Positions 1 to 64,000 of a stretch of 64,000 nt of DNA are shown one piece after another. A program made the translations under genes and the position numbers. The notes under the pieces are model-generated. The model was not told the DNA's origin and did not search any database. It worked only from the letters and a program-made list of their open reading frames with translations. Every line of letters starts with the position of its first letter. Position 1 is the first letter of the stretch. Origin of the DNA: Lachnospiraceae bacterium (lineage in GTDB: Bacteria; Bacillota; Clostridia; Lachnospirales; Lachnospiraceae); NCBI GenBank assembly GCA_017448245.1, contig JAFSLV010000041.1, positions 62,001-126,000 of the forward strand. The letters are read 5' to 3'.

Positions 1-90
1 GTCATAGTAGCCCGGACGGATACGGAATCCGCCGACCTCCTTTAAGGCAAGGATCTGTCGTTTTTCTTTGCGGGTCCTTTTGTCTTCCAT
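1..90 (-). CDS. Partial hypothetical CDS, runs off the left edge
   Basis: An open frame starts at an ATG (88-90) ten bases after the stop of the oxaloacetate decarboxylase-like gene and continues to the window edge. It begins MEDKRTRKEKRQILALKE and is rich in Lys and Arg. No strong ribosome site is visible (only ACGACGG). The short gap suggests it is the next gene of the same operon, but 30 residues are too few to assign a family. Confidence 0.45.
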   Translation of the reverse strand, partial: MEDKRTRKEKRQILALKEVGGFRIRPGYYD

Positions 91-99
91 CAACCGTCG

Positions 100-1497
100 T
101 TATGCGGGATACGCGCCGTTTGCGGTATCGGCGGAATGCAGATCCACCTTGGTCTGTTGTGCCTGACGGTATTTAAAATAGTCCATCGCCACCTGAGGGA
201 ACAGGGCATAGGACAGGGTATCTTCATCCTGCTGCTTGTATTCCTTGACCTCGTCTTCAAATTTGGCCAGCCCCGGTTCGAGCAGATCCGCCGGACGGCA
301 GGTGATGACCTCGCGGTCCCCGATGATCTTCTTTTGCACCTCGGGATTGATCGGCTTGATCGTCTGTCCGTAATTGCCGGAGACCAGGTCCTTGGTCTGG
401 TCGGTCGCGACCTTGTAGCGCTCTCCCATCAGCACGTTCATGACGGCCTGCGTGCCGACGATCTGGGAAGAAGGCGTCACCAGCGGCGGATCGCCAAAGT
501 CTTCGCGCACCCGCGGGATCTCTTCGAGCACGTCGCGGTATTTGTCGAGGGCATTCTGCTCCTTGAGCTGGCTGACCATGTTGGAGAGCATGCCGCCGGG
601 GACCTGGTACTGCAGCGTCTTGATGTCGACACCCAGGACCTTCGGGTCCATGAGCTTGCTCTCTAAGCACTCTTCCCTGTACGGCAGGAAATAGTCCGCG
701 ATTTCCGCAAGCAGATGCTGGTCAAGACCCGTATCATAGGGCGTTCCCTTGAAGGCCTCGACCATGACCTCGACGGAGGGCTGGGATGTGCCGAGGGCCA
801 GCGGGGAAATCGCGCAGTCGATGATATCCGCACCCGCTTCCGCGGCCTTGAGATACGACATCGCCGCTTCGCCGGACGTATAGTGCGTATGCACGTCGAT
901 CGGCAGGGAGGTCGCGCTCTTCATCGCCTTGACGAGCTCATAGGTTGTATACGGCAGGAGCAGTCCCGCCATGTCCTTGATGCAGATGGAGTCCGCCCCC
1001 ATCGCCTCGATCTCCTTGCAGATATTCATCCAGTAATCCATCGTATAGGCATCACCCAGCGTATAGACGAGTGCGATCTGCGCGTGGCCGCCTTCCTTTT
1101 TACAGGCTTTGACCGCGGTCTCCAGGTTGCGCAGGTCGTTTAAGCAGTCAAAGATGCGGATGATGTCCATGCCGTTGGCGATCGTCTTTTGCACAAAATA
1201 CTCGACGACGTCATCGGGATAATGCTTGTATCCGAGGATGTTTTGTCCGCGCAGAAGCATCTGCAGCGGTGTGTTTTTAAAGCCTTCTTTTAATTTGCGC
1301 AGACGCACCCACGGGTCCTCTTTTAAGAAACGCAGACACGCGTCAAAGGTCGCACCGCCCCAGCACTCGATCGAGTTGTAACCGACCGCGTCGATCTTGT
1401 CGATGATCGGCAGCATCAGATCGGTCGGCATACGCGTCGCGATCAGGGACTGGTGCGCATCACGCAGGGTGGTGTCTGTGATTTTGATCTTTCCCAT
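100..1497 (-). CDS. Oxaloacetate decarboxylase alpha / pyruvate carboxylase subunit B (5S-type carboxyltransferase)
   Basis: A 465-residue HMGL-like TIM barrel that moves CO2 between biotin and a 2-oxoacid (pyruvate/oxaloacetate). It opens with ITDTTLRDAHQSLIATRM, the family signature, followed by the ECWGGATFD segment, the metal-binding DVHTHYTSG stretch near residue 200 and the C-terminal PYC/OADA domain. It ends before any biotinyl domain, so it must use the separate carrier encoded at 2729-3118. The start has an upstream AGAAAGGAAAATAAC. It is the last clear member of a five-gene operon with the beta subunit, biotin carrier, gamma-like subunit and a 12S-like carboxyltransferase. The true substrate (oxaloacetate decarboxylation or transcarboxylation) cannot be told from sequence alone. 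Confidence 0.9.
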   Translation of the reverse strand: MGKIKITDTTLRDAHQSLIATRMPTDLMLPIIDKIDAVGYNSIECWGGATFDACLRFLKEDPWVRLRKLKEGFKNTPLQMLLRGQNILGYKHYPDDVVEYFVQKTIANGMDIIRIFDCLNDLRNLETAVKACKKEGGHAQIALVYTLGDAYTMDYWMNICKEIEAMGADSICIKDMAGLLLPYTTYELVKAMKSATSLPIDVHTHYTSGEAAMSYLKAAEAGADIIDCAISPLALGTSQPSVEVMVEAFKGTPYDTGLDQHLLAEIADYFLPYREECLESKLMDPKVLGVDIKTLQYQVPGGMLSNMVSQLKEQNALDKYRDVLEEIPRVREDFGDPPLVTPSSQIVGTQAVMNVLMGERYKVATDQTKDLVSGNYGQTIKPINPEVQKKIIGDREVITCRPADLLEPGLAKFEDEVKEYKQQDEDTLSYALFPQVAMDYFKYRQAQQTKVDLHSADTANGAYPA

Positions 1498-1559
1498 GTT
1501 ATTTTCCTTTCTTTTATGCTCTGTTCCGGCCTGTCAGTCGAAAATGCCGCAAGCCGCGC

Positions 1560-2687
1560 TTATTTCACTCCGAAAATCGCCATAAAGGTACCGGCAACCA
1601 CCGCCGTTCCTATGACACCTGCCACGTTGGGGCCCATCGCATGCATCAGCAGGAAATTGGTGGGATCGTATTCGGCACCGACCTTCTGCGACACACGGGC
1701 CGCCATCGGTACGGCGGACACCCCCGCGCTTCCGACGAGCGGATTGATCCGCCCCTTGGTGATCACGCACATGAGCTTGCCAAAGAGCGTGCCGGCCGCG
1801 GTACCAAAGGCAAATGCAATGAGTCCGAGCCCCACGATCTTGATCGTTGTCCAGTTGAGAAACGCCTCCGCGCTGGTCGTTGCGCCGACCGAAGTGCCGA
1901 GCAGGATGACCACGATATACATCAGCGCGTTACCCGCCGTCTCCTGCAGCTGGTGTACGACGCCGGACTCCCGGAAGAGATTGCCGAGCATCAGCATACC
2001 GACCAGCGGTGCGGTCGTGGGGAGGATCAGACATACGACGATCGTCACGATGATCGGAAAGAGAATCCGCTCGAGCTTGGAAACGGGACGCAGCTGCTCC
2101 ATCTTGATCATCTTTTCTTTTTTGGTGGTGAGCAGCTTCATGATCGGCGGCTGGATCATCGGCACGAGGGACATATAGGAATAGGCCGCCACCGCAATCG
2201 GGCCCAGGATATCCATCTGTTGGAGCTTACTTGCGAGAAAGATACTGGTCGGGCCGTCCGCGCCGCCGATGATCGAAATGGCGGCCGCAGCCTTGTCGTT
2301 GAACCCAAGGGCGATTGCCCCGAAATACGCGGCAAAGATCCCGAACTGCGCCGCGGCACCCATCAGAAACGAGACGGGATTGGCGATCAGGGGACCGAAA
2401 TCCGTCATCGCGCCGACGCCCATAAAGATGAGCGAGGGCAGGATCGCCCACTCATCGAGCAGATAGAAAAAGTGTAACAGTCCTCCCTCTTCCATGATCG
2501 GCGGATAGATATTGACGAGCAGCATACCAAAGGAAATCGGAATCAGCAGCAGCGGCTCCTTTTCCCTGGCGATGGCAAAATACAGAAAGATCAGCGCGAC
2601 ACATACCATCAGCACATTGCCGCCGGTCATCGTCGTAAATGCCGTCTGCCCCCACAGATTGGTCAGGGTATTTGTAATATAGTCCAT
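1560..2687 (-). CDS. Na+-translocating decarboxylase beta subunit
   Basis: A 375-residue multi-spanning membrane protein of the OadB/GcdB/MmdB family. It decarboxylates carboxybiotin and couples this to Na+ export. Family features are the [11 protein letters not shown] segment, the FGPLIANP segment, the [11 protein letters not shown] loop and the [15 protein letters not shown] region near the C-terminus. The start is preceded by ACGGAGGAAG. Its place between the biotin carrier and the 5S-type carboxyltransferase fits a complete membrane decarboxylase complex. Confidence 0.93.
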
Positions 2688-2728
2688 GAACTTCCTCCGT
2701 TATCCGTAAAAGAAATGAGGGCCGGTCG

Positions 2729-3118
2729 TTAATTGAGCGTTGCGAGTACCTGACCCGCTTCACAGGGTTCACCGACACCGATATCGATCGAAGCGACGGT
2801 ACCGGCCTCGGGCGCGACCATCGGGATCTCCATCTTCATCGACTCGATCGTCACCACGGTATCGCCCTTGCCGACGGCAGTGCCGACCGGCGCATCGACT
2901 CTCAAGACCTTGCCCGCGGCACCGGCCTCGATTTTGATGCTGCCTGCTCCGCCTGCGGCAGGCGCGGGAGCTGCGGGTGCGGGGGCCGCAGGCGCTGCGG
3001 CCTGCGCGGGCGCGGGTGCCGCTCTCCTTGCGCTCGAAACCGCGGGAGCACCCGCTCCGCCTTCCTCGACGGTGACTTCATATGCGTTGCCGTTCACGGT
3101 AATCGTGTAGTTTTTCAT
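2729..3118 (-). CDS. Biotin carboxyl carrier protein of the decarboxylase complex
   Basis: A 129-residue biotinyl carrier. The start MKNYTITVNG was chosen because AGGAGGG lies just upstream; the longer frame up to 3238 has no such site. The N-terminal part has the usual beta hairpin (NGNAYEVTVEE), then a flexible Ala/Pro linker (about residues 30-60), then a lipoyl/biotinyl domain with the biotinylation motif ESMKMEI. It shuttles CO2 from the soluble carboxyltransferases to the membrane beta subunit. Confidence 0.93.
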   Translation of the reverse strand: MKNYTITVNGNAYEVTVEEGGAGAPAVSSARRAAPAPAQAAAPAAPAPAAPAPAAGGAGSIKIEAGAAGKVLRVDAPVGTAVGKGDTVVTIESMKMEIPMVAPEAGTVASIDIGVGEPCEAGQVLATLN

Positions 3119-3137
3119 AAAAGATACCCTCCTGATA

Positions 3138-3626
3138 TTATGCTTTTTTCCAAGATGACGCATGACGGATGCGACGGATGCTGCGGACACGGTATGTGCC
3201 GTAGTCTCTCGTCGGATCAAAATCATCGACATATGCATCCGAATAGTCTCTTCCGGCCGCGTGTGAAGACGTCATCTCCGTTTCGTACGCATGGATGGCC
3301 GCGGCGATCACCGCGATCAGCTCGTCGGTGCCGATGTCCGCGTCCGCCGTAACGAGAGCCTGTGTCTTTTCTTCCTTTTGCGCAATCTGCCCGACCGTCT
3401 TGTCGATCGCATCAAGACGCATCTGCTTGTCTTCCTTTTTGCCCTGCTGGAGCTTTCCGATCATCGGAAATACGGAAATGACCAGCGAGATGATGATCAG
3501 CACAAGGAAGGCCATCCCCATGCCGAGCAGCGTATTATAGCCGGCATTGACGATCTCCTCGCTGCATCCGGTGAGGACGAGGATGGCGGTCAGGGTCAGA
3601 AAGCCACTCTGTCTGATATGCTTCAT
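3138..3626 (-). CDS. Decarboxylase gamma-like subunit (OadG family) with a lipobox
   Basis: A 162-residue small membrane subunit. The start MKHIRQSG follows ACGGAGGACAG. An N-terminal hydrophobic stretch ending LTAILVLTGCSEE reads as a lipoprotein signal with Cys about residue 21. A second membrane segment (GMAFLVLIIISLVISVF) follows, then a soluble region. The C-terminal half (DELIAVIAAAIHAYE) matches the OadG pattern, and the tail VRSIRRIRHASSWKKA is basic. The subunit normally holds the decarboxylase complex together. The lipobox before the transmembrane helix is unusual and could be a cleaved signal. Confidence 0.8.
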   Translation of the reverse strand: MKHIRQSGFLTLTAILVLTGCSEEIVNAGYNTLLGMGMAFLVLIIISLVISVFPMIGKLQQGKKEDKQMRLDAIDKTVGQIAQKEEKTQALVTADADIGTDELIAVIAAAIHAYETEMTSSHAAGRDYSDAYVDDFDPTRDYGTYRVRSIRRIRHASSWKKA

Positions 3627-3648
3627 ATGCTGTCCTCCGTTACGCGCA

Positions 3649-5079
3649 TCAGACCGCGCCGTGTTTTTTGACGGGTCTGTCTTCGCGCTTGGAATAGAGC
3701 ATTTCAAACGCACCGATCAGATATTTTCTTGTGTCTTTGGGATCGATGATCTCGTCGACCACGCCCCTGGCTGCGGCGCTGGAAGCGCTGTTTTGCAGCT
3801 TTTTGTATTCCGCTTCGATTTCCTTGACGGCGTCCGCGTCCTTTCCTTCACCGAGGATCTTTGCGGCCATCTCCGCACGCATCGTGCCGATCACGGAGGA
3901 AGGCCACATCACCTTGAAATCCGCACCTTTGCCGATGCTCATCATCACGATTGCGGCAAGGCCGTATGCCGATCCGGTCGTCAGCGTGACCTTGGGAACG
4001 GTGGCGTCCTTTAACGCATAGAGAAGGGAGGCGGCATGTGAGGCTCCGTACATCTCGTCCGCCATGTCCGCGTCAAATCCCTCCGCGTCCGCAAAGACGA
4101 GCACGGGGATCCCGAAGGCATCCGCAAAGCGGATCATTCCGGCTGCCTTTTTGCAGCCTGCGGCACTCAGTCTCTTTTCATATCTGGCCGTTTCCTTCCC
4201 CTCCTCATCCGTCAGTACGCTGCGGTTGGCGATGACGGCCACGGTCTGTCCGTTCAGTCGCAGGAAGCCTGTCGCCATCTCGGGCGCATAGGCTTTCTTT
4301 GTCTCGAAAAAGAGCGCATCATCGGCGATCATCGAAAGGGCTTTTGCGGGATCCGCACAGTTCTTTTCGATGCCTGAAACCTCCCGATTGAGATCGTCGT
4401 CGGCGGTGATAAAGGAATCGTCATCTTCGTTATTGGAAGGAAGCAGGGACATCAGTATCCGGATCTGACCGGGAAGCGAGGCTTCGTCGCAGACCAGGTC
4501 GATATCCGGTGTCTTTGCACTGCGGAACGCGCTTGCCGACGTGTCGCATTTTTCCCTGTAATTGTTGCTGACGGCGTCCGGCGGATTGAGGAAAAACCTG
4601 CCGTCCTTTTGTTCCATCAGGACAAAATCCGTCAGGGCGCACAGAATCGCCATCGAGCCTCCGCAATTGCCGCAGACCACGGAGATCTGCGGAATCACGC
4701 CCGAAGCGTCCGTCTGTTTGTCCGCAATCAGGGACAGGGCGCTGAGTGCGTCCGTCGCTTCCTGCAAACGCATCCCGGAAGAATCGATCAGACCGATGAC
4801 CGGTGCTCCCGTTTTCAGTGCAAGATCATAGAGTCTTGCGATTTTCCTTGCGTGCATCTCGCCCACCGAGCCGTTCAGGACGGATACGTCCTGACTGTAG
4901 ACATACACCAGACGGGATTCGATCAGACCGTAACCGGTGATCACGCCGTCGGACGGTGTATCCGCACGGCTGACCCCGAAATCGGTCGCGCGCGCACGCA
5001 CATCCGCGCCGATTTCGACAAAGCTCAGGTCATCGAGTATGGCATCGATTCGCTGCCTTGCCTTAGAAGAAACACTCAT
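3649..5079 (-). CDS. Carboxyl transferase domain protein (12S / MmdA-like)
   Basis: A 476-residue acyl-CoA carboxyltransferase homologue made of two crotonase-fold halves. The start MSVSSKARQR was chosen because of ACGGAGGTAGCAGC upstream. Family features are GLIDSSGMRLQEATDALSAL (first half oxyanion region), VCGNCGGSMAILCALTDF, and GSAYGLAAIVMMS plus MRAEMAAKIL in the second half. It is shorter and more divergent than MmdA (usually about 510 residues). It heads the operon, so the complex pairs a CoA-ester carboxyltransferase with a 2-oxoacid carboxyltransferase and a Na+ pump. Malonyl-CoA, methylmalonyl-CoA or glutaconyl-CoA are all possible substrates. Confidence 0.83.
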   Translation of the reverse strand: MSVSSKARQRIDAILDDLSFVEIGADVRARATDFGVSRADTPSDGVITGYGLIESRLVYVYSQDVSVLNGSVGEMHARKIARLYDLALKTGAPVIGLIDSSGMRLQEATDALSALSLIADKQTDASGVIPQISVVCGNCGGSMAILCALTDFVLMEQKDGRFFLNPPDAVSNNYREKCDTSASAFRSAKTPDIDLVCDEASLPGQIRILMSLLPSNNEDDDSFITADDDLNREVSGIEKNCADPAKALSMIADDALFFETKKAYAPEMATGFLRLNGQTVAVIANRSVLTDEEGKETARYEKRLSAAGCKKAAGMIRFADAFGIPVLVFADAEGFDADMADEMYGASHAASLLYALKDATVPKVTLTTGSAYGLAAIVMMSIGKGADFKVMWPSSVIGTMRAEMAAKILGEGKDADAVKEIEAEYKKLQNSASSAAARGVVDEIIDPKDTRKYLIGAFEMLYSKREDRPVKKHGAV

Positions 5080-5135
5080 GCTGCTACCTCCGTAGTGATT
5101 TTCATACGATGAATGGAATTGACCATACAAATACG

Positions 5136-5141
5136 AGTATA
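5136..5141 (-). promoter_or_regulatory. Probable -10 box of the decarboxylase operon
   Basis: A TATACT hexamer lies about 60 bases before the 12S-like start in an AT-rich 140-base gap after scpB. No good -35 stands at the usual distance, so activator dependence is possible. Confidence 0.4.
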
Positions 5142-5220
5142 ACACAGAAAAGACAAAAAAGATATAATAAATAAGTATGGTTGGACAGACAATACCTATC
5201 GGGACATGTGCGGGACGCGG

Positions 5221-5790
5221 TCAGATATCGAGTTTGACGTTAATCTCACGCTCCGCTTCCTGCTTGAACTCCTCCACCTTGACGGCATCGAGGGACGGCA
5301 GCTCCTCCAGGGAGCGCACGCCGAAAGAGCGCAGAAACTCCTCCGTCGTTCCGAACAGCAGCGGTCTTCCCGGCGCATCGAGCCTGCCGAGTTCCGTTAC
5401 AAAGCCGAGCTCCGCAAGACGGTTGACCGAGTGATCGGAATTGACCCCGCGGATCCGCTCTATCTCCACCTTGGTGATCGGCTGCTTATAGGCAATGATC
5501 GAGAGCGTCTCTAAGAGCGCGTCGGTCAGCTGCACCTTCTTCGGTGTCTTGGCGATTCTGATCAGCGTCTCGTAATACTCCTTTTTGGTGCACAGCTGGA
5601 TCGCCCCCTCGAGCTCGATGAGGCCGATGCCGGAGTCGTTTTTTTCGTATTTTTCTTTCAGATAAGCGATCTGCTGCAGGACCTCCTCCGGTTCCTCCTC
5701 GAGCACCTCCGCAAGGCGCGAGATCTCGACGGATTCGCCCATGGTAAAAAGGATCGCTTCGATCGCTGCCGCATACTGTTCAAAGTTCAT
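5221..5790 (-). CDS. scpB: Segregation and condensation protein B
   Basis: A 189-residue protein with tandem winged-helix domains. It binds ScpA and the Smc heads in the bacterial condensin that organises the chromosome. Recognisable segments are AIEAILFTMGE at the N-terminus, ALLETLSIIAYKQPITK in the middle and LIRIAKTP before it, with RPLLFGTTEEFLRSFG near the end. Its start overlaps the scpA stop by four bases, typical of coupled translation. Confidence 0.95.
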   Translation of the reverse strand: MNFEQYAAAIEAILFTMGESVEISRLAEVLEEEPEEVLQQIAYLKEKYEKNDSGIGLIELEGAIQLCTKKEYYETLIRIAKTPKKVQLTDALLETLSIIAYKQPITKVEIERIRGVNSDHSVNRLAELGFVTELGRLDAPGRPLLFGTTEEFLRSFGVRSLEELPSLDAVKVEEFKQEAEREINVKLDI

Positions 5791-6587
5791 ACCGTCTCCA
5801 CCTCGTTTTGTACGGTTTCTTCCGCCTGATCCGGCAAGGCATCTTTTTCTTTCAGGAGGATCATGATATCCCCGAAGGTATCCGTCTGCTCGACCTCGAT
5901 CTCTCCCATCTTGATCTCCTCGAGAATCACCAGAAAGGTCACGATGATCTCCGAGCGGGAATGCTGTTTTTCGAGCAGCTGCCGGAAGCTGACCCGCTTG
6001 TGTTCCCGGACATAGGCCTTGATATAGAGCATCTTCTCGTCCATGTCGATCTCTTCGCGACGTATCTCTCCGAAATGCGCACGGATCGGATCCACCTTGT
6101 CCTTTTGCCGGCGCAGAAGGTCCTTGAGGATCTGATGGAGCTGCTCCATGTCAACATCCCCGACGAGTTCTTCGAGATCGACCGGCGGCTCATAGGACAC
6201 GACCTCGTCCGGCAGATCCTTTTTTCGGAAAAAGTGCGCATCGGCGCCCATCTGCATGTCTTTGAGCTCGTAAGACATGTACTTGTACATCTTGTATTGC
6301 AGAAGCTGCTCCACAAGCTCCGCTCTCGGATCCTCCTCCTCGCCCTCCTCGTTGACCGTCCTGGGCAGGAGCATCCGGCATTTGATGTCGATGAGCGTCG
6401 CGGCCATGACGAGAAACTCGCTCGTGACGTCCATATCCTCATGCTCCATCTGACGGATATAGTCGAGATACTGTTCCGTGATCGTCACGATCGGGATGTC
6501 GTAGATATCGATTTTGTTTTTGTCGATCAGATGTAACAGGAGGTCCAGCGGGCCTTCAAACACCTGGAGTTTTACTTCGAGTGCCAT
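5787..6587 (-). CDS. scpA: Segregation and condensation protein A
   Basis: A 266-residue kleisin that bridges the Smc heads. The N-terminal motif VFEGPLDLLLHLIDKNKIDI is diagnostic, followed by EFLVMAATLIDIKCRMLLP, an acidic linker, and a C-terminal winged helix (SRSEIIVTFLVILEEIKMG). The start has GCAAGGAAGAGGC upstream and lies inside the last 16 bases of the phosphoesterase gene, making a three-gene unit with scpB. Confidence 0.95.
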   Translation of the reverse strand: MALEVKLQVFEGPLDLLLHLIDKNKIDIYDIPIVTITEQYLDYIRQMEHEDMDVTSEFLVMAATLIDIKCRMLLPRTVNEEGEEEDPRAELVEQLLQYKMYKYMSYELKDMQMGADAHFFRKKDLPDEVVSYEPPVDLEELVGDVDMEQLHQILKDLLRRQKDKVDPIRAHFGEIRREEIDMDEKMLYIKAYVREHKRVSFRQLLEKQHSRSEIIVTFLVILEEIKMGEIEVEQTDTFGDIMILLKEKDALPDQAEETVQNEVETV

Positions 6588-7501
6588 GCCTCTTCCTTGC
6601 CGGGCAGGTCTGCCGGCGCTTTCGCGGCGCCTGTGCCCCTGAGTTTGATCATGCAGACCTCACCCGGATTGTTGAACCGCACATGCAGTGTATGGGTGCC
6701 GAGCCCGCAGCTGATGATCATGGTGTGGTGTCTGCCGTTTCCTTCGAGCGTATACTCTCCCGCGTCATAATGCGGAAAAAGTTCAAACGAAGGCGCGATC
6801 ACGCCGCCGATCCCGGGCAGCCTTGCGATGCCGCCGTGTACGTGGCCGGATACGGTGAGGTCCGCGCCCCAGGCTGCGTAGGTCTTGAAATGACGCGGAT
6901 CATGGGCGATCAGGATGGTATATTTGCCGGGATCCGGTACGCCGACCGCCTCCTTCAGGGTCTCTTCGTCCAGACAGGACCTTGAGAAGCGGCGGTAGCT
7001 TTCTGGATCGATCTCAAAGCCCGTGACGTCGACAGCCCCGCACACATCTCTTGCGGTTTCGTTACGCAGCGTCCTTGCGCCGGCCTCCGAAATCCTTGCT
7101 TCATACCGTGCATACGTGTCCCCGTAGTTGTCCGTATCCGTAGCAAGCTTGGACTCATGATTGCCCATGCCGCACAGAAAAGGGATATCCTGCGCCAGGG
7201 CCCGTACCAGTGCGACGGCCGCCTCGTCGTTACAGTCCTTTGCCTTATGGTGACAGGTGATCAGGTCTCCGGCACTGAGAATCAGATCCGGTTTCCCGTT
7301 ACGGATCGCCTCCGCGAGACGCGCGTTTTTTGCACCGTAATCCTTTTCGTGCAGATCGCTGATGAGACAGACCGTCAGATCCTTCTTTAGCTTGTCCGAC
7401 GCCAGCTCATACGTGCGTACCACAAAATGACTGGTATCGTGGTGCACGATGACCCAGATCCACAGGATGCACAGTGCAATTACCGAAATCACAATATTCA
7501 T
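6572..7501 (-). CDS. Membrane-anchored metallophosphoesterase
   Basis: A 309-residue calcineurin-like phosphoesterase. One N-terminal membrane helix (IVISVIALCILWIWVIV) is followed by the metal motifs in order: ISDLHEKDYG (D-x-H), SAGDLI (GD), GMGNHES (GNHE), IAHDPRHF and SGHVHGG (GHxH). All metal ligands seem present. The substrate is unknown; relatives act on nucleotides or lipids. The ATG lies immediately after the rpsU terminator and has no clear Shine-Dalgarno site, so expression probably depends on readthrough or an unseen start. Confidence 0.85.
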   Translation of the reverse strand: MNIVISVIALCILWIWVIVHHDTSHFVVRTYELASDKLKKDLTVCLISDLHEKDYGAKNARLAEAIRNGKPDLILSAGDLITCHHKAKDCNDEAAVALVRALAQDIPFLCGMGNHESKLATDTDNYGDTYARYEARISEAGARTLRNETARDVCGAVDVTGFEIDPESYRRFSRSCLDEETLKEAVGVPDPGKYTILIAHDPRHFKTYAAWGADLTVSGHVHGGIARLPGIGGVIAPSFELFPHYDAGEYTLEGNGRHHTMIISCGLGTHTLHVRFNNPGEVCMIKLRGTGAAKAPADLPGKEEAWHSK

Positions 7502-7510
7502 AAACGGTGT

Positions 7511-7552
7511 TCAAAAAGGAAGCCCGTGATTTAGTGGCTAAACCAGGGGCTT
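7511..7552 (-). terminator. Rho-independent terminator of rpsU
   Basis: On the minus strand a 14-bp imperfect stem (AGCCCCTGGTTTAG with its complement at 7521-7534) and a three-base loop are followed by CCTTTTTGA. It lies directly between rpsU and the phosphoesterase start. Confidence 0.8.
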
Positions 7553-7561
7553 TTTAAACGA

Positions 7562-7738
7562 TTAATTGTGTTTGCGCTTTCTGGCGGCTTCCGACTTTTT
7601 CTTGCGCTTGACGCTGGGCTTTTCATAGTGCTCGCGCTTGCGGATCTCCTGCTGGATGCCGGCTTTGGCACAGCTCCTCTTAAAACGCCTCAGGGCGCTG
7701 TCGAGTGTTTCATTTTCTTTTACGATCACCGAAGACAT
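7562..7738 (-). CDS. rpsU: 30S ribosomal protein S21
   Basis: A 58-residue basic protein starting [20 protein letters not shown], the conserved S21 N-terminus, with a Lys/Arg-rich tail. It helps the small subunit engage mRNA at initiation. The start was set by AAGGGAGGGATACAG directly upstream; the longer frame to 7771 lacks support. It has its own promoter and terminator, so it is a single-gene unit. Confidence 0.97.
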
Positions 7739-7812
7739 CTGTATCCCTCCCTTCAGTCCCATCAGTGGCACAGACTGAGCGGGTTATTTGTCACTTCACA
7801 AGTAACTTCAAT

Positions 7813-7840
7813 ATTATAGCACAAAAAAAGCCGCCGTCAA
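7813..7840 (-). promoter_or_regulatory. Sigma-A promoter of rpsU
   Basis: TTGACG (7835-7840) and TATAAT (7813-7818) are 16 bases apart. The predicted leader is about 70 bases. Confidence 0.8.
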
Positions 7841-7849
7841 GCGCTCCTT

Positions 7850-8794
7850 TCAGCGTATGATCCATGCGAGCGTGAGGCTGATCCCGTAGAGAAACGTGGC
7901 GGCCGATGCGCGTTTCATGAGCGAGGGACGCAGCGCCTCCTGCCGGATCAGGCGCGCCTGCTTAAAGGAAAAGATCATCCCGACATGGAAGATGACCAGG
8001 GCGAGAACGGCAATCGGCAGCACGGGAAATCCGAGCGTCCGGAATCGGGGCAGAAAGACCACGACAAATACCCCCATCAGGGTGACCCAGACAAACATGC
8101 AGATCCTGTACAGGACGGCGGCGCGCTCCCTGCCGAGGAGAACAGGCAGCGTCTTTCTGCCCGATGCGGTATCCTTTTCCACGTCGCAGGTATTGTTGGT
8201 CAGCATGATCATCGCGATGCCGTAGGCGACCGGCAACGTCTCCAGCATAACGGACAGGCGTACGATGCCGCCCGTAAGCGAGATATAGCAGCCAAGGGGG
8301 ATGAGGCATCCCATGACAAATCCGGAGACGCACTCGCCGACCGGCAGATAGGACAGGGGTACGGGGCCTGCGGAATACAATATCACAACCACCGCACCTG
8401 CAAGTCCTGTCAGGAGTACCGGAAGGCCTCCTTTCATCACCGGAAGCACGGCCAGAACGGCCGCTGCCAGAAGGAAGCCCGTTCCGAGCATCAGTGCCTG
8501 TGCCGGCGGAATATTCTTGTATACCAGCACGGCATCCGTTTCTTCCACAGCGTCCTTTTCGGTGTCCGCTCCTTTTTTGAGATCGAAATAGTCATTGAAC
8601 GTATTGACGGCACTCTGCATCAGGATGCAGATCGCAAGCAGAACAAAAAACAGGGGAAGATCCAGAGTCTTTTGCTCGCTGAAGACGATTGCCGCAGACA
8701 AAAGAACCGGTGTCACGGACGCTGCCCAGGTATGCGGTGCCGCCAGCTGCAGTGCCGTCTTAGGCGTCAGATTCTGATGCTCTTTGTCAGCCAT
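7850..8794 (-). CDS. menA: UbiA-family prenyltransferase, likely 1,4-dihydroxy-2-naphthoate polyprenyltransferase (MenA-type)
   Basis: A 314-residue polytopic membrane enzyme with about eight to nine helices. It carries both Asp-rich motifs of the family: NTFNDYFD near residue 65 and NNTCDVEKDTASGRKTLP near residue 200, which bind Mg-diphosphate. MenA joins the polyprenyl tail to dihydroxynaphthoate in (demethyl)menaquinone synthesis. The start MADKEHQ has AGAGGTGATGAC upstream. Its 5' end overlaps the polyprenyl synthase gene, whose product would supply its substrate, and FixCX lies just above. Another aromatic acceptor cannot be excluded. Confidence 0.85.
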   Translation of the reverse strand: MADKEHQNLTPKTALQLAAPHTWAASVTPVLLSAAIVFSEQKTLDLPLFFVLLAICILMQSAVNTFNDYFDLKKGADTEKDAVEETDAVLVYKNIPPAQALMLGTGFLLAAAVLAVLPVMKGGLPVLLTGLAGAVVVILYSAGPVPLSYLPVGECVSGFVMGCLIPLGCYISLTGGIVRLSVMLETLPVAYGIAMIMLTNNTCDVEKDTASGRKTLPVLLGRERAAVLYRICMFVWVTLMGVFVVVFLPRFRTLGFPVLPIAVLALVIFHVGMIFSFKQARLIRQEALRPSLMKRASAATFLYGISLTLAWIIR

Positions 8795-9765
8795 GTCATC
8801 ACCTCTTTGATCCGTGCGGTATCTTCCCCGTCCGCGCATTCCGCAAGCAGTGTCAGAGCCCGCGCGGCATAGGCATCGATGCGTTCCTTTGTGTAACCGA
8901 GCGCGTCCGCTTCCCGAATCATACGCATCACATCCCGCTCGTTCTCCTCATCCATATGTCCTTTTTTTTCCAGAATCCGTTTCAGGGCGGCGCCGTCTTT
9001 CCCCTGCAGCGTATATAACAGGGGCAGCGTATAATAGCCCGCACGCAGATCGGCATGCACGGCCTTTCCCTCACTTTTCGCATCGGATACATAATCGAGG
9101 AGATCATCCCTGAGCTGGAATACATAACCGAAACAGATCCCCAGTTCCGACAGCTTCTTCATGATCCCGTCAGAGACCGCACACTCGATCCCCGCGATCC
9201 GGAAAGCCGCCGTAAAGAGTGCCACGGTCTTTCCCCGGATCATGCCCAGATACTGCTCTTCCGTCGTATCCGCATCAAAGCGCATCTCCATCTGCACGGT
9301 TTCGCCGATGCACATCTTTTCGACCGCAAGGGCGATCTCTTCTCCGGACCGGTTCATCCCGCCCTTTAACAGGGCGCTCAGCACGCGGCTCAGTAAAAAA
9401 TCCCCCGTATACACGGCGATGTTTTTTCCGTACGTTTCCTGTACGGTAGGCAGCCCCCTGCGTAAGGGGGCATCATCCACCACATCGTCATGCACGAGAG
9501 ATGCCATGTGTACGATTTCGAGCAGCGCTCCCAGCTTGATCAGCTTTTCCTTTTGTGCTTCCCCCGCACCGAGCGCACGCGCGGCAAGCAGCGTCAGCAT
9601 CGGTCGGATCTGCTTGCCGGGTGCCGTCAGCAGCTCCTCGATAATCGTGCGCATCGGTTGCAAAAGCCGTACATACGTCAGTGTATCGCGCATGTAGGCT
9701 TCCACACGGCTCATGTCATCGGAGAGAACCCCCCTGAGTCTTTCATATAATCCGGAGTCCTTCAT
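8767..9765 (-). CDS. Polyprenyl diphosphate synthase (trans, long-chain)
   Basis: A 332-residue trans-isoprenyl diphosphate synthase. It shows the GKQIRP segment near residue 49, the first Asp-rich motif HDDVVDDAPLRRG near residue 90 and the second motif QLRDDLLDY near residue 210. The start MKDSGLYERL lies 14 bases after the FixX stop; the frame extends further up without support. It builds the isoprenoid chain, most likely the quinone side chain used by the overlapping MenA-type gene. Confidence 0.9.
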   Translation of the reverse strand: MKDSGLYERLRGVLSDDMSRVEAYMRDTLTYVRLLQPMRTIIEELLTAPGKQIRPMLTLLAARALGAGEAQKEKLIKLGALLEIVHMASLVHDDVVDDAPLRRGLPTVQETYGKNIAVYTGDFLLSRVLSALLKGGMNRSGEEIALAVEKMCIGETVQMEMRFDADTTEEQYLGMIRGKTVALFTAAFRIAGIECAVSDGIMKKLSELGICFGYVFQLRDDLLDYVSDAKSEGKAVHADLRAGYYTLPLLYTLQGKDGAALKRILEKKGHMDEENERDVMRMIREADALGYTKERIDAYAARALTLLAECADGEDTARIKEVMTWLTKSIRI

Positions 9766-9779
9766 GTCTTTTCCGCACT

Positions 9780-10064
9780 TTATCCCTGCCGGTACTCGAT
9801 GCCCATGCTCCCTACGGGATAGTGCCACACACGTACGACCTTTCCGCCCGAGACCACGCGGCAGGTGCCGCATTCGAGGCATCCCTCGTGGTTAAAGATG
9901 ACCTGTCCGTTTTCGTATTTGTAGAGCTCCGCGGGGCAGGCTTTGACGACGCGCATGATCTCTCTTTCGTCCTTAAAGTCCGGATCGATCTCGATATGCG
10001 GATTGTGTTCGTCCGGATAAAATTTGTTGATACCCAGTTTATCGTCAACCGACATTTTTTTCAT
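9780..10064 (-). CDS. fixX: FixX-type ferredoxin
   Basis: A 94-residue iron-sulfur protein. The cysteine pattern, CPAELY near residue 43 and CLECGTCR near residue 61, is that of FixX / the ferredoxin domain of ETF:quinone oxidoreductase. It passes electrons with FixC from electron transfer flavoprotein to quinone. AAAGGAAC precedes the start. It follows fixC by about 40 bases. No fixAB (etfBA) genes are in the window. Confidence 0.92.
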   Translation of the reverse strand: MKKMSVDDKLGINKFYPDEHNPHIEIDPDFKDEREIMRVVKACPAELYKYENGQVIFNHEGCLECGTCRVVSGGKVVRVWHYPVGSMGIEYRQG

Positions 10065-10102
10065 GATTGTTCCTTTCAGTCCGTGGTTCCGGGACTCCCG
10101 GT

Positions 10103-11395
10103 TTACAGTGCTTTCAACGCGTCCATGCCGATGCCGGCCAGCTTAAAGATGCCGCCCGATTTTTTGAGTGCCGGCATCGCAAACTTCATCAGATGTCTTC
10201 TGGGATTGCCGTCGATCGTAAACATCTCGGAAAACACTTCCTTTGCCATGACCGGATATTTGGTAAAGATCTCCTTATGCTCCATCAGCTTCGGAGCTCT
10301 TGCGTGATGCATCATGTCGCGCATGACAAAGCTGTTGTCGAGCATTGTCTTGTAAGAAGACAGGGTCGAGGCGGAAAAATCTCCCTTTTCCTTTGCCTTG
10401 ATGATTGTCTCCGCGGCCAGCCTCCCGGACTCGATCGCAAAGTCCATGCCGCGCACGGTATAGGCGATATTGATGACCATGTTGGCCGCGTCGCCCGCAA
10501 GCAGCACACCGTCCCTGTACAGCGTCGGGATCATATTGTATCCGCCCTCGGTAACGAGGTGAGCGGAGTATTCGAGGAGCTTGCCGTCCTCGATGAGCGG
10601 TGCGATCGTCGGATGCTGTTTGACGCGCTCAAGGAGCTGCGGCACGGAGTATTCGGAGTTGCCGATCTCCGAGGCCGTCAGCACCACCGCAAGAGACAGG
10701 CTGTCCTTATTGGTATACAGACAGGCACCGCCGATGCCGCCGTCCGAAGGAAAGCCCGCCATCATCCAGGCACAGCCTTCACCGGGCGCCACGCCGAAAC
10801 GGTCGGAGATGACTTTTTCGTCAAGCCCGATAACTTCCTTGACGCCGACGGCGGTCTGATCCTGCGCGAGCTCTTTTTTCATGCCGAGACTCTGTGCGAG
10901 CGGGGAGTTGACGCCGTCCGCAAGGATTACAACGTCGGCCTCCATCTCTTCATCTCCGGCTTTGACACCGCAGACCTTTCCGTCTCTCACGATCATCTCG
11001 TCGGCATGGATCCCCGTGACAAACATCGCGCCTTCCGCTTCCGCTTTTTCCGCAAGCCATTTGTCAAATTTGGAACGCAGCACCGAATAGGACGCCGTTT
11101 CCTCCCTGCGCATGTCCTCATCGTTATACTCGATGGTCGTCGCCGCCGTTTCCGTCATCAGCGAGATCCGTTCTTTGGTGATCTTGCGCTCGATCGGCGC
11201 CTCGGAGGCAAATCCGGGAATGATCTTTTCGAGCGCATGCCCGTAGAGACGTCCGCCGGAGACGTTTTTGGCGCCGGCCCAGTTGCCTCTCTCCACCACC
11301 AGCACTTCCATTCCTGCCTTTGCCAGTGTCAACGCGGCCGTCGATCCCGCAAGACCCGCCCCGACAATGATCGCATCAAATCTGTCGTCGCTCAC
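10103..11395 (-). CDS. fixC: FixC-type FAD-dependent ETF:quinone oxidoreductase
   Basis: A 430-residue flavoprotein. It opens with the dinucleotide fold DAIIVGAGLAGSTAALTLAK and continues with NVSGGRLYG and GVLLAGDAANMVINIAYTVRG, all typical of FixC. The start was set at a GTG (11393-11395) because AAAGGAGA sits eight bases upstream. An upstream TTG in the same frame has no ribosome site. FixC oxidises electron transfer flavoprotein and reduces quinone, or takes part in bifurcation with FixABX. It is followed by fixX, a polyprenyl synthase and a MenA-type gene, so a membrane quinone is its likely acceptor. Confidence 0.92.
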   Translation of the reverse strand: MSDDRFDAIIVGAGLAGSTAALTLAKAGMEVLVVERGNWAGAKNVSGGRLYGHALEKIIPGFASEAPIERKITKERISLMTETAATTIEYNDEDMRREETASYSVLRSKFDKWLAEKAEAEGAMFVTGIHADEMIVRDGKVCGVKAGDEEMEADVVILADGVNSPLAQSLGMKKELAQDQTAVGVKEVIGLDEKVISDRFGVAPGEGCAWMMAGFPSDGGIGGACLYTNKDSLSLAVVLTASEIGNSEYSVPQLLERVKQHPTIAPLIEDGKLLEYSAHLVTEGGYNMIPTLYRDGVLLAGDAANMVINIAYTVRGMDFAIESGRLAAETIIKAKEKGDFSASTLSSYKTMLDNSFVMRDMMHHARAPKLMEHKEIFTKYPVMAKEVFSEMFTIDGNPRRHLMKFAMPALKKSGGIFKLAGIGMDALKAL

Positions 11396-11746
11396 GATAT
11401 GTTCTCCTTTCGTTCCCGGCAATCATCACGTTCCGTGATTCTCCGGATGTGCTTATGATACCATCCATGTTATGATTTGGGTGTCAAAAGTATTTCTTCA
11501 CTATTCCTGATATACGGATTGCTCCGTTTCTTCGAAACTCCCGCAATCCTGCGGCCATTCGGAATCCGCTGCAATGCCCAAAAAACGGGCATTTTGCTAC
11601 TTCCTCATGTCGGGCGGCGTCCAAAGTCATTCGACGATTCTTGCAAGCAAGATCGTCGTCATGACTTTTGACACCTGTATATCATGTTATCGTTATTATC
11701 CGCCTGACAAAAGTGCTATTTTTCGTCCGTCGCGGAAGGTATAACC
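11396..11746. other. 351-base gap without a gene
   Basis: No credible reading frame is present on either strand. Most of the gap is filled by an element with 12-bp terminal inverted repeats (11480-11675). The fixC side holds a GGTATCATAAG that could serve as a -10, but I see no matching -35 at normal spacing. Confidence 0.6.
11480..11675. repeat. 196-bp MITE-like element with terminal inverted repeats and internal hairpins
   Basis: The ends are perfect 12-bp inverted copies of GGTGTCAAAAGT (11480-11491 and 11664-11675). Inside, 11619-11674 can fold into one long hairpin of about 25 pairs with a few mismatches, and 11575-11596 forms a second hairpin (AATGCCC/GGGCATT). No clear target-site duplication and no gene are present. 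It may be a non-autonomous mobile element or a structured dispersed repeat. Confidence 0.55.
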
Positions 11747-12172
11747 TTACATCTGTGCGCGCCCCTGCGCGGGCGTCCCCTCCTGTGCGGCGGACAGGGA
11801 CTGTGTCCTTCTGGTGGGAATCACCCGGAAGAAATAAACCCAGTGGATAACGGCGAGCACCACGATGACGATGCGCGCCGGCCAGGGCGCATAATAGAAT
11901 CCGAATGCCTCAAATGCCGTTGCGATCGCGAGGATCTTCAGCTTTGCGGAAAGCGTCATGGTCTTTGTGGCCATAAACTCCGACAGGTATCTGTCATAGA
12001 GCCCGGTGGACGCAAACCATGCGTGAAACCGCTTTGATCCCCTGGCAAAGAAAAACAGGGTCAGCAGATACAGCGGCGTCGTCGGCAGCACCGGTAGAAA
12101 AATCCCGACGGTTCCGAGTGCCAGACAGATACATCCCAGTGCAATAAAGATCAGATTGATTGCTTTTTTCAT
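11747..12172 (-). CDS. DUF454 (YbaN-like) inner membrane protein
   Basis: A 141-residue membrane protein. The N-terminal run LGTVGIFLPVLPTTPLYLLT is the DUF454/YbaN signature, followed by FFFARGSKRFHAWF. Two further helices lie at about residues 77-115. The function of the family is unknown. GAGAGGACAGG precedes the start. In some bacteria relatives sit near haem or respiratory genes, which matches this setting, but that is only context. Confidence 0.85.
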   Translation of the reverse strand: MKKAINLIFIALGCICLALGTVGIFLPVLPTTPLYLLTLFFFARGSKRFHAWFASTGLYDRYLSEFMATKTMTLSAKLKILAIATAFEAFGFYYAPWPARIVIVVLAVIHWVYFFRVIPTRRTQSLSAAQEGTPAQGRAQM

Positions 12173-12208
12173 CCTGTCCTCTCCGTATCGTGTATGCCTG
12201 ATTCCCCG

Positions 12209-12580
12209 TCACGATGCCTTCTTGGCGGCGGCTTCCTGTTTCGTAAAAATCACGGTAATGTCCGCACCCTTTTTGAGGCCCTTTTTGCGGTAGCGCTCGA
12301 TATGCTTAGGATTGGCGGGAAACCATCCCTTGACAATGCGGTCCTCCTGCTCGAAGAGTTCGATGATGCTCCACAACAATGAGCATCCGAGACTCCCGAA
12401 GAGAATGGAGATAAACGCGTTGTCCATCGCAAAGGAAATCCCGATGGAGATCGTTCCCAGTACCAGAAACACCGGCCAGCAGTTTTTGGTAAAATAGTAC
12501 TCCGCATAGATGACAATCGGATGAAACAGCCCGATCATCGCAAAGCACGCAACACCCGTGATGAGTCCCGTCCAGTTCAT
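12209..12580 (-). CDS. DUF4491 family membrane protein
   Basis: A 123-residue protein starting MNWTGLITGVACF, with FHPIVIYAEYYF near residue 20, SIIELFEQEDRIVKGWFPAN near residue 70 and three predicted helices. These segments match the DUF4491 family of anaerobic Firmicutes and Bacteroidetes, whose function is not known. AAGGAGGGGACGAT precedes the start. It lies directly below ccsA in the cytochrome maturation run. Confidence 0.85.
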   Translation of the reverse strand: MNWTGLITGVACFAMIGLFHPIVIYAEYYFTKNCWPVFLVLGTISIGISFAMDNAFISILFGSLGCSLLWSIIELFEQEDRIVKGWFPANPKHIERYRKKGLKKGADITVIFTKQEAAAKKAS

Positions 12581-12613
12581 ATCGTCCCCTCCTTCCGTCT
12601 GTATGGTCTTTGA

Positions 12614-13435
12614 TCAGCCGTAGCTGTGCAGACCGCCAAAGATATAGGTCACGCCGAGCAGGGTAAAAAGCACGGCGACAAAGCCGATGACGGCCAGATA
12701 ACAGCCCTTTCTTCCGCGCCAGGCGGGTCGTAAGCGCAGATGCAGATAAATGGCATAGATAATCCAGGTGATCAGCGCCCACGTCTCTTTGGGATCCCAG
12801 GTCCACCAGCTCCCCCAGGCCTCCTCCGCCCAGATCGCACCGGTGATGATCAGAAGCGTCAGGAAGATAAAGCCGACCACGACCGAATTGAACATCATGC
12901 GTTCCAGAAAAACACCGCGGTTCTTTTTCTCTTCCGGAATGCCTCCCTGAGGCTCCTTGCGCGGCATGATGATCAGATAAAAGACAGCCACGCCGGCCGC
13001 CAGCGCAAACGCGCTGTAGGAGATGATCGCCGTCATCACGTGCGACACGCGCCAGTTGCTCTGCAACGCGGGAAGCAGGGGCCCTCCGACATCGGTCTTT
13101 CCGAAAGAAATGCCGATCAGCACGGCGCAGATCACCAGAATGACCGCCACGGGCCCGTAGGAGCGAAATCTCAGGGAGATAAAGACGGCCACGCACAAAA
13201 TGGCAAAGGACAGCACGATCAGATACTCAAAAACGCTGTTCAGCGGCAGACGGCCGACCTGCATCGTACGGTTCACGACGGCGATCAGCATACACACCGC
13301 GCCCGCCGCATTCAGGACCAGACCCGCTTTTGTCAGCCATGTCCGTTTCAGAAACAGATGCAGCACATACGCCGCGGCTGCCATGATCGTCACCAGAAAC
13401 GCATAATAGCTCATCGTTTCGACAATTGTAACCAT
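12614..13435 (-). CDS. ccsA: Cytochrome c maturation protein CcsA/ResC (haem handling, WWD domain)
   Basis: A 273-residue polytopic membrane protein. The tryptophan-rich haem-binding motif WGSWWTWDPKETWALITW lies near residue 200, flanked by histidines expected to bind haem (NWRVSHVMTAI, and HLRLRP). With ResB it forms the system II synthase that attaches haem to CxxCH motifs outside the membrane. CGGGGGAGAAACCA precedes the start. The only c-type cytochrome in the window is the peroxidase just upstream. Confidence 0.95.
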   Translation of the reverse strand: MVTIVETMSYYAFLVTIMAAAAYVLHLFLKRTWLTKAGLVLNAAGAVCMLIAVVNRTMQVGRLPLNSVFEYLIVLSFAILCVAVFISLRFRSYGPVAVILVICAVLIGISFGKTDVGGPLLPALQSNWRVSHVMTAIISYSAFALAAGVAVFYLIIMPRKEPQGGIPEEKKNRGVFLERMMFNSVVVGFIFLTLLIITGAIWAEEAWGSWWTWDPKETWALITWIIYAIYLHLRLRPAWRGRKGCYLAVIGFVAVLFTLLGVTYIFGGLHSYG

Positions 13436-13457
13436 TGGTTTCTCCCCCGATTATTCG

Positions 13458-14432
13458 TTATTTCTCTTCCGTGATCTCTTGTTTCATCATATGGCTGTAG
13501 CGGATCACAAGTCCCGCCAGCACAAGGAAAAAGCCCGTGAAAATCACCCTGACGCCCGGGTCGTATTTGGCCTGCAATCCGGTGTAATAGCCGTAATCGT
13601 CAAAGGTCAGCCACACCCCTTCCGTCACCTGCGTCTGTGCGCCCTTTTCGAGCACATTCATGGCAACGGGCTCGTCGTTTTCGGTGAGCACCCACAAAAG
13701 CCGCGGATTGTCATCCCGCATGTTTTTTACTTCCGTGATGGCCTCTCCCTCCTGATAGTCCGGATAAAAGGTCAGTCCCAGCCTGACGCTTACGGTCTCG
13801 TCCTCGACCAGCGGAATCCACTCCTCATCACGGAGTTCAAAGGTCCTTTGCGCCCTTCCGGAGGAGAGCGTTGCGGTAAATGCCCAGCCGTAGTTTTGCT
13901 GGATAACGGTCACGCCGTCATATCTGGCGGGTCCGTTGACATAAGCGGAAAGCGACGCCGACGAACCGTCTCTTTTCGTGATCGTCAGATCGGTGATGTA
14001 TTGTCTGGGCGTCACCCGGTCCTCATAGTATTCCACACGGAAATCATCGATCCGCATCTCCAGTGTGCCGCTGCGGCCCGCCACCTGTGCCGTTTCGCCG
14101 ACAGGGATTTCATAGTAGGTCTGGCGGCCGATGAGCCAGCTCATAAAGGCGCCCGTCATCACCACGATCAGTCCGGCGTGCAGCACTGGCGAACCCCATA
14201 CATGTAAACGGAACTTTTTTTTACTCTGCCTGCGTGCCCATCCAAGCCTTCCAACGGTACACAGAATCAGATTGACGGCAAATAACGCACCGAGCAGGTA
14301 CATCGGAACAGAATGAATCAGATGCAATTCCTCACTCAGCGTATCCAGTACACAGAGGACGGCAATGGCCGTCAGCAGTATCACCGTCAGCTTCAGTGAC
14401 GTGAAAAAACGATAAATTCTGTTGTTAATCAT
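13458..14432 (-). CDS. resB: ResB-like cytochrome c maturation protein
   Basis: A 324-residue protein with three N-terminal membrane helices (SLKLTVILLTAIAVLCVLD, then PMYLLGALFAVNLILC, then LHAGLIVVMTGAF), a large outer domain and a C-terminal helix (VIFTGFFLVLAGLVIRYSH). The order and the IHSVPMYLL and WGSPVLHAGLIV segments match ResB/Ccs1. It is shorter than the usual 450-550-residue ResB, as in compact anaerobe versions. It works with CcsA to present apocytochrome and haem. Confidence 0.9.
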   Translation of the reverse strand: MINNRIYRFFTSLKLTVILLTAIAVLCVLDTLSEELHLIHSVPMYLLGALFAVNLILCTVGRLGWARRQSKKKFRLHVWGSPVLHAGLIVVMTGAFMSWLIGRQTYYEIPVGETAQVAGRSGTLEMRIDDFRVEYYEDRVTPRQYITDLTITKRDGSSASLSAYVNGPARYDGVTVIQQNYGWAFTATLSSGRAQRTFELRDEEWIPLVEDETVSVRLGLTFYPDYQEGEAITEVKNMRDDNPRLLWVLTENDEPVAMNVLEKGAQTQVTEGVWLTFDDYGYYTGLQAKYDPGVRVIFTGFFLVLAGLVIRYSHMMKQEITEEK

Positions 14433-14450
14433 TCCCTTTGTATCTTGATC

Positions 14451-14479
14451 CCCCGTCCGGCGCGTGGCACCGGACGGGG
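14451..14479 (-). other. Strong stem-loop between the peroxidase gene and resB
   Basis: A perfect 10-bp stem (CCCCGTCCGG with CCGGACGGGG) has a nine-base loop. No T-run follows, so it is not a classical terminator. It may act as an mRNA stability or processing element that sets peroxidase output against resB-ccsA. Confidence 0.6.
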
Positions 14480-14527
14480 CTCGTACGAGACTATAATCGC
14501 TTCTTTCGGTGGCTGATTGTCGGTTGC

Positions 14528-16033
14528 TTATTCCTCATCCCCGTAAGACGGATAAATATTATTGCTGGGATAGAAGTCATACGTCATGTATTCGTTTTCT
14601 CCCGTCAGCGTCATCAAAAACGCCACAATCTTATTTACCTCGTCATCCGTCGGTTGCGGATGATCCGTCTGGAAGCGGAACATGGTGCGTACCGCCTGCT
14701 GAATCGACAGCTGCGTGCCGTCATGGAAATACGGCCCCGTCAGTTCCAGATTACGGAGATTCGGGACTTTGAATCTGTACATATCGGACTCGACACCGGT
14801 CTCCGCATAGCGGCCCATGTCGCCGTCCTCAATGCCGTAGCCTCTTTCCTCAAAGTACACCGCGGCATCCGTCACCGTACCGAGCAGCTCAAAGGACTGT
14901 CCGCCCATGCTGGCGCCGGTATGGCAGGTTGCACAGTAATACTTTTTGAAAAGTTCGTACCCTTGTGCCGCATCCGCTGAGATCGCAGAATCGTCTCCCA
15001 TCAGATAACGGTCAAACGGGCTGTTCGGGGTGATCAGCAGTTTTTCGAATTCGGCAATGGCCTGCGTGATGGTATCCACGTTGATATTGTCCTTGCCGAA
15101 GACCGCCTCAAATCTTTTGACCATCTCCGGATCCTCGCTTAAGCGATCCGCGATGTCTTCCCAGGATTCCGAACCCATCTCGACCGGATTGGTCGGGGGT
15201 CCGGCTGCCTGTGCATGAAGATCGGCAGCCCTGCCGTCCCAAAATTGCAGTACGTTAAATACCGCATTGTACACCGTAGGCGCGCTGACGCCGCCCAGAT
15301 TGCCGGTGATGCCTCTTGCGTGAGGCTGTCCGTCTTCACCGCCGTGTGACAGCTGGTGGCAGGAGGCGCATGCCAGGGTGTTGTCCCCGGAGAGTCTGGT
15401 ATCATGGTACAGATCCAGACCCAGCATCGCCATCTCCATATCGACGCCGTATCCCGGTTCCGGTAAGATCATGACCGGCTCGGAAACCGCTCTCTCGAGC
15501 GACGCGTCATCCAGGTTCATGCCGTAGTTTTCGGCAAATGCCGTCACCTGAGCGGTCTTCTGCTCTCTGACCCAGTCCAGTACGATCTGCTGCTCCTCGC
15601 CGTTAAGCGAAGAACCGGGATGTACCGTCGCATAGGAAGTGACGGGCATCGAGTTGTTTCGTACGCTCTGTTCGATCTTGGCGACCGTCGGCGCATCCAA
15701 CACCTCCCCCGCATTTACCTGTTCCACCACTGCCTCCAGGTCGATGAACCGATACGCATTCTGTTTATCCTGCGCAATCGTTCCGGAGACACCCGGCAAG
15801 CCCTCATACCAGACTGCCGGAGGATTTTCCGCATGACACGCCAGACATCCGTTGTTCTCGAGAACCTGCACGAATCTGCCGTCCGTTGTGTCTGCGGTGA
15901 TGGCCCTGCCGCTCATGCTCACTCCGATATATGCAATGACGCATACGATCAGCGCGACAAGTACGGCCAGCCACCATTTCTTTTTGGAACTGCCTGTGTT
16001 TCCTGTTTCTTTGGTGTTTTGTTCATCAGCCAT
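14528..16033 (-). CDS. Membrane-anchored tri-haem cytochrome c peroxidase (quinol-peroxidase-like)
   Basis: A 501-residue protein. A single helix (about 20-38, WWLAVLVALIVCVIAYIGV) anchors it and leaves the rest outside. Three haem c sites are visible: CLACH (63-67) in an extra N-terminal domain, CASCH (222-226) and CATCH (367-371) in a MauG/CcpA-type di-haem peroxidase core. The core also has QFWDGRA and the catalytic NPVEM segment near 282. Classical CcpA has two haems and is soluble. The extra anchored haem is the layout of E. coli YhjA, which takes electrons from quinol. The start MADEQNTKE follows AAGGAGAG. It heads a run with resB and ccsA and has its own promoter. Confidence 0.9.
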   Translation of the reverse strand: MADEQNTKETGNTGSSKKKWWLAVLVALIVCVIAYIGVSMSGRAITADTTDGRFVQVLENNGCLACHAENPPAVWYEGLPGVSGTIAQDKQNAYRFIDLEAVVEQVNAGEVLDAPTVAKIEQSVRNNSMPVTSYATVHPGSSLNGEEQQIVLDWVREQKTAQVTAFAENYGMNLDDASLERAVSEPVMILPEPGYGVDMEMAMLGLDLYHDTRLSGDNTLACASCHQLSHGGEDGQPHARGITGNLGGVSAPTVYNAVFNVLQFWDGRAADLHAQAAGPPTNPVEMGSESWEDIADRLSEDPEMVKRFEAVFGKDNINVDTITQAIAEFEKLLITPNSPFDRYLMGDDSAISADAAQGYELFKKYYCATCHTGASMGGQSFELLGTVTDAAVYFEERGYGIEDGDMGRYAETGVESDMYRFKVPNLRNLELTGPYFHDGTQLSIQQAVRTMFRFQTDHPQPTDDEVNKIVAFLMTLTGENEYMTYDFYPSNNIYPSYGDEE

Positions 16034-16087
16034 TGTGCTCTCCTTGTTTTCCAACAAAGCCAAGAAACAATTATAGTAATCTTTATT

Positions 16088-16116
16088 ATTATAGCGGCGT
16101 GAAAAATATTTCGCAA
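16088..16116 (-). promoter_or_regulatory. Promoter of the tri-haem peroxidase operon
   Basis: TTGCGA (16111-16116) and TATAAT (16088-16093) are 17 bases apart. The leader before the ATG is about 50 bases. Confidence 0.75.
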
Positions 16117-16129
16117 TGAAAAAAATAAA

Positions 16130-16151
16130 CAAAATAATTATTCTTATTTTG
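16130..16151. promoter_or_regulatory. AT-rich palindrome upstream of the peroxidase promoter
   Basis: CAAAATAA and TTATTTTG form perfect 8-bp arms around a six-base centre. The site lies about 20 bases upstream of the -35, a position suited to an activator or upstream repressor. Fur/PerR-type or redox regulators bind AT-rich palindromes of this size, but the sequence does not match their consensus closely. Confidence 0.4.
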
Positions 16152-16204
16152 GATATTCTGTAAAAAGATGAATTTTTAGGGAACTATTTAATTTTGCACA
16201 ACAG

Positions 16205-16232
16205 AAAAAGGAGGGGGCCCGCCCCTCCCTTT
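16205..16232 (-). terminator. Rho-independent terminator of the glycoside cassette
   Basis: On the minus strand AAAGGGAGGGG and CCCCCTCCTTTTT form a long G+C stem ending in a T-run, just below the alpha-galactosidase stop. It separates the cassette from the peroxidase promoter. Confidence 0.85.
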
Positions 16233-16259
16233 AATCAGGAAACAACCGTGAATTCCGGC

Positions 16260-17771
16260 TTATTTTTGTTCCCAGGCCGCACGGATCTCCCCGTACGTGG
16301 CCCTTTTTTTGTCGTCGTACGTCGACATGTCATCCGAGGTCATCAGAACCGATCCGTACTCCACGCAGGCTTCGTAGAGCTGGATCTTCTCCGATTCATT
16401 GAGCTTGATATTCTCGTCCCTGAGGAAGAATACATCCGGATCCGACAAAAACGCACGTCCGTCGAGCTGTCTCCTCGTGATGATGTTGCCGATCGCATGG
16501 CGCGTCGAGGCCCGCTCCCTGTGCGCGAGCTTCATGAACGGCCGGTCATCCCAGTCAAGCGTGACATCCGGACCGATCCGGCAATACTCAAAGAGACCGA
16601 ATGCCGGGAAGAGCGGTACGCCGCAGCCGATCACCGGATGCGTGCCGCACAGGTCCCTGAGCCACTCCAGCGCCCGGTACATCTTGCCTGCTCTCGATTC
16701 GGTCTCTGTCCGGTAAGGGGCGCCGGCATAGAGGAAATCGAGCTTGACAAGTTCAAAGCCCCATTCGTCAAAGACCTTATGAAACAGCGCTTCGATACTC
16801 TTTTTGACATCGTCATGATCGATGTCGAGCGCATAGAAGCCGCTCCAGTTGGAGCCGCAGCACCACTGCTCGCCCTTGCGCAGAAGAATGCGTTCCGGAT
16901 GTTCTTTGTAAACGGCACTCTCCTTTTCCGCCGCAAAGGGCGCGATCCACAGCCCGGGCCTGAATCCCTTTTCGCGGATTTTGTCCGCGAGCGCCTTCAT
17001 GCCGTTCGGAAATTTGACGGGATCCGGATTCCAGTCTCCGACCCTGTCCTCCCAGCCGTCATCGATCAGGAAGACATCACCTTTTTTCAGAAGCGTCGCC
17101 GCACCCTCGAGGTCGCTTAGGATCGACGCCTCGTTGATATTGTCATAGCGGTTGTACCAGCTGCAGTAGCCCGCAAGCTTTTCTTTCGTGCGCGGCTGAA
17201 TCCCCAGCGCCTTGAACCAGGCATCAAAAACCTGCTGTTCCGTTCCGATCGCAATGAACAGATCAAATGCGTGAAAACCGCCCTCTTCCCCGCCGCAGGC
17301 AACCCCCTTGCAGTCGCGTTCGATGTAGAGACGCTGCTTATTGGCGTCATACATGAATTTGGTATAGCCGGGACGCTCGTCCAGCGAAGCGATCAGCTGG
17401 AAGCGCTCGCCCTCGCGGAAATAGCACCAGGAAAATCCGTGCGTGACACCCCTGCGGAATGGATATTCCACAAAATGATAATCGCCGTAGCGGTCAAAAA
17501 AGTACTTATCGACCAGTGCCTGATGCATCAGCAACAGCCCGCGGATGCGATCCGACGGCAGCCTCTCCGGCACGTAGGTCCAGGACTGGTAGCCGTTCAT
17601 GAAGATCCTGCCCTCATCCGTCAGCTGCACAAAGGTCTCCGCCGTAACGCTCTTGATGGAGCCCTTTGGCATCTCCTGCACGATCCGGATCTCACCGCCG
17701 GTGAAGGTATCGAGTTCCCCTTCAAACGACGCACCTTCCTTGGTTTCGATCTTCCACTGTAACAGACTCAT
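16260..17771 (-). CDS. GH36-like alpha-galactosidase
   Basis: A 503-residue clan GH-D glycoside hydrolase. The N-terminal beta domain has NGYQSWTY. The TIM barrel has LIDDGWEDRVGDW near residue 240, FRPGLWIAPFAAEKES near 280, the nucleophile region LVKLDFLYAGA near 360 and the acid/base region RIGPDVTLDWDD near 420. It probably removes alpha-linked galactose inside the cell, as there is no signal peptide. Its ATG overlaps the stop of the symporter gene by four bases, so uptake and hydrolysis are coupled. Some relatives act on other alpha-glycosides, so the exact sugar is open. Confidence 0.85.
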   Translation of the reverse strand: MSLLQWKIETKEGASFEGELDTFTGGEIRIVQEMPKGSIKSVTAETFVQLTDEGRIFMNGYQSWTYVPERLPSDRIRGLLLMHQALVDKYFFDRYGDYHFVEYPFRRGVTHGFSWCYFREGERFQLIASLDERPGYTKFMYDANKQRLYIERDCKGVACGGEEGGFHAFDLFIAIGTEQQVFDAWFKALGIQPRTKEKLAGYCSWYNRYDNINEASILSDLEGAATLLKKGDVFLIDDGWEDRVGDWNPDPVKFPNGMKALADKIREKGFRPGLWIAPFAAEKESAVYKEHPERILLRKGEQWCCGSNWSGFYALDIDHDDVKKSIEALFHKVFDEWGFELVKLDFLYAGAPYRTETESRAGKMYRALEWLRDLCGTHPVIGCGVPLFPAFGLFEYCRIGPDVTLDWDDRPFMKLAHRERASTRHAIGNIITRRQLDGRAFLSDPDVFFLRDENIKLNESEKIQLYEACVEYGSVLMTSDDMSTYDDKKRATYGEIRAAWEQK

Positions 17772-19147
17772 TTGGCACCTCTTTCCTTTAGCGCATTGGC
17801 ATTTTGTCTGACCACTTCATCCGTCAGCCGGAACCTGCGTACAAATAAGACAATGGCACACAGCAGTACGATCATAGGCAGTACGGTCATGAGCAGTCTC
17901 AGGCCCGTCAGGGTCGACGCGCTCTGCGCAATGATCTCTCCCTCCTCGTCGCTGTTGCCGGTCATGCCGATCAGATCGAGTCCGAGACCCGCGATAAAGA
18001 CGGCAACGCCGCTGGCCGCCTTGACGACAAAGGTCTGCATCGAGAAAATCACGCTCTCGTCCCTGCGGCCGCTTTTGAGCTCACCGTAGTCAACGGAGTT
18101 GCTCAAGAAAACGGTTGTCAGCACCGACAGCATCCCGTTCGCGGCAAAGACCAGGGCCCCGGGAATCAGAAGCAGCGTCAGCACGCCGGTATTGCCGGTC
18201 ACAAGGAGGAGAAGAAGCGCCGCGTATCCCGTGATGCTCATCCCGACGGCAACGCCGAACACCCTGGTATTGGCCAGAAATCTGCGCAGCAGCGGATAGA
18301 CGATCATCATGCCGAGGATCTGACAGGCTCCGCCGACCGTAACAAAGAGCGTATAGCTGTTACGCCAGCCTTCGCCTCCGAAATCGTACTTAAAAAAGTA
18401 TATCACAAGATTGCTGGTCAGCCACAGGGCGGTATTGATCAGCACGATCGTCAGCACCACGACCAGCGCCTGGTCATTGGCAAAAAGCGCTCGGAACATC
18501 TCCCCGATCGAAGCCGTCTGCATTGTTTCCCCGTCGCGCTCCCGGATGGAGAGTGCACAGAAGACCTCCGTGACGACAAAGATCACGGCAACGATGATCG
18601 CCACCATCCTGAATCCCGCGCGGTCATTCCCTCCGCCGAAGATCCCGACAAACATCAGCGTCAGCATCTGGATCAGTGCGCTGCCCACGCCGGCGCAGGT
18701 CCTGCCGATGACGGAGAGCTGCTCCGTATCCTTTGGCGTATCGGTAATTGCGGGGATCATGGACCAGTACGGAATATCCATCATCGTATACGTCGTTCCC
18801 CACAGAATATAGATCACCGCAAAAAAGACCATGAGCCCCGTGCCTTCCAGCGAGGGTGCCGCAAACATGGCAACCAGCACCAGGGCATTTAAAACGGTAC
18901 CGGAAACCAGCCAGGGCCTGAATCTCCCGAAGCGGGATTTTGTCTTTGCGACGAGGATCCCCATGAAGGGATCGTTGACGGCGTCAAAGATCCTTGCGAT
19001 CATCAGGATCAGTCCGACAAAGGAGGGCGAAAGCCCCAGAATGTCCTGATAATAAAACATCACGTAATTGGCGGAAAGCATATAGACCATGTCCTTGCCG
19101 ACCGCGCCGACGCCGAAGGCGACTTTTTGCCGAAGTGTCAGATGCAT
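17768..19147 (-). CDS. GPH-type glycoside:cation symporter (MFS)
   Basis: A 459-residue transporter with twelve predicted helices. Family segments include KVAFGVGAVGKDMVYMLS at the N-terminus, ARIFDAVNDPFMGILVAKTK near residue 55 and GTTYTMMDIPYWSM near 115. The start MHLTLRQ has AAAGGAAG upstream; the longer frame to 19318 is a shadow of the GH2 gene. It lies between the GH2-like and alpha-galactosidase genes and probably imports the oligosaccharide that they use. Confidence 0.88.
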   Translation of the reverse strand: MHLTLRQKVAFGVGAVGKDMVYMLSANYVMFYYQDILGLSPSFVGLILMIARIFDAVNDPFMGILVAKTKSRFGRFRPWLVSGTVLNALVLVAMFAAPSLEGTGLMVFFAVIYILWGTTYTMMDIPYWSMIPAITDTPKDTEQLSVIGRTCAGVGSALIQMLTLMFVGIFGGGNDRAGFRMVAIIVAVIFVVTEVFCALSIRERDGETMQTASIGEMFRALFANDQALVVVLTIVLINTALWLTSNLVIYFFKYDFGGEGWRNSYTLFVTVGGACQILGMMIVYPLLRRFLANTRVFGVAVGMSITGYAALLLLLVTGNTGVLTLLLIPGALVFAANGMLSVLTTVFLSNSVDYGELKSGRRDESVIFSMQTFVVKAASGVAVFIAGLGLDLIGMTGNSDEEGEIIAQSASTLTGLRLLMTVLPMIVLLCAIVLFVRRFRLTDEVVRQNANALKERGAK

Positions 19148-19152
19148 CTGTC

Positions 19153-21081
19153 TCACGCTTCCTTTCCGGAATCCGGACTGCAGGTTATCTGAAACGCGAT
19201 TTTGACCGGCGTGCAGCCGGAAGCGGCAATCGTAAGCGTCGCTTCGCCTTCCCGGCGGTCCGTACGCACATAGGTGCCGCACATGCCGCCTTCCGCACAC
19301 ACCACATCCTCCCCGCACAGAAGGAGTCCGTCGCCTGCCGTAAACCGCACGGGAAGCTGCGCATACGTGGCGCAGTTGCCGTGCTCGTCCGTCAGACGCA
19401 CCCGGACGGCTGCCATATCGTAGGTATCCCTCTCGCAGAGCTTGGTATGGGAAACCCTGACATCGAGATGGAGTCTGGTCCCGGGCGATTTGGTGATCTC
19501 CTTTGTCAGCCCGTGCTTGGTCGCAATCAGCTGATAGGAAACCGGTTTATCGCTTTTCGTCTCTTCTCCTGTAATATCGACAAGAACCGGCGGATGCTTT
19601 AATCCGCTCCATTCTTTTCTGTCCGGAGCAAAGCGCTTAAGCAGCTCGTCATTCCGGTAGACCGTCACGTCGTCCGCGTTGGTAAAACAATAAAACGCGC
19701 CGATGCCTTCCGCGTCCGTATCGGCGGCATTCATCGGGCAGGCGCAGGAAACGGTGAGCTCGTCATCCTCCATGGACGCATACAGGGCGGCCAGCGTCTT
19801 GGGATTACGGAAACGGTCGAGTACGCCGCGGTAGCTGACATGATCGCCGGAGCCGTACGCGAGACGCGTCGCGTAATCGTGCATGCAATTCAACACGCAA
19901 CCGGCATGGGTTCCCGCAGCGACCGCGTCGCGGAGCGCCCTTGCATGATACATGGCCTGTGCCTCGAGCCGCTCCCACGGATCAAAGCTGCGGGCGGCAA
20001 CGCCTGCGTCCGTAAAGCAGGAGCCCGTCCCTTCGATCACCGAAGGATGGTGCCCTTTCACCCGCTCCCCGGTATCCGCGAGAACGATCATGCCGAGCCG
20101 GTCGCAGGCCCGCAAGAAGTGCCTGCTTGGCATGTCCTTGACGAGAACCGCATTGCATTTGAGTTCCTGCTTGAGGATCCGCACATCCTCCTCCTGCAGT
20201 CTTGCGGTCGCCGCATATCCGACATATGGATAATCCTGATGCCGGAGCAGTCCCCGCAAAAACACCTTTTTTCTGTTGAGGAAGAAAGAGCCGTTTTCAA
20301 AATGCATCTCGCGGATGCCGAAGGTGCGCCGTACCTTGTCGACGGGTCGAAGCGCATCATCGAGCAGCTCAACGTTCAGCGTATAGAGATAAGGATGCCG
20401 GATATCCCACAGATGCGCGTTGGTCAGGGAAACGGATCTGGATTCTCTCGCGGTCTGATAGGCGGACGTCTCCTCGCAGACTTTTTTGCCGTCCGCGTCA
20501 CAGATGCTGAGGCGCACATGAGAGGGGCGAAAGCGCGTATCGTCCGTCAACGTTTCGATACATACCGTATCGTTGTCCCTGGTGATGACATCGATTTCCT
20601 GCAGATAAGCGCTTCCCCTGACATCGAGCCACACCTCGCGGTAGAGTCCGCCGTAAGAGAGATAATCGGATGCGGTGCCGTCCTTTAAGGTGCGGGCCGG
20701 ATCGTACGTATCAAGACGCACGGTGAGGAGATTGTCCTTTCCTTCCCGGACATCGTCCGTGATCTCTATGCGGAAGGAGCTGTCAAAATCGCTGTGTGAC
20801 AGCAGTTCTTTGCCGTTGAGACCGACCGTCGCCACATGCGAGGCTCCGTCAAACTGCAAAAACAGGCGCTGTCCTCCGGCACGGCCGGCGAGATGCTTTT
20901 TGTCGACCGCAAGATACCTGCGGTAACCGCAGACCGCCCGGTACATCGAAGGATGCACGTAATGCAGCGGCAGCTCGCATACCTGGTGCGGAAGACGTAC
21001 TTCCCCACAGGTGCCCTTGCCCGCGGCAAACGCATCGTCCCACTGCGCCGTAAATTGCCATCCGTCACATAAACTGATCAT
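19153..21081 (-). CDS. Divergent GH2-family protein, possibly catalytically inactive
   Basis: A 642-residue protein with the GH2 order: sugar-binding jelly roll (LPLHYVHPSMYRAVCGYRR, then LQFDGASHVATVGLNG), Ig-like domain, barrel, and C-terminal domains. The barrel keeps LRGLLRHQDYPYVGYA but has Leu where active enzymes have Asn (LRGLNRHQ). The usual SHYP is replaced by KDMP near residue 325. The segment carrying the acid/base Asn-Glu (NES) seems absent, so the barrel is about 100 residues short. VIEGTG near 360 may correspond to the nucleophile region. These comparisons are from memory of the family. The start lies ten bases after the alaS stop. Confidence 0.75.
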   Translation of the reverse strand: MISLCDGWQFTAQWDDAFAAGKGTCGEVRLPHQVCELPLHYVHPSMYRAVCGYRRYLAVDKKHLAGRAGGQRLFLQFDGASHVATVGLNGKELLSHSDFDSSFRIEITDDVREGKDNLLTVRLDTYDPARTLKDGTASDYLSYGGLYREVWLDVRGSAYLQEIDVITRDNDTVCIETLTDDTRFRPSHVRLSICDADGKKVCEETSAYQTARESRSVSLTNAHLWDIRHPYLYTLNVELLDDALRPVDKVRRTFGIREMHFENGSFFLNRKKVFLRGLLRHQDYPYVGYAATARLQEEDVRILKQELKCNAVLVKDMPSRHFLRACDRLGMIVLADTGERVKGHHPSVIEGTGSCFTDAGVAARSFDPWERLEAQAMYHARALRDAVAAGTHAGCVLNCMHDYATRLAYGSGDHVSYRGVLDRFRNPKTLAALYASMEDDELTVSCACPMNAADTDAEGIGAFYCFTNADDVTVYRNDELLKRFAPDRKEWSGLKHPPVLVDITGEETKSDKPVSYQLIATKHGLTKEITKSPGTRLHLDVRVSHTKLCERDTYDMAAVRVRLTDEHGNCATYAQLPVRFTAGDGLLLCGEDVVCAEGGMCGTYVRTDRREGEATLTIAASGCTPVKIAFQITCSPDSGKEA

Positions 21082-21091
21082 AGGATCTGTC

Positions 21092-23787
<2,696 letters not shown>

Positions 23788-23791
<4 letters not shown>

Positions 23792-23964
23792 TCGGTATCT
23801 TCTCCCTTAAGTTCTTTGGCGATCTGGAAGCCCTCTCTCTTTTTGGCCGCCTCCGCATCCTTTTTTTCCCTTCTGTGCCGGATGATGTTGCTGATATTAA
23901 ATACCGCAAGGATCACAAACACACCGAGGATGGCCAGCGCCCTTACCATTTCTGTCGTGCTCAT
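23788..23964 (-). CDS. Small single-helix membrane protein
   Basis: A 58-residue frame starts MSTTEMVRALAILGVFVILA, continues through one membrane helix and ends in a charged tail (RREKKDAEAAKKREG). AGGGGGAAACG precedes the ATG, and its TGA overlaps the alaS start by four bases. Translational coupling supports that it is real. I do not recognise the family. Confidence 0.7.
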
Positions 23965-23976
23965 CGTTTCCCCCTG

Positions 23977-25377
23977 TCAGAATGCAAGCTTTTTTTCAAA
24001 ATACGCGGGCAGATCCGCGATCGCGACCCTCTCCTGCGCCATCGAATCACGCTCCCTGACCGTGACACAGTGGTCCTCTTCCGAGTCAAAATCATATGTC
24101 ACGCAGTACGGCGTCCCGATCTCATCCTGCCTGCGGTAACGCTTGCCGATATTGCCGCGGTCGTCGTATTCACAGTTGTAATGGCGGCAGAGTGTCGTAT
24201 AGATCTCCTCCGCCTTTTCCCCGAGCTTTTTCGACAGAGGCAGTACCCCGATCTTGACCGGCGCGAGTGCGTGATGGAATCGCATGACGATACGCGTGTC
24301 GCCTCCTTCGAGTGTCTCCTCGTCATAGGCCGCGCACAAAAACGCAAGCACCATGCGGTCCGCACCGAGCGAGGGCTCAACGACAAAGGGAATATACCGC
24401 TCGCTCGTCTCGTCGTCAAAGTAGGTGAGATCCTCGCCCGATGTGTTCTGGTGCTGGGTCAGATCAAAGTCCGTACGGTCGGCGATGCCCCACAGCTCTC
24501 CCCAGCCGATCGACGGGAAGAGATACTCGATATCCGTGGTCGCACGCGAATAGTGCGACAGCTCCTCCCTGGCATGGTCGCGCAGACGCAGCTCCTCATC
24601 CTTCATGTCGAGGGATTTTAACCAGTCGACACAGGCTTTGCGCCAGTAATCAAACCATTCGAGATCCGTCTCCGGCTTGCAGAAAAACTCGAGCTCCATC
24701 TGTTCAAACTCACGGGTGCGGAAGGTAAAGTTCCCGGGCGTGATCTCGTTACGGAAGCTCTTTCCGATCTGGCAGATGCCAAACGGCAGCTTCTTGCGGC
24801 TCGTCCGCTGGACATTTTTGAAATTGACAAAGATGCCCTGCGCGGTCTCGGGTCTGAGATAGACGGTGTTTTTGGCATCCTCCGTCACGCCCTGGAAGGT
24901 CTTGAACATCAGATTGAACTGGCGGATGTCCGTAAAATTGTGCTTGCCGCAGGTCGGACAGGCAATCCCGTGCTCCCTTATATAGTCCGCCATTTTCTCA
25001 TGGCTCCAGCCGTCGACCGCCCCGTCAAGGGTCAGTCCCTGTTCCTTGGCATAATCCTCGATCAGCTTGTCGGCCCGGAAGCGCTCGTGGCATTCCTTGC
25101 AGTCCATCAGAGGATCCGCAAAATTGGCGAGATGTCCGGAGGCCTCCCAGGTCCTCGGATTCATCAGAATCGCGCAGTCCACGCCGACGTTGTAAGGATT
25201 TTCCTGTACAAATTTTTTCCACCAGGCGCTCTTGACGTTATTTTTGAGTTCGACGCCCAGATGACCGTAGTCCCAGGTATTGGCAAGTCCGCCGTAGATC
25301 TCGGAGCCGCGGAAGATAAAGCCGCAGTCCTTGCAGTGTGCCTGGATCCGTTCCATGGTTTTTTCGCTCTGATTCAT
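23977..25377 (-). CDS. glyS: Glycyl-tRNA synthetase (dimeric alpha2 type)
   Basis: A 466-residue class II synthetase. Near the N-terminus are [20 protein letters not shown] and [14 protein letters not shown], followed by [32 protein letters not shown] (motif 2) and [18 protein letters not shown] (motif 3). This is the bacterial/eukaryotic-like single-chain form, not the alpha2-beta2 form. The start MNQSEKTM was chosen; GAGGGAGAG lies about ten bases upstream. A hairpin with flanking A and T runs sits only 22 bases above the start. Confidence 0.96.
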
Positions 25378-25398
25378 GTCTTTTTGTCTCTCCCTCAT

Positions 25399-25436
25399 CA
25401 AAAAACGTGGTAACAAACTATTTTACCACGTTTTTT
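25399..25436. terminator. Bidirectional terminator-like hairpin between the anti-sigma gene and glyS
   Basis: ACGTGGTAA (25405-25413) and TTACCACGT (25423-25431) form a 9-bp perfect stem, framed by A and T runs on both sides. It can end transcription on the minus strand after the anti-sigma gene. It is too small to be a T-box leader. Confidence 0.75.
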
Positions 25437-25479
25437 CCCAATAGACTATGCTGTTTTTACGCAAAAGAAGGCGTGCGCG

Positions 25480-26097
25480 TCATTCGAGAACGGCCAGTAA
25501 CGCCTTCGTGAATTCCTCCTTCGTCATACCGTTTCCGGAGAGCATCCAGACGCTTCCTCCCTTCTCAAAGAAGGCTCTGAAGAAAAACGCGTCCTGCGTG
25601 ACCCCCGGCGCATAGCCGGCATAGACCGTCGTTTCCCCGATTTCGATCGTCTCCTCAATGCCGCAGGCGGATGCCTCTTGCGCGCAGGACCCCGCACAGG
25701 GCGTCAGCGTCACGCCGGCGGAGGAAGACACCTCCGCTTTGTTGCCCGCAAAAAAAGCCGCCGGGTCCGCACTCGCCGCAATATCGATGATTTGCGGCGT
25801 ATCCTCCCGCTTTGCGGTCTCGGTCTGCGCGGGAAGCGTACGCATATAGGGCATCAGATATCTCCCCGCGATAAAGAAAACGGCGGCGGAACACAGGATG
25901 GCAACGGCCATCTGCATGACATGCGACTTACGGGAGATCTCCGGGCTCTTTGTGCCCCTCGAAAAATCGATGATGTCCGCGGGCTTGTCCTTTTTGAGCG
26001 CGAGCTCTTCCATCATGCGCCTGACGGTTTCTTCCTTCAGCGCCTCGGGCGCACGGATCTTGTCATTGGCCTTTTTGTAGACTTCTTCCGTATCCAT
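25480..26097 (-). CDS. Putative membrane anti-sigma factor
   Basis: A 205-residue protein with a soluble N-terminal part (about 1-65), one membrane helix (VMQMAVAILCSAAVFFIAG) and an outer domain. The order and the position after a sigma factor gene suggest an anti-sigma role. The outer domain has three cysteines in PCAGSCAQEASACG. The start MDTEEVYKK has AAAGGAAG at good spacing; the track-like longer frame begins at an unsupported TTG. The C-terminal GGSVWMLSGNGMTKEEFTK resembles DUF4367-type domains. No zinc-finger anti-sigma motif is visible. Confidence 0.6.
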   Translation of the reverse strand: MDTEEVYKKANDKIRAPEALKEETVRRMMEELALKKDKPADIIDFSRGTKSPEISRKSHVMQMAVAILCSAAVFFIAGRYLMPYMRTLPAQTETAKREDTPQIIDIAASADPAAFFAGNKAEVSSSAGVTLTPCAGSCAQEASACGIEETIEIGETTVYAGYAPGVTQDAFFFRAFFEKGGSVWMLSGNGMTKEEFTKALLAVLE

Positions 26098-26166
26098 CCG
26101 GTCGGGTCTTCCTTTCCCGGTCAACAGACCGTATGTTTGCCTCCGGGGTTCTTTTTCCCCTCACAC

Positions 26167-26190
26167 AAAAAAAGTCCCGCATATGCGGGA
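26167..26190 (-). terminator. Terminator between the sigma and anti-sigma genes
   Basis: TCCCGCATATGCGGGA is a perfect palindrome followed on the minus strand by CTTTTTTTG. It lies within the 120-base gap between the two genes and would lower anti-sigma output relative to sigma, unless a second promoter exists. Confidence 0.8.
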
Positions 26191-26217
26191 AAGGTTGCAG
26201 GCGGATAAAAGTTTTTT

Positions 26218-26703
26218 TCAGGAAGCCAGCGCCTCCCTGAGCATATTTCTGCCGCGGGAAAGCAGCGACTTGACACTGCCCTCCTTCATCTCCAGAATGG
26301 CAGCGATCTCCTTCACGGAGTATTCTTCATAGTAAAACAGATGTATCGCGTCCCGGTACTTGTCGGGAAGCGCGCTCACCGCATCATAGACCTCGGATTC
26401 CTCCGTGTCCATCTCATATGTCAACGCGATATCCGTGATGCCCGGAATCCCTTCTTCTTCATGAAACGAAGCACGGTGCCTGTGCCAGGCGCTTGTGTAC
26501 TGCTTTTTGGACAGCGAAAGCGCGGCACGGATCAGCCAGGCCTTTTCATGCGTTTCGTCCGTGAAAGGTTCCGACCTTCTGACAAGCGCCAAAAAGACCT
26601 CCTGAAACACGTCGTCCGCGTCCTCCCGCCTGCGGGTCTGCGACAACGCGATCCGGTAGATCATGTCTCCGTATTGTTCAACCAGTTCCTGTGGTGTCTT
26701 CAT
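26218..26703 (-). CDS. RNA polymerase sigma-70 family (ECF-type) factor
   Basis: A 161-residue sigma factor with only regions 2 and 4. Region 2 has YGDMIYRIALSQTRRREDADD and DVFQEVFLALVRR; region 4 has LPDKYRDAIHLFYYEEYSVK and EIAAILEMKEGSVKSLLSRG, a clear helix-turn-helix. The start MKTPQELVEQ has CGGGAG upstream; the longer frame is not supported. The partner gene below looks like its anti-sigma factor. Its promoter carries short repeats, which may reflect self-control. Confidence 0.9.
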   Translation of the reverse strand: MKTPQELVEQYGDMIYRIALSQTRRREDADDVFQEVFLALVRRSEPFTDETHEKAWLIRAALSLSKKQYTSAWHRHRASFHEEEGIPGITDIALTYEMDTEESEVYDAVSALPDKYRDAIHLFYYEEYSVKEIAAILEMKEGSVKSLLSRGRNMLREALAS

Positions 26704-26737
26704 ACCGCTCCCGTAAATGATCTTTAACCACACGTAG

Positions 26738-26768
26738 TATATCATAAAGGTTATCATATAACCTATCA
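26738..26768 (-). promoter_or_regulatory. Repeat-bearing promoter region of the sigma factor gene
   Basis: On the minus strand ATGATA occurs three times at an exact 12-base period. A perfect 15-base palindrome (GGTTATATGATAACC, 26749-26763) covers the middle copy. A TATACT at the end of the third copy can serve as -10. No sigma-A -35 is evident, which fits control by a dedicated regulator. Confidence 0.5.
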
Positions 26769-26802
26769 TATTTTGCGCTATTTTTTGTTTCGTTCCGGAG
26801 GT

Positions 26803-27480
26803 TTATAAGGAATAGGCGGGATCCGACTCATAGAGACGCAGCATGTCGAGGCTGTTCGGACGACGGTCCGTCAGCCGGTTGCGCAGATCATGCGTCATTT
26901 CGCAAAGAATCTTCAGCGCATCATCCGACAGCGTAAAATGATAGAGCGAAGCAAGCGGCACGTTCGCAATATGCCAGAGCGCCTGCCGGACGGCGGCATT
27001 GTCCGTATGCAGCGCCCCGGGTCCCGGAAAAATCCCCTCCTGCACCATGGCGCGCAGCTCATAGACACAGCGTACGAGACGGTTGTTCAGACCTTCGATC
27101 TGTCTGTCCAGCACGCGCAGTGTAAGGTACAACAGATTCAGAAAGTCCTTTGCCTCGATGTTTTCCCTTGTGTAATAATCCGCGATCTCCAAAAAAAAAG
27201 TACCGTAGCTGGCTTTCTCCAGATCGGTACGGAACTGTTCAAAATACGCATCGATCTTTGCGTCCTGCAGCACATAGGCGCTTCGTCCTTCCGTAAGAAA
27301 GAACGTGCCAAAGCAAAACGGCTCGGTATTGCCCGTCAGCTTTCCCGCCGGTCTTCTTGCGCCGCGCGCAAAGGTATTGATTTTTCCCCGTTCCGCGCAA
27401 AGCAGTGTCACCAGCCAGTCGTATTCGCCGGCGGGCCGGTGCTTTAAAATACAGCCGTGCGCTTCAAAGATCTGTTCCAT
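26803..27480 (-). CDS. recO: DNA repair protein RecO
   Basis: A 225-residue protein starting MEQIFEAHGCILKHRPAGEYDW, with an N-terminal OB fold (LLCAERGKINTFARGARRP, an RecO signature), and a helical C-terminal part. It loads RecA with RecF/RecR during gap repair. It follows era by three bases, the standard Firmicutes order. No zinc-binding cysteine set is evident in the C-terminal part, as in several clostridial forms. Confidence 0.92.
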   Translation of the reverse strand: MEQIFEAHGCILKHRPAGEYDWLVTLLCAERGKINTFARGARRPAGKLTGNTEPFCFGTFFLTEGRSAYVLQDAKIDAYFEQFRTDLEKASYGTFFLEIADYYTRENIEAKDFLNLLYLTLRVLDRQIEGLNNRLVRCVYELRAMVQEGIFPGPGALHTDNAAVRQALWHIANVPLASLYHFTLSDDALKILCEMTHDLRNRLTDRRPNSLDMLRLYESDPAYSL

Positions 27481-27483
27481 CGT

Positions 27484-28410
27484 CTATTTTTTGTACCCGA
27501 GTTCCTTCAGCTTTCTGTCATCGTCACGCCAGTCCCTGCGGACCTTGACAAAGAGCTGCAGATTGACCCGTCCCTGCATGAGCTTTTCGATATCCTCTCT
27601 GGCGGTCTGTCCGATTTTTTTGAGCATCCTTGCGCCCTTGCCGATGACGATCCCCTTGTGCGTTTCTTTTTCGCAGATGATCGAGGCATCGATATCGGTG
27701 ATCTCTTCTCCCGCACCGGTCCTGCGTTCTCTCATCTTTTCGACCTGGACGGCGATGCCGTGCGGCACCTCATCGGTCAGAAGACGCAGTGCCTTTTCCC
27801 TGACAATCTCCGCGACGATGTCGCGCAGCGGCTGGTCCGTCACGTCATCTTCCTCATACAGCGCTTCTCCGTAAGGCAACAGATGCTTGATACGGGAAAA
27901 CAGTGCGTCCGTCCCCTCGCCCTTGAGCGCGCTGACCGTAAAGACCTCCGCAAAGGGCGCTTCCTCCCTGCAGCGCGTAACGATATCCGCGATTTTTTGT
28001 ACCGGATAGAGGTCCGCCTTGTTGACAATGACGAGCACGGGTATGGATAATCCCGCAAGGCGCCGGAGAAGATCCTGCTCCACCTCGTCTCCGATTCCGT
28101 CCGGATCCGTCATCAAAAGACAGACATCGATATCCTTCAGAGCGCCTCTTGCGACAGAAACCATGTATTTGCCAAGCTTGTTTTTTGCTATATGCACGCC
28201 CGGCGTATCGATAAAGATCACCTGCGCCTCATCGTCCGTACAGATCGTGCGGATCTGCGTGCGGGTCGTCTGCGGCTTGTGCGAGGTGATCGCGATCTTT
28301 TGTCCGATCAGCCGGTTCATCAGCGTGCTCTTTCCCGTATTGGGACGCCCGATCAGCGTCACAAAACCGCACCGGAAATCCGCCCTTTTCTCCCCGAGGG
28401 ACGCGCTCAT
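27484..28410 (-). CDS. era: GTPase Era
   Basis: A 308-residue GTPase for 16S rRNA maturation. G motifs are GRPNTGKS (G1), DTPGVH (G3) and NKAD (G4), and the C-terminal KH domain carries ETHKGIVIGKGARMLKKIG, the Era signature. Its ATG overlaps the stop of the M16 peptidase gene by four bases. Confidence 0.97.
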   Translation of the reverse strand: MSASLGEKRADFRCGFVTLIGRPNTGKSTLMNRLIGQKIAITSHKPQTTRTQIRTICTDDEAQVIFIDTPGVHIAKNKLGKYMVSVARGALKDIDVCLLMTDPDGIGDEVEQDLLRRLAGLSIPVLVIVNKADLYPVQKIADIVTRCREEAPFAEVFTVSALKGEGTDALFSRIKHLLPYGEALYEEDDVTDQPLRDIVAEIVREKALRLLTDEVPHGIAVQVEKMRERRTGAGEEITDIDASIICEKETHKGIVIGKGARMLKKIGQTAREDIEKLMQGRVNLQLFVKVRRDWRDDDRKLKELGYKK

Positions 28411-31361
28411 TCCGGTGTCCCTTCATCCCGGATGAGAGACTCCACCGTATCAAAGATCTCCGCACAGGATTCGATTTTTTGCGCGGCACCGACCACACAG
28501 ATCACGTCATCCGCAATCAGCGCATCGAGATAGGCGGAAAGCGGACGGATATCCGCCGCGTTTGCGGACAGCAGCTCGTCCCTGTCCTTTTGCAGCTCCT
28601 CATACGTCGTGCCCGTCAGATAGGCCGCGAGTCCGTAGGTTCCCCTGGACGCAGGAGGTTTTGGCTGGTCCAGCTCCGAGATCGCGCCGATGATATACTG
28701 TGTCATCTGTCTTTCGTCACAGTCAAAGGCCGCGATATAAGCCGCCGCCTCTTCAAAGACCCGAAGCGACTGTTTCAGATGCGGATCCCTGTAGGACACC
28801 AGAAAGCTGTCACCGTTTTTGGCAAAGCCGCACATGGAGCCGTAAGCGCCTCCCCTGACGCGGATGTTCTGCCACAGATATTCGGTGGAAAGAATCGATT
28901 TGAGGAGTCTGAGCCTCCCCGTATAAGGAAGATTGTGCTGACGGAAATTGCCGACCCTGGCCACATACTGCACCTGTCCCGCCGTCCGGAAGGCTTCGTT
29001 TTTCTTTTCGCATGTCACGTCGAAAAAGCCTTCCGCAACCTGCGATGTAAAAAGCGCGTCCGCGAAGGAGGCGGCAAGCGGTATAAAGCCCGCAAGCTCT
29101 TCTTCGGGCGCCGTAAAATCGATCAGGAGATTTTCTTTCCGGAAGATCACCTCCGAGAGTTTTTTGAGTGTCTTCGTGAGCTTTCCGCGCAGGCGGAGAC
29201 CGTACATATCCTCCGCACACAGCGCTTCAATTCTGCGGTATACACTCAGGCCGTTGACCTCATCGGCGATCTTTGCCCCCCTGGACACATGGGAGAGGCC
29301 GCGCAGCGCCGCGGTCTGGTGACCGCTGTCCGCAAAGTCGTCCTGCATCCTTGATTTGATCTCATCGAGGATTTCCTTCAGCCGCTTTTCGCTCGTATAG
29401 TCGGAGGAGGTCAGGATCTCACGGACGAGCCGCAGTCCGCATTCCAGCTCGTCCTTCAGCACCTTCACGCCGATCTCGAAGGTGCGGACCAGCGACCCCG
29501 GATCATCGCTTCTGGAATAGGTGCTGACGGAGCCGGTCAGTCCGCCGGTATGGATATTGACCTCATGGGCAAGCGACGTATAGTCGTGCTCCTTTGTGTC
29601 GATCATGCCGAGTACCGTCTTCAGTATCCCCGCATAGGGATAGAGTTCTTTCGGGACCCGCTCCATGTCAAACAGAAAATTGACATACAGAACACCGTTC
29701 GTTGCAATGTCATGATGAAGGATGCGCAGGCCGTCCTTTTCAATCAGCTCGTTAAAAAACGGCTCCGCTTCCTTTTTCATATCCGCGCGGGACAGCATCG
29801 GGATCTTCTTTAAGTCCTCTTCGTCATCCGGTGCATCCTGCCACTCCCGCAGATCCTTCGTGTCTTTGACAACGGCTTCGATCTCATCCCGGGTCATCGA
29901 GGAACGCATCGCGGCCAGCCGGTCCTTCAGGGCCTCTTCCTTCTTTTCCGTCAGTCCCTGTTCCGGGACGAGCGCCAGAACCGTCCGGTGCGGATTGTCG
30001 AGGAAAAGATGTCTGATCAGTTCTTCAAAATAACCTTCTTTGACTTTTTTCTTGAGCGCCGAAAAGACCTCTCCCACCTCGATATGCATAAACGGCCGCG
30101 CATCGTCATAGAGCCAGCTGTCGAGCATATGCAGTCCGTACATCAGACCTTTCGGGAAACGCCCGTAGTCCGCTTCCCGGAAATGGAATTCGATCTGGTT
30201 GATACCGGCATAGAGGGCTTTTTCGTCAAAGCCTTCCCTCACCACGCGGGACAGCGTCTCCCGGATGACCCGTATAAACTCCTCACGCTGCGATTCCTCC
30301 GCCCCCTTGGCAACGACGGAAAAAGCAGGCTGCAGGATGCCGCTTGCGCCCGCACTGTAGATATCGCTTCCGATGCCCGCATCGATGAGCGCGGTCTTTA
30401 AGAGCGCGCCCGGCGCGTCACAGAGCGCGTAATCGAGCACATCAAGCGCGATGTGGCGTTCGGCGTCCGGAAGGGGCTCCGCACAGATGTTATAAGACAG
30501 ATACGTGCTTTTTTCGGTCGACTGCCCCGGCATGACCGCATAGGGTCTCGTGAGATCCTCCTTTGGCGCCGCAAAGGGCGTCTGGATCTTTGGCATCGAA
30601 TCGATTTCGAGGATGTCATATCCCGACAGATACGCTTCGTCGATCCAGGTGAGACGCTCATGGACATCGATATCCCCGTACAGATAGATATAGCTGTTGG
30701 TCGGATGATAATATCTCCGGTGAAACTCCAGATATTCCTCATACGTAAGAAAGGGTATGACTTCCGGGTCACCGCCGGAAAGGATCCCGTAGGTCGTATC
30801 GGGAAAGAGGGACGCGCGCATCTCATGAGACATCACGGAATCGGGCGAAGACATCGATCCCTTCATCTCGTTGTAGACGACGCCGTTGATGACCAGATCG
30901 GAGGACTCGTCCTCCATCTCATAATGCCACCCCTCCTGTTGAAAGATCCGCCTGTCCCGGTAGATGCGCGGACGAAAGACCGCGTCCATGTACACCCGCA
31001 TAAGATTTTTAAAATCCGCGTCGTTGCAGCTGGCCACGGGATAGACGGTTTTGTCCGGATAGGTCATCGCATTCAGAAACGTATTGAGCGAGCCCTTGAC
31101 GAGCTGCATAAACGGATCCTTGACGGGAAACAATTCGGACCCGCACAGCACCGTATGCTCCACGATATGCGCAACGCCCTTCGAATCCCCGGGCGGCGTG
31201 CGAAAACCGATATAAAAGACCTTGTTGTCATCGTCGTTACATAAGAGTGACACGCATGCGCGTGTCTTCTTGTGTCTGAGCAACAGTCCTTCGCTTTGCA
31301 GATCCTTGATGGTTCTTCGTTCGATCAGTTCATAACTGTCGGGTATCCGGATGTCCTTCAT
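28407..31361 (-). CDS. M16C insulinase-family peptidase (presequence-protease type)
   Basis: A 984-residue metallopeptidase. The inverted zinc motif HIVEH lies in GVAHIVEHTVLCGSELFPVK near residue 58, followed by KGSLNTFLNAMTYPDKTVYP, the family hallmark. The M16C-associated region lies in the middle and a second M16-like half is at the C-terminus. It degrades peptides, probably in the cytoplasm, as no signal peptide is present. AAGGAAGGATAAC precedes the start. It lies between a membrane protein and era in one run. Confidence 0.92.
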   Translation of the reverse strand: MKDIRIPDSYELIERRTIKDLQSEGLLLRHKKTRACVSLLCNDDDNKVFYIGFRTPPGDSKGVAHIVEHTVLCGSELFPVKDPFMQLVKGSLNTFLNAMTYPDKTVYPVASCNDADFKNLMRVYMDAVFRPRIYRDRRIFQQEGWHYEMEDESSDLVINGVVYNEMKGSMSSPDSVMSHEMRASLFPDTTYGILSGGDPEVIPFLTYEEYLEFHRRYYHPTNSYIYLYGDIDVHERLTWIDEAYLSGYDILEIDSMPKIQTPFAAPKEDLTRPYAVMPGQSTEKSTYLSYNICAEPLPDAERHIALDVLDYALCDAPGALLKTALIDAGIGSDIYSAGASGILQPAFSVVAKGAEESQREEFIRVIRETLSRVVREGFDEKALYAGINQIEFHFREADYGRFPKGLMYGLHMLDSWLYDDARPFMHIEVGEVFSALKKKVKEGYFEELIRHLFLDNPHRTVLALVPEQGLTEKKEEALKDRLAAMRSSMTRDEIEAVVKDTKDLREWQDAPDDEEDLKKIPMLSRADMKKEAEPFFNELIEKDGLRILHHDIATNGVLYVNFLFDMERVPKELYPYAGILKTVLGMIDTKEHDYTSLAHEVNIHTGGLTGSVSTYSRSDDPGSLVRTFEIGVKVLKDELECGLRLVREILTSSDYTSEKRLKEILDEIKSRMQDDFADSGHQTAALRGLSHVSRGAKIADEVNGLSVYRRIEALCAEDMYGLRLRGKLTKTLKKLSEVIFRKENLLIDFTAPEEELAGFIPLAASFADALFTSQVAEGFFDVTCEKKNEAFRTAGQVQYVARVGNFRQHNLPYTGRLRLLKSILSTEYLWQNIRVRGGAYGSMCGFAKNGDSFLVSYRDPHLKQSLRVFEEAAAYIAAFDCDERQMTQYIIGAISELDQPKPPASRGTYGLAAYLTGTTYEELQKDRDELLSANAADIRPLSAYLDALIADDVICVVGAAQKIESCAEIFDTVESLIRDEGTPE

Positions 31362-31372
31362 GTTATCCTTCC

Positions 31373-33304
31373 TTACAAATCAAAGTCGTCTCCCTCGATC
31401 ATCGGCAGATCAAAGTCGGACAGATCCACTGCCGCTTTCTCTTCTTCGACAGCAGGTTCCTCAGTGACGGGTTCTTCTGTGGCGGGTTCCTCTGTGGCGG
31501 GTTCCTCTGTGACGGGTTCCTCTGTGGCGGGTTCCTCCTCGACGTGTTCCTCCGTGACGGGTTCCTCCGTGACGGGTTCCTCCGCGGCGGGTTCCACGGC
31601 GGCAGGTTCCTCTGTGACGGATTCTTCCGCGACAGTTTTTTCTTCGCCGCGGTTGATTCCGATGGAATAGGTGCCCGGCAGATCGTCAAACCGGATATGG
31701 ACTTCCGTATCCGCGTCTGCCTCCTCGTCTCCGAGCGGCAACACCATGCCATCGGGCACATGCAGTTCTTCTTCTTCCTCCTGCGGTTTTGTCTCCGTAA
31801 CCGGTGCCGCCTCTTCCTGCGGCTTCGTCTCCGCAGCCGGTGCCGCCTCTTCCAGCTGCTTTGTCTGTGTAACCTGCGCCGGTACGGCTTCTTTTTCTGC
31901 AACGGCGATTTCTTCCCTGACCAGCGCCACCACTTCCTTCGGAGAAGGTGTCTCATCCGGCTTCTTCGCCTTTTCGGCAGCCCGCGCCGCAAGCTTTTGT
32001 TCCTTCTTCCTTGCGGCCTCCTCTTTCTTCTTTAAGGCGGCTTCCTTCTTTGCCTTCTTCAGCTCCTCCTTCATCTCCCTGCGCGCACTGACTTCCTCAG
32101 CCGCTTCCTCCGCAACCTTTTCCGCGCTGTATGGCGTGAACAGATCGCTCAGCGCCGTACCGAACAGGATGATCAGCATGAGCACGAGGAAGGAGGAGGT
32201 GGAGGTCGCACTCTGCGTGATCTGTGCCGCAAAGAACATCGTCATGCAGGCAGCGATCATCCAGAAGGTCACGCGCTCATGCGTGCGCTTCACGAGGAAG
32301 GTGGCCGGAGCAAACAGCGAGAGCGTGGAAACGATCATGACAACGAGTGTATACGTCGTATGCGGGAGCGGTGCCAGCAGACGGACCGGGGCCAGATACG
32401 CCGCAAACCATGCGGCGGGATCCTGCGCGCACAGCACAAATCCCGCGGCAAACGCCGCCAGATACAGCAGCGTAAAAGGAATCACCCGGAGCGCGCATTT
32501 CAGATCGGCAAAAAGCACATAGACGGACAACAGCGCAAGGATGATCAGTCCCCCGTCCCATCCGGTGATAACCCCCGTGAAGACACCGGAAAACAGAGCG
32601 ATCAGCCCTTTGAGCATCAGCGGATATTCCCGTTGCGGGTCCGGCACATAGTAGCAGAACAGACCTCCCACGGTCAGTCCCGCACCCAGCAGCAGATAAA
32701 AGATGACGGCATCCGATACCTCGTCGGTGATGCCCGGGAAGACCGGCAAAAACAGCATCGCCGCAAGCGTCATCACGGCGGCGATCTTTCCTCCGATCAG
32801 GCGGACGCCGAAGAAAACAAGCACCGCGGCGACAAGAAACAGGATCGCCTGGATCAGGACGATATGCCCCGGCGTCACCGACACCATGGTGATGAGATTG
32901 GACAGAATCGTCAGATACAGCTTGGTCGAGGTCGTGACGTTGGACGGCATCTCGAGATAATCCGTTGCCATCATCACATACAGGGCGTTGGTCGTTACCT
33001 CCGCGGTCAGCGCCCGGTAGAACAAAAACGCGCCGCCTGCCGCAAATACACAGATACAGACGATCAGATACAGCCGGGGCGGCAGCGCGCGTTCCTGCAG
33101 CTTTTTAGCGACAACTCCGCCGAGCAGCAGTGTGATCAGTGCCGCGGCGAGTACCGACAGCACCGTATAGACGATGGCATAGACAAAGGACATCTGTCCG
33201 AGCGTGATAAAGTGATTGGAAGCGTACAGAAAGGTACAGAAACACGCCGCGGCGCAAAACAGCAGCGTGATCAGGTATCCGGGAATCCAACGCTTCCAGG
33301 CCAT
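31373..33304 (-). CDS. Polytopic membrane protein with Glu/Pro repeat tail
   Basis: A 643-residue protein. Residues 1 to about 395 hold ten or more membrane helices, with a pattern like GT-C-type or dolichol-glycosyltransferase-like membrane proteins (MATDYLEMPSNVTTSTKLYL loop). I cannot name the family. The second part is a Lys/Ala/Glu coiled region (about 405-460), then an acidic linker and twelve five-residue units such as PVTEE and PATEE (about 560-620). The end DFDLPMIEGDDFDL is acidic. Its ATG overlaps the yebC stop by one base. A surface or cytoskeletal scaffold role is possible but unproven. Confidence 0.6.
   Translation of the reverse strand: MAWKRWIPGYLITLLFCAAACFCTFLYASNHFITLGQMSFVYAIVYTVLSVLAAALITLLLGGVVAKKLQERALPPRLYLIVCICVFAAGGAFLFYRALTAEVTTNALYVMMATDYLEMPSNVTTSTKLYLTILSNLITMVSVTPGHIVLIQAILFLVAAVLVFFGVRLIGGKIAAVMTLAAMLFLPVFPGITDEVSDAVIFYLLLGAGLTVGGLFCYYVPDPQREYPLMLKGLIALFSGVFTGVITGWDGGLIILALLSVYVLFADLKCALRVIPFTLLYLAAFAAGFVLCAQDPAAWFAAYLAPVRLLAPLPHTTYTLVVMIVSTLSLFAPATFLVKRTHERVTFWMIAACMTMFFAAQITQSATSTSSFLVLMLIILFGTALSDLFTPYSAEKVAEEAAEEVSARREMKEELKKAKKEAALKKKEEAARKKEQKLAARAAEKAKKPDETPSPKEVVALVREEIAVAEKEAVPAQVTQTKQLEEAAPAAETKPQEEAAPVTETKPQEEEEELHVPDGMVLPLGDEEADADTEVHIRFDDLPGTYSIGINRGEEKTVAEESVTEEPAAVEPAAEEPVTEEPVTEEHVEEEPATEEPVTEEPATEEPATEEPVTEEPAVEEEKAAVDLSDFDLPMIEGDDFDL
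31442..31621 (-). repeat. Twelve tandem 15-bp units encoding PxTEE
   Basis: The 180-bp block is made of 15-bp in-frame units, each coding for a variant of PVTEE or PATEE. Several neighbours differ by only one or two bases, a sign of recent expansion. The copy number is likely to vary between strains. Confidence 0.85.
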
Positions 33305-34035
33305 CAGTCTTCGCTCCGGTTGTGATAGACGTTTTGCACGTCATCGTCATCATCGAGCAGGTCGAGGATCCGCGCCATGCCCTTGTCATGCGCTTCATCC
33401 GTGACGGTAACGTAGTTCTGCGGGAGTTTGGTGATCTCAGCGGAAGCCATCGGGACACCTGCGCCCTCGAGCGCCTCGACCACCGCCTGGAAGCCCTCCG
33501 GCGTTGTCAGGATCTCATAGCTGTCCTCTTCTTCCGCAAAATCTTCCGCTCCGGCATCGAGGGAGAGCATCATCAGATCGTCGGAGGCCATCGCGCATTC
33601 CTCCTTGTCGATCAGAATCTGCCCCTTGTCGTCAAACATAAAGGATACGCAGCCCGGCGTCCCGACATTACCGCCGCCCTTGGAAAACGCTGCCTTGACA
33701 TTGGCCGCCGTGCGGTTGGCATTGTCGGTCAGCGTCTCGACGATGATCGCGACACCGCCCGGTCCGTATCCCTCGTAGGTGATCGGTTTGTAATCGACGC
33801 CGCCCTCAGCCCCCGACGCTTTTTTGATTCCGCGCTCGATGGTGTCGTTGGGCATGTTGTTGGCCTTGGCCTTGGCAATCACCGTCGCCAGCTTGAAATT
33901 GCTCTTCGGATCGGGGCCGCCCTCCCTGACGGCAACCGATATCTCGCGCCCGATGATCGTAAAGATCTTGCCCTTGGCCGCATCGTTTTTTTCTTTTTTG
34001 TGTTTGATATTGGCAAATTTACTGTGTCCGCTCAT
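33304..34035 (-). CDS. YebC/PmpR family transcriptional or translation regulator
   Basis: A 243-residue TACO1-like protein. It opens MSGHSKFANIKHKKEKNDAA and continues AKGKIFTIIGREISVAVREG and NDTIERGIKKASG, all diagnostic. Recent work links some family members to translation of proline-rich stretches. Interestingly the next gene codes for a Pro/Glu-rich tail, although this is only context. Its ATG overlaps the stop of the CBS-domain gene by four bases. Confidence 0.95.
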   Translation of the reverse strand: MSGHSKFANIKHKKEKNDAAKGKIFTIIGREISVAVREGGPDPKSNFKLATVIAKAKANNMPNDTIERGIKKASGAEGGVDYKPITYEGYGPGGVAIIVETLTDNANRTAANVKAAFSKGGGNVGTPGCVSFMFDDKGQILIDKEECAMASDDLMMLSLDAGAEDFAEEEDSYEILTTPEGFQAVVEALEGAGVPMASAEITKLPQNYVTVTDEAHDKGMARILDLLDDDDDVQNVYHNRSED

Positions 34036-35399
34036 GCTTCTCCCTCCGGTCGTTCATCCGCATGCTCTTCCGGTTGTTCTTCTTTTATCTTTTTCACCAG
34101 TACACTCTGGATCATGTGATTGGACACGGACACGATACGGAAGAGGTATCCGCCGATCTGTGTCTCAAATTCTTCATCGTCCGCGGGGATCCGGTCGAGC
34201 TTGGCGATCATGAGGCCGTTTAAGGTCTCGCATTCCTCGTCCTCAAAGCCGATCCCGAAACGCTCCGTCAGCTCCGTCAGCGGCGTCTTGCCGTCGATGA
34301 CATATTCGCCGTCATTGGCGGTCTCCGCGATATAGGCTTCGTCCTCGTCATATTCGTCGAGGATATTGCCGACGATCTCCTCTAAGATATCCTCCATCGA
34401 CACGAGACCCGCTGTCTGTCCGTACTCGTCGATCACGATCACCATCTGCGTCTGGGACGCCTGCATACTGCCAAACAGCGTGTCGATGCCGCGCGTCTCA
34501 GGCACGAAATGCGCCTGCCGGATAAGGCCGCCGATCCTTTTGATCACGAGGTGGTCGGCCTCCTTGGTGATCATCGCCTCCATCGCATCCCGGATATGCA
34601 GGATACCGATGATATGATCGATGCTGTCCTCATAGACCGGAAAACGGCTGTTGTTGCCCTCAAGCATAAAGGACACCGCCTCTTTGAGCGTGCTCCTGGC
34701 ATCGATGGCGACGATGTCGCCGCGGTGTGTCATGATGTCCTGTGCCTGCTTGTCGGACAGCTCAAAGATATTGGTGATCATGTCCGCTTCCGTATCCTGC
34801 AGCACGCCCTGCTCAAAGCCCTCCGTGACCATCGAGCGGATCTTTTCCTCCGTCACGTCCTGTTCGCTGACATCATCCTGCATGCCGAAGAGGCGCATGA
34901 TGAGCCTCGCCGTTGCGACGGACAGCGCGGTCACCGGTCTCAAAAGCACGATCAGTACCCGGATAAAATAAACCGTCGCATAGGTAAACCCCGCCGGATA
35001 ATGGGCGGCCACCTTTCTCGGCAGCACGATCCCGAAGGACAATATCAGCCAGATCAGGATCAAAAACGCAATGACATATAGCACGGCCTGCGCACCGGGC
35101 CATGTCAGATCGCCGCCAAGGCGTTGCAAAAGATCATGTAACCGTTCCAGATACAGCCGCCCCGCCAGCAGATTTACCGTGACGGTAAACAGATGCACCG
35201 TGTAGATGTAGACATTGGGCGCATCCAGCAGCTTTTGCAGGATCAGGCTACGCTTGTCCGAAGGCTTTTCCGAAAGGCGCTTTTCCACATCCTCGTCCGT
35301 GAGAAAACGCATCGCGGAATGAAATCCGTAAATAACGGCATCAAATATCAGTAACAGCAGGAATGAAGCCAATAGTCCCGACGGGCCGGGATCATCCAT
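34032..35399 (-). CDS. CNNM/HlyC-CorC-type transporter with DUF21 and CBS domains
   Basis: A 455-residue protein. The N-terminal DUF21 membrane part (about 1-190, four helices) is followed by a CBS pair (IMTHRGDIVAIDARSTLKEA and GILHIRDAMEAM, then VIDEYGQTAGLVSMEDILEE) and a C-terminal CorC/HlyC domain (FETQIGGYLFRIVSVSNHM). The family is linked to Mg2+ or other divalent ion transport. AAAGGAGGGAC lies upstream, and a good promoter stands at 35455-35484. It heads the yebC-to-recO run. Confidence 0.9.
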   Translation of the reverse strand: MDDPGPSGLLASFLLLLIFDAVIYGFHSAMRFLTDEDVEKRLSEKPSDKRSLILQKLLDAPNVYIYTVHLFTVTVNLLAGRLYLERLHDLLQRLGGDLTWPGAQAVLYVIAFLILIWLILSFGIVLPRKVAAHYPAGFTYATVYFIRVLIVLLRPVTALSVATARLIMRLFGMQDDVSEQDVTEEKIRSMVTEGFEQGVLQDTEADMITNIFELSDKQAQDIMTHRGDIVAIDARSTLKEAVSFMLEGNNSRFPVYEDSIDHIIGILHIRDAMEAMITKEADHLVIKRIGGLIRQAHFVPETRGIDTLFGSMQASQTQMVIVIDEYGQTAGLVSMEDILEEIVGNILDEYDEDEAYIAETANDGEYVIDGKTPLTELTERFGIGFEDEECETLNGLMIAKLDRIPADDEEFETQIGGYLFRIVSVSNHMIQSVLVKKIKEEQPEEHADERPEGEA

Positions 35400-35454
35400 A
35401 CCTTATTTGTCCCTCCTTTAAAACAGGCGTTCGGTGTCCTCGCACACAATCTTC

Positions 35455-35484
35455 ATTATACCATGAGTGGCAGCCGGACCGCAA
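35455..35484 (-). promoter_or_regulatory. Promoter for the CBS/yebC/era run
   Basis: TTGCGG (35479-35484) and TATAAT (35455-35460) are 18 bases apart, just after the alr stop. Confidence 0.7.
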
Positions 35485-36654
35485 TCATTCCCCGTCCGTA
35501 TAGATCCGCGGAACACGCTTGTTGATACAGCACAACAGCTCATAATGGAACCGTCCGCTGAGCCTGCCGAGCGATACCGCGTCCTGACCGCTTGACGGCT
35601 CGTCACTGATCAGGATGACCTCGTCGCCTTCCCTGACATCCGCAATTTCCGTTACGTCGATCATGAACTGGTCCATGCAGACCCTGCCGGCGACAGGTGC
35701 TTTCCTGCCCCGGACAATGACATGCGCCACGGAAGACAGCTGCCTCGGATAGCCGTCCGCGTAACCGACGGGTACCGTCGCAATCACGGATGGCCGGGTG
35801 GTCACAAAGGTCCTTCCGTAGCTGACGGGCGTCCCCGCAGGCACCTCCTTGACAAAGCTGATATGCGAGGTCAGTTTCAACGCGGGTCTGAGCTGCGTTG
35901 CCCGGGGAAAGAGCGAACGGATCTCTTCGGAAGGAGAAAGGCCGTACATCGCGATACCCGCGCGGACCATATCGTACGGTGCGCCGCGGCCGCTCAGGAT
36001 CGCGGCGGAATTGTCCGTATGGAGCACGGGGACGCTAACCCCCGTCTCCGAATGTATCCTTTTTACAAAAGCGTCAAATCTGCGGCACTGCTCGGCGGTA
36101 AACGCATCGTCCGTCTCGTCGGCGGAAGAAAAATGCGTGAACAGTCCGTGCAGCTCGAGCGCGTCGCTTTGCAGCAGACGCTTTATAAACGCAATCCCCC
36201 GGTCATCGTCCGTGATGCCGATCCTCCCCATGCCGGTATCCAGCGGGACATGCACCCTCAGCTTTTTGACGGCGCCGGTTCTCTTTGCGGTATCCTCAAG
36301 GGAGCGCAGCGTATCCTCCCTGAAGACGGAAGGCTCGATGTCATGCGCAAAAAGCGCCTCGTCGCTTTCGGGAAACGCATAGCCGAGGATCATCACCGGT
36401 TTTTTGACATGCGCCTTTTCTCTCAGCTCCACGCCTTCACGGGCCGTGGCAACCGCATAGGCACAGACCGTATCCTCCTTCTCGAGCATCCGTGCGATCG
36501 GGACGGCTCCGTGGCCGTAGGCGTCTGCCTTGAGAACGGCACATAAGGGCGTCTTATGTATGTGGTCGAGATGATACATCAGATCCAGATTGTGACGGAT
36601 CGCGCCGAGATTGACCGTGGCGCATACGCGGTTTTGCGTTTCGGTTTCGATCAT
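35485..36654 (-). CDS. alr: Alanine racemase
   Basis: A 389-residue PLP enzyme that makes D-alanine for the cell wall. The PLP lysine lies in AVLKADAYGHGAVP near residue 40. The opposite-side catalytic Tyr region is PVSYGRTFVT, and GRVCMDQFMIDV is a family segment. The start MIETETQNR was chosen over an in-frame TTG eleven codons upstream because GTGAAGG is better placed. It follows nnr by ten bases. Confidence 0.95.
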   Translation of the reverse strand: MIETETQNRVCATVNLGAIRHNLDLMYHLDHIHKTPLCAVLKADAYGHGAVPIARMLEKEDTVCAYAVATAREGVELREKAHVKKPVMILGYAFPESDEALFAHDIEPSVFREDTLRSLEDTAKRTGAVKKLRVHVPLDTGMGRIGITDDDRGIAFIKRLLQSDALELHGLFTHFSSADETDDAFTAEQCRRFDAFVKRIHSETGVSVPVLHTDNSAAILSGRGAPYDMVRAGIAMYGLSPSEEIRSLFPRATQLRPALKLTSHISFVKEVPAGTPVSYGRTFVTTRPSVIATVPVGYADGYPRQLSSVAHVIVRGRKAPVAGRVCMDQFMIDVTEIADVREGDEVILISDEPSSGQDAVSLGRLSGRFHYELLCCINKRVPRIYTDGE

Positions 36655-36664
36655 GTGTAAGCCT

Positions 36665-38212
36665 TCACTCCTTTGTCCCGGTTTCAAAGAATACGTTCCG
36701 CAGATGACGGATCAGGTCCGAGGCGGTGAGTCCTCTTTTTCCGACTTCAAGCGCCGCACGGTCACCCGCCAGTCCGTGCAGATAGGCGCCGTTACAGCAA
36801 GCCTCACGGGCGCTTTCGCTCTGCAGGATGAGCGCACCGAGGAGGCCTGCGAGCACATCCCCCGAACCGGCCGTTGCCATTCCGTCGTTTCCGCTGATAT
36901 TGATATATGTCTCATCCGGGCGTGCACTGCAGACCACGCTTCTCGCGTCCTTCAACAGAACGGTCGCATGAAGCTCGTCCGCCAGCTCCCTGGGAGCCGT
37001 CAGCAGATGCTTCCTGCATTCCGGAACACTCCTGCCCGTCAGTCTCGCAAATTCCGCCAGATGCGGGGTCAGAACGAGCGGTATGCCCCGTTCGCCCAAA
37101 GCGCGGCACAGCGACCTGAGTGCCGTATCCCGTGCGATCAGATTGAGCGCATCCGCATCCAGCACCAGCGGCTTATTACAGTCCGAAAGAACGGTCTGTG
37201 TCAGTTGTCTTGCGATTTCCCCCGTGCCGGTTCCGCAACCGAGGACCACGCTGTCCGACCAGTCCAGTGCCGCATGTAACAGCGCTTTCGTCGCCGCTTC
37301 ATCGGGATGTGACTCATCATACGTGTCGATGAGCGCTTCCGGCAACACCTGAAGGATCGCATCACGGTTTGCGATGTCGGTAAACACACGCACCATGCCG
37401 GCGCCGGAGGCGAGCACCGCTCTTGCCGCAAGGATGGCTGCACCTCCGGTCTTTTGCGAGCCGCAGACGCACAGCACCTTGCCAAAGGTTCCCTTGTGGC
37501 CGGCCGGATCTCTTTTCAAAAGACGTACTTCGGAAGGATCCGCATAATAAACCGCGTCCGCTTTCCGTGACGCCCTTATCCCGATGTCGCGTACAAGAAT
37601 CTCTCCGCAATGGGCTGCGGCAGGATATAACAGCACGCCCGTCTTGGCAAAGGCAAAGGTCACGGTCATGTCGGCGCTCACGCACGCACCGGGAAGTGAC
37701 CCGTCATCCGCATTGACGCCGCTCGGCAGATCAATCGCAACGACCTTTGCGCCTTCTTTCCCGTAAGCGTTCATTTCCGTGACGGCATCGAGCCAGACGC
37801 CTTCGGGTGCACGGTTGACGCCGATACCAAAAAGTCCGTCGATCACCAGATCACAGGGATGCCTCCCCTCTTCTTTTTTGTAGGGATGTACCTCAAGACC
37901 GTACGCCTGCAGTGTATGCTGCTGTGCCTTGTTTTCGTCTGTTGCTTTATCGGGGTCTCCGACAAGAAAACACTCGACGCGGTATCCGCGGTCGGTCAGG
38001 ATCCGCGCACAGGCGAGCGCGTCCGCCCCGTTATTACCCACGCCCGCGTAGACACGCACGTTCCGGCCCGACGCACAGGCATCGTTTGCCGAAACCGCAT
38101 CGCACACGGCGAGGGCCGCGCGTTCCATCAGCACAAGCGAAGGGATTTTGTCGTGAGAGATCGCAAAGCGGTCCGATGCCTTCATCCCTTCACTGCCGTA
38201 TGCCCTGCTCAT
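36665..38212 (-). CDS. nnr: Bifunctional NAD(P)H-hydrate epimerase/dehydratase
   Basis: A 515-residue enzyme that repairs damaged NAD(P)H. The N-terminal YjeF_N epimerase domain has SLVLMERAALAV and GVGNNGADALACARIL. The C-terminal ADP/ATP-dependent dehydratase domain has GHKGTFGKVLCVCGS, VLTPHLAEFARLTG and NDGMATAGSGDVLAGLLGA. The length is usual for the fused form. The start MSRAYGSEGM overlaps the stop of the coiled-coil gene by ATGA. Confidence 0.95.
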   Translation of the reverse strand: MSRAYGSEGMKASDRFAISHDKIPSLVLMERAALAVCDAVSANDACASGRNVRVYAGVGNNGADALACARILTDRGYRVECFLVGDPDKATDENKAQQHTLQAYGLEVHPYKKEEGRHPCDLVIDGLFGIGVNRAPEGVWLDAVTEMNAYGKEGAKVVAIDLPSGVNADDGSLPGACVSADMTVTFAFAKTGVLLYPAAAHCGEILVRDIGIRASRKADAVYYADPSEVRLLKRDPAGHKGTFGKVLCVCGSQKTGGAAILAARAVLASGAGMVRVFTDIANRDAILQVLPEALIDTYDESHPDEAATKALLHAALDWSDSVVLGCGTGTGEIARQLTQTVLSDCNKPLVLDADALNLIARDTALRSLCRALGERGIPLVLTPHLAEFARLTGRSVPECRKHLLTAPRELADELHATVLLKDARSVVCSARPDETYINISGNDGMATAGSGDVLAGLLGALILQSESAREACCNGAYLHGLAGDRAALEVGKRGLTASDLIRHLRNVFFETGTKE

Positions 38213-38862
38213 TCGATCTCGCCTTCTTGCGCAATGCGCGGATGCCATTTTTCCGGATCGTACTTCATGTCGAAGAGTTCGATGACCTCCGGCCCGAAGA
38301 TCTGATGCATATAGGTGTAGATGTTGTAATTGTCCAGCTCGCTCTCCTGCTTGCGGATCAACTGTTTTTTGAGCTCCGTACGCACATCGCTGATCCACGC
38401 GTTGATGGCGGAGATCTGTTCGGTGGATTGCTGCATATACTCGTAGCAAAAGGACATCGTCTGCAGCATCAGCCTGAAATTGACCTGATAGATCTCGCGG
38501 GGAAGTCCGATCTGCTGGTCCTCGAGCATCTCGATCTTGTCGTTGCAGTCATTGATGAGACTCGTCTGCTTGTCGAGAATGGCCTCCGTCTTGGCGTCTC
38601 CCTCACGCCCCATGAGTCTGCCTCGCAGTTTCATGATCTCGTCGAGGAGTTTTTTCTTGAGACGCTTGACTTCCTTGATCTTTTCCCTGACCTGGTGCTG
38701 CTTGTCGAGCAGCGTGTCCAGTTCGCGTGCCGTTTTCTCAATCTGGGCGGGCATGCCCTCCGAGCCGAACAAAAGCGGCCACTTTTCGTCCAGGGTCAGA
38801 ATCGGGATATCTTTTCCTTCGAGCGCCGTCCGGAATGCGGCGTTTTCTTCCTTGCGTTTCAT
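38209..38862 (-). CDS. Coiled-coil protein of unknown function
   Basis: A 217-residue soluble protein with long charged helices: LDTLLDKQHQVREKIKEVKR (about 47-66) and EAILDKQTSLINDCNDKIEM. It starts MKRKEENAAFRTALEGKDIP. I recall similar proteins next to nnr in Lachnospiraceae but know no function. It is coupled to nnr by a four-base overlap. Confidence 0.7.
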   Translation of the reverse strand: MKRKEENAAFRTALEGKDIPILTLDEKWPLLFGSEGMPAQIEKTARELDTLLDKQHQVREKIKEVKRLKKKLLDEIMKLRGRLMGREGDAKTEAILDKQTSLINDCNDKIEMLEDQQIGLPREIYQVNFRLMLQTMSFCYEYMQQSTEQISAINAWISDVRTELKKQLIRKQESELDNYNIYTYMHQIFGPEVIELFDMKYDPEKWHPRIAQEGEIE

Positions 38863-38886
38863 AGTCCGATTATACTACACGGCCTC

Positions 38887-39555
38887 TCATGCTTGCAATT
38901 TGGCGTATTCTTCGACAATCTGCGCACCGCCGCTCGTACCGATCCGTTCCGCGCCTGCTTCGATCATCTGCGCGGCGGCCTGCGCGGTGCGGATCCCGCC
39001 GGCGGCTTTGACTTTGACCTCCGCGGGGACATTTTCGCGCATGAGCCGGACGTCTTCGATCGTTGCGCCGCCCGAACCGAAGCCGGTCGATGTCTTGATA
39101 AAGTCCGGGCGCACACGGGATGCGATCTCGCACAACCGCTTCTTTTCATCGTCCGTCATCAGGCAGTTTTCAAAGATCACCTTACAGCCCGCGCCCGCTT
39201 CGTGACAGGCCGATACGATCTGCTTCATTTCCTCCTCGACAAAGTCAAAGTGACCGCTTTTTGCGGCGACCGTATTGATTACATAATCCACTTCCTTTGC
39301 GCCGGCCCTGATCGATTCTTGTGCCTCAAAGACCTTGCTCTTCACATCGACCTGTCCGGAGGGAAAACCCGCCACCGTACAGAGCAGGATGTCGCTCCCC
39401 TCAAGGAGCTCCATGCAAAAGCGGGCCTGTGCGCCGTAGACGCAGATTGCCTTAAAGGGATGCTTTTTGGCATCGAGGACAAACTGCCTGACCTGCTCCG
39501 AGGTCACGTCATTTTTTAAAAGGGTCTGGTCAATCATTTGTGCGATGTCTTTCAT
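38887..39555 (-). CDS. deoC: Deoxyribose-phosphate aldolase
   Basis: A 222-residue TIM-barrel aldolase of the nucleoside salvage pathway. The Schiff-base lysine lies in AEVKVKAAGGIRTAQAA near residue 180. The N-terminus MIDQTLLKNDVTSEQVRQF is typical, and VINTVAAKSGHFDFVEEEM covers the second half of the active site region. CAGGAGGAGAAGCGC precedes the start. Confidence 0.95.
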   Translation of the reverse strand: MKDIAQMIDQTLLKNDVTSEQVRQFVLDAKKHPFKAICVYGAQARFCMELLEGSDILLCTVAGFPSGQVDVKSKVFEAQESIRAGAKEVDYVINTVAAKSGHFDFVEEEMKQIVSACHEAGAGCKVIFENCLMTDDEKKRLCEIASRVRPDFIKTSTGFGSGGATIEDVRLMRENVPAEVKVKAAGGIRTAQAAAQMIEAGAERIGTSGGAQIVEEYAKLQA

Positions 39556-39583
39556 GCGCTTCTCCTCCTGTGCTTTGAAAGAT

Positions 39584-41578
<1,995 letters not shown>

Positions 41579-41606
41579 ATATTTATAGTACCACATTTCG
41601 GGGCAC

Positions 41607-41642
41607 AAAAAAAACCGGGACCCTGCCTCCGCATGTCCCGGT
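41607..41642 (-). terminator. Terminator after tRNA-Glu
   Basis: ACCGGGAC and GTCCCGGT form an 8-bp stem followed on the minus strand by eight T residues. Confidence 0.9.
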
Positions 41643-41651
41643 CCTTTGCCG

Positions 41652-41723
41652 TAGCGCGTAGGGGAATCGAACCCCTGTTTCCGCCGTGAGAGGGCGGCGT
41701 CTTAGCCGCTTGACCAACGCGCC
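41652..41723 (-). tRNA. tRNA-Glu (anticodon CTC)
   Basis: The 72-nt minus-strand sequence folds into a cloverleaf with acceptor GGCGCGT/ACGCGCT (a G-U pair at position 1), anticodon stem CCGCC/GGCGG with loop CTCTCAC, and T-loop GGGTTCGATTCCC. The CCA end is not encoded. A promoter and terminator flank it. Confidence 0.95.
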
Positions 41724-41745
41724 GTATCTGTAAGCCGCAAAAATG

Positions 41746-41774
41746 AGTATATCCGAAAGTAAGCAAAAATGCAA
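41746..41774 (-). promoter_or_regulatory. Promoter of tRNA-Glu
   Basis: TTGCAT (41769-41774) and TATACT (41746-41751) are 17 bases apart, ending about 22 bases before the mature 5' end. Confidence 0.85.
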
Positions 41775-41801
41775 GCGTATTTTTTCCGTCATCCTTCCTG
41801 T

Positions 41802-41909
41802 CTATTTCCGGTTCTGTTCGTCCAGCACCTCTTTCAATCCGTTCCAGTCGGAACCCACTGCACACCTCCGAACCTGTTCCAGCTTCTTGCGGGTTAGTCC
41901 TTCAGACAT
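41802..41909 (-). CDS. Possible small ORF overlapping the DUF4143 gene end
   Basis: A 35-residue frame (MSEGLTRKKLEQVRR to EVLDEQNRK) starts within the last bases of the DUF4143 gene. The composition is protein-like, with charged helical residues, but the ribosome site is weak. It could be a small partner protein or the remnant of a larger gene. Confidence 0.3.
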   Translation of the reverse strand: MSEGLTRKKLEQVRRCAVGSDWNGLKEVLDEQNRK

Positions 41910-43162
41910 CCGATCGGAATATTCAATATCCCGTCTTTTCTCTTATAAGCGTACTGCCCCGTTGCTGTCAGAATCATCTTAAATGCCGGCATTTTCATTT
42001 TCTTAGTATCGAGCCGTTCTTCAACGGCTGTAAGCGTTTTTACTCCTTCTTCTATCAACGCATCCCCTCCCAGTTTTATTTCAACCAGCCCGAAGGAACC
42101 GTTTCTCAGATGAATGACCGCGTCACATTCGAGACCGCTTTTATCCCGATAGTGATATATGCTGCCGCCGATCTTTTCAGCGTATACTCTCAAGTCGCGT
42201 ATGCATAAATTCTCAAAGAATAAGCCCATGCTTTTCAAATCATTAATCAAATCACCGGGGCCAATACCCAGAGCCGCCGTGGCAATTGACGGATCGGTAA
42301 AATATCGTGTGTCCGATATGCGTATAGCCGTTTTTGAACGCAGGTTTGGATTCCATGCCGGCGCATCTTCGATGACAAATATCTTTTTCAACGCATTGAT
42401 ATAAGAGCGTATCGTTACCTCCGACAAACTGTCAACATCGTTTGCCTTCATGTCTTCTATTATTGTCGGGATTTTGACCTGAGAACCCACAAAACGCGCA
42501 TAAGAACGAAGAAGTCTTCCGGTTCTTTCTGCATCTCTTTCGACATCATCCACACGCGATATATCGGATTCTGCAACAGCATCATAGTAATCAAAAGCCT
42601 GTTGCAGCGCGACATCCGTTTGTTGATCGATTGCTTTCGGCCATCCGCCCCGGCAGATCCAAAATGCGACCTCATCCAGATTCGCTTTGTTTTCTCCCGC
42701 AGCTTCCCCGGTCCCGGAAAACAGGTCCGCAAGCGAAACTTCTCCCGTTGACTCGCCGGATTCATATAAAGACATTGGCCTCATGCGCATTCTGGTTATT
42801 CTTCCGGTCCCTGTATGATGGATATCTTTGTTATCCGGCGGAACCGCAGATCCGGTAAGAATGAACTGGCCAAAACGATCTCTCCTGTCAACCTCAACAC
42901 GAACCGCATCCCATAGCCTTGGCGCAAGCTGCCATTCATCTATTAAACGGGGCGACTCACCTTGAAGAAGTCTGGACGAAGCCAATTCCGCCATCTCCAG
43001 ATTCTGCGTTGTATTCTCCTGCATCAGTAAAACGCTTTTGGCAACCTGAAGCGCCGTCGTGGTTTTTCCGCACCACTTTGCGCCTTCAATCAGGACAGCA
43101 CCTTTGCTTCTCAGTTTGAAATCCAGAATATCATCTGCAATTCGTGGTCTGTATTTTTCCAT
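41894..43162 (-). CDS. DUF4143/AAA-type ATP-binding protein
   Basis: A 422-residue protein with Walker A EGAKWCGKTTTALQ near residue 27, a Walker B-like SPRLIDEWQLAPRLWD, FILTGSAVP, and the C-terminal DUF4143 domain with LECDAVIHLRNGSFGLVEIK. This family is common in anaerobes, often in variable regions; its role is unclear. GGGGGTGTTGT precedes the start. Base composition is visibly more AT-rich than its neighbours, and it has its own promoters. This suggests recent acquisition. Confidence 0.88.
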   Translation of the reverse strand: MEKYRPRIADDILDFKLRSKGAVLIEGAKWCGKTTTALQVAKSVLLMQENTTQNLEMAELASSRLLQGESPRLIDEWQLAPRLWDAVRVEVDRRDRFGQFILTGSAVPPDNKDIHHTGTGRITRMRMRPMSLYESGESTGEVSLADLFSGTGEAAGENKANLDEVAFWICRGGWPKAIDQQTDVALQQAFDYYDAVAESDISRVDDVERDAERTGRLLRSYARFVGSQVKIPTIIEDMKANDVDSLSEVTIRSYINALKKIFVIEDAPAWNPNLRSKTAIRISDTRYFTDPSIATAALGIGPGDLINDLKSMGLFFENLCIRDLRVYAEKIGGSIYHYRDKSGLECDAVIHLRNGSFGLVEIKLGGDALIEEGVKTLTAVEERLDTKKMKMPAFKMILTATGQYAYKRKDGILNIPIGCLKD

Positions 43163-43184
43163 ACAACACCCCCAATACAGCACC

Positions 43185-43213
43185 ATTATACCTGTCGCTA
43201 TCGTGTTTGGCAA
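43185..43213 (-). promoter_or_regulatory. Proximal promoter of the DUF4143 gene
   Basis: TTGCCA (43208-43213) and TATAAT (43185-43190) are 17 bases apart, giving a short leader. Confidence 0.8.
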
Positions 43214-43288
43214 GTTTTTATTATCGGGTTTGGCGCGATTTTGATATCCCTTTTGGCATAGACGTGCCCGCAAAAGCGTTTTATCATG

Positions 43289-43317
43289 ATTATACACGCC
43301 ACGCGTGTGCATTTCAA
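43289..43317 (-). promoter_or_regulatory. Distal promoter with central palindrome upstream of the DUF4143 gene
   Basis: TTGAAA (43312-43317) and TATAAT (43289-43294) are 17 bases apart. The spacer contains ACACGC-GTG-GCGTGT, a perfect 6-bp-arm palindrome (43293-43307) that touches the -10 and could be an operator. The transcript would begin about 115 bases before the ATG. Confidence 0.65.
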
Positions 43318-43359
43318 ACGAGCCTTTCCCGCAGAGCATCCGGGACGTCTGTCCCGCGC

Positions 43360-44325
43360 CTACGGCAGGCCGAAGAGGACATTTCCGAGGATGCGCGAAA
43401 AGGATCCTGCCGCCTCCTCGTTGAGATGTCCGTTATAATCGACAAAGGAGGCGGCATCGTGCGGCGCGACGGCGTAATACTCCGTGTTGAAATTATAATA
43501 GGGGACACCGGCGTCCGCAAAGAGTGCCTCAAAATACGCATAGGCATCCACAAAATCACCGCTCATCGCAGAAAGCGTCTCGTCCGCCTGCGGCATGGTC
43601 ACGGCGATGAGCTCGATCCCCTCCTCCCTGCACAGATCGATAACGCGGTAGAGATAATCGATATGGGCAGGGACGATCGTATCCTGCGTGAAGGAAAAAC
43701 GGTCCGGCGCGGCAAAGGTTTTGGGATCCTGCTGATAACGCGCAAGAAATCCGTTTGCACGGTAGTCCCCTGTCGTCCCCCGTAAGGGTTCGAGACTGTA
43801 ATCCGCAGACAGCTTTCTCGAAAGCGTGTCCCCCATGCGCGGCAGGGTCGTTGACAGCGGATACTCATAAAACGGAAAGAGCGCCGCGCGGAAGTCCGCC
43901 CGTAAAAGGATGTCCTTTGCATAGGCAAGCTTCGATGCGGATAACGGAAACTCGTGATAAAACAGGAGATAATTATTGCCCTGTTCCTTTTCTGTAACAA
44001 AGACAACCGGATTGACCTCGAAGACAACGGTCTGAGGCTTTTGCTTTTCGATCAGAAGCCTGAGCAGATGATAGCTGTCAATGGGAAACTCCCCGCCGTT
44101 GCACAGGTTATGCCCGGTCCTGTCCCTTCCGGCAAGCACGGCGTCCGGATCGATTCCCATCTTGCCGTCGGAGGTCCCGAGAAAGATCACGTCATGGTAC
44201 GCGGCCGTCACCGTCCGGATGTCATTGCGCATATAGGTGCAGGGATAGAGCGCAAGATCCGCCAAAAGACAGACCGCGGCAAAGACCAGGATGCAGATGA
44301 TCAGTTGGAGGGCTCTTTTTTTCAT
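43360..44325 (-). CDS. SGNH/DltD-like secreted or anchored protein
   Basis: A 321-residue protein with an N-terminal signal anchor (LQLIICILVFAAVCLLADLA). The outer part has VIFLGTSDGKMGIDPDAV near residue 45 (block I position, FLGTSDG), a NGGEFPIDSYHLL segment, and DYNGHLNEEAA near the end (Asp-x-x-x-His type). This is the pattern of AlgJ/DltD-like esterase folds that work beside MBOAT proteins. The gene follows the MBOAT gene by 30 bases, so it probably transfers or removes acyl groups on a surface polymer. Confidence 0.72.
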   Translation of the reverse strand: MKKRALQLIICILVFAAVCLLADLALYPCTYMRNDIRTVTAAYHDVIFLGTSDGKMGIDPDAVLAGRDRTGHNLCNGGEFPIDSYHLLRLLIEKQKPQTVVFEVNPVVFVTEKEQGNNYLLFYHEFPLSASKLAYAKDILLRADFRAALFPFYEYPLSTTLPRMGDTLSRKLSADYSLEPLRGTTGDYRANGFLARYQQDPKTFAAPDRFSFTQDTIVPAHIDYLYRVIDLCREEGIELIAVTMPQADETLSAMSGDFVDAYAYFEALFADAGVPYYNFNTEYYAVAPHDAASFVDYNGHLNEEAAGSFSRILGNVLFGLP

Positions 44326-44355
44326 CGCGTAAGCTGTTATCCTCTCCTCCGAAGC

Positions 44356-45816
44356 CTAAAACTGTGCATAGATAAAGCCTCCCGGCACGCCCATCGGCGC
44401 AAATAAGGGGATCGCACAGATCAGTGCGCACCCTAAGGCGACCTGCGCCCAAAGCGGCAGCTTCGTCAGCGTATTCATCACCGGCACCCCCCTCTCCCGG
44501 ATGATGCCGACAAGAAGCATCAGCAAAAGAGAAGCAAAAAGCGTCAACAGTGCATACGGCGTATATGCCGTGCCGAGCCGCCCGGCGGGGATCCTTAAAA
44601 GGAGCGCGGGCGTAAAAGAAGTAACCGAAAGCCGGATATAGGCAAGCGCGTTCTCAAAGGAATCCGCGAGAAAGAAAAACCAGCCGAAGTTGACGAGGAC
44701 AAAGGTCCTGACCACCCTGACCGCGTGCCACGCGCTGCTCTCTTCCGGGATGTGCAGCGCCTCACGACCCTTATGAAAGGCACCCGCAAAGAGCACGGCC
44801 AGCGCGCTTAATATCCCGTGATATACGCCCCATCCGACAAAGGAAAGGGAGGCGCCGTGCCACAAGCCGCTCACAAAAAATACGACGAGAAGATTGCATG
44901 CCGTACGTACCTTTCCCTTGCGGCTGCCCCCTAAGGGAAAATAGATGTTATTGCGCAAAAAGGTGCCCAGCGTGATGTGCCAGCGTCTCCAGAAATCCGC
45001 GATCGATGTCGCAAAATAAGGCCTGCGGAAATTGAGCGCGGGCATCACGCCGAAAAAGACGGATATGCCGCGCATCAGATCGATGCCTCCGGAAAAATTG
45101 GCATAGAGCTCGATCCCGTACAAAACGGCACCGAGCGCGGCAAGTCCCCCGTAGGTCGCGGTGTCCGCAAAGATCGAGGTCCTGAACAGGGACGCCCAGT
45201 CGGCAACAAGCATCATCTGAAAGAGTCCCCATGCGACATAGAGGACGGCCGCCCGCATCCGGCGGAAGGAAAAGGTGCGTTCCGCCAAAAGCTGCGGCAT
45301 GAGATCCGCGTATCTTGCGATCGGTCCCTGTATGATATGCGGAAAATAACAGACAAAGAGCAGGTATTGAAAGAAGTTACGGCAGGTCGTAATCTCTCCC
45401 CGGTACGCGTCTGCCATGTATCCGATCGTCTGGAACGTATAGTAGGAAATCCCGAGCGGCAAAAGGAGCGTTGCAAAACCCCAAGTCCTTCCCGTCAGGG
45501 GCGTCATCAGTTCCGCGAAAAAGCCCGCGTATTTCAGATACAGCAAAGGAACGAGATCCGCAAGAACACCGGCCGCAAGGAGGATCCGCCGCTGCCGTTT
45601 ATGCTCCTCACCCTCCTTCATATACAGCGGAATGAGCCAGGTGATATAGGCGGAAAAGACCAGAAACACCAGCGGGACCAGGCCGTAAGAAGCATAAAAA
45701 AGGATGCTGATGGCAAGCAACAGCATCCATTGCATCCGTAAAGGAATCAGATAATACAGGATGACAGACAGAAGAACAAAAAGCGCAAACAGATTGGAAG
45801 TAACCGTAATCTCCAT
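44356..45816 (-). CDS. MBOAT family O-acyltransferase
   Basis: A 486-residue polytopic membrane protein of the AlgI/DltB type. The conserved His lies in FVSGLWHGASLSFVGWGVYH near residue 310, preceded by FWRRWHITLGTFLRNNIYFP, both diagnostic. It moves acyl groups (usually acetyl) across the membrane to a surface polysaccharide or teichoic acid. It is not accompanied by dltA or dltC, so D-alanylation is less likely. The stop of the preceding gene is four bases away. Confidence 0.93.
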   Translation of the reverse strand: MEITVTSNLFALFVLLSVILYYLIPLRMQWMLLLAISILFYASYGLVPLVFLVFSAYITWLIPLYMKEGEEHKRQRRILLAAGVLADLVPLLYLKYAGFFAELMTPLTGRTWGFATLLLPLGISYYTFQTIGYMADAYRGEITTCRNFFQYLLFVCYFPHIIQGPIARYADLMPQLLAERTFSFRRMRAAVLYVAWGLFQMMLVADWASLFRTSIFADTATYGGLAALGAVLYGIELYANFSGGIDLMRGISVFFGVMPALNFRRPYFATSIADFWRRWHITLGTFLRNNIYFPLGGSRKGKVRTACNLLVVFFVSGLWHGASLSFVGWGVYHGILSALAVLFAGAFHKGREALHIPEESSAWHAVRVVRTFVLVNFGWFFFLADSFENALAYIRLSVTSFTPALLLRIPAGRLGTAYTPYALLTLFASLLLMLLVGIIRERGVPVMNTLTKLPLWAQVALGCALICAIPLFAPMGVPGGFIYAQF

Positions 45817-45820
45817 CCGT

Positions 45821-46306
45821 TCAGTACGTCAGTCCGTCCCCGATACAGGCATCCTGCGAGGGCGCGCTGTACGCCGTCTCCTCTTCATGGTAGGGTGCCT
45901 GGTACCAGGCCGCCTGTGCGGCCGCCTGTGCCTCCCGCTCCGCAAGATAGGCCTCCTCGAGCTCGCCGTCAAAGACATTGATCTGACGCGCGGCTTCGAT
46001 GTACACCTGCGGATCATAAGGGATCACGTCCCGTACCCGGTCACCGGCAGGCGCATCATCCTCATAGACGGCAGAGCGCGTCACTTCCTGCGCGGCATCT
46101 TCCTCATCTTCTTTGGCGGCGTTCGTCACGGCCTCCTCCGCCCGGATCATGGCCGCGGAAGCCTGTCCGAAGTCGCCAAAGAGCGCCGTACCCACAAGCA
46201 ATACCAGTGCCGCCATGACAAGTAACGACACGGGAATCTTCCATCCGCTCATATGGGAGGTTTCCTCTTCGGTTGTCATCTGTTGTCCCTGATCCGTTTC
46301 CGTCAT
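45821..46306 (-). CDS. Single-pass membrane protein of unknown function
   Basis: A 161-residue protein: polar N-terminus, one membrane helix (VSLLVMAALVLLVGTALFG), then an Ala/Glu-rich outer region (EEAYLAEREAQAAAQAAWYQ). It may start at either of two ATGs ten codons apart; AGGAAG is close to the first and AGGGA better spaced for the second. It lies between the transglutaminase-like and MBOAT genes and probably belongs to the same surface system. Confidence 0.6.
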   Translation of the reverse strand: MTETDQGQQMTTEEETSHMSGWKIPVSLLVMAALVLLVGTALFGDFGQASAAMIRAEEAVTNAAKEDEEDAAQEVTRSAVYEDDAPAGDRVRDVIPYDPQVYIEAARQINVFDGELEEAYLAEREAQAAAQAAWYQAPYHEEETAYSAPSQDACIGDGLTY

Positions 46307-46331
46307 GTCTTCCTGCCCGAAAAAACCGTCA

Positions 46332-47192
46332 TTAATTCATCCTGCGGTAATCCTGATAACGCCAGGTGCCGCTCTGACCGTACTGGATGAGATAACCGTT
46401 TCTGCCCGTCTCGTAATGGAAGTCGGGATCCACGATATAGGTCGTGCCGTTGATGACGACCTCAACCCAGGAATGAGGTCCCACGCCGCCCGTACGCAGC
46501 GGTACGACACCGGTCATCTGGTGGGCTTCATATCCCAGGTCTCTTGCCATTTCATAGAAGCAGGCTGCCATCACGTAGCATCCGCCGGTGCCTGTTGTAA
46601 AGCCGATATTGGCCATCGCACGCGTGCCGATATCGGGAGACTTGATGTCACCGGTCCAGGTCAGGGAAGACGCCCAGTTATAGGCGGCCTGCAGATCACG
46701 GCCGGTCTGAGCCAGACGGTCTCTGGCCTGCTGGGAACTGCCCGCGGGAATCCCCTGCGGCGCCTGCTGGTTTTGCTGCGCGGAGGCGGGCAGACTGCCC
46801 GTCGCCTTTCTGTTCTCGCCGAGTCCGTGATTGATGTAATGCAGATAGTACGAACGGATATTGTCGCCGAAGGCGGCACGCAAATCGTCATAATTGTTCT
46901 TGTAGACATCCACATTGAAGGTGGCGATCGCCTGACGGTGTTCATTCATGCCGTGCACGACAAAATGCCTCAGCGCCGCGTTGGCGTCATTGCCGAAGGC
47001 CGCCCTCAAATCCGCATACTGCGAAATATAATAATCATAATCATACACCGCCGCATAGTCCACGCCGCCGTAGACCGTCGGCCCCGCCGCACGCGCCTGC
47101 GTCTTATGGAAGCAGACAAGCAAAAGGGCACATACGATCGCAAGACCCGGCTTTAGTAAACGGGCGCCGGCGCTGTTCTTTTCCTTACACAT
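46332..47192 (-). CDS. Secreted transglutaminase-like protein with two N-terminal repeats
   Basis: A 286-residue protein. A signal peptide (about 1-36, LAIVCALLLVCFHKTQARA) is followed by two related segments, YYISQYADLRAAFGNDANAA and YKNNYDDLRAAFGDNIRSYY, like those seen in clostridial surface proteins. The C-terminal domain has a Cys-His-Asp set: GGCYVMAACFYEMA, GPHSWVEVV and YIVDPDFHY. It may act as a peptidase or crosslinking enzyme at the wall. ACGGAGGTACC precedes the start, with a good promoter above. Confidence 0.83.
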   Translation of the reverse strand: MCKEKNSAGARLLKPGLAIVCALLLVCFHKTQARAAGPTVYGGVDYAAVYDYDYYISQYADLRAAFGNDANAALRHFVVHGMNEHRQAIATFNVDVYKNNYDDLRAAFGDNIRSYYLHYINHGLGENRKATGSLPASAQQNQQAPQGIPAGSSQQARDRLAQTGRDLQAAYNWASSLTWTGDIKSPDIGTRAMANIGFTTGTGGCYVMAACFYEMARDLGYEAHQMTGVVPLRTGGVGPHSWVEVVINGTTYIVDPDFHYETGRNGYLIQYGQSGTWRYQDYRRMN

Positions 47193-47249
47193 ACAGGTAC
47201 CTCCGTAGTCCGGTATAATCAAAAATCCATTACAAAAAACACTTATTTA

Positions 47250-47279
47250 ACTATAACTTGATACGATACTGCTTGTCAA
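47250..47279 (-). promoter_or_regulatory. Promoter of the surface-protein cluster
   Basis: TTGACA (47274-47279) is followed after 18 bases by TATAGT (47250-47255); TTATAG at 17 bases is the alternative. The region is AT-rich and lies below plsY. Confidence 0.75.
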
Positions 47280-47299
47280 GAAATCCGGTTTTGCGCAAT

Positions 47300-47962
47300 T
47301 CAACTCTTCGGCGTGCCGTTGCCGTGCAGATAGGTCCTGCGCTCTTCTCCCGACGCAAGCTTTTTCAGATTGGTGCGGTGTCGGATAAAGGCAAGAAAGA
47401 TGATCAGCGCAAAGATCACATAGACCTCGAGCGCCTCCGCTTCATTATACAACCGGACGATTTCCATCCTGCGGTACACGGATCCGGCAAGTAACAGATA
47501 CATCACGCTCGTCATGAGTAACGACGAGAGCGAGGCATAGTGCAGTGTGAAAAACGGAACCGAAAAAACCGCCATGCCGCACAGTCCGATCAGCGGATGA
47601 AACGCAAAGGCGACGCCGAGTCCGGTAGCGATCCCTTTCCCCCCGTTAAAGCCCGAATAAAACGGATAGTTGTGCCCGAGGATCGCGCCGAGTCCCGTAT
47701 AGGCTTTGGCGAGACCCGGAGAAAGAAGTCCTGACGAAGACAGCATGTACGAGAGCACAAGCATCGGGATCACCGCCTTGAGCGCATCTCCGATGAGGAC
47801 CAGAAAGCCCATCTTCCACCCGGCGGTACGCAGTGTATTGGTCGTTCCCGCATTGCCGCTGCCGCTCTTTCTGACGTCAAAGTGAAAGACCTTTCCGAGC
47901 ACCACGGAGGTCGAAAACAGACCGCATACATATCCGGTTATAAGACAGATCAGTCGAAACAT
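47300..47962 (-). CDS. plsY: Acyl-phosphate glycerol-3-phosphate acyltransferase
   Basis: A 220-residue membrane enzyme that makes lysophosphatidate in phospholipid synthesis. Motifs are GSGNAGTTNTLRTAG near residue 36, GHNYPFYSGFNGGKGIATGL near 95, and a third conserved loop near 185. Several helices are predicted. Its ATG follows the der stop without a gap. Confidence 0.95.
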   Translation of the reverse strand: MFRLICLITGYVCGLFSTSVVLGKVFHFDVRKSGSGNAGTTNTLRTAGWKMGFLVLIGDALKAVIPMLVLSYMLSSSGLLSPGLAKAYTGLGAILGHNYPFYSGFNGGKGIATGLGVAFAFHPLIGLCGMAVFSVPFFTLHYASLSSLLMTSVMYLLLAGSVYRRMEIVRLYNEAEALEVYVIFALIIFLAFIRHRTNLKKLASGEERRTYLHGNGTPKS

Positions 47963-49297
47963 TCAGGCCCCCTGCTTATCTTTTCTTTCCCTGATCAGGA
48001 ATCTCAGCGGCGTTCCCTGAAAACCGAACGTTTCGCGGATCCTGTTTTCGATATATCTGGTATAGGAATAATGCATCAGCTTTTTGTCGTTGACAAAGAG
48101 CACAAAGGTGGGCGGCTTTACGCCCGTCTGCGTCATATAATAGACACGAAGGGGTCTCCCCTTGTCCGTCGGCGGCTGCTGCATGGCAAGCGCCTTGGTG
48201 AGCACATCGTTTAAGAGTCCGGTCGTGATCCTTAAGGACGCATTGTCCGCCACCTTGTCGATCAGGGGAAAGAGCCTGCCCGTGCGCTGTCCGCTTTTTG
48301 CGGAGAGAAACAGGATCTCCGCATAAGGCATAAAGGACAAAACCTCACGGATCCGGTCCGTATACTCTTTGACCGTGCGGTTGTCTTTTTCGACCAGATC
48401 CCATTTGTTGACGGCGATGATCATGCCCTTGCCGCGTTCATGCGCAATGCCCGCGATGTGCGCGTCCTGCTCCGTTACGTGGTCGACGGCGTCAATCATC
48501 AGCACGCAGACATCGGACCGCTCGATGGCGGAGACCGCACGCAGGATCATATAACGCTCGAGGTCCTCTTTGATCTTACTCTTCCGCCTGAGTCCCGCGG
48601 TGTCGATAAAGACATACTCCCTGCCGTCACAACGCACCCTCGTATCGATCGCATCGCGGGTGGTGCCAGCGACATCCGAGACTATCAGACGGTTCTCTCC
48701 GGTCAGGCGGTTGATCAGGGAGCTCTTCCCGGCATTCGGCCTTCCGATTACGGCCACGCGGATGTCGGTATCCTCCTCATCGTCTTCAGGAATGGCAGGC
48801 AGATGCACACAGACGGCATCCAGCAGCTCTCCGATGCCGCGCCTTCCCTCGGCGCTGACCGGATGCGGCTCACCCAGGCCGAGATTGTAAAATTCATAGA
48901 CCTCCGCCTCCTGCCGGACATGGTCATCGACCTTGTTGACCGCAAGAACGATGGGGCGCCCGCTCTTGCGGATCATGGTCGCGATATCGAGATCCGCGTC
49001 GGTCACGCCGCTCTTTAAGTCACACATAAAGAGAATCACGTCCGCCGTATCGATGGCAATCTGCGCCTGCTCGCGCATCTGCGCAAAGATCAGATCCTTC
49101 GATTCCGGCTCGATACCTCCCGTGTCCGCCAGCAAAAAGGCATGTCCCGCCCAGTCCGTGTCGCGGTAGAGCCGGTCTCTGGTAACGCCCGGCGTATCCT
49201 TGACGATTGCCGCCTTCTCACCGGCCAGTGCGTTAAAGAGCGTGGACTTGCCGACATTGGGTCTTCCGACGATGGCTACGACAGGCTTTCTCTTCAC
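47963..49297 (-). CDS. der: Ribosome-associated GTPase Der
   Basis: A 444-residue tandem GTPase for 50S assembly. Both G domains are intact: GRPNVGKSTLFNALAG and GRPNAGKSSLINRLTG, with DTGGIEPES and DTAGLRRKSKI, and NKVD and NKWD. A KH-like domain ends the protein. It starts at GTG (49295-49297), overlapping the GGDEF-EAL stop. Confidence 0.97.
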   Translation of the reverse strand: MKRKPVVAIVGRPNVGKSTLFNALAGEKAAIVKDTPGVTRDRLYRDTDWAGHAFLLADTGGIEPESKDLIFAQMREQAQIAIDTADVILFMCDLKSGVTDADLDIATMIRKSGRPIVLAVNKVDDHVRQEAEVYEFYNLGLGEPHPVSAEGRRGIGELLDAVCVHLPAIPEDDEEDTDIRVAVIGRPNAGKSSLINRLTGENRLIVSDVAGTTRDAIDTRVRCDGREYVFIDTAGLRRKSKIKEDLERYMILRAVSAIERSDVCVLMIDAVDHVTEQDAHIAGIAHERGKGMIIAVNKWDLVEKDNRTVKEYTDRIREVLSFMPYAEILFLSAKSGQRTGRLFPLIDKVADNASLRITTGLLNDVLTKALAMQQPPTDKGRPLRVYYMTQTGVKPPTFVLFVNDKKLMHYSYTRYIENRIRETFGFQGTPLRFLIRERKDKQGA

Positions 49298-51759
49298 GTC
49301 AGTTCACCCGCGATCAGTTGCTGATCCAGAATATCACTCGCACCCGAACTCAGCGCCGGCGGCACCTGGTCGCTCCTTGCCAGGAAGTACCCCTGCAACA
49401 GATCCGCGCCAAGCTTGCAGACCGTCTCCATCTCCTGTGCGGTCTCGATTCCCTCCGCGATGATGAGCATATTCCTCTCATGCGCATAGCGCACGATATT
49501 GGAAACAATCCGCTGCTTGTCGGGCGACGAATCGATGTTGCGGATGATCGACAGGTCCACCTTGATATATTTGGGCGTGAGCTCCAGAAGCGTCCGCTCC
49601 GAATTGTATCCGCTGCCGTAATCGTCGAGCGCAAAGAGACCGGAAAATCCGGGGATGTTTCGTTTTCGCTCCGTCGCGTCCTCGTTCATAAATTCGGATT
49701 CGGTGATTTCGATGACGACGCGGTGTAGCAGATCCCCGTACATCCCGGATATCTTGCGGACATCCCTGTCGGGAAGGCTCAGGCTCGAGATGGAATTGAT
49801 AAAGAGCTTTGCATCCTTTTCCACGAGATGCGCGTGCAGCAATTCCTCGTAGCATTCCATGCTGCGCATCCAGGTCATCCGCTCGATGTCCACCATGCGG
49901 CCCGCATGTCTCGCAAGCTCGAGTACCTCGGAGGGCATCTTGAGATGCACGAGATTGACGCGCATGAGCGCCTCATAGGCATGCACCTGTCCGGTCTTTG
50001 CGTCAAAGATCGGCTGGAAGTGGTAGGAGGCCAGCTTGTAGTTTTCCAGCAGCTGCTCAAATTCCTTGTGCTGCTTGACGGCGGAGGCGCTGCGCAGATA
50101 TTCGTTGCGGTCAAAGTTGACGATCCTTCCCTTGCCCTTGGTATTCTTGAGCTGATAGGTCGCAAATTCCGCAAGCCGCATCAGTTCCTCGTGATTGGCG
50201 CCGTCTTCCGGATACCAGGCCACGCCGCCGGTAACGGTCAGACCGTAGGACTGTTCCTCGGGAAGCGGGAGCCTCGCTTCCGAAACCGCCTTGCGGAGTG
50301 CGTCGATCTGCATCTCGAGCGAGTTGCGGTTGACAAAGCCGTAGTAGAGAATATAGAATTCGTCACCCGCCACCTTGGCCAGCAACGTCTGTTCCGGTGA
50401 TACATCATTGAACACCTGCGCCGCCATCCGGATGTAGGCATCGCCCGTATCATGTCCGTAATTGTCGTTGATGACCTTGACATTGTCCAGATCAATCATC
50501 AGCATCGCCGCACATCCCAGCAGATCCGGCGTCGCAAAGATCCTTGCGCAGTTCGTAAGAAACGCCCTGCGTGTCAAAAGACCCGTCAGCAGATCGTAAT
50601 CCCTCTCATGCTCGATCCGCTTCATCTCGAGCGAACGCTGCTGCATCATGTCACGCGACATGGCGGTGATGGCTCCGGCAAAATTGTCGATCTCGCTGAT
50701 GCCCGTAACGGACAGGTGCGGGATCTCGAGTTTTTCCTTCTGGGCATTGGCCACCTCGTCGGACAGCCGCTTGATCGAACCGGAGATATGTCTGCTGATG
50801 ATGAGGGAGCCGATGATACCGGTCAGCACCATCAGCAACATCGTCAAAAGAATGGTCCGTACGATCTGTGTGGAATACTGGTACATGACCGTGGACCTGA
50901 CGCTTCCTGCCAGATACCAGTGCGACTCGGAGCGGATACTGTTTTCGGTATACGGATACAGCCCCGCCACGGAGACGTAATAGGCCTCTCCCCTGACCGT
51001 ATGGGAATATCCGGTTTCTCCGGAAGCACGCAGATACAGATGTGCGCCCGCGGGATAATCGCCGGGTCTTGCGCCGCTGTAGGCGGCCTGCGTCATGTCA
51101 AAGGCATCCCGCAGTCCCTCTCCTTCCATGGCGTCGACGCAGATGATATACGATGCGTTTTCCCCGTAGAGCAGCTCGTCATACGGCAGGATCGTATAGA
51201 GCTCCTCCCCGTAGATCCTGATGCCCGCGACCCCATAGGGCGCACCGTATCCGGCGATCAGGGGTACCGTACAGACGATGCCGTTTTGTATGCCGGCCTC
51301 CGTCTCAAAGGTATCATACCCCCAGAAGGCATAGGCCTCCGCATCGCTTGAAGCGCTCTGCATCTCGCGTTCGAGTGCCGCCTGAAAGGGAATCCTGTAA
51401 TAATCCCTGTCCTTTTCGGACGACGCATCTTCCTCCGTCAGGATAAAGACCTCGGTGGCTCTCGTCTCCTGCCGCACCTCGTCCATGTACAATGTCACCA
51501 TCGCCTGCGTGTTGCTGCCGTATCCCGCATAACGGATCTGTCCGGACAGATCCCCGAGGGACCGCACCGCACGCTCCATATAGTTGTTCAGATACGATGC
51601 GCGGTTTTGCACCTGTTTGTCAAAAAGCTCGCGGTCGTTGGAATCGAGGCGCGAAAAGACACCGCTTGCGTAGAGCATGGCGACAAAGACCACCGCCTCC
51701 ACGGCAAGCAGGATCAGTAACGGTATGACCAGTGTCCGGAAGATGGATCGTTCTCTCAC
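49294..51759 (-). CDS. Membrane GGDEF-EAL protein (cyclic-di-GMP turnover)
   Basis: An 821-residue protein with an outer sensor domain (about 35-285, dCache-like) between two membrane helices, then a HAMP-like segment (IISRHISGSIKRLSDEVA). The GGDEF domain has LLTGLLTRRAFL, MIDLDNVKVINDNYGHDTGD and a VAGDEF active site, so diguanylate cyclase activity is plausible. The EAL domain has FQPIFDAKTGQVHAYEALMR, EITESEFMNED, LDDYGSGYNS and KVDLSIIRNI, so phosphodiesterase activity is also plausible. It starts at GTG with GAGG upstream, right after purL. Confidence 0.9.
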   Translation of the reverse strand: MRERSIFRTLVIPLLILLAVEAVVFVAMLYASGVFSRLDSNDRELFDKQVQNRASYLNNYMERAVRSLGDLSGQIRYAGYGSNTQAMVTLYMDEVRQETRATEVFILTEEDASSEKDRDYYRIPFQAALEREMQSASSDAEAYAFWGYDTFETEAGIQNGIVCTVPLIAGYGAPYGVAGIRIYGEELYTILPYDELLYGENASYIICVDAMEGEGLRDAFDMTQAAYSGARPGDYPAGAHLYLRASGETGYSHTVRGEAYYVSVAGLYPYTENSIRSESHWYLAGSVRSTVMYQYSTQIVRTILLTMLLMVLTGIIGSLIISRHISGSIKRLSDEVANAQKEKLEIPHLSVTGISEIDNFAGAITAMSRDMMQQRSLEMKRIEHERDYDLLTGLLTRRAFLTNCARIFATPDLLGCAAMLMIDLDNVKVINDNYGHDTGDAYIRMAAQVFNDVSPEQTLLAKVAGDEFYILYYGFVNRNSLEMQIDALRKAVSEARLPLPEEQSYGLTVTGGVAWYPEDGANHEELMRLAEFATYQLKNTKGKGRIVNFDRNEYLRSASAVKQHKEFEQLLENYKLASYHFQPIFDAKTGQVHAYEALMRVNLVHLKMPSEVLELARHAGRMVDIERMTWMRSMECYEELLHAHLVEKDAKLFINSISSLSLPDRDVRKISGMYGDLLHRVVIEITESEFMNEDATERKRNIPGFSGLFALDDYGSGYNSERTLLELTPKYIKVDLSIIRNIDSSPDKQRIVSNIVRYAHERNMLIIAEGIETAQEMETVCKLGADLLQGYFLARSDQVPPALSSGASDILDQQLIAGELT

Positions 51760-54700
51760 TTACGCCTCTTTACCTTCGCTAAAATATCTGACGCCCGCTT
51801 CAAACAGACGCATGTCCTGTTCGCCCGGAACATTGACCTGTACATGGGCGCCTTTTCTCTCCGCATGCGCCATCTTCCCGTAGCATCTGCCGTCGGGGGA
51901 CGTGATCCCCTCGATGCTGCAGTAAGAACCGTTCAGATTGTACAGATCATCCATGGTGACATTTCCTTTCGGGTCGGCATAGAGTGTCGCCACCTGCCCG
52001 TTTTCAAAGAGCTTTTGTATCACGTCCTCATCGCCGACAAACCGTCCCTCGCCGTGGGAAACGGGCGAAGTATATACCTCATCCTTTTTGCACAGCGCAA
52101 GCCACGGACTGTGCGTGTCGATGACCCTGAGATGCGCCATGCGCGAGACATGGCGGCCGATCGTGTTGTAGGTCAGGGTCGGTGAGCGCTTTGTCTGCTG
52201 TTCGATCCTGCCGCCGGGCAAAAGTCCCAGCTTGATCATCGCCTGAAAGCCGTTGCAGATTCCGAGCGCAAGTCCGTCCCTGTCCTCCAAAAGACGCATG
52301 ACGGCTCCGGCGATCTCCTCATTGCGGAAGGCTGCGGCAAAAAACTTGGCGCTGCCGTCCGGCTCGTCGCCCGCTGAAAATCCGCCGGGAAACATGAGAA
52401 TCTGCGCCTGATCGATTTCCTTGCGGAAGAGGCGCACGCTCTCCCGGATGTCCTCGTTTTTCATATTGCAAAAGACGCGGCTCGAAACGTCTGCGCCCGC
52501 CGACGCAAAGGCGCGTGTCAGATCATACTCGCAATTGGTGCCGGGAAAGAGCGGGATGAAGACCCGCGGTCTGGCGTGCCTGTGTCGGCAGATGTATACG
52601 CTTCTCTCCCCGGCGGCGGGAAAATCCACCTTGTCCTTTCGTGAGGATGCGCTGACCGGATAGACCTTTTCGAGACGGCTGTTAAAGACCTGCAGGGCTT
52701 CGGGCTGTAAGATTTCACAGTTTTCGTACACGAAACGCTTGTCCTTTGTGACCGTGCCGATCTTCCTCGCGCCGTGCACGCGCAGCGCATCGATCAGATG
52801 CGCGGCATCGACCTCCGCAACCAGCGACCCCGTGAGGTTTTCAAAGAGCTCCTGTACGGAAACCGACTGGTCCACGGTAACACCCAGTTCGTTACCAAAG
52901 GACATGATGTTGAGCGCCGCGGCCAGTCCGTAGGCATCCGCCGCATAACAGGACAGGATCTTTTTCTCCCGCATCAGGCGGTGTACTTCCCCGTACATCG
53001 CAAGTGCCTCCCGGTGGCGCGGAACCATCTCTTCATCCTTTTCGATCTCGAAGAGCACGAGGAAGGAGGAGGCCTTTTTGAACTCCGGCGTAACGATCTG
53101 TGCGGCATCCCCCACCGCCACCGCAAAGCTGACGAGGGTCGGGGGTACACTGATGCTTCCGAACGTACCGGACATCGAGTCCTTGCCGCCGATGGCTGCG
53201 CATCCGTACGCAAGCTGTGCCTCAAAGGCACCGAGCAGTGCCGCAAAGGGGGCGCCCCAGGAAGCGGGGTCCCCGGAAGTCTTTCCGAAGTATTCCTGGA
53301 AGGTAAAATGCAGCCCGGAAGGATCCGCACCGGAGGCGCAGATTTTGGCAACGGAGTGAAGGATGGCATAGTGCGCTCCGTGATACGGGCTCCAGGAGGA
53401 CAGATACGGATCAAATCCGTAGGACATCATGCTCATGCAGGAAGTCGTCCCCTTCAGGACAGGGAACAGGGCGCTCATCGTCTGTACGGGCGTCATCTGC
53501 GTGGCGCCTCCGAAGGGCATGGTCACGCTCGACGCACCGATCGATGCGTCAAACATCTCGACCAGTCCCCGCTGGGAACAGACATTGAGATCTCTTAGGG
53601 TCTCGAGGACGGCCGTTCGCACATCGTCTTTTTCGAGTGCCGCAGGCACCCCCTGCGCCGCCGTCTGCCGCAGCACATTGTGATGGTCGTCGGGGCTTGG
53701 CACACGGACCTGTGTGCACTGCGGCGCGCCGTTCGTATCAAGAAATGCCCGGGAAAGATCGACAATCACCTCTCCCCTCCAGCGCATGACGAGACGTCCC
53801 GTGTCCGTCACCCGGGCCACCGTCACGGCTTCCAGGTTTTCCTCCGCGCAATAACGGATAAAGGTCTCTTCATCCTTGTCCGCAACGACCACCGCCATCC
53901 GCTCCTGCGATTCGGAAATGGCCAGCTCCGTTCCGTCAAGGCCCTCGTATTTTTTCGGTACCTTGTCCAGGTCGATATCGAGACTCTCCGCCAGCTCGCC
54001 GATTGCGACGGAAACACCGCCCGCTCCGAAGTCATTGCACTTTTTGATCAGACGGATGACCTCTTCCCTGCGGAAGAGTCTCTGGATCTTTCGCTCCGTC
54101 GGGGCATTGCCCTTTTGCACCTCCGCACCGCACGTATCGATCGACGAGGCCGTATGCGCCTTGCTCGAGCCGGTAGCGCCGCCGATGCCGTCCCTTCCCG
54201 TGCGTCCGCCGCACAGGATGATTTTGTCTCCCGGAACGGGGCTCTCCCTGCGTACGTTTTTGCGCGGAGCCGCTCCCATGACCGCACCGATTTCCATGCG
54301 CTTGGCGACATAGCCCGGATGATAGATCTCCCTGACATAGCCCGTTGCAAGACCGATCTGGTTGCCGTAGGACGAATATCCGGCCGCCGCTTCCTTCACG
54401 ATTTTTTTCTGCGGGAGTTTGCCGGGCAGGGTATCCTCCATGGAGCCGGTCGGGTCCGCTGCCCCCGTGATCCGCATGGCCTGGTAGACATACCCTCTTC
54501 CGGACAATGGATCGCGGATCGCGCCGCCCAGGCATGTGGCCGCCCCGCCGAAGGGCTCGATCTCCGTCGGATGGTTATGCGTTTCATTTTTAAAGAAAAG
54601 AAGCCACTCTTCGGTTGTTTCATTGCCGGTCGCCTCATCGGTGACCGTCACCGGCACGATGATCGTGCAGGCGTTGTTTTCCTCCGACTCCTCCATGTCG

Positions 54701-55584
54701 GTAAGGAGTCCCTTTGCCTTGAGATACTTCATTCCGGCGGTTGCGATATCCATCAGACAGACGGGCTTTTCCTCCCGTTTGACGGGGTCTTCACAGATGA
54801 TCTGCCGTGCGTCGAGATAGGACTGATACGCTTTTTTCATCCGCGCGGCATAGGCCCCCCCGTCAAAGGTCACGTCCGTGATCTTTGTGGCAAAGGTCGT
54901 ATGCCTGCAATGATCGGACCAGTAGGTATCCAGCACGCGCAGCTCCGTCATCGTGGGATCACGCCGCTCCCGTTTGCGGAAATCGTCCCGAATCCATAAA
55001 AGATCCTCCGCCGTCATCGCAAGCTGCAGCGATGTCAGAAGATCCTTCAGCTGCGTGTCATCCATGCGGATAAAACCGTCGATCTTTCGGATATGCGCCG
55101 GCGGCTCATAGGTCATGGCAAGCGTGTCCGGTTTTTCCTCCGTGGTTACCCTGGAATCCACGGGATTGCAGACATGGGCGCGGATTTTTTCGACCTCCTC
55201 CTCCGTAAGATCTCCCGTCAGCAGATAGGTCGTTGCCGTGCGGACGAGCACCTCGTCCGGCGCCCCGAGAAGGCGCAGTGCCTGCGCGCAGGAATCCGCC
55301 CGCTGGTCATACTGACCGGGCAGCGCCTCGACGCTGAAGACCGTCCCGTCCGTCCCCGGGAGCTCCTCCTCATAGAGATCATCGAGCGGCGGTTCGCTGT
55401 AGACACAGTTCAGCGCTTCCTCATAGACCTCATCCGTGATGTTTTCCGTATCGTAACGGATGAGGATACGCACCCCCGCAAGGCGGTCCGGATGCAAAAA
55501 GCTCTTGATTTCTTCCGCAAGTGCCGCTGCCTTAACCGCGGCAAATGCCTTTTTTTCCACATAGACCCTGCGTACCAAAGACAT
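51760..55584 (-). CDS. purL: Phosphoribosylformylglycinamidine synthase, one-chain type
   Basis: A 1274-residue purine enzyme (FGAR to FGAM). The N-terminal domain is linked to two AIRS-type ATP-binding halves (KNETHNHPTEIEPFGGAATC near 335, FGGATQMTPVQTMSALFPVL near 700) and a C-terminal glutaminase (FPGTNCEYDLTRAF, nucleophile in LGICNGFQAMIKLGLLPGG, SHGEGRFVG). Many Firmicutes use the split PurSLQ; this is the fused type seen in several Clostridia. No purine riboswitch is visible. A TetR gene immediately precedes it. Confidence 0.96.
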   Translation of the reverse strand: MSLVRRVYVEKKAFAAVKAAALAEEIKSFLHPDRLAGVRILIRYDTENITDEVYEEALNCVYSEPPLDDLYEEELPGTDGTVFSVEALPGQYDQRADSCAQALRLLGAPDEVLVRTATTYLLTGDLTEEEVEKIRAHVCNPVDSRVTTEEKPDTLAMTYEPPAHIRKIDGFIRMDDTQLKDLLTSLQLAMTAEDLLWIRDDFRKRERRDPTMTELRVLDTYWSDHCRHTTFATKITDVTFDGGAYAARMKKAYQSYLDARQIICEDPVKREEKPVCLMDIATAGMKYLKAKGLLTDMEESEENNACTIIVPVTVTDEATGNETTEEWLLFFKNETHNHPTEIEPFGGAATCLGGAIRDPLSGRGYVYQAMRITGAADPTGSMEDTLPGKLPQKKIVKEAAAGYSSYGNQIGLATGYVREIYHPGYVAKRMEIGAVMGAAPRKNVRRESPVPGDKIILCGGRTGRDGIGGATGSSKAHTASSIDTCGAEVQKGNAPTERKIQRLFRREEVIRLIKKCNDFGAGGVSVAIGELAESLDIDLDKVPKKYEGLDGTELAISESQERMAVVVADKDEETFIRYCAEENLEAVTVARVTDTGRLVMRWRGEVIVDLSRAFLDTNGAPQCTQVRVPSPDDHHNVLRQTAAQGVPAALEKDDVRTAVLETLRDLNVCSQRGLVEMFDASIGASSVTMPFGGATQMTPVQTMSALFPVLKGTTSCMSMMSYGFDPYLSSWSPYHGAHYAILHSVAKICASGADPSGLHFTFQEYFGKTSGDPASWGAPFAALLGAFEAQLAYGCAAIGGKDSMSGTFGSISVPPTLVSFAVAVGDAAQIVTPEFKKASSFLVLFEIEKDEEMVPRHREALAMYGEVHRLMREKKILSCYAADAYGLAAALNIMSFGNELGVTVDQSVSVQELFENLTGSLVAEVDAAHLIDALRVHGARKIGTVTKDKRFVYENCEILQPEALQVFNSRLEKVYPVSASSRKDKVDFPAAGERSVYICRHRHARPRVFIPLFPGTNCEYDLTRAFASAGADVSSRVFCNMKNEDIRESVRLFRKEIDQAQILMFPGGFSAGDEPDGSAKFFAAAFRNEEIAGAVMRLLEDRDGLALGICNGFQAMIKLGLLPGGRIEQQTKRSPTLTYNTIGRHVSRMAHLRVIDTHSPWLALCKKDEVYTSPVSHGEGRFVGDEDVIQKLFENGQVATLYADPKGNVTMDDLYNLNGSYCSIEGITSPDGRCYGKMAHAERKGAHVQVNVPGEQDMRLFEAGVRYFSEGKEA

Positions 55585-55587
55585 CCT

Positions 55588-56202
55588 TTACTCCCCGGCC
55601 ATTTCGTCCACATCGGAGACAATGATCGAGCTCAGGCAAAAGAGCATCTCCCGGTCAAACATCGCCTCCGTCAGCCCCATGGTATGTACGGCGATCTTCA
55701 TTCCCTCGATCACAAACATCAGATTGCGCGCCCAGCCGGAAGGATCCTCGCAGTAAAACTCCCCGCTTTCGAGACCCTCCGCGATCAGCCGCTCGAGTAC
55801 CATCACCGCCGTGTCAAATCTGCTCTTTAGGGCGCCGGACGCCTGGTCCTGCACGCTTTCCGCAAAGTATTCGTATGTGGCGACCGTGAGATTGCCTCTT
55901 TTGCGGAAGACCTCCTTCTTCTGCGCCTTGATAAAAATCGCAAGCATGTCGGACGCGGAGGCAGAGCCTTCAATGGCGCGCGTGAGCGCCTCGTCCTCGT
56001 CATCCTCCGAGCCTGCGTCCGATTTGAGCACCGCTTCAAAGACCTCGCGCGTCGAGCTGAAATACAGATACAGTCCGCCCCTGCTGATCTCGCAGGCCTC
56101 GACGATATCCTTCATCGTGACGGCCTTGTAGCCCTTTCTGGCAAAAACGCCGCGTGCACGGTTGATGATGTATTGCCGCTTGCGTTCCGATTTTTCTCCC
56201 AT
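55588..56202 (-). CDS. TetR/AcrR family regulator
   Basis: A 204-residue regulator. The helix-turn-helix lies at about 12-57 with YKAVTMKDIVEACEISRGGL and YLYFSSTREVFEAVL. The ligand domain is helical and has WARNLMFVIEGMKIAVH. ACGGAGGACAT precedes the start. The stop is four bases from the purL start, so both may be read together, but the target is unknown. Confidence 0.92.
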   Translation of the reverse strand: MGEKSERKRQYIINRARGVFARKGYKAVTMKDIVEACEISRGGLYLYFSSTREVFEAVLKSDAGSEDDEDEALTRAIEGSASASDMLAIFIKAQKKEVFRKRGNLTVATYEYFAESVQDQASGALKSRFDTAVMVLERLIAEGLESGEFYCEDPSGWARNLMFVIEGMKIAVHTMGLTEAMFDREMLFCLSSIIVSDVDEMAGE

Positions 56203-56241
56203 ATGTCCTCCGTTACAAGGCGGATGCGGCCGGTATGCTGC

Positions 56242-56703
56242 TCAGCGCACCGCAGTCGCTTCCTTGCTCCACATGACCAGCAGGTCGTTCATTTTCCTGA
56301 TAACACTGTAGAAGATCCGGTGACGGACACCGTCGGACCAGACCGAACCTCTCGTCATGCCCTCCATGACATAGCCGCACAGAATCGCCCACAGATCGTC
56401 CATGTCGGCGAGCTGTGCGCGCTCGATAAACGCGAGCTCGTCCTGCCAGCCGTGCAGACTCCTTCTGGAATTGACATAGGCGTAATTGCGGTCGACCATG
56501 CCGGAATTCTGTACCTGCCGGATAAAGGCCAAAAGGGTCGAGTCATAGACCGGAAAGGACATCGTCCCCTCCTCCTCGTGCGAATCCGCTCCGCTTTCTC
56601 CCGCATGGCGGTCAAACCAGTCGAGGTACGACAAAAGCGCCTTCACGATCGCCTCATAGCGGTCCATATAATACTCCACCGTATTCTTTACAATCTCCGC
56701 CAT
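56242..56703 (-). CDS. Conserved hypothetical protein
   Basis: A 153-residue soluble protein rich in acidic and aromatic residues: VEYYMDRYEAIVKALLSYLD at the N-terminus and DDLWAILCGYVMEGMTRGSV near residue 105. GGGAGGTTTCCG precedes the start. I do not recognise the family. It lies between tRNA-Trp and the TetR gene, with a repeat block in the gap above. Confidence 0.65.
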   Translation of the reverse strand: MAEIVKNTVEYYMDRYEAIVKALLSYLDWFDRHAGESGADSHEEEGTMSFPVYDSTLLAFIRQVQNSGMVDRNYAYVNSRRSLHGWQDELAFIERAQLADMDDLWAILCGYVMEGMTRGSVWSDGVRHRIFYSVIRKMNDLLVMWSKEATAVR

Positions 56704-56778
56704 CGGAAACCTCCCTGATGATTTATGACATAGATATCATATTTTACCATATCCGTGAGGGCTTGTATACAAAAACCG

Positions 56779-56833
56779 GGTCAAAGGGGACGGTTCTCCC
56801 CGGCTTGTTTCCGGTCAAAAGGGACAGATCTCC
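56779..56833. repeat. Two 21-bp direct repeats (REP-like)
   Basis: GGTCAAAGGGGACGGTTCTC and GGTCAAAAGGGACAGATCTC (each 21 bp with the last C; 56779 and 56813) stand 34 bases apart with about three differences. Similar GGTCAAA-GGGACA motifs are known as repeated units near RAYT-type transposases in clostridia; this is a recollection, not a match. Confidence 0.5.
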
Positions 56834-56850
56834 GGCGGCAGATCCCGCGA

Positions 56851-56881
56851 AACAAAAAAACCCCCGCAAAAAGGAGGGTTT
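56851..56881 (-). terminator. Terminator after tRNA-Trp
   Basis: On the minus strand AAACCCTCC and GCGGGGGTTT can pair around TTTTTGC, followed by seven T residues. It lies six bases below the tRNA. Confidence 0.8.
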
Positions 56882-56886
56882 CCGAG

Positions 56887-56958
56887 CAGGGGATGAGGGA
56901 TTCGAACCCCCATGAACGGTTTTGGAGACCGTCATACTAGCCGTTGTATGAATCCCCT
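56887..56958 (-). tRNA. tRNA-Trp (anticodon CCA)
   Basis: The 72-nt minus-strand sequence has acceptor AGGGGAT/ATCCCCT, D-arm CGGCTAGTATG, anticodon stem ACGGT/ACCGT with loop CTCCAAA and T-arm GGGGGTTCGAATCCC, with discriminator G. The 3' CCA is not encoded. Confidence 0.95.
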
Positions 56959-56976
56959 GTATATGACGCAAATGAC

Positions 56977-57005
56977 ATTATAGCAAGGTATTTGGCATCA
57001 CGCAA
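56977..57005 (-). promoter_or_regulatory. Promoter of tRNA-Trp
   Basis: TTGCGT (57000-57005) and TATAAT (56977-56982) are 17 bases apart, about 20 bases before the mature tRNA. Confidence 0.85.
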
Positions 57006-57034
57006 GTATTTTTGCGGTACGATCACGTCCGCTT

Positions 57035-57436
57035 TTACCGTGCGATCGCATCCACGGGCGCATCCTCTCCCCCCTCGACGGTGATGACGATCCGGTGCGG
57101 CAGGCAGATGATGCTCTCTCCGTCTCTGAAAATCGCTCCCTGTCTGACACACAATCCGTCCGGGCAGTCCGCGTCGGCCACATACGCCTTCCCGTTTTCG
57201 ATGACAAGAATGTTTTCTCCTCCGTCGAATCCGGACAGACTCAGCGTCTGCTCTGCGGTCAGGGGCACTCTCTCACGCTCCTCGCCGTCCACAAAGACAA
57301 CGCAGGTCACCCCCTGCGTGCCAGCAAGACGCAAAAACAAAAAAAGCGCACACGCCCCCAAAAGCACCGCACCAAATAGAACCAGGTCCGCCTTTCGAAG
57401 TCGAAAGCTATGTATTCCCGTATCCTCAGACGGCAT
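57035..57436 (-). CDS. NusG domain II-containing protein
   Basis: A 133-residue protein with one N-terminal membrane helix (ADLVLFGAVLLGACALFLFL) and an outer NusG-II domain with NGKAYVADADCPDGLCVRQG and SIICLPHRIVI. This family is common in anaerobic Firmicutes; its job is unknown. The Cys pair in ADCPDGLC is conserved in the family. I set the start at ATG 57434-57436 inside the end of radA, with GAGAGG upstream. Confidence 0.87.
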   Translation of the reverse strand: MPSEDTGIHSFRLRKADLVLFGAVLLGACALFLFLRLAGTQGVTCVVFVDGEERERVPLTAEQTLSLSGFDGGENILVIENGKAYVADADCPDGLCVRQGAIFRDGESIICLPHRIVITVEGGEDAPVDAIAR

Positions 57437-58796
57437 CAAAGGCCTCTCTTAAATTTTTTACGGCAATGACCTTCATCCCCTCCGGCACCTTCAGCCGCTT
57501 TTTGGAAGCATACGGGATGATGCAGGTCGTAAAGCCGAGTCTCGCCGCCTCCTCGACCCTTGCTCCCGCCTGTGATACCGCGCGGACTTCGCCGGACAAC
57601 CCAACCTCTCCGAATGCACAGACCGTATCACCGACCGGCTGATTCCTGAAAGAAGAATGCACCGCCAGACAGACCGCCAGATCCGTGGCGGGCTCCGTTA
57701 CCCGCATGCCGCCCGCGATATTGACATAGGCGTCCTGGTCACCGACAAAGAGTCCCGCTCTCTTTTCAAGCACCGCCATCAGCAGATTGACGCGGTTATA
57801 ATCGGTCCCCGTCGCCTGCCTTTTGGGATAGCCGAACGCCGTCTTCGAGACCAGCGCCTGGATCTCGATGAGGATCGGCCTCGTTCCCTCCATGCAGGCA
57901 CTTACGACAGAACCCGAGGCGTCCTTTGGTCTTCCGGAAAGCATGTATTCCGAAGGATTCTCGACCTCGACAAGTCCTTCCTCCCGCATCTCGAAGACAC
58001 CGATCTCGTTGGTTGAACCAAAGCGGTTTTTGACCGCACGCAGTATCCGGTACGAGGCGTGCCGGTCCCCTTCAAAATACAGCACCGTATCCACCATGTG
58101 CTCGAGAACCCGCGGACCCGCAACCGTTCCTTCCTTGGTCACATGTCCCACGATAAAGACGGAGATCTGCATCGTCTTGGCGATCCGCATGAGCACCCCC
58201 GTCGATTCCCTTACCTGCGTGACACTCCCCGGCGCACTCGATACCGCCTCGTCATACATCGTCTGGATGGAGTCGATGATCACGATCTGCGGCGCAGTCT
58301 CTTCGATCGCCGCTTCGATCTGCGTCAGATTGGTTTCACACAAAAACAGAAGATCATCCGTAAAGTCGCCGATTCTCTTTGCGCGCAGCCTGATCTGTGC
58401 AAGCGATTCCTCACCGGACACATAGAGCACCTTCCTTTTGTCCGCCGCAAAAAAGCGTGCCACCTGCAAAAGAATCGTCGACTTGCCGATACCGGGATCG
58501 CCTCCGATCAATGTCATCGAACCCTTGACGAGGCCTCCGCCGAGCACGCGGTTGAGCTCCGCAAAATGCGTATCCGCGCGTACCGCATGATCGCCCTCTT
58601 CGATTGCGCTCAGAGGCACGGGAGAGATCATCCCCCGCCCGGTGCGTGCGTATTTCTGTATCTTTTTTTCCTTTGGCGCGGCGATTTCCTCCGCAAAGGA
58701 GTTCCACTCCCTGCAGGCGGGGCACTGCCCCATCCACTTGGCGGATTCATAGCCGCACTGCTGGCAGAAAAATACGGTTTTTGTTTTTGCCGCCAA
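57426..58796 (-). CDS. radA: DNA repair protein RadA
   Basis: A 456-residue recombination helicase. The zinc finger CQQCGYESAKWMGQCPACREW is at residues 12-32 (cited by its CxxC pairs), Walker A GGDPGIGKSTILLQVA near 95, and the RadA signature KNRFGSTNEIGVFEM near 255, followed by a Lon-like C-terminal domain. It starts at TTG (58794-58796) with GGGGGAG upstream. It follows clpC by 15 bases, the usual clostridial order. Confidence 0.97.
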   Translation of the reverse strand: MAAKTKTVFFCQQCGYESAKWMGQCPACREWNSFAEEIAAPKEKKIQKYARTGRGMISPVPLSAIEEGDHAVRADTHFAELNRVLGGGLVKGSMTLIGGDPGIGKSTILLQVARFFAADKRKVLYVSGEESLAQIRLRAKRIGDFTDDLLFLCETNLTQIEAAIEETAPQIVIIDSIQTMYDEAVSSAPGSVTQVRESTGVLMRIAKTMQISVFIVGHVTKEGTVAGPRVLEHMVDTVLYFEGDRHASYRILRAVKNRFGSTNEIGVFEMREEGLVEVENPSEYMLSGRPKDASGSVVSACMEGTRPILIEIQALVSKTAFGYPKRQATGTDYNRVNLLMAVLEKRAGLFVGDQDAYVNIAGGMRVTEPATDLAVCLAVHSSFRNQPVGDTVCAFGEVGLSGEVRAVSQAGARVEEAARLGFTTCIIPYASKKRLKVPEGMKVIAVKNLREAFDAV

Positions 58797-58811
58797 ACGC
58801 TCTGCTCCCCC

Positions 58812-61313
58812 TTATACGACGACTTCTTCTTTTTTCCTGTTTTTCTTTGTCCCCTTCGCCTTCTTTTCCGGCTGTTCCGCATTCACAAAAGCGATTTTTT
58901 TGTTTTTGAGGACCACATTGACCCTGCCGCCCCGCACAATGTCTCCCTTGAGAAGCGCTTCCGCCATCGCATCCTCGACCACGGACTGCATCGCGCGCTT
59001 TAAGGGTCGGGCGCCCATCTTCTCGTCGGCATATTTGTCGACCAGATACTTTTTGACCTGCGGACTCATCGTCAGATCGATCTCGAGCTGTGTACGGCAT
59101 CTCTTTGCAAACTGCGAGGACAAAAGCGTAACGATCTGCATCATCTCTTCCTGCGACAGCTGGTGGAAGACCATGATCTCATCGATGCGGTTGATGAATT
59201 CCGGCTTAAAGAGGCGCTTCACCTCCTCCATAACACCTTCCTTCATCTTTTCATAATCCTTTTCCGCACTCTGGTCGCTGGCAAACCCCAGGTTCTTGGG
59301 TGCAACGATCCGCTGTGCGCCGACATTGCTCGTCATGATCAGGATCGTATTCTTAAAGCTGACCTTACGTCCCTTGGAATCCGTGATATGTCCGTCGTCA
59401 AGCACCTGCAACAGCACGTTAAATACATCCGGATGCGCCTTTTCAATCTCGTCAAACAGTATCACCGAATAGGGATGCCGGCGCACCTTTTCGGAGAGCT
59501 GTCCGCCCTCGTCATAGCCGACATAGCCGGGCGGCGAGCCGATCATCTTGGAAACGGAATGTCCCTCCATGTATTCCGACATATCGACCCGGATCAGGGC
59601 ATCCTCTTCCCCAAAGACCGCTTCCGCCAATGCCTTGGAGAGCTCCGTTTTGCCGACGCCGGTGGGCCCCAGGAACAGGAAGGAGCCGATCGGACGGTTC
59701 GGATCCTGCAGGCCGACTCTCCCTCGCCGGATCGCCTTGGTCACGGCCTCCACGGCCTCGTTCTGTCCGATGACACGCTTATGCAGCTCCTTGTCGAGCT
59801 TTAAGAGTCTTGCGCTTTCCTTCTCCGCGATCTTCTTGACGGGGATCTTGGTCCACTGTGCGACAACCTCCTCGATCTGCGTTTCCGTGACCGTGATGGC
59901 GCGCTCGCTTTCCTTTTTGGATTGCTGCTCCTTCATGCGGGTCAGCTTCTTCAGCAGCGCATTCTGCTTTTTATTCAGTTCGCCTGCCAGCGCATATTCC
60001 TGCGTACGGAGCGCCTGCTCCACCTCGCCGTCGATCGATTTGATCTGTTCCTCCATCTCCTTCATCTTTGGATTGGTCGAGAGGAACATCAGCCTCGTGG
60101 CAGAGGCCGCTTCGTCGATGAGATCGATCGCCTTGTCCGGGAGATTGCGGTCATTGATATAACGGGCACTCAGGTCCACGGCCGCGCGCAGCGCATCCTG
60201 CGTAATCGTCACGTGATGATGCTCCTCGTATTTGTGCGCCACGCCCTTTAGGATCTCAAAGGCCTCGTCCGGAGTCGGCTCTTCGAGCATCACGGGCTGG
60301 AATCTGCGCTCTAAGGCCGCATCCTTTTCCACGTACTTGCGGTATTCACTGATCGTCGTTGCGCCGATCATCTGGAGTTCTCCCCTGGCCAGGGAGGGCT
60401 TTAAGATATTGGACGCGTCGATCGAGCCTTCCGCCCCTCCGGCGCCGATCAGCGTATGCATCTCGTCGACAAAGAGGATGATGTTGGGGTCCTCGATCAC
60501 CTCGGCGATCACCTTCTTGATGCGCTCTTCGAACTCGCCGCGGTATTTGCTGCCGGCCACCATCCCGGAGATATCGAGCGTCAACAGTCTTGCGTTCTTG
60601 ACCGTCATCGGCACATCGCCCGATACGATCTTCTGCGCAAGCCCTTCGACGACCGCCGTCTTTCCGACGCCCGGCTCGCCGATCAGGCAGGGATTATTCT
60701 TGGTGCGGCGGCTCAGAATCTGGATCGCCCGCTGGATCTCGCTCTTCCGGCCGATCACGGGATCGAGCTTGCCTTCCTGCGCGAGTGCGGTCAGATCCCT
60801 GCTGTATTTGGCAAGCGTCGAGCCCTTCCTCGAACCGCTCCGGTTCATCTTGAGATCCTCCTTGACGAGCGAGGGATCCTCGCCCATCGCGGCCAGCGTC
60901 TCCGCATAGATCTTCTGGATCGGGATATTGAGTGTTGCGATCAGACGCAGTGCGACATTTTCACCTTCCCTGATCAGGGCCAAAAGCAGATGCTCGGTAC
61001 CGGTCTTGTCGGCATGAAATCGCTGCGCCTGGCGGTGCGCCTCTTCGATGACCTTTTCCGCACGCGGCGAAAGGCCGTCCTGCTCCATGGTGGCCAGCAT
61101 CCCGTCCTGTACGATGAGATCCCTGATCATGTGCAGCATCCGGTCTTCATCGACCCCGTTATCCGTCAGGATCCTCGAGGCAACGCTTCCCCTGGTCCTG
61201 ATCAGCCCCATCAAAAGGTGCTCCGTCCCCACATAATTGAGCTTGAGCTCCTTTGCGGACTGTCTTGCGTGATTCAGTGCTTCCTTTGCCTTATTGGTAA
61301 ACTGCTCGTTCAT
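58812..61313 (-). CDS. clpC: Clp protease ATPase ClpC
   Basis: An 833-residue AAA+ unfoldase. The N-domain repeats (FTNKAKEALNHARQSAKELK and VIEEAHRQAQRFHADKTGTE) are followed by AAA-1 (GEPGVGKTAVVEGLA), a UVR-like coiled middle (EEQIKSIDGEVEQALRTQEY) and AAA-2 (LGPTGVGKTELSKALAEAVF). It feeds substrates to ClpP. ACGAAGGAGCGTCT precedes the start. The usual ctsR-mcsA-mcsB genes are absent here; the upstream gene is a GntR regulator. Confidence 0.97.
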   Translation of the reverse strand: MNEQFTNKAKEALNHARQSAKELKLNYVGTEHLLMGLIRTRGSVASRILTDNGVDEDRMLHMIRDLIVQDGMLATMEQDGLSPRAEKVIEEAHRQAQRFHADKTGTEHLLLALIREGENVALRLIATLNIPIQKIYAETLAAMGEDPSLVKEDLKMNRSGSRKGSTLAKYSRDLTALAQEGKLDPVIGRKSEIQRAIQILSRRTKNNPCLIGEPGVGKTAVVEGLAQKIVSGDVPMTVKNARLLTLDISGMVAGSKYRGEFEERIKKVIAEVIEDPNIILFVDEMHTLIGAGGAEGSIDASNILKPSLARGELQMIGATTISEYRKYVEKDAALERRFQPVMLEEPTPDEAFEILKGVAHKYEEHHHVTITQDALRAAVDLSARYINDRNLPDKAIDLIDEAASATRLMFLSTNPKMKEMEEQIKSIDGEVEQALRTQEYALAGELNKKQNALLKKLTRMKEQQSKKESERAITVTETQIEEVVAQWTKIPVKKIAEKESARLLKLDKELHKRVIGQNEAVEAVTKAIRRGRVGLQDPNRPIGSFLFLGPTGVGKTELSKALAEAVFGEEDALIRVDMSEYMEGHSVSKMIGSPPGYVGYDEGGQLSEKVRRHPYSVILFDEIEKAHPDVFNVLLQVLDDGHITDSKGRKVSFKNTILIMTSNVGAQRIVAPKNLGFASDQSAEKDYEKMKEGVMEEVKRLFKPEFINRIDEIMVFHQLSQEEMMQIVTLLSSQFAKRCRTQLEIDLTMSPQVKKYLVDKYADEKMGARPLKRAMQSVVEDAMAEALLKGDIVRGGRVNVVLKNKKIAFVNAEQPEKKAKGTKKNRKKEEVVV

Positions 61314-61463
61314 AGACGCTCCTTCGTCGCGTCATGCGCACCTTCCCGCATGCAATACCGGCTTTGCCGGTGCGGCCGGCGCCGCATGGCGCAATCCTTG
61401 TTGTCACACGGACTTAAAGCAAGTGCTTCGTCCTGTTTTCACTGCACGATACAATCCGGAGTT

Positions 61464-61835
61464 TTATCCCCCCCAGGCGTCGTAGATATCATCCACGAGC
61501 GCATGCATCTCGTTCCGGTTGATATTTCTGCAGATGGCGCGCGCAAGAACGATCGAAAGCTCCTCTCTTGCCTCCGACAGCGCCCGCAGCTTGTCGATAT
61601 CGAGCGCGATCACCGCACCCCGTCTGCGGTCGATCTTTAAGAAGCCTTCCCGCTGCAGGATCGCATAGGCCTTGTTGACCGTATGCATGTTGACGCCGAT
61701 TGCCTCGGCCAGCGCACGCACGCTCGGCAGCTGTTCCCCCTCCCGGAACTGCGAGGTCGCAATTCCCAGGATGATCTGGTTGCACAGCTGCACATAGATC
61801 GCTTCATCCGAATGAAAATCGATTTGAATCATCAT
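61464..61835 (-). CDS. GntR family regulator (YtrA-like)
   Basis: A 123-residue protein: a winged helix-turn-helix (YVQLCNQIILGIATSQFREG, LPSVRALAEAIGVNMHTVNK, AYAILQREGFLKI) and a short helical tail. The small C-terminal part is typical of YtrA-type regulators, which often govern ABC transporters. GAAGGTGAAGACC precedes two adjacent ATGs. Upstream is an inverted repeat across its own promoter, and beyond that an ABC exporter gene. Confidence 0.9.
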   Translation of the reverse strand: MMIQIDFHSDEAIYVQLCNQIILGIATSQFREGEQLPSVRALAEAIGVNMHTVNKAYAILQREGFLKIDRRRGAVIALDIDKLRALSEAREELSIVLARAICRNINRNEMHALVDDIYDAWGG

Positions 61836-61856
61836 GGTCTTCACCTTCGTTCCGGA

Positions 61857-61897
61857 TAAAAAAAGTCCATCTGTTATAGGAATGATATAACAGATGG
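61857..61897 (-). terminator. Hairpin with T-run: end of the ABC exporter gene, overlapping the gntR promoter
   Basis: CCATCTGTTATA and TATAACAGATGG form a perfect 12-bp stem with a seven-base loop, followed on the minus strand by ACTTTTTTT. It can end the ABC exporter transcript. The same repeat covers the -10 of gntR and could also be an operator. Confidence 0.75.
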
Positions 61898-61910
61898 GCC
61901 CGGATGTCAA
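61882..61910 (-). promoter_or_regulatory. Promoter of gntR
   Basis: TTGACA (61905-61910) and TATCAT (61882-61887) are 17 bases apart. The -10 lies within the 12-bp inverted repeat. Confidence 0.75.
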
Positions 61911-61931
61911 ATACTCGCCGCGGAGGGATGT

Positions 61932-63503
61932 TTATGAATTACAGCCGGCAAGAATGTAATGATCTTTGATCGTATATATGCAATCCGCCACCTCATCCAG
62001 CTCCTTCCCGTGCATAACGGCAATAATCGTGCGGCTTCCCTTGATCTCCTCCAGATACCTGATCACATTTTCCTGCGTTTGTATATCCAGATTGGACAAC
62101 GGTTCATCCAAAAAAATGACGGGCGCATCCTGACTCAAAACGCGCAGCAGTGACAGTTTTTGCTGTTGTCCGTAGCTCAGGTTAATATTACTGCTGTCAA
62201 TCTCTTTTTCGGCAAAGTCGATATTGAGGATTTCCGTCAATGCTTTTTGAAGCGGTATACCAAACAGATTATCCTCCAGATTGCCGTCAACCGCAAAAAA
62301 CGGATAGGTCAGCATGACGGTCTGATCAATATCCTGTGACACATGAAAATCTCCTTTGGAAAAAGATGCATCCACATTTCCAAGTAAAAAGTTTAAGAAC
62401 ATGGTTTTTCCGCTTCCGTTTTCTCCCTTGAGTACGTATAAACCGCCTTTTTTGATATCCATTTTTTCTGCCGAAAAAAGATAATCCTGCTCCTCCGGTC
62501 CCTTATACAGATCGAGTGACTCGGTTTTGAACAGGTACTCTTTTTCTGTCTTATGCAAAGCGTTTTGATCGGGAAGCTGACTCTGCGCATCCAGATTGTC
62601 CACACGGTCAATATGCACCTTGCTGGAGCGGTAGCGCATCACAATACCGCAAATTGTCGCGACGGGATCCGCAAGATAATCCATATAATGATATACCATC
62701 AGCAGAACGCCGAGCGTCAGAGCCCCGCGCATCACCATCATCGAGGCGATAAACAAAAAGCAAACCTTAAATATCTGGCTGATTTGCCCGGGCATATACT
62801 GTGCAAGATAATCAAAAAACCGGTATCTCAGGATATGTTTACAGTATTTTTCAGAGATATCATAAAACCTGTCCGAAAAAAAACCATCTACATGCAGCGC
62901 ATTGATACCCGTCTTGTTTTCGATGATATTTCTGGAACGTCCGAGATATACGTCCTGCTTTTCCACCACATCCTTCTGCATATGAAATAACGGCTTTGAA
63001 GCATTGAGCGATATTACCGCCAATACAATCATATAGAACAAAAAGAATACAGTCAGTATCGGACTGATATAAAAAATGACCGCCAGGATCATGACGGCAA
63101 AAATGACATTTCCAATCAGTCTTAAATGAATTTCTTCATGAAGATCGCCGTAGGCAGCGCAACTGTTAGAGCACAGATTATAATAATATCCTTTTTCCTC
63201 CTTGACATATTCGGGCTGTGACAGACGCAAAATGTTTCTTAAAGATGCTCTTTCCAGTATAAATGTATTTTTAATTCCGAGCTTTATCGGAGTATATTGT
63301 AAAAAATAAAAAGAAGTCATCCCTCCCAGAAGCACCGTTACGAATGTTAATGCAAACCACCATGTCAGATGTTCCCATTGTTCGGTCAACAGAATGTGAT
63401 CCACGAGATACTCCAACAGATACGGATACACCATGGACACCAGAAATGACAGAACCATCAAAAGTATATAACCATGGTACTTTTTGAGTACAGTTGTTTT
63501 CAT
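61932..63503 (-). CDS. ABC exporter, fused permease and ATPase
   Basis: A 523-residue transporter. Five to six helices (about 10-290) are followed by a nucleotide-binding domain with KGENGSGKTMFLNFLLG (Walker A), NLSYGQQQKLSLLR (signature; the usual SGGQ is SYGQ) and VIFLDEPLSNLD (Walker B). The start MKTTVLKKYH follows GTGGAGATGATCGC. Base composition is visibly AT-rich relative to the flanks. A short coding-like frame ends at its start (ATGA overlap), which suggests loss of an upstream partner gene. Substrate unknown; peptides are typical of the class. Confidence 0.88.
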   Translation of the reverse strand: MKTTVLKKYHGYILLMVLSFLVSMVYPYLLEYLVDHILLTEQWEHLTWWFALTFVTVLLGGMTSFYFLQYTPIKLGIKNTFILERASLRNILRLSQPEYVKEEKGYYYNLCSNSCAAYGDLHEEIHLRLIGNVIFAVMILAVIFYISPILTVFFLFYMIVLAVISLNASKPLFHMQKDVVEKQDVYLGRSRNIIENKTGINALHVDGFFSDRFYDISEKYCKHILRYRFFDYLAQYMPGQISQIFKVCFLFIASMMVMRGALTLGVLLMVYHYMDYLADPVATICGIVMRYRSSKVHIDRVDNLDAQSQLPDQNALHKTEKEYLFKTESLDLYKGPEEQDYLFSAEKMDIKKGGLYVLKGENGSGKTMFLNFLLGNVDASFSKGDFHVSQDIDQTVMLTYPFFAVDGNLEDNLFGIPLQKALTEILNIDFAEKEIDSSNINLSYGQQQKLSLLRVLSQDAPVIFLDEPLSNLDIQTQENVIRYLEEIKGSRTIIAVMHGKELDEVADCIYTIKDHYILAGCNS

Positions 63504-63580
63504 GCGATCATCTCCACATTTTCCTGAATATACATCGAAATAATCTCTTTCAGATAATTGATCTTTTCCGTTTCCTGAGC
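63501..63580 (-). pseudogene. Possible 3' remnant of a gene coupled to the ABC exporter
   Basis: In another frame the minus strand reads FAQETEKINYLKEIISMYIQ and a further seven residues to a TGA that overlaps the exporter ATG (ATGA). There is no start or body upstream; a terminator hairpin stands there instead. It may be a truncated gene or chance. Confidence 0.35.
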
Positions 63581-63593
63581 AAATCATTTTCTG

Positions 63594-63635
63594 AAAAAAC
63601 CGCTGTAGTACCATTATGATACCACAGCGGTTTTT
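63594..63635 (-). terminator. Terminator of the acidic-protein gene, overlapping a possible exporter promoter
   Basis: On the minus strand AAAACCGCTGTGGTA and TACTACAGCGGTTTT form a 15-bp stem (one mismatch) followed by TTTTTTC. It sits 25 bases after the stop at 63661. Confidence 0.85.
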
Positions 63636-63645
63636 ATCCGTTCAA
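63616..63645 (-). promoter_or_regulatory. Possible promoter of the ABC exporter within the hairpin
   Basis: TTGAAC (63640-63645) and TATCAT (63616-63621) are 18 bases apart. As at the gntR promoter, the -10 is TATCAT and lies inside an inverted repeat. Confidence 0.45.
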
Positions 63646-63660
63646 ATATAACCTCTTGGC

Positions 63661-64000
63661 TTACCTGTCGTCGTTCAGGAATCCGTACTCAAAATCATCC
63701 TCTTCGTCGTCTTCCATAAAGTTGCGCGGACGTCTCTGCGAACGGGACGGCTGTGCATCGCGGCCTCTGTCGTCATACGAGGCGCGTTCCGGCTGATAGA
63801 CCCTGCGGATGGCACGGGGTTCCATTTCTTCCTCATCGTCCTCGTCGTCATAATCCCCGTCATCCTCGTCATCGTAATCGTCACGATCCTTTTTGAACCG
63901 GGAGAAAAGTCCGCCGGAGCGTCCGCGGCCCCTGTCATCCTCCTCGTCATCCGCGTCGTCTTCGTCGTCATAATCGCCGTCGTAGGATCCGCCGCGGTCA
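63661..64000 (-). CDS. C-terminal part of an Asp/Arg-rich acidic protein, cut by the right edge
   Basis: A frame open to the edge encodes an acidic tail: SYDGDYDDEDDADDEEDD, then LFSRFKKDRDDYDDEDDG, an EEEMEPRAIRRVYQPERA segment and the end FEYGFLNDDR. The composition is low complexity, so no family can be named. The other open frame here (63675-63971) is a shadow of the repeated GAC/GAT codons. Confidence 0.65.
   Translation of the reverse strand, partial: DRGGSYDGDYDDEDDADDEEDDRGRGRSGGLFSRFKKDRDDYDDEDDGDYDDEDDEEEMEPRAIRRVYQPERASYDDRGRDAQPSRSQRRPRNFMEDDEEDDFEYGFLNDDR

Follow-up and report, generated by a model that had tools for sequence, protein, structure and literature searches.

A putative quinone-linked gene cassette for hydrogen peroxide reduction, built around a tri-haem peroxidase, in a few Lachnospiraceae

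The closest described enzymes to the one considered here are the quinol-dependent tri-haem peroxidases. Three have been characterised, in Escherichia coli (YhjA, or Ccp), Aggregatibacter (QPO) and Zymomonas (PerC), according to PMC10301912, and we liken the latter two to our protein by description only. The same paper cites work in which E. coli uses H2O2 as a respiratory acceptor via YhjA. All three hosts are Gram-negative, whereas the bacterium studied here belongs to a fermentative clostridial lineage without detectable cytochrome bd. Two further kinds of system resemble the genes found beside the peroxidase. The first is that of the electron-bifurcating quinone reductases Thermotoga maritima EtfABCX and Azotobacter FixABCX; EtfABCX oxidises NADH and reduces both ferredoxin and menaquinone (PMC10734219). 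The second is found in EET bacteria that use DHNA, among them Lactiplantibacillus plantarum, for which external DHNA is the proposed quinone source and which, according to PMC10746273, has a prenyltransferase and a polyprenyl synthase (DmkA/DmkB) and not the rest of the pathway.

Here we describe a gene cassette that we consider likely, on sequence grounds, to be a quinone-linked, H2O2-reducing module of a few Lachnospiraceae, with a tri-haem peroxidase as its terminal enzyme. The enzyme type is already known; the new element is a self-contained peroxidase cassette in a clostridial fermenter, and the open-access literature searched holds no account of it among the matches listed.

The peroxidase gene occupies positions 14528..16033 of the window (the whole 64,000-nucleotide stretch of DNA that was analysed) and, like every other feature located below, lies on the reverse strand. 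It encodes a 501-aa protein, P0001, in which Pfam Haem_bd (residues 50–156, E 4e-19) and CCP_MauG (residues 200–348, E 5e-55) are both matched above their curated cut-offs. Ahead of these domains lies a hydrophobic helix, residues 20–40 (15914..15976), a predicted membrane anchor; the 19-aa span of residues 22–40 has a mean hydropathy of 2.8, the next-best span reaches 0.94, and each of the five Lachnospiraceae peroxidase rows has a strongly hydrophobic segment at its N terminus. In the tri-haem quinol-type class such a helix stays uncleaved. Three CxxCH motifs begin at residues 63, 222 and 367: CLACH of the N-terminal haem (residues 63–67, 15833..15847), CASCH of the P haem (222–226, 15356..15370) and CATCH of the E haem (367–371, 14921..14935), which align to YhjA C59–H63, C207–H211 and C351–H355 respectively. 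NPVEM is found at residues 282–286. Among solved structures P0001 is closest to 9qdt_A, its best PDB match (residues 56–479, E 2.2e-94); a resemblance at that E value is not due to chance. All 417 residues of the 9qdt_A chain are covered by E. coli K-12 yhjA without visible mismatch, and we therefore take 9qdt to be the YhjA structure. A preliminary description of this DNA had read an N-terminal helix, an added CxxCH domain and a di-haem core with NPVEM from the gene and had compared the layout with that of YhjA; all of these elements were recovered, and the best solved relative carries the same Haem_bd domain (104.7 bits in YhjA). P0001, about 40% identical to YhjA, is thus assigned by its sequence to the tri-haem peroxidases of the YhjA/QPO kind, with a predicted membrane anchor.

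Directly 5′ of the ATG is an AGGAGAG ribosome site, and a consensus scan places a sigma-70-like promoter, TTGCGA-17-TATAAT, at 16088..16116, as one of 15 such promoters in the region versus 5.7 expected. Similar hexamers can be seen by eye in the sequences upstream of the peroxidase gene in the four related loci (L002, L003, L004 and L044). PerR-box scores, taken raw and without background, were at most 11/15 in each of the five upstream regions.

Whereas E. coli yhjA sits between gadA and treF, the gene for P0001 is clustered with ResB/CcsB and FixCX. It is followed by genes for two System II cytochrome c assembly proteins, ResB (13458..14432; PF05140, 86.3 bits, above cut-off) and CcsB (12614..13435; TIGR03144, 217.9 bits, above cut-off), and by two genes without assigned function, encoding a DUF4491 protein (12209..12580; PF14898) and a DUF454 protein (11747..12172; PF04304). 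Next comes a FixC/EtfC-type ETF:quinone oxidoreductase (10103..11422), above cut-off with NF007450 and matching 7koe_C at E 5.8e-74, and its ferredoxin-like FixX/EtfX subunit (9780..10064), which matches 7koe_D at E 4e-17 and scores 92 bits with NF011993, below the cut-off of 166. The last two genes encode a HepT-like polyprenyl diphosphate synthase (8767..9882; PF00348 above cut-off, TIGR02748 the best NCBIfam model and below cut-off) and a MenA-like prenyltransferase of the UbiA family (7850..8839; PF01040 above cut-off, the best NCBIfam models being those of MenA, below their cut-offs). The likely start of fixC, judged from a ribosome site and the L003 relative, is a GTG near 11395, and those of the polyprenyl synthase and the MenA-like enzyme are likely to be about 9765 and 8794. 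A gap of 324 bp 5′ of fixC holds an inverted-repeat element and may divide the cluster into two transcription units.

To see how far this arrangement is conserved, 17 proteins encoded in the window were compared by tblastn with L002, L003, L004 and stretches of G301 (L044). Peroxidase, ResB, CcsB, FixC, FixX and polyprenyl synthase keep the same order and strand in all four loci that are long enough (the window, L003, L004 and L044); the L002 sequence stops within ResB. The MenA-like prenyltransferase joins the cassette in two of the four. All nine cassette genes are present in L004, the L003 locus is without DUF4491, DUF454 and UbiA, and in L044 the polyprenyl synthase is 37% identical and DUF4491 comes after it. 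None of the eight outer neighbours in the window was found in the compared stretches of L002, L003, L004 and G301, which indicates that the block stays together while its flanks change. The cassette's ResB is the single ResB locus in each of the five carrier genomes. Moreover, the compared DNA of 13 other peroxidase loci, tri-haem and di-haem, gave no match at 1e-5 to the FixC, FixX, HepT or UbiA of the window.

The first PDB matches of FixC and FixX are T. maritima EtfC and EtfX, and the window's genome (G000) has adjacent fixC and fixX as well as a matching type of EtfAB pair, the combination by which we recognise an EtfABCX/FixABCX system. One EtfAB pair each was found in G000, G398 and G399, and no ETF match in G397, an assembly whose completeness is not stated. 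Unlike in the EtfABCX/FixABCX systems, etfAB of the window's genome is encoded on a different contig from the cassette, though in G301 the stretch directly downstream of the cassette carries, on the opposite strand, genes for EtfA, EtfB and an acyl-CoA dehydrogenase. For the two Etf subunits of G000 the scores are 338 and 239 bits against CarE/CarD and 330 and 196 against T. maritima EtfAB, compared with 183 and 115 against 1efv. More generally, they score far higher with 6fah (CarED), 4kpu, 5ol2 and the T. maritima Etf than with 1efv or 1efp; we take 6fah, 4kpu and 5ol2 to be bifurcating ETFs and 1efv to be the human ETF. The EtfAB of this genome therefore resembles the bifurcating ETFs and may itself bifurcate. 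Five acyl-CoA dehydrogenase matches were also found in G000, so that the ETF could be fed from acyl-CoA, or could serve these enzymes instead of FixCX.

A MenA-like UbiA is present in four of the five carrier genomes. In G398 (63%) and G301 (39%) the window-like UbiA is on other contigs, and G397, the smallest assembly, yielded none. Five genomes of the same genus that are without the peroxidase have one UbiA each, unmatched by the window UbiA at 1e-5; for the one scanned, the nearest model is that of decaprenyl-phosphate phosphoribosyltransferase (at 88 bits, under its cut-off). MenD was not found above cut-off in any of the five carrier genomes, the completeness of G397–G399 not being stated. 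The 11 matches to its model in the five genomes were rejected as other thiamine-diphosphate enzymes (40–76 bits versus a cut-off of 244; the model also matches all 14 control genomes). With MqnA, the match in G000 is below the Pfam cut-off and those in G398 and G399 are just above it (30 and 32 bits versus 26). The MqnA-like ORFs that we read, of 363 aa in G399 (L032) and 388 aa in G000 (L034), have lipoprotein-like N-termini by eye and were taken as ABC-transporter binding proteins; the G000 ORF is followed by a permease-like one. Since neither headgroup marker tested (MenD, MqnA) is above cut-off in the window's genome, we propose DHNA salvage, and the quinone is probably demethylmenaquinone made from DHNA of other microbes. 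The likeness to L. plantarum is that both tailoring enzymes, the prenyltransferase and the polyprenyl synthase, occur where the tested headgroup markers do not; there the terminal step is ferric reduction, whereas that of the cassette would be a haem peroxidase, and salvage is here our own interpretation.

In the proposed route, electrons would run from NADH or acyl-CoA through EtfAB and FixCX to demethylmenaquinone, and from there through the peroxidase to H2O2. Electrons from NADH or from acyl-CoA dehydrogenation would be passed by EtfAB to FixX and FixC and on to a naphthoquinone, which the polyprenyl synthase and the MenA-like enzyme would build from external DHNA. ResB and CcsB would attach the three c haems. 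Quinol, the presumed direct donor, would then reduce the N-terminal haem (His67/Met129), followed by the E haem (His371 and a conserved Met), the P haem and lastly H2O2, the presumed physiological substrate, outside the membrane. If this is true, the cassette would be a respiratory chain for H2O2 that is both minimal and portable. It would also reoxidise the quinone that an EtfABCX-type complex reduces, and would explain how peroxide can be used by an anaerobe living close to the oxygenated gut wall. DHNA cross-feeding is predicted.

Whether energy would be gained depends, as we see it, on bifurcation and on a ferredoxin-oxidising pump. We put forward tentatively, as a possible though doubtful extension, that H2O2 drives bifurcation: EtfAB–FixCX would split the electrons of NADH, sending half to a quinone made from scavenged DHNA and reoxidised by the peroxidase, and half to ferredoxin. 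Were this so, a fermenting lineage would gain energy from peroxide formed at sites of oxygen leakage from the gut wall, relying on its neighbours for both the oxidant and the quinone headgroup.

An alternative is that the peroxidase serves mainly in H2O2 defence at the cell surface, the quinone genes being for flavin or metal reduction and the shared neighbourhood reflecting co-regulation only. No energy-conserving partner has been demonstrated, and YhjA is termed a front-line peroxide defence in PMC10301912; however, the same text judges YhjA from its kinetics to be ineffective in defence and mentions that a respiratory role has been proposed. The order with FixC, FixX and polyprenyl synthase, conserved in 4/4 loci, also speaks against this alternative, as does the negative search for cytochrome bd in four of four genomes (G000 and G397–G399, completeness not stated for the last three). 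We therefore regard defence as the main role as rather unlikely, and note that the defensive and respiratory roles are compatible with each other.

A second alternative concerns the electron donor of P0001, which might be a soluble carrier (cytochrome c, a cupredoxin or a flavin), as for the classical di-haem enzymes, instead of quinol. In YhjA the helix residues Y19, Y25 and D30 are proposed quinol contacts and W135 is a proposed electron relay from quinol (PMC10301912); N235 is a calcium ligand. We mapped residues in an alignment of 32 rows, 20 of them tri-haem. The three helix residues are not kept in P0001 (I33, S39 and a gap), nor are they general among the 20 tri-haem rows, Y19 being Tyr in only six. 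W135 is replaced by Pro in four of the five Lachnospiraceae rows (P139 in P0001) and N235 by Ser in the same four, G301 keeping both W and N. The lack of the proposed contacts and of W135 favours a soluble donor, and the sequence by itself does not prove that P0001 depends on quinol. Given that the contacts are presented as a proposal and that Y19 is so seldom Tyr, we do not treat Y19, Y25, D30 and W135 as defining the tri-haem quinol-type class. Against a soluble donor stands the hydrophobic N-terminal segment of all five Lachnospiraceae rows. For cytochrome c carriers, a search with the Cytochrome_CBB3 model (E up to 1) argues the same way: the peroxidase itself was the best match in all five genomes and no other match fell below 0.01, although this is a weak test, since the model scores the peroxidase below cut-off in 5/5, and one that tells little about G301, whose peroxidase reaches only E 0.03. 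In G000 the runner-up for this model (0.0114) is a frame of 117 aa; it contains a CxxCH and is noise-like by eye. A soluble donor thus appears improbable to us. The quinone link gains independent support from the gene neighbourhood, with its FixCX and quinone genes, a line of evidence that played no part in the preliminary description.

The N-terminal haem ligands of YhjA are H63 and M125, and W250, Q260 and E270 are named as residues of its active site and of electron passage (PMC10301912). The same paper reports for YhjA M125A that the N-terminal haem becomes high-spin and that activity drops. In our alignment these five residues correspond to H67, M129, W265, Q275 and E285 of P0001. Met129 (15647..15649) is the predicted distal ligand of the N-terminal haem, for which both Cys, the His and the Met are conserved in 20/20 tri-haem rows. 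The extra CxxCH, which lies in the same Pfam domain as that of YhjA and has the aligned ligands, is accordingly not an unrelated addition, in agreement with the quinol-peroxidase reading of the preliminary description. P0001 carries the peroxidase set of W265 between the haems, Q275 and E285 at the P haem and the E-haem Met. In tri-haem quinol-type peroxidases the P haem has no distal His and reductive activation is unnecessary. At the position where 1eb7 has its distal P-haem His, which is in a loop, P0001 has Ile, and 20/20 tri-haem rows have Ile or Val; since His stands there in only 3/13 others, this position carries little weight. The P-haem loop of P0001 has two His of its own (230 and 238), which could change the P-haem ligand; the pair is found in four of the five Lachnospiraceae rows and absent in G301. 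With the replaced helix and relay residues and a longer C-terminal tail, this pair sets P0001 apart from YhjA.

These columns also bear on whether P0001 might act as an oxidase like MauG or MbnH, with a second protein as its target and without removing H2O2. Its best NCBIfam matches are indeed the MbnH and MauG models, at 159 bits against a cut-off of 363 and at 145 against 444. A Tyr in place of the E-haem Met is the hallmark of MauG. That column is Met in all 20 tri-haem rows, P0001 included, and no gene for a substrate protein was recognised near the locus; we consider such an oxidase very improbable.

A tree of 34 rows was built on just the catalytic core, which kept the N-terminal domain from influencing the grouping. 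The rows were P0001, four other Lachnospiraceae proteins, YhjA, nine further named loci, 13 of 187 plasmid records hand-picked to span tri- and di-haem forms, four di-haem proteins of the phylum and two PDB chains. P0001 groups with all 20 tri-haem rows and three di-haem rows (23 rows, support 98/98). The five Lachnospiraceae rows form one group (100/100), which adjoins a Vibrio protein (94/90). The four Bacillota di-haem proteins (G819, G1093, G1072 and G1115) share the CCP_MauG core, lack a Haem_bd match and fall outside the 23-row group. Placement with YhjA and apart from the di-haem enzymes had been expected from the preliminary description; the first part was borne out, and the second holds except for the three di-haem rows inside the group. 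Owing to these rows tri-haem monophyly is not demonstrated, and only 28% of bootstrap trees have a branch that separates the tri-haem rows from all others; within the group the extra haem may have been gained or lost. The simplest reading would be a single entry of the tri-haem gene into this lineage from outside. On the grounds of domain, mapped ligands and tree we reject a soluble two-haem enzyme whose extra CxxCH arose by chance, and the quinol-peroxidase reading of P0001 is supported.

The gene is rare in the family, class and genus of the window's genome. Relatives of P0001 were found in 2/397 genomes of the family (G000 and G301), in 1/391 of the class (G000) and in none of the five other genomes of the genus, which are 99–100% complete. 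The phylum sample of 398 genomes yielded G000 and four more, the latter aligning only from residue 185 or later; the family, class and phylum sets are samples drawn from larger groups. PF03150 matches four of the 397 family genomes, three above cut-off, and the two of these other than G000 and G301 gave no P0001 relative in the extracted stretches (phmmer, 1e-5). The closest named relatives are in three Lachnospiraceae MAGs (G397–G399) from goat and water-buffalo reticulum, at 75–76% identity. The contig that holds the window is 224 kb long and belongs to a genome listed as 99.47% complete and 0.92% contaminated, and translations read around the peroxidase locus include those of alaS, glyS, era and scpAB genes. 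G+C is 0.54–0.57 across the cluster and 0.53–0.59 in the first 30 kb. These data agree with the earlier view of a Clostridia-like genome in which such an enzyme is unexpected. Its rarity might suggest that faulty binning or assembly brought the gene in from a contig of proteobacterial or Bacteroidota origin, but this is scarcely credible given the length and matching G+C of its contig and its presence in four more genomes (the three MAGs and G301), in three of which it shares a contig with the rest of the cassette.

No relative of FixC was found in the viral contigs scanned with it. The phage collection gave five matches, four of them in records named Salmonella or Escherichia.

Upstream of the gene for the tri-haem peroxidase P0001 (window 16034-16180), inspection by eye revealed AT-rich imperfect inverted repeats, for example GATAAT-N7-ATTAC, that overlap the -10 region. 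Similar repeats were recognised by eye at the -10 region 5′ of the peroxidase gene in three loci from Lachnospiraceae MAGs (L002, L003 and L004) and in L044, from the same family, with a second AATAATAATCATTA-like motif, also found by eye, upstream of the gene in L003 and L004. Judged from sequence, these repeats are a possible operator of the Fur or PerR family. In the gap that precedes fixC lies a 196-bp stretch (window 11480-11675) whose ends are perfect 12-bp inverted repeats, GGTGTCAAAAGT and ACTTTTGACACC, and which looks like a small non-coding mobile element. Fifteen bases from one end occur once in the window, against 0.01 expected, and a 10-base core was found in 0 of 94 loci.

In Phocaeicola (L055:746-3763), the tri-haem peroxidase gene comes directly after an ORF of 294 aa and a gene for a CcsB-like protein with 31% identity to the window CcsB. 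Therefore, the pairing of this peroxidase with System II haem attachment extends to the Bacteroidota.

Another genome of the window organism's family contains two long reading frames (L046; G297:C22:484000-500000) of 785 and 1788 codons, each with two CxxCH motifs. Neither was matched by P0001 at 1e-5 and the first matches PF03150 weakly, thus this family may have other kinds of c-type cytochrome. Among four di-haem CCP-like proteins of Bacillota, three (L049, L050 and L052) have Phe or Tyr at the E-haem Met position of CCPs and so may not be ordinary peroxidases.

All five cassette genomes (G000, G397, G398, G399 and G301) encode acyl-CoA dehydrogenase domains within open frames of 643-796 codons, suggesting fusion proteins; one such domain in the window's own genome lies at G000:C8:17940-18278. 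Lastly, translations of the minus-strand genes at window 100-5145 read as a carboxyltransferase, a Na+-pump-like membrane subunit, a small gamma-like protein and a biotin-carrier protein, a set that resembles a decarboxylase of the sodium-pumping kind, acting on oxaloacetate or methylmalonyl-CoA.
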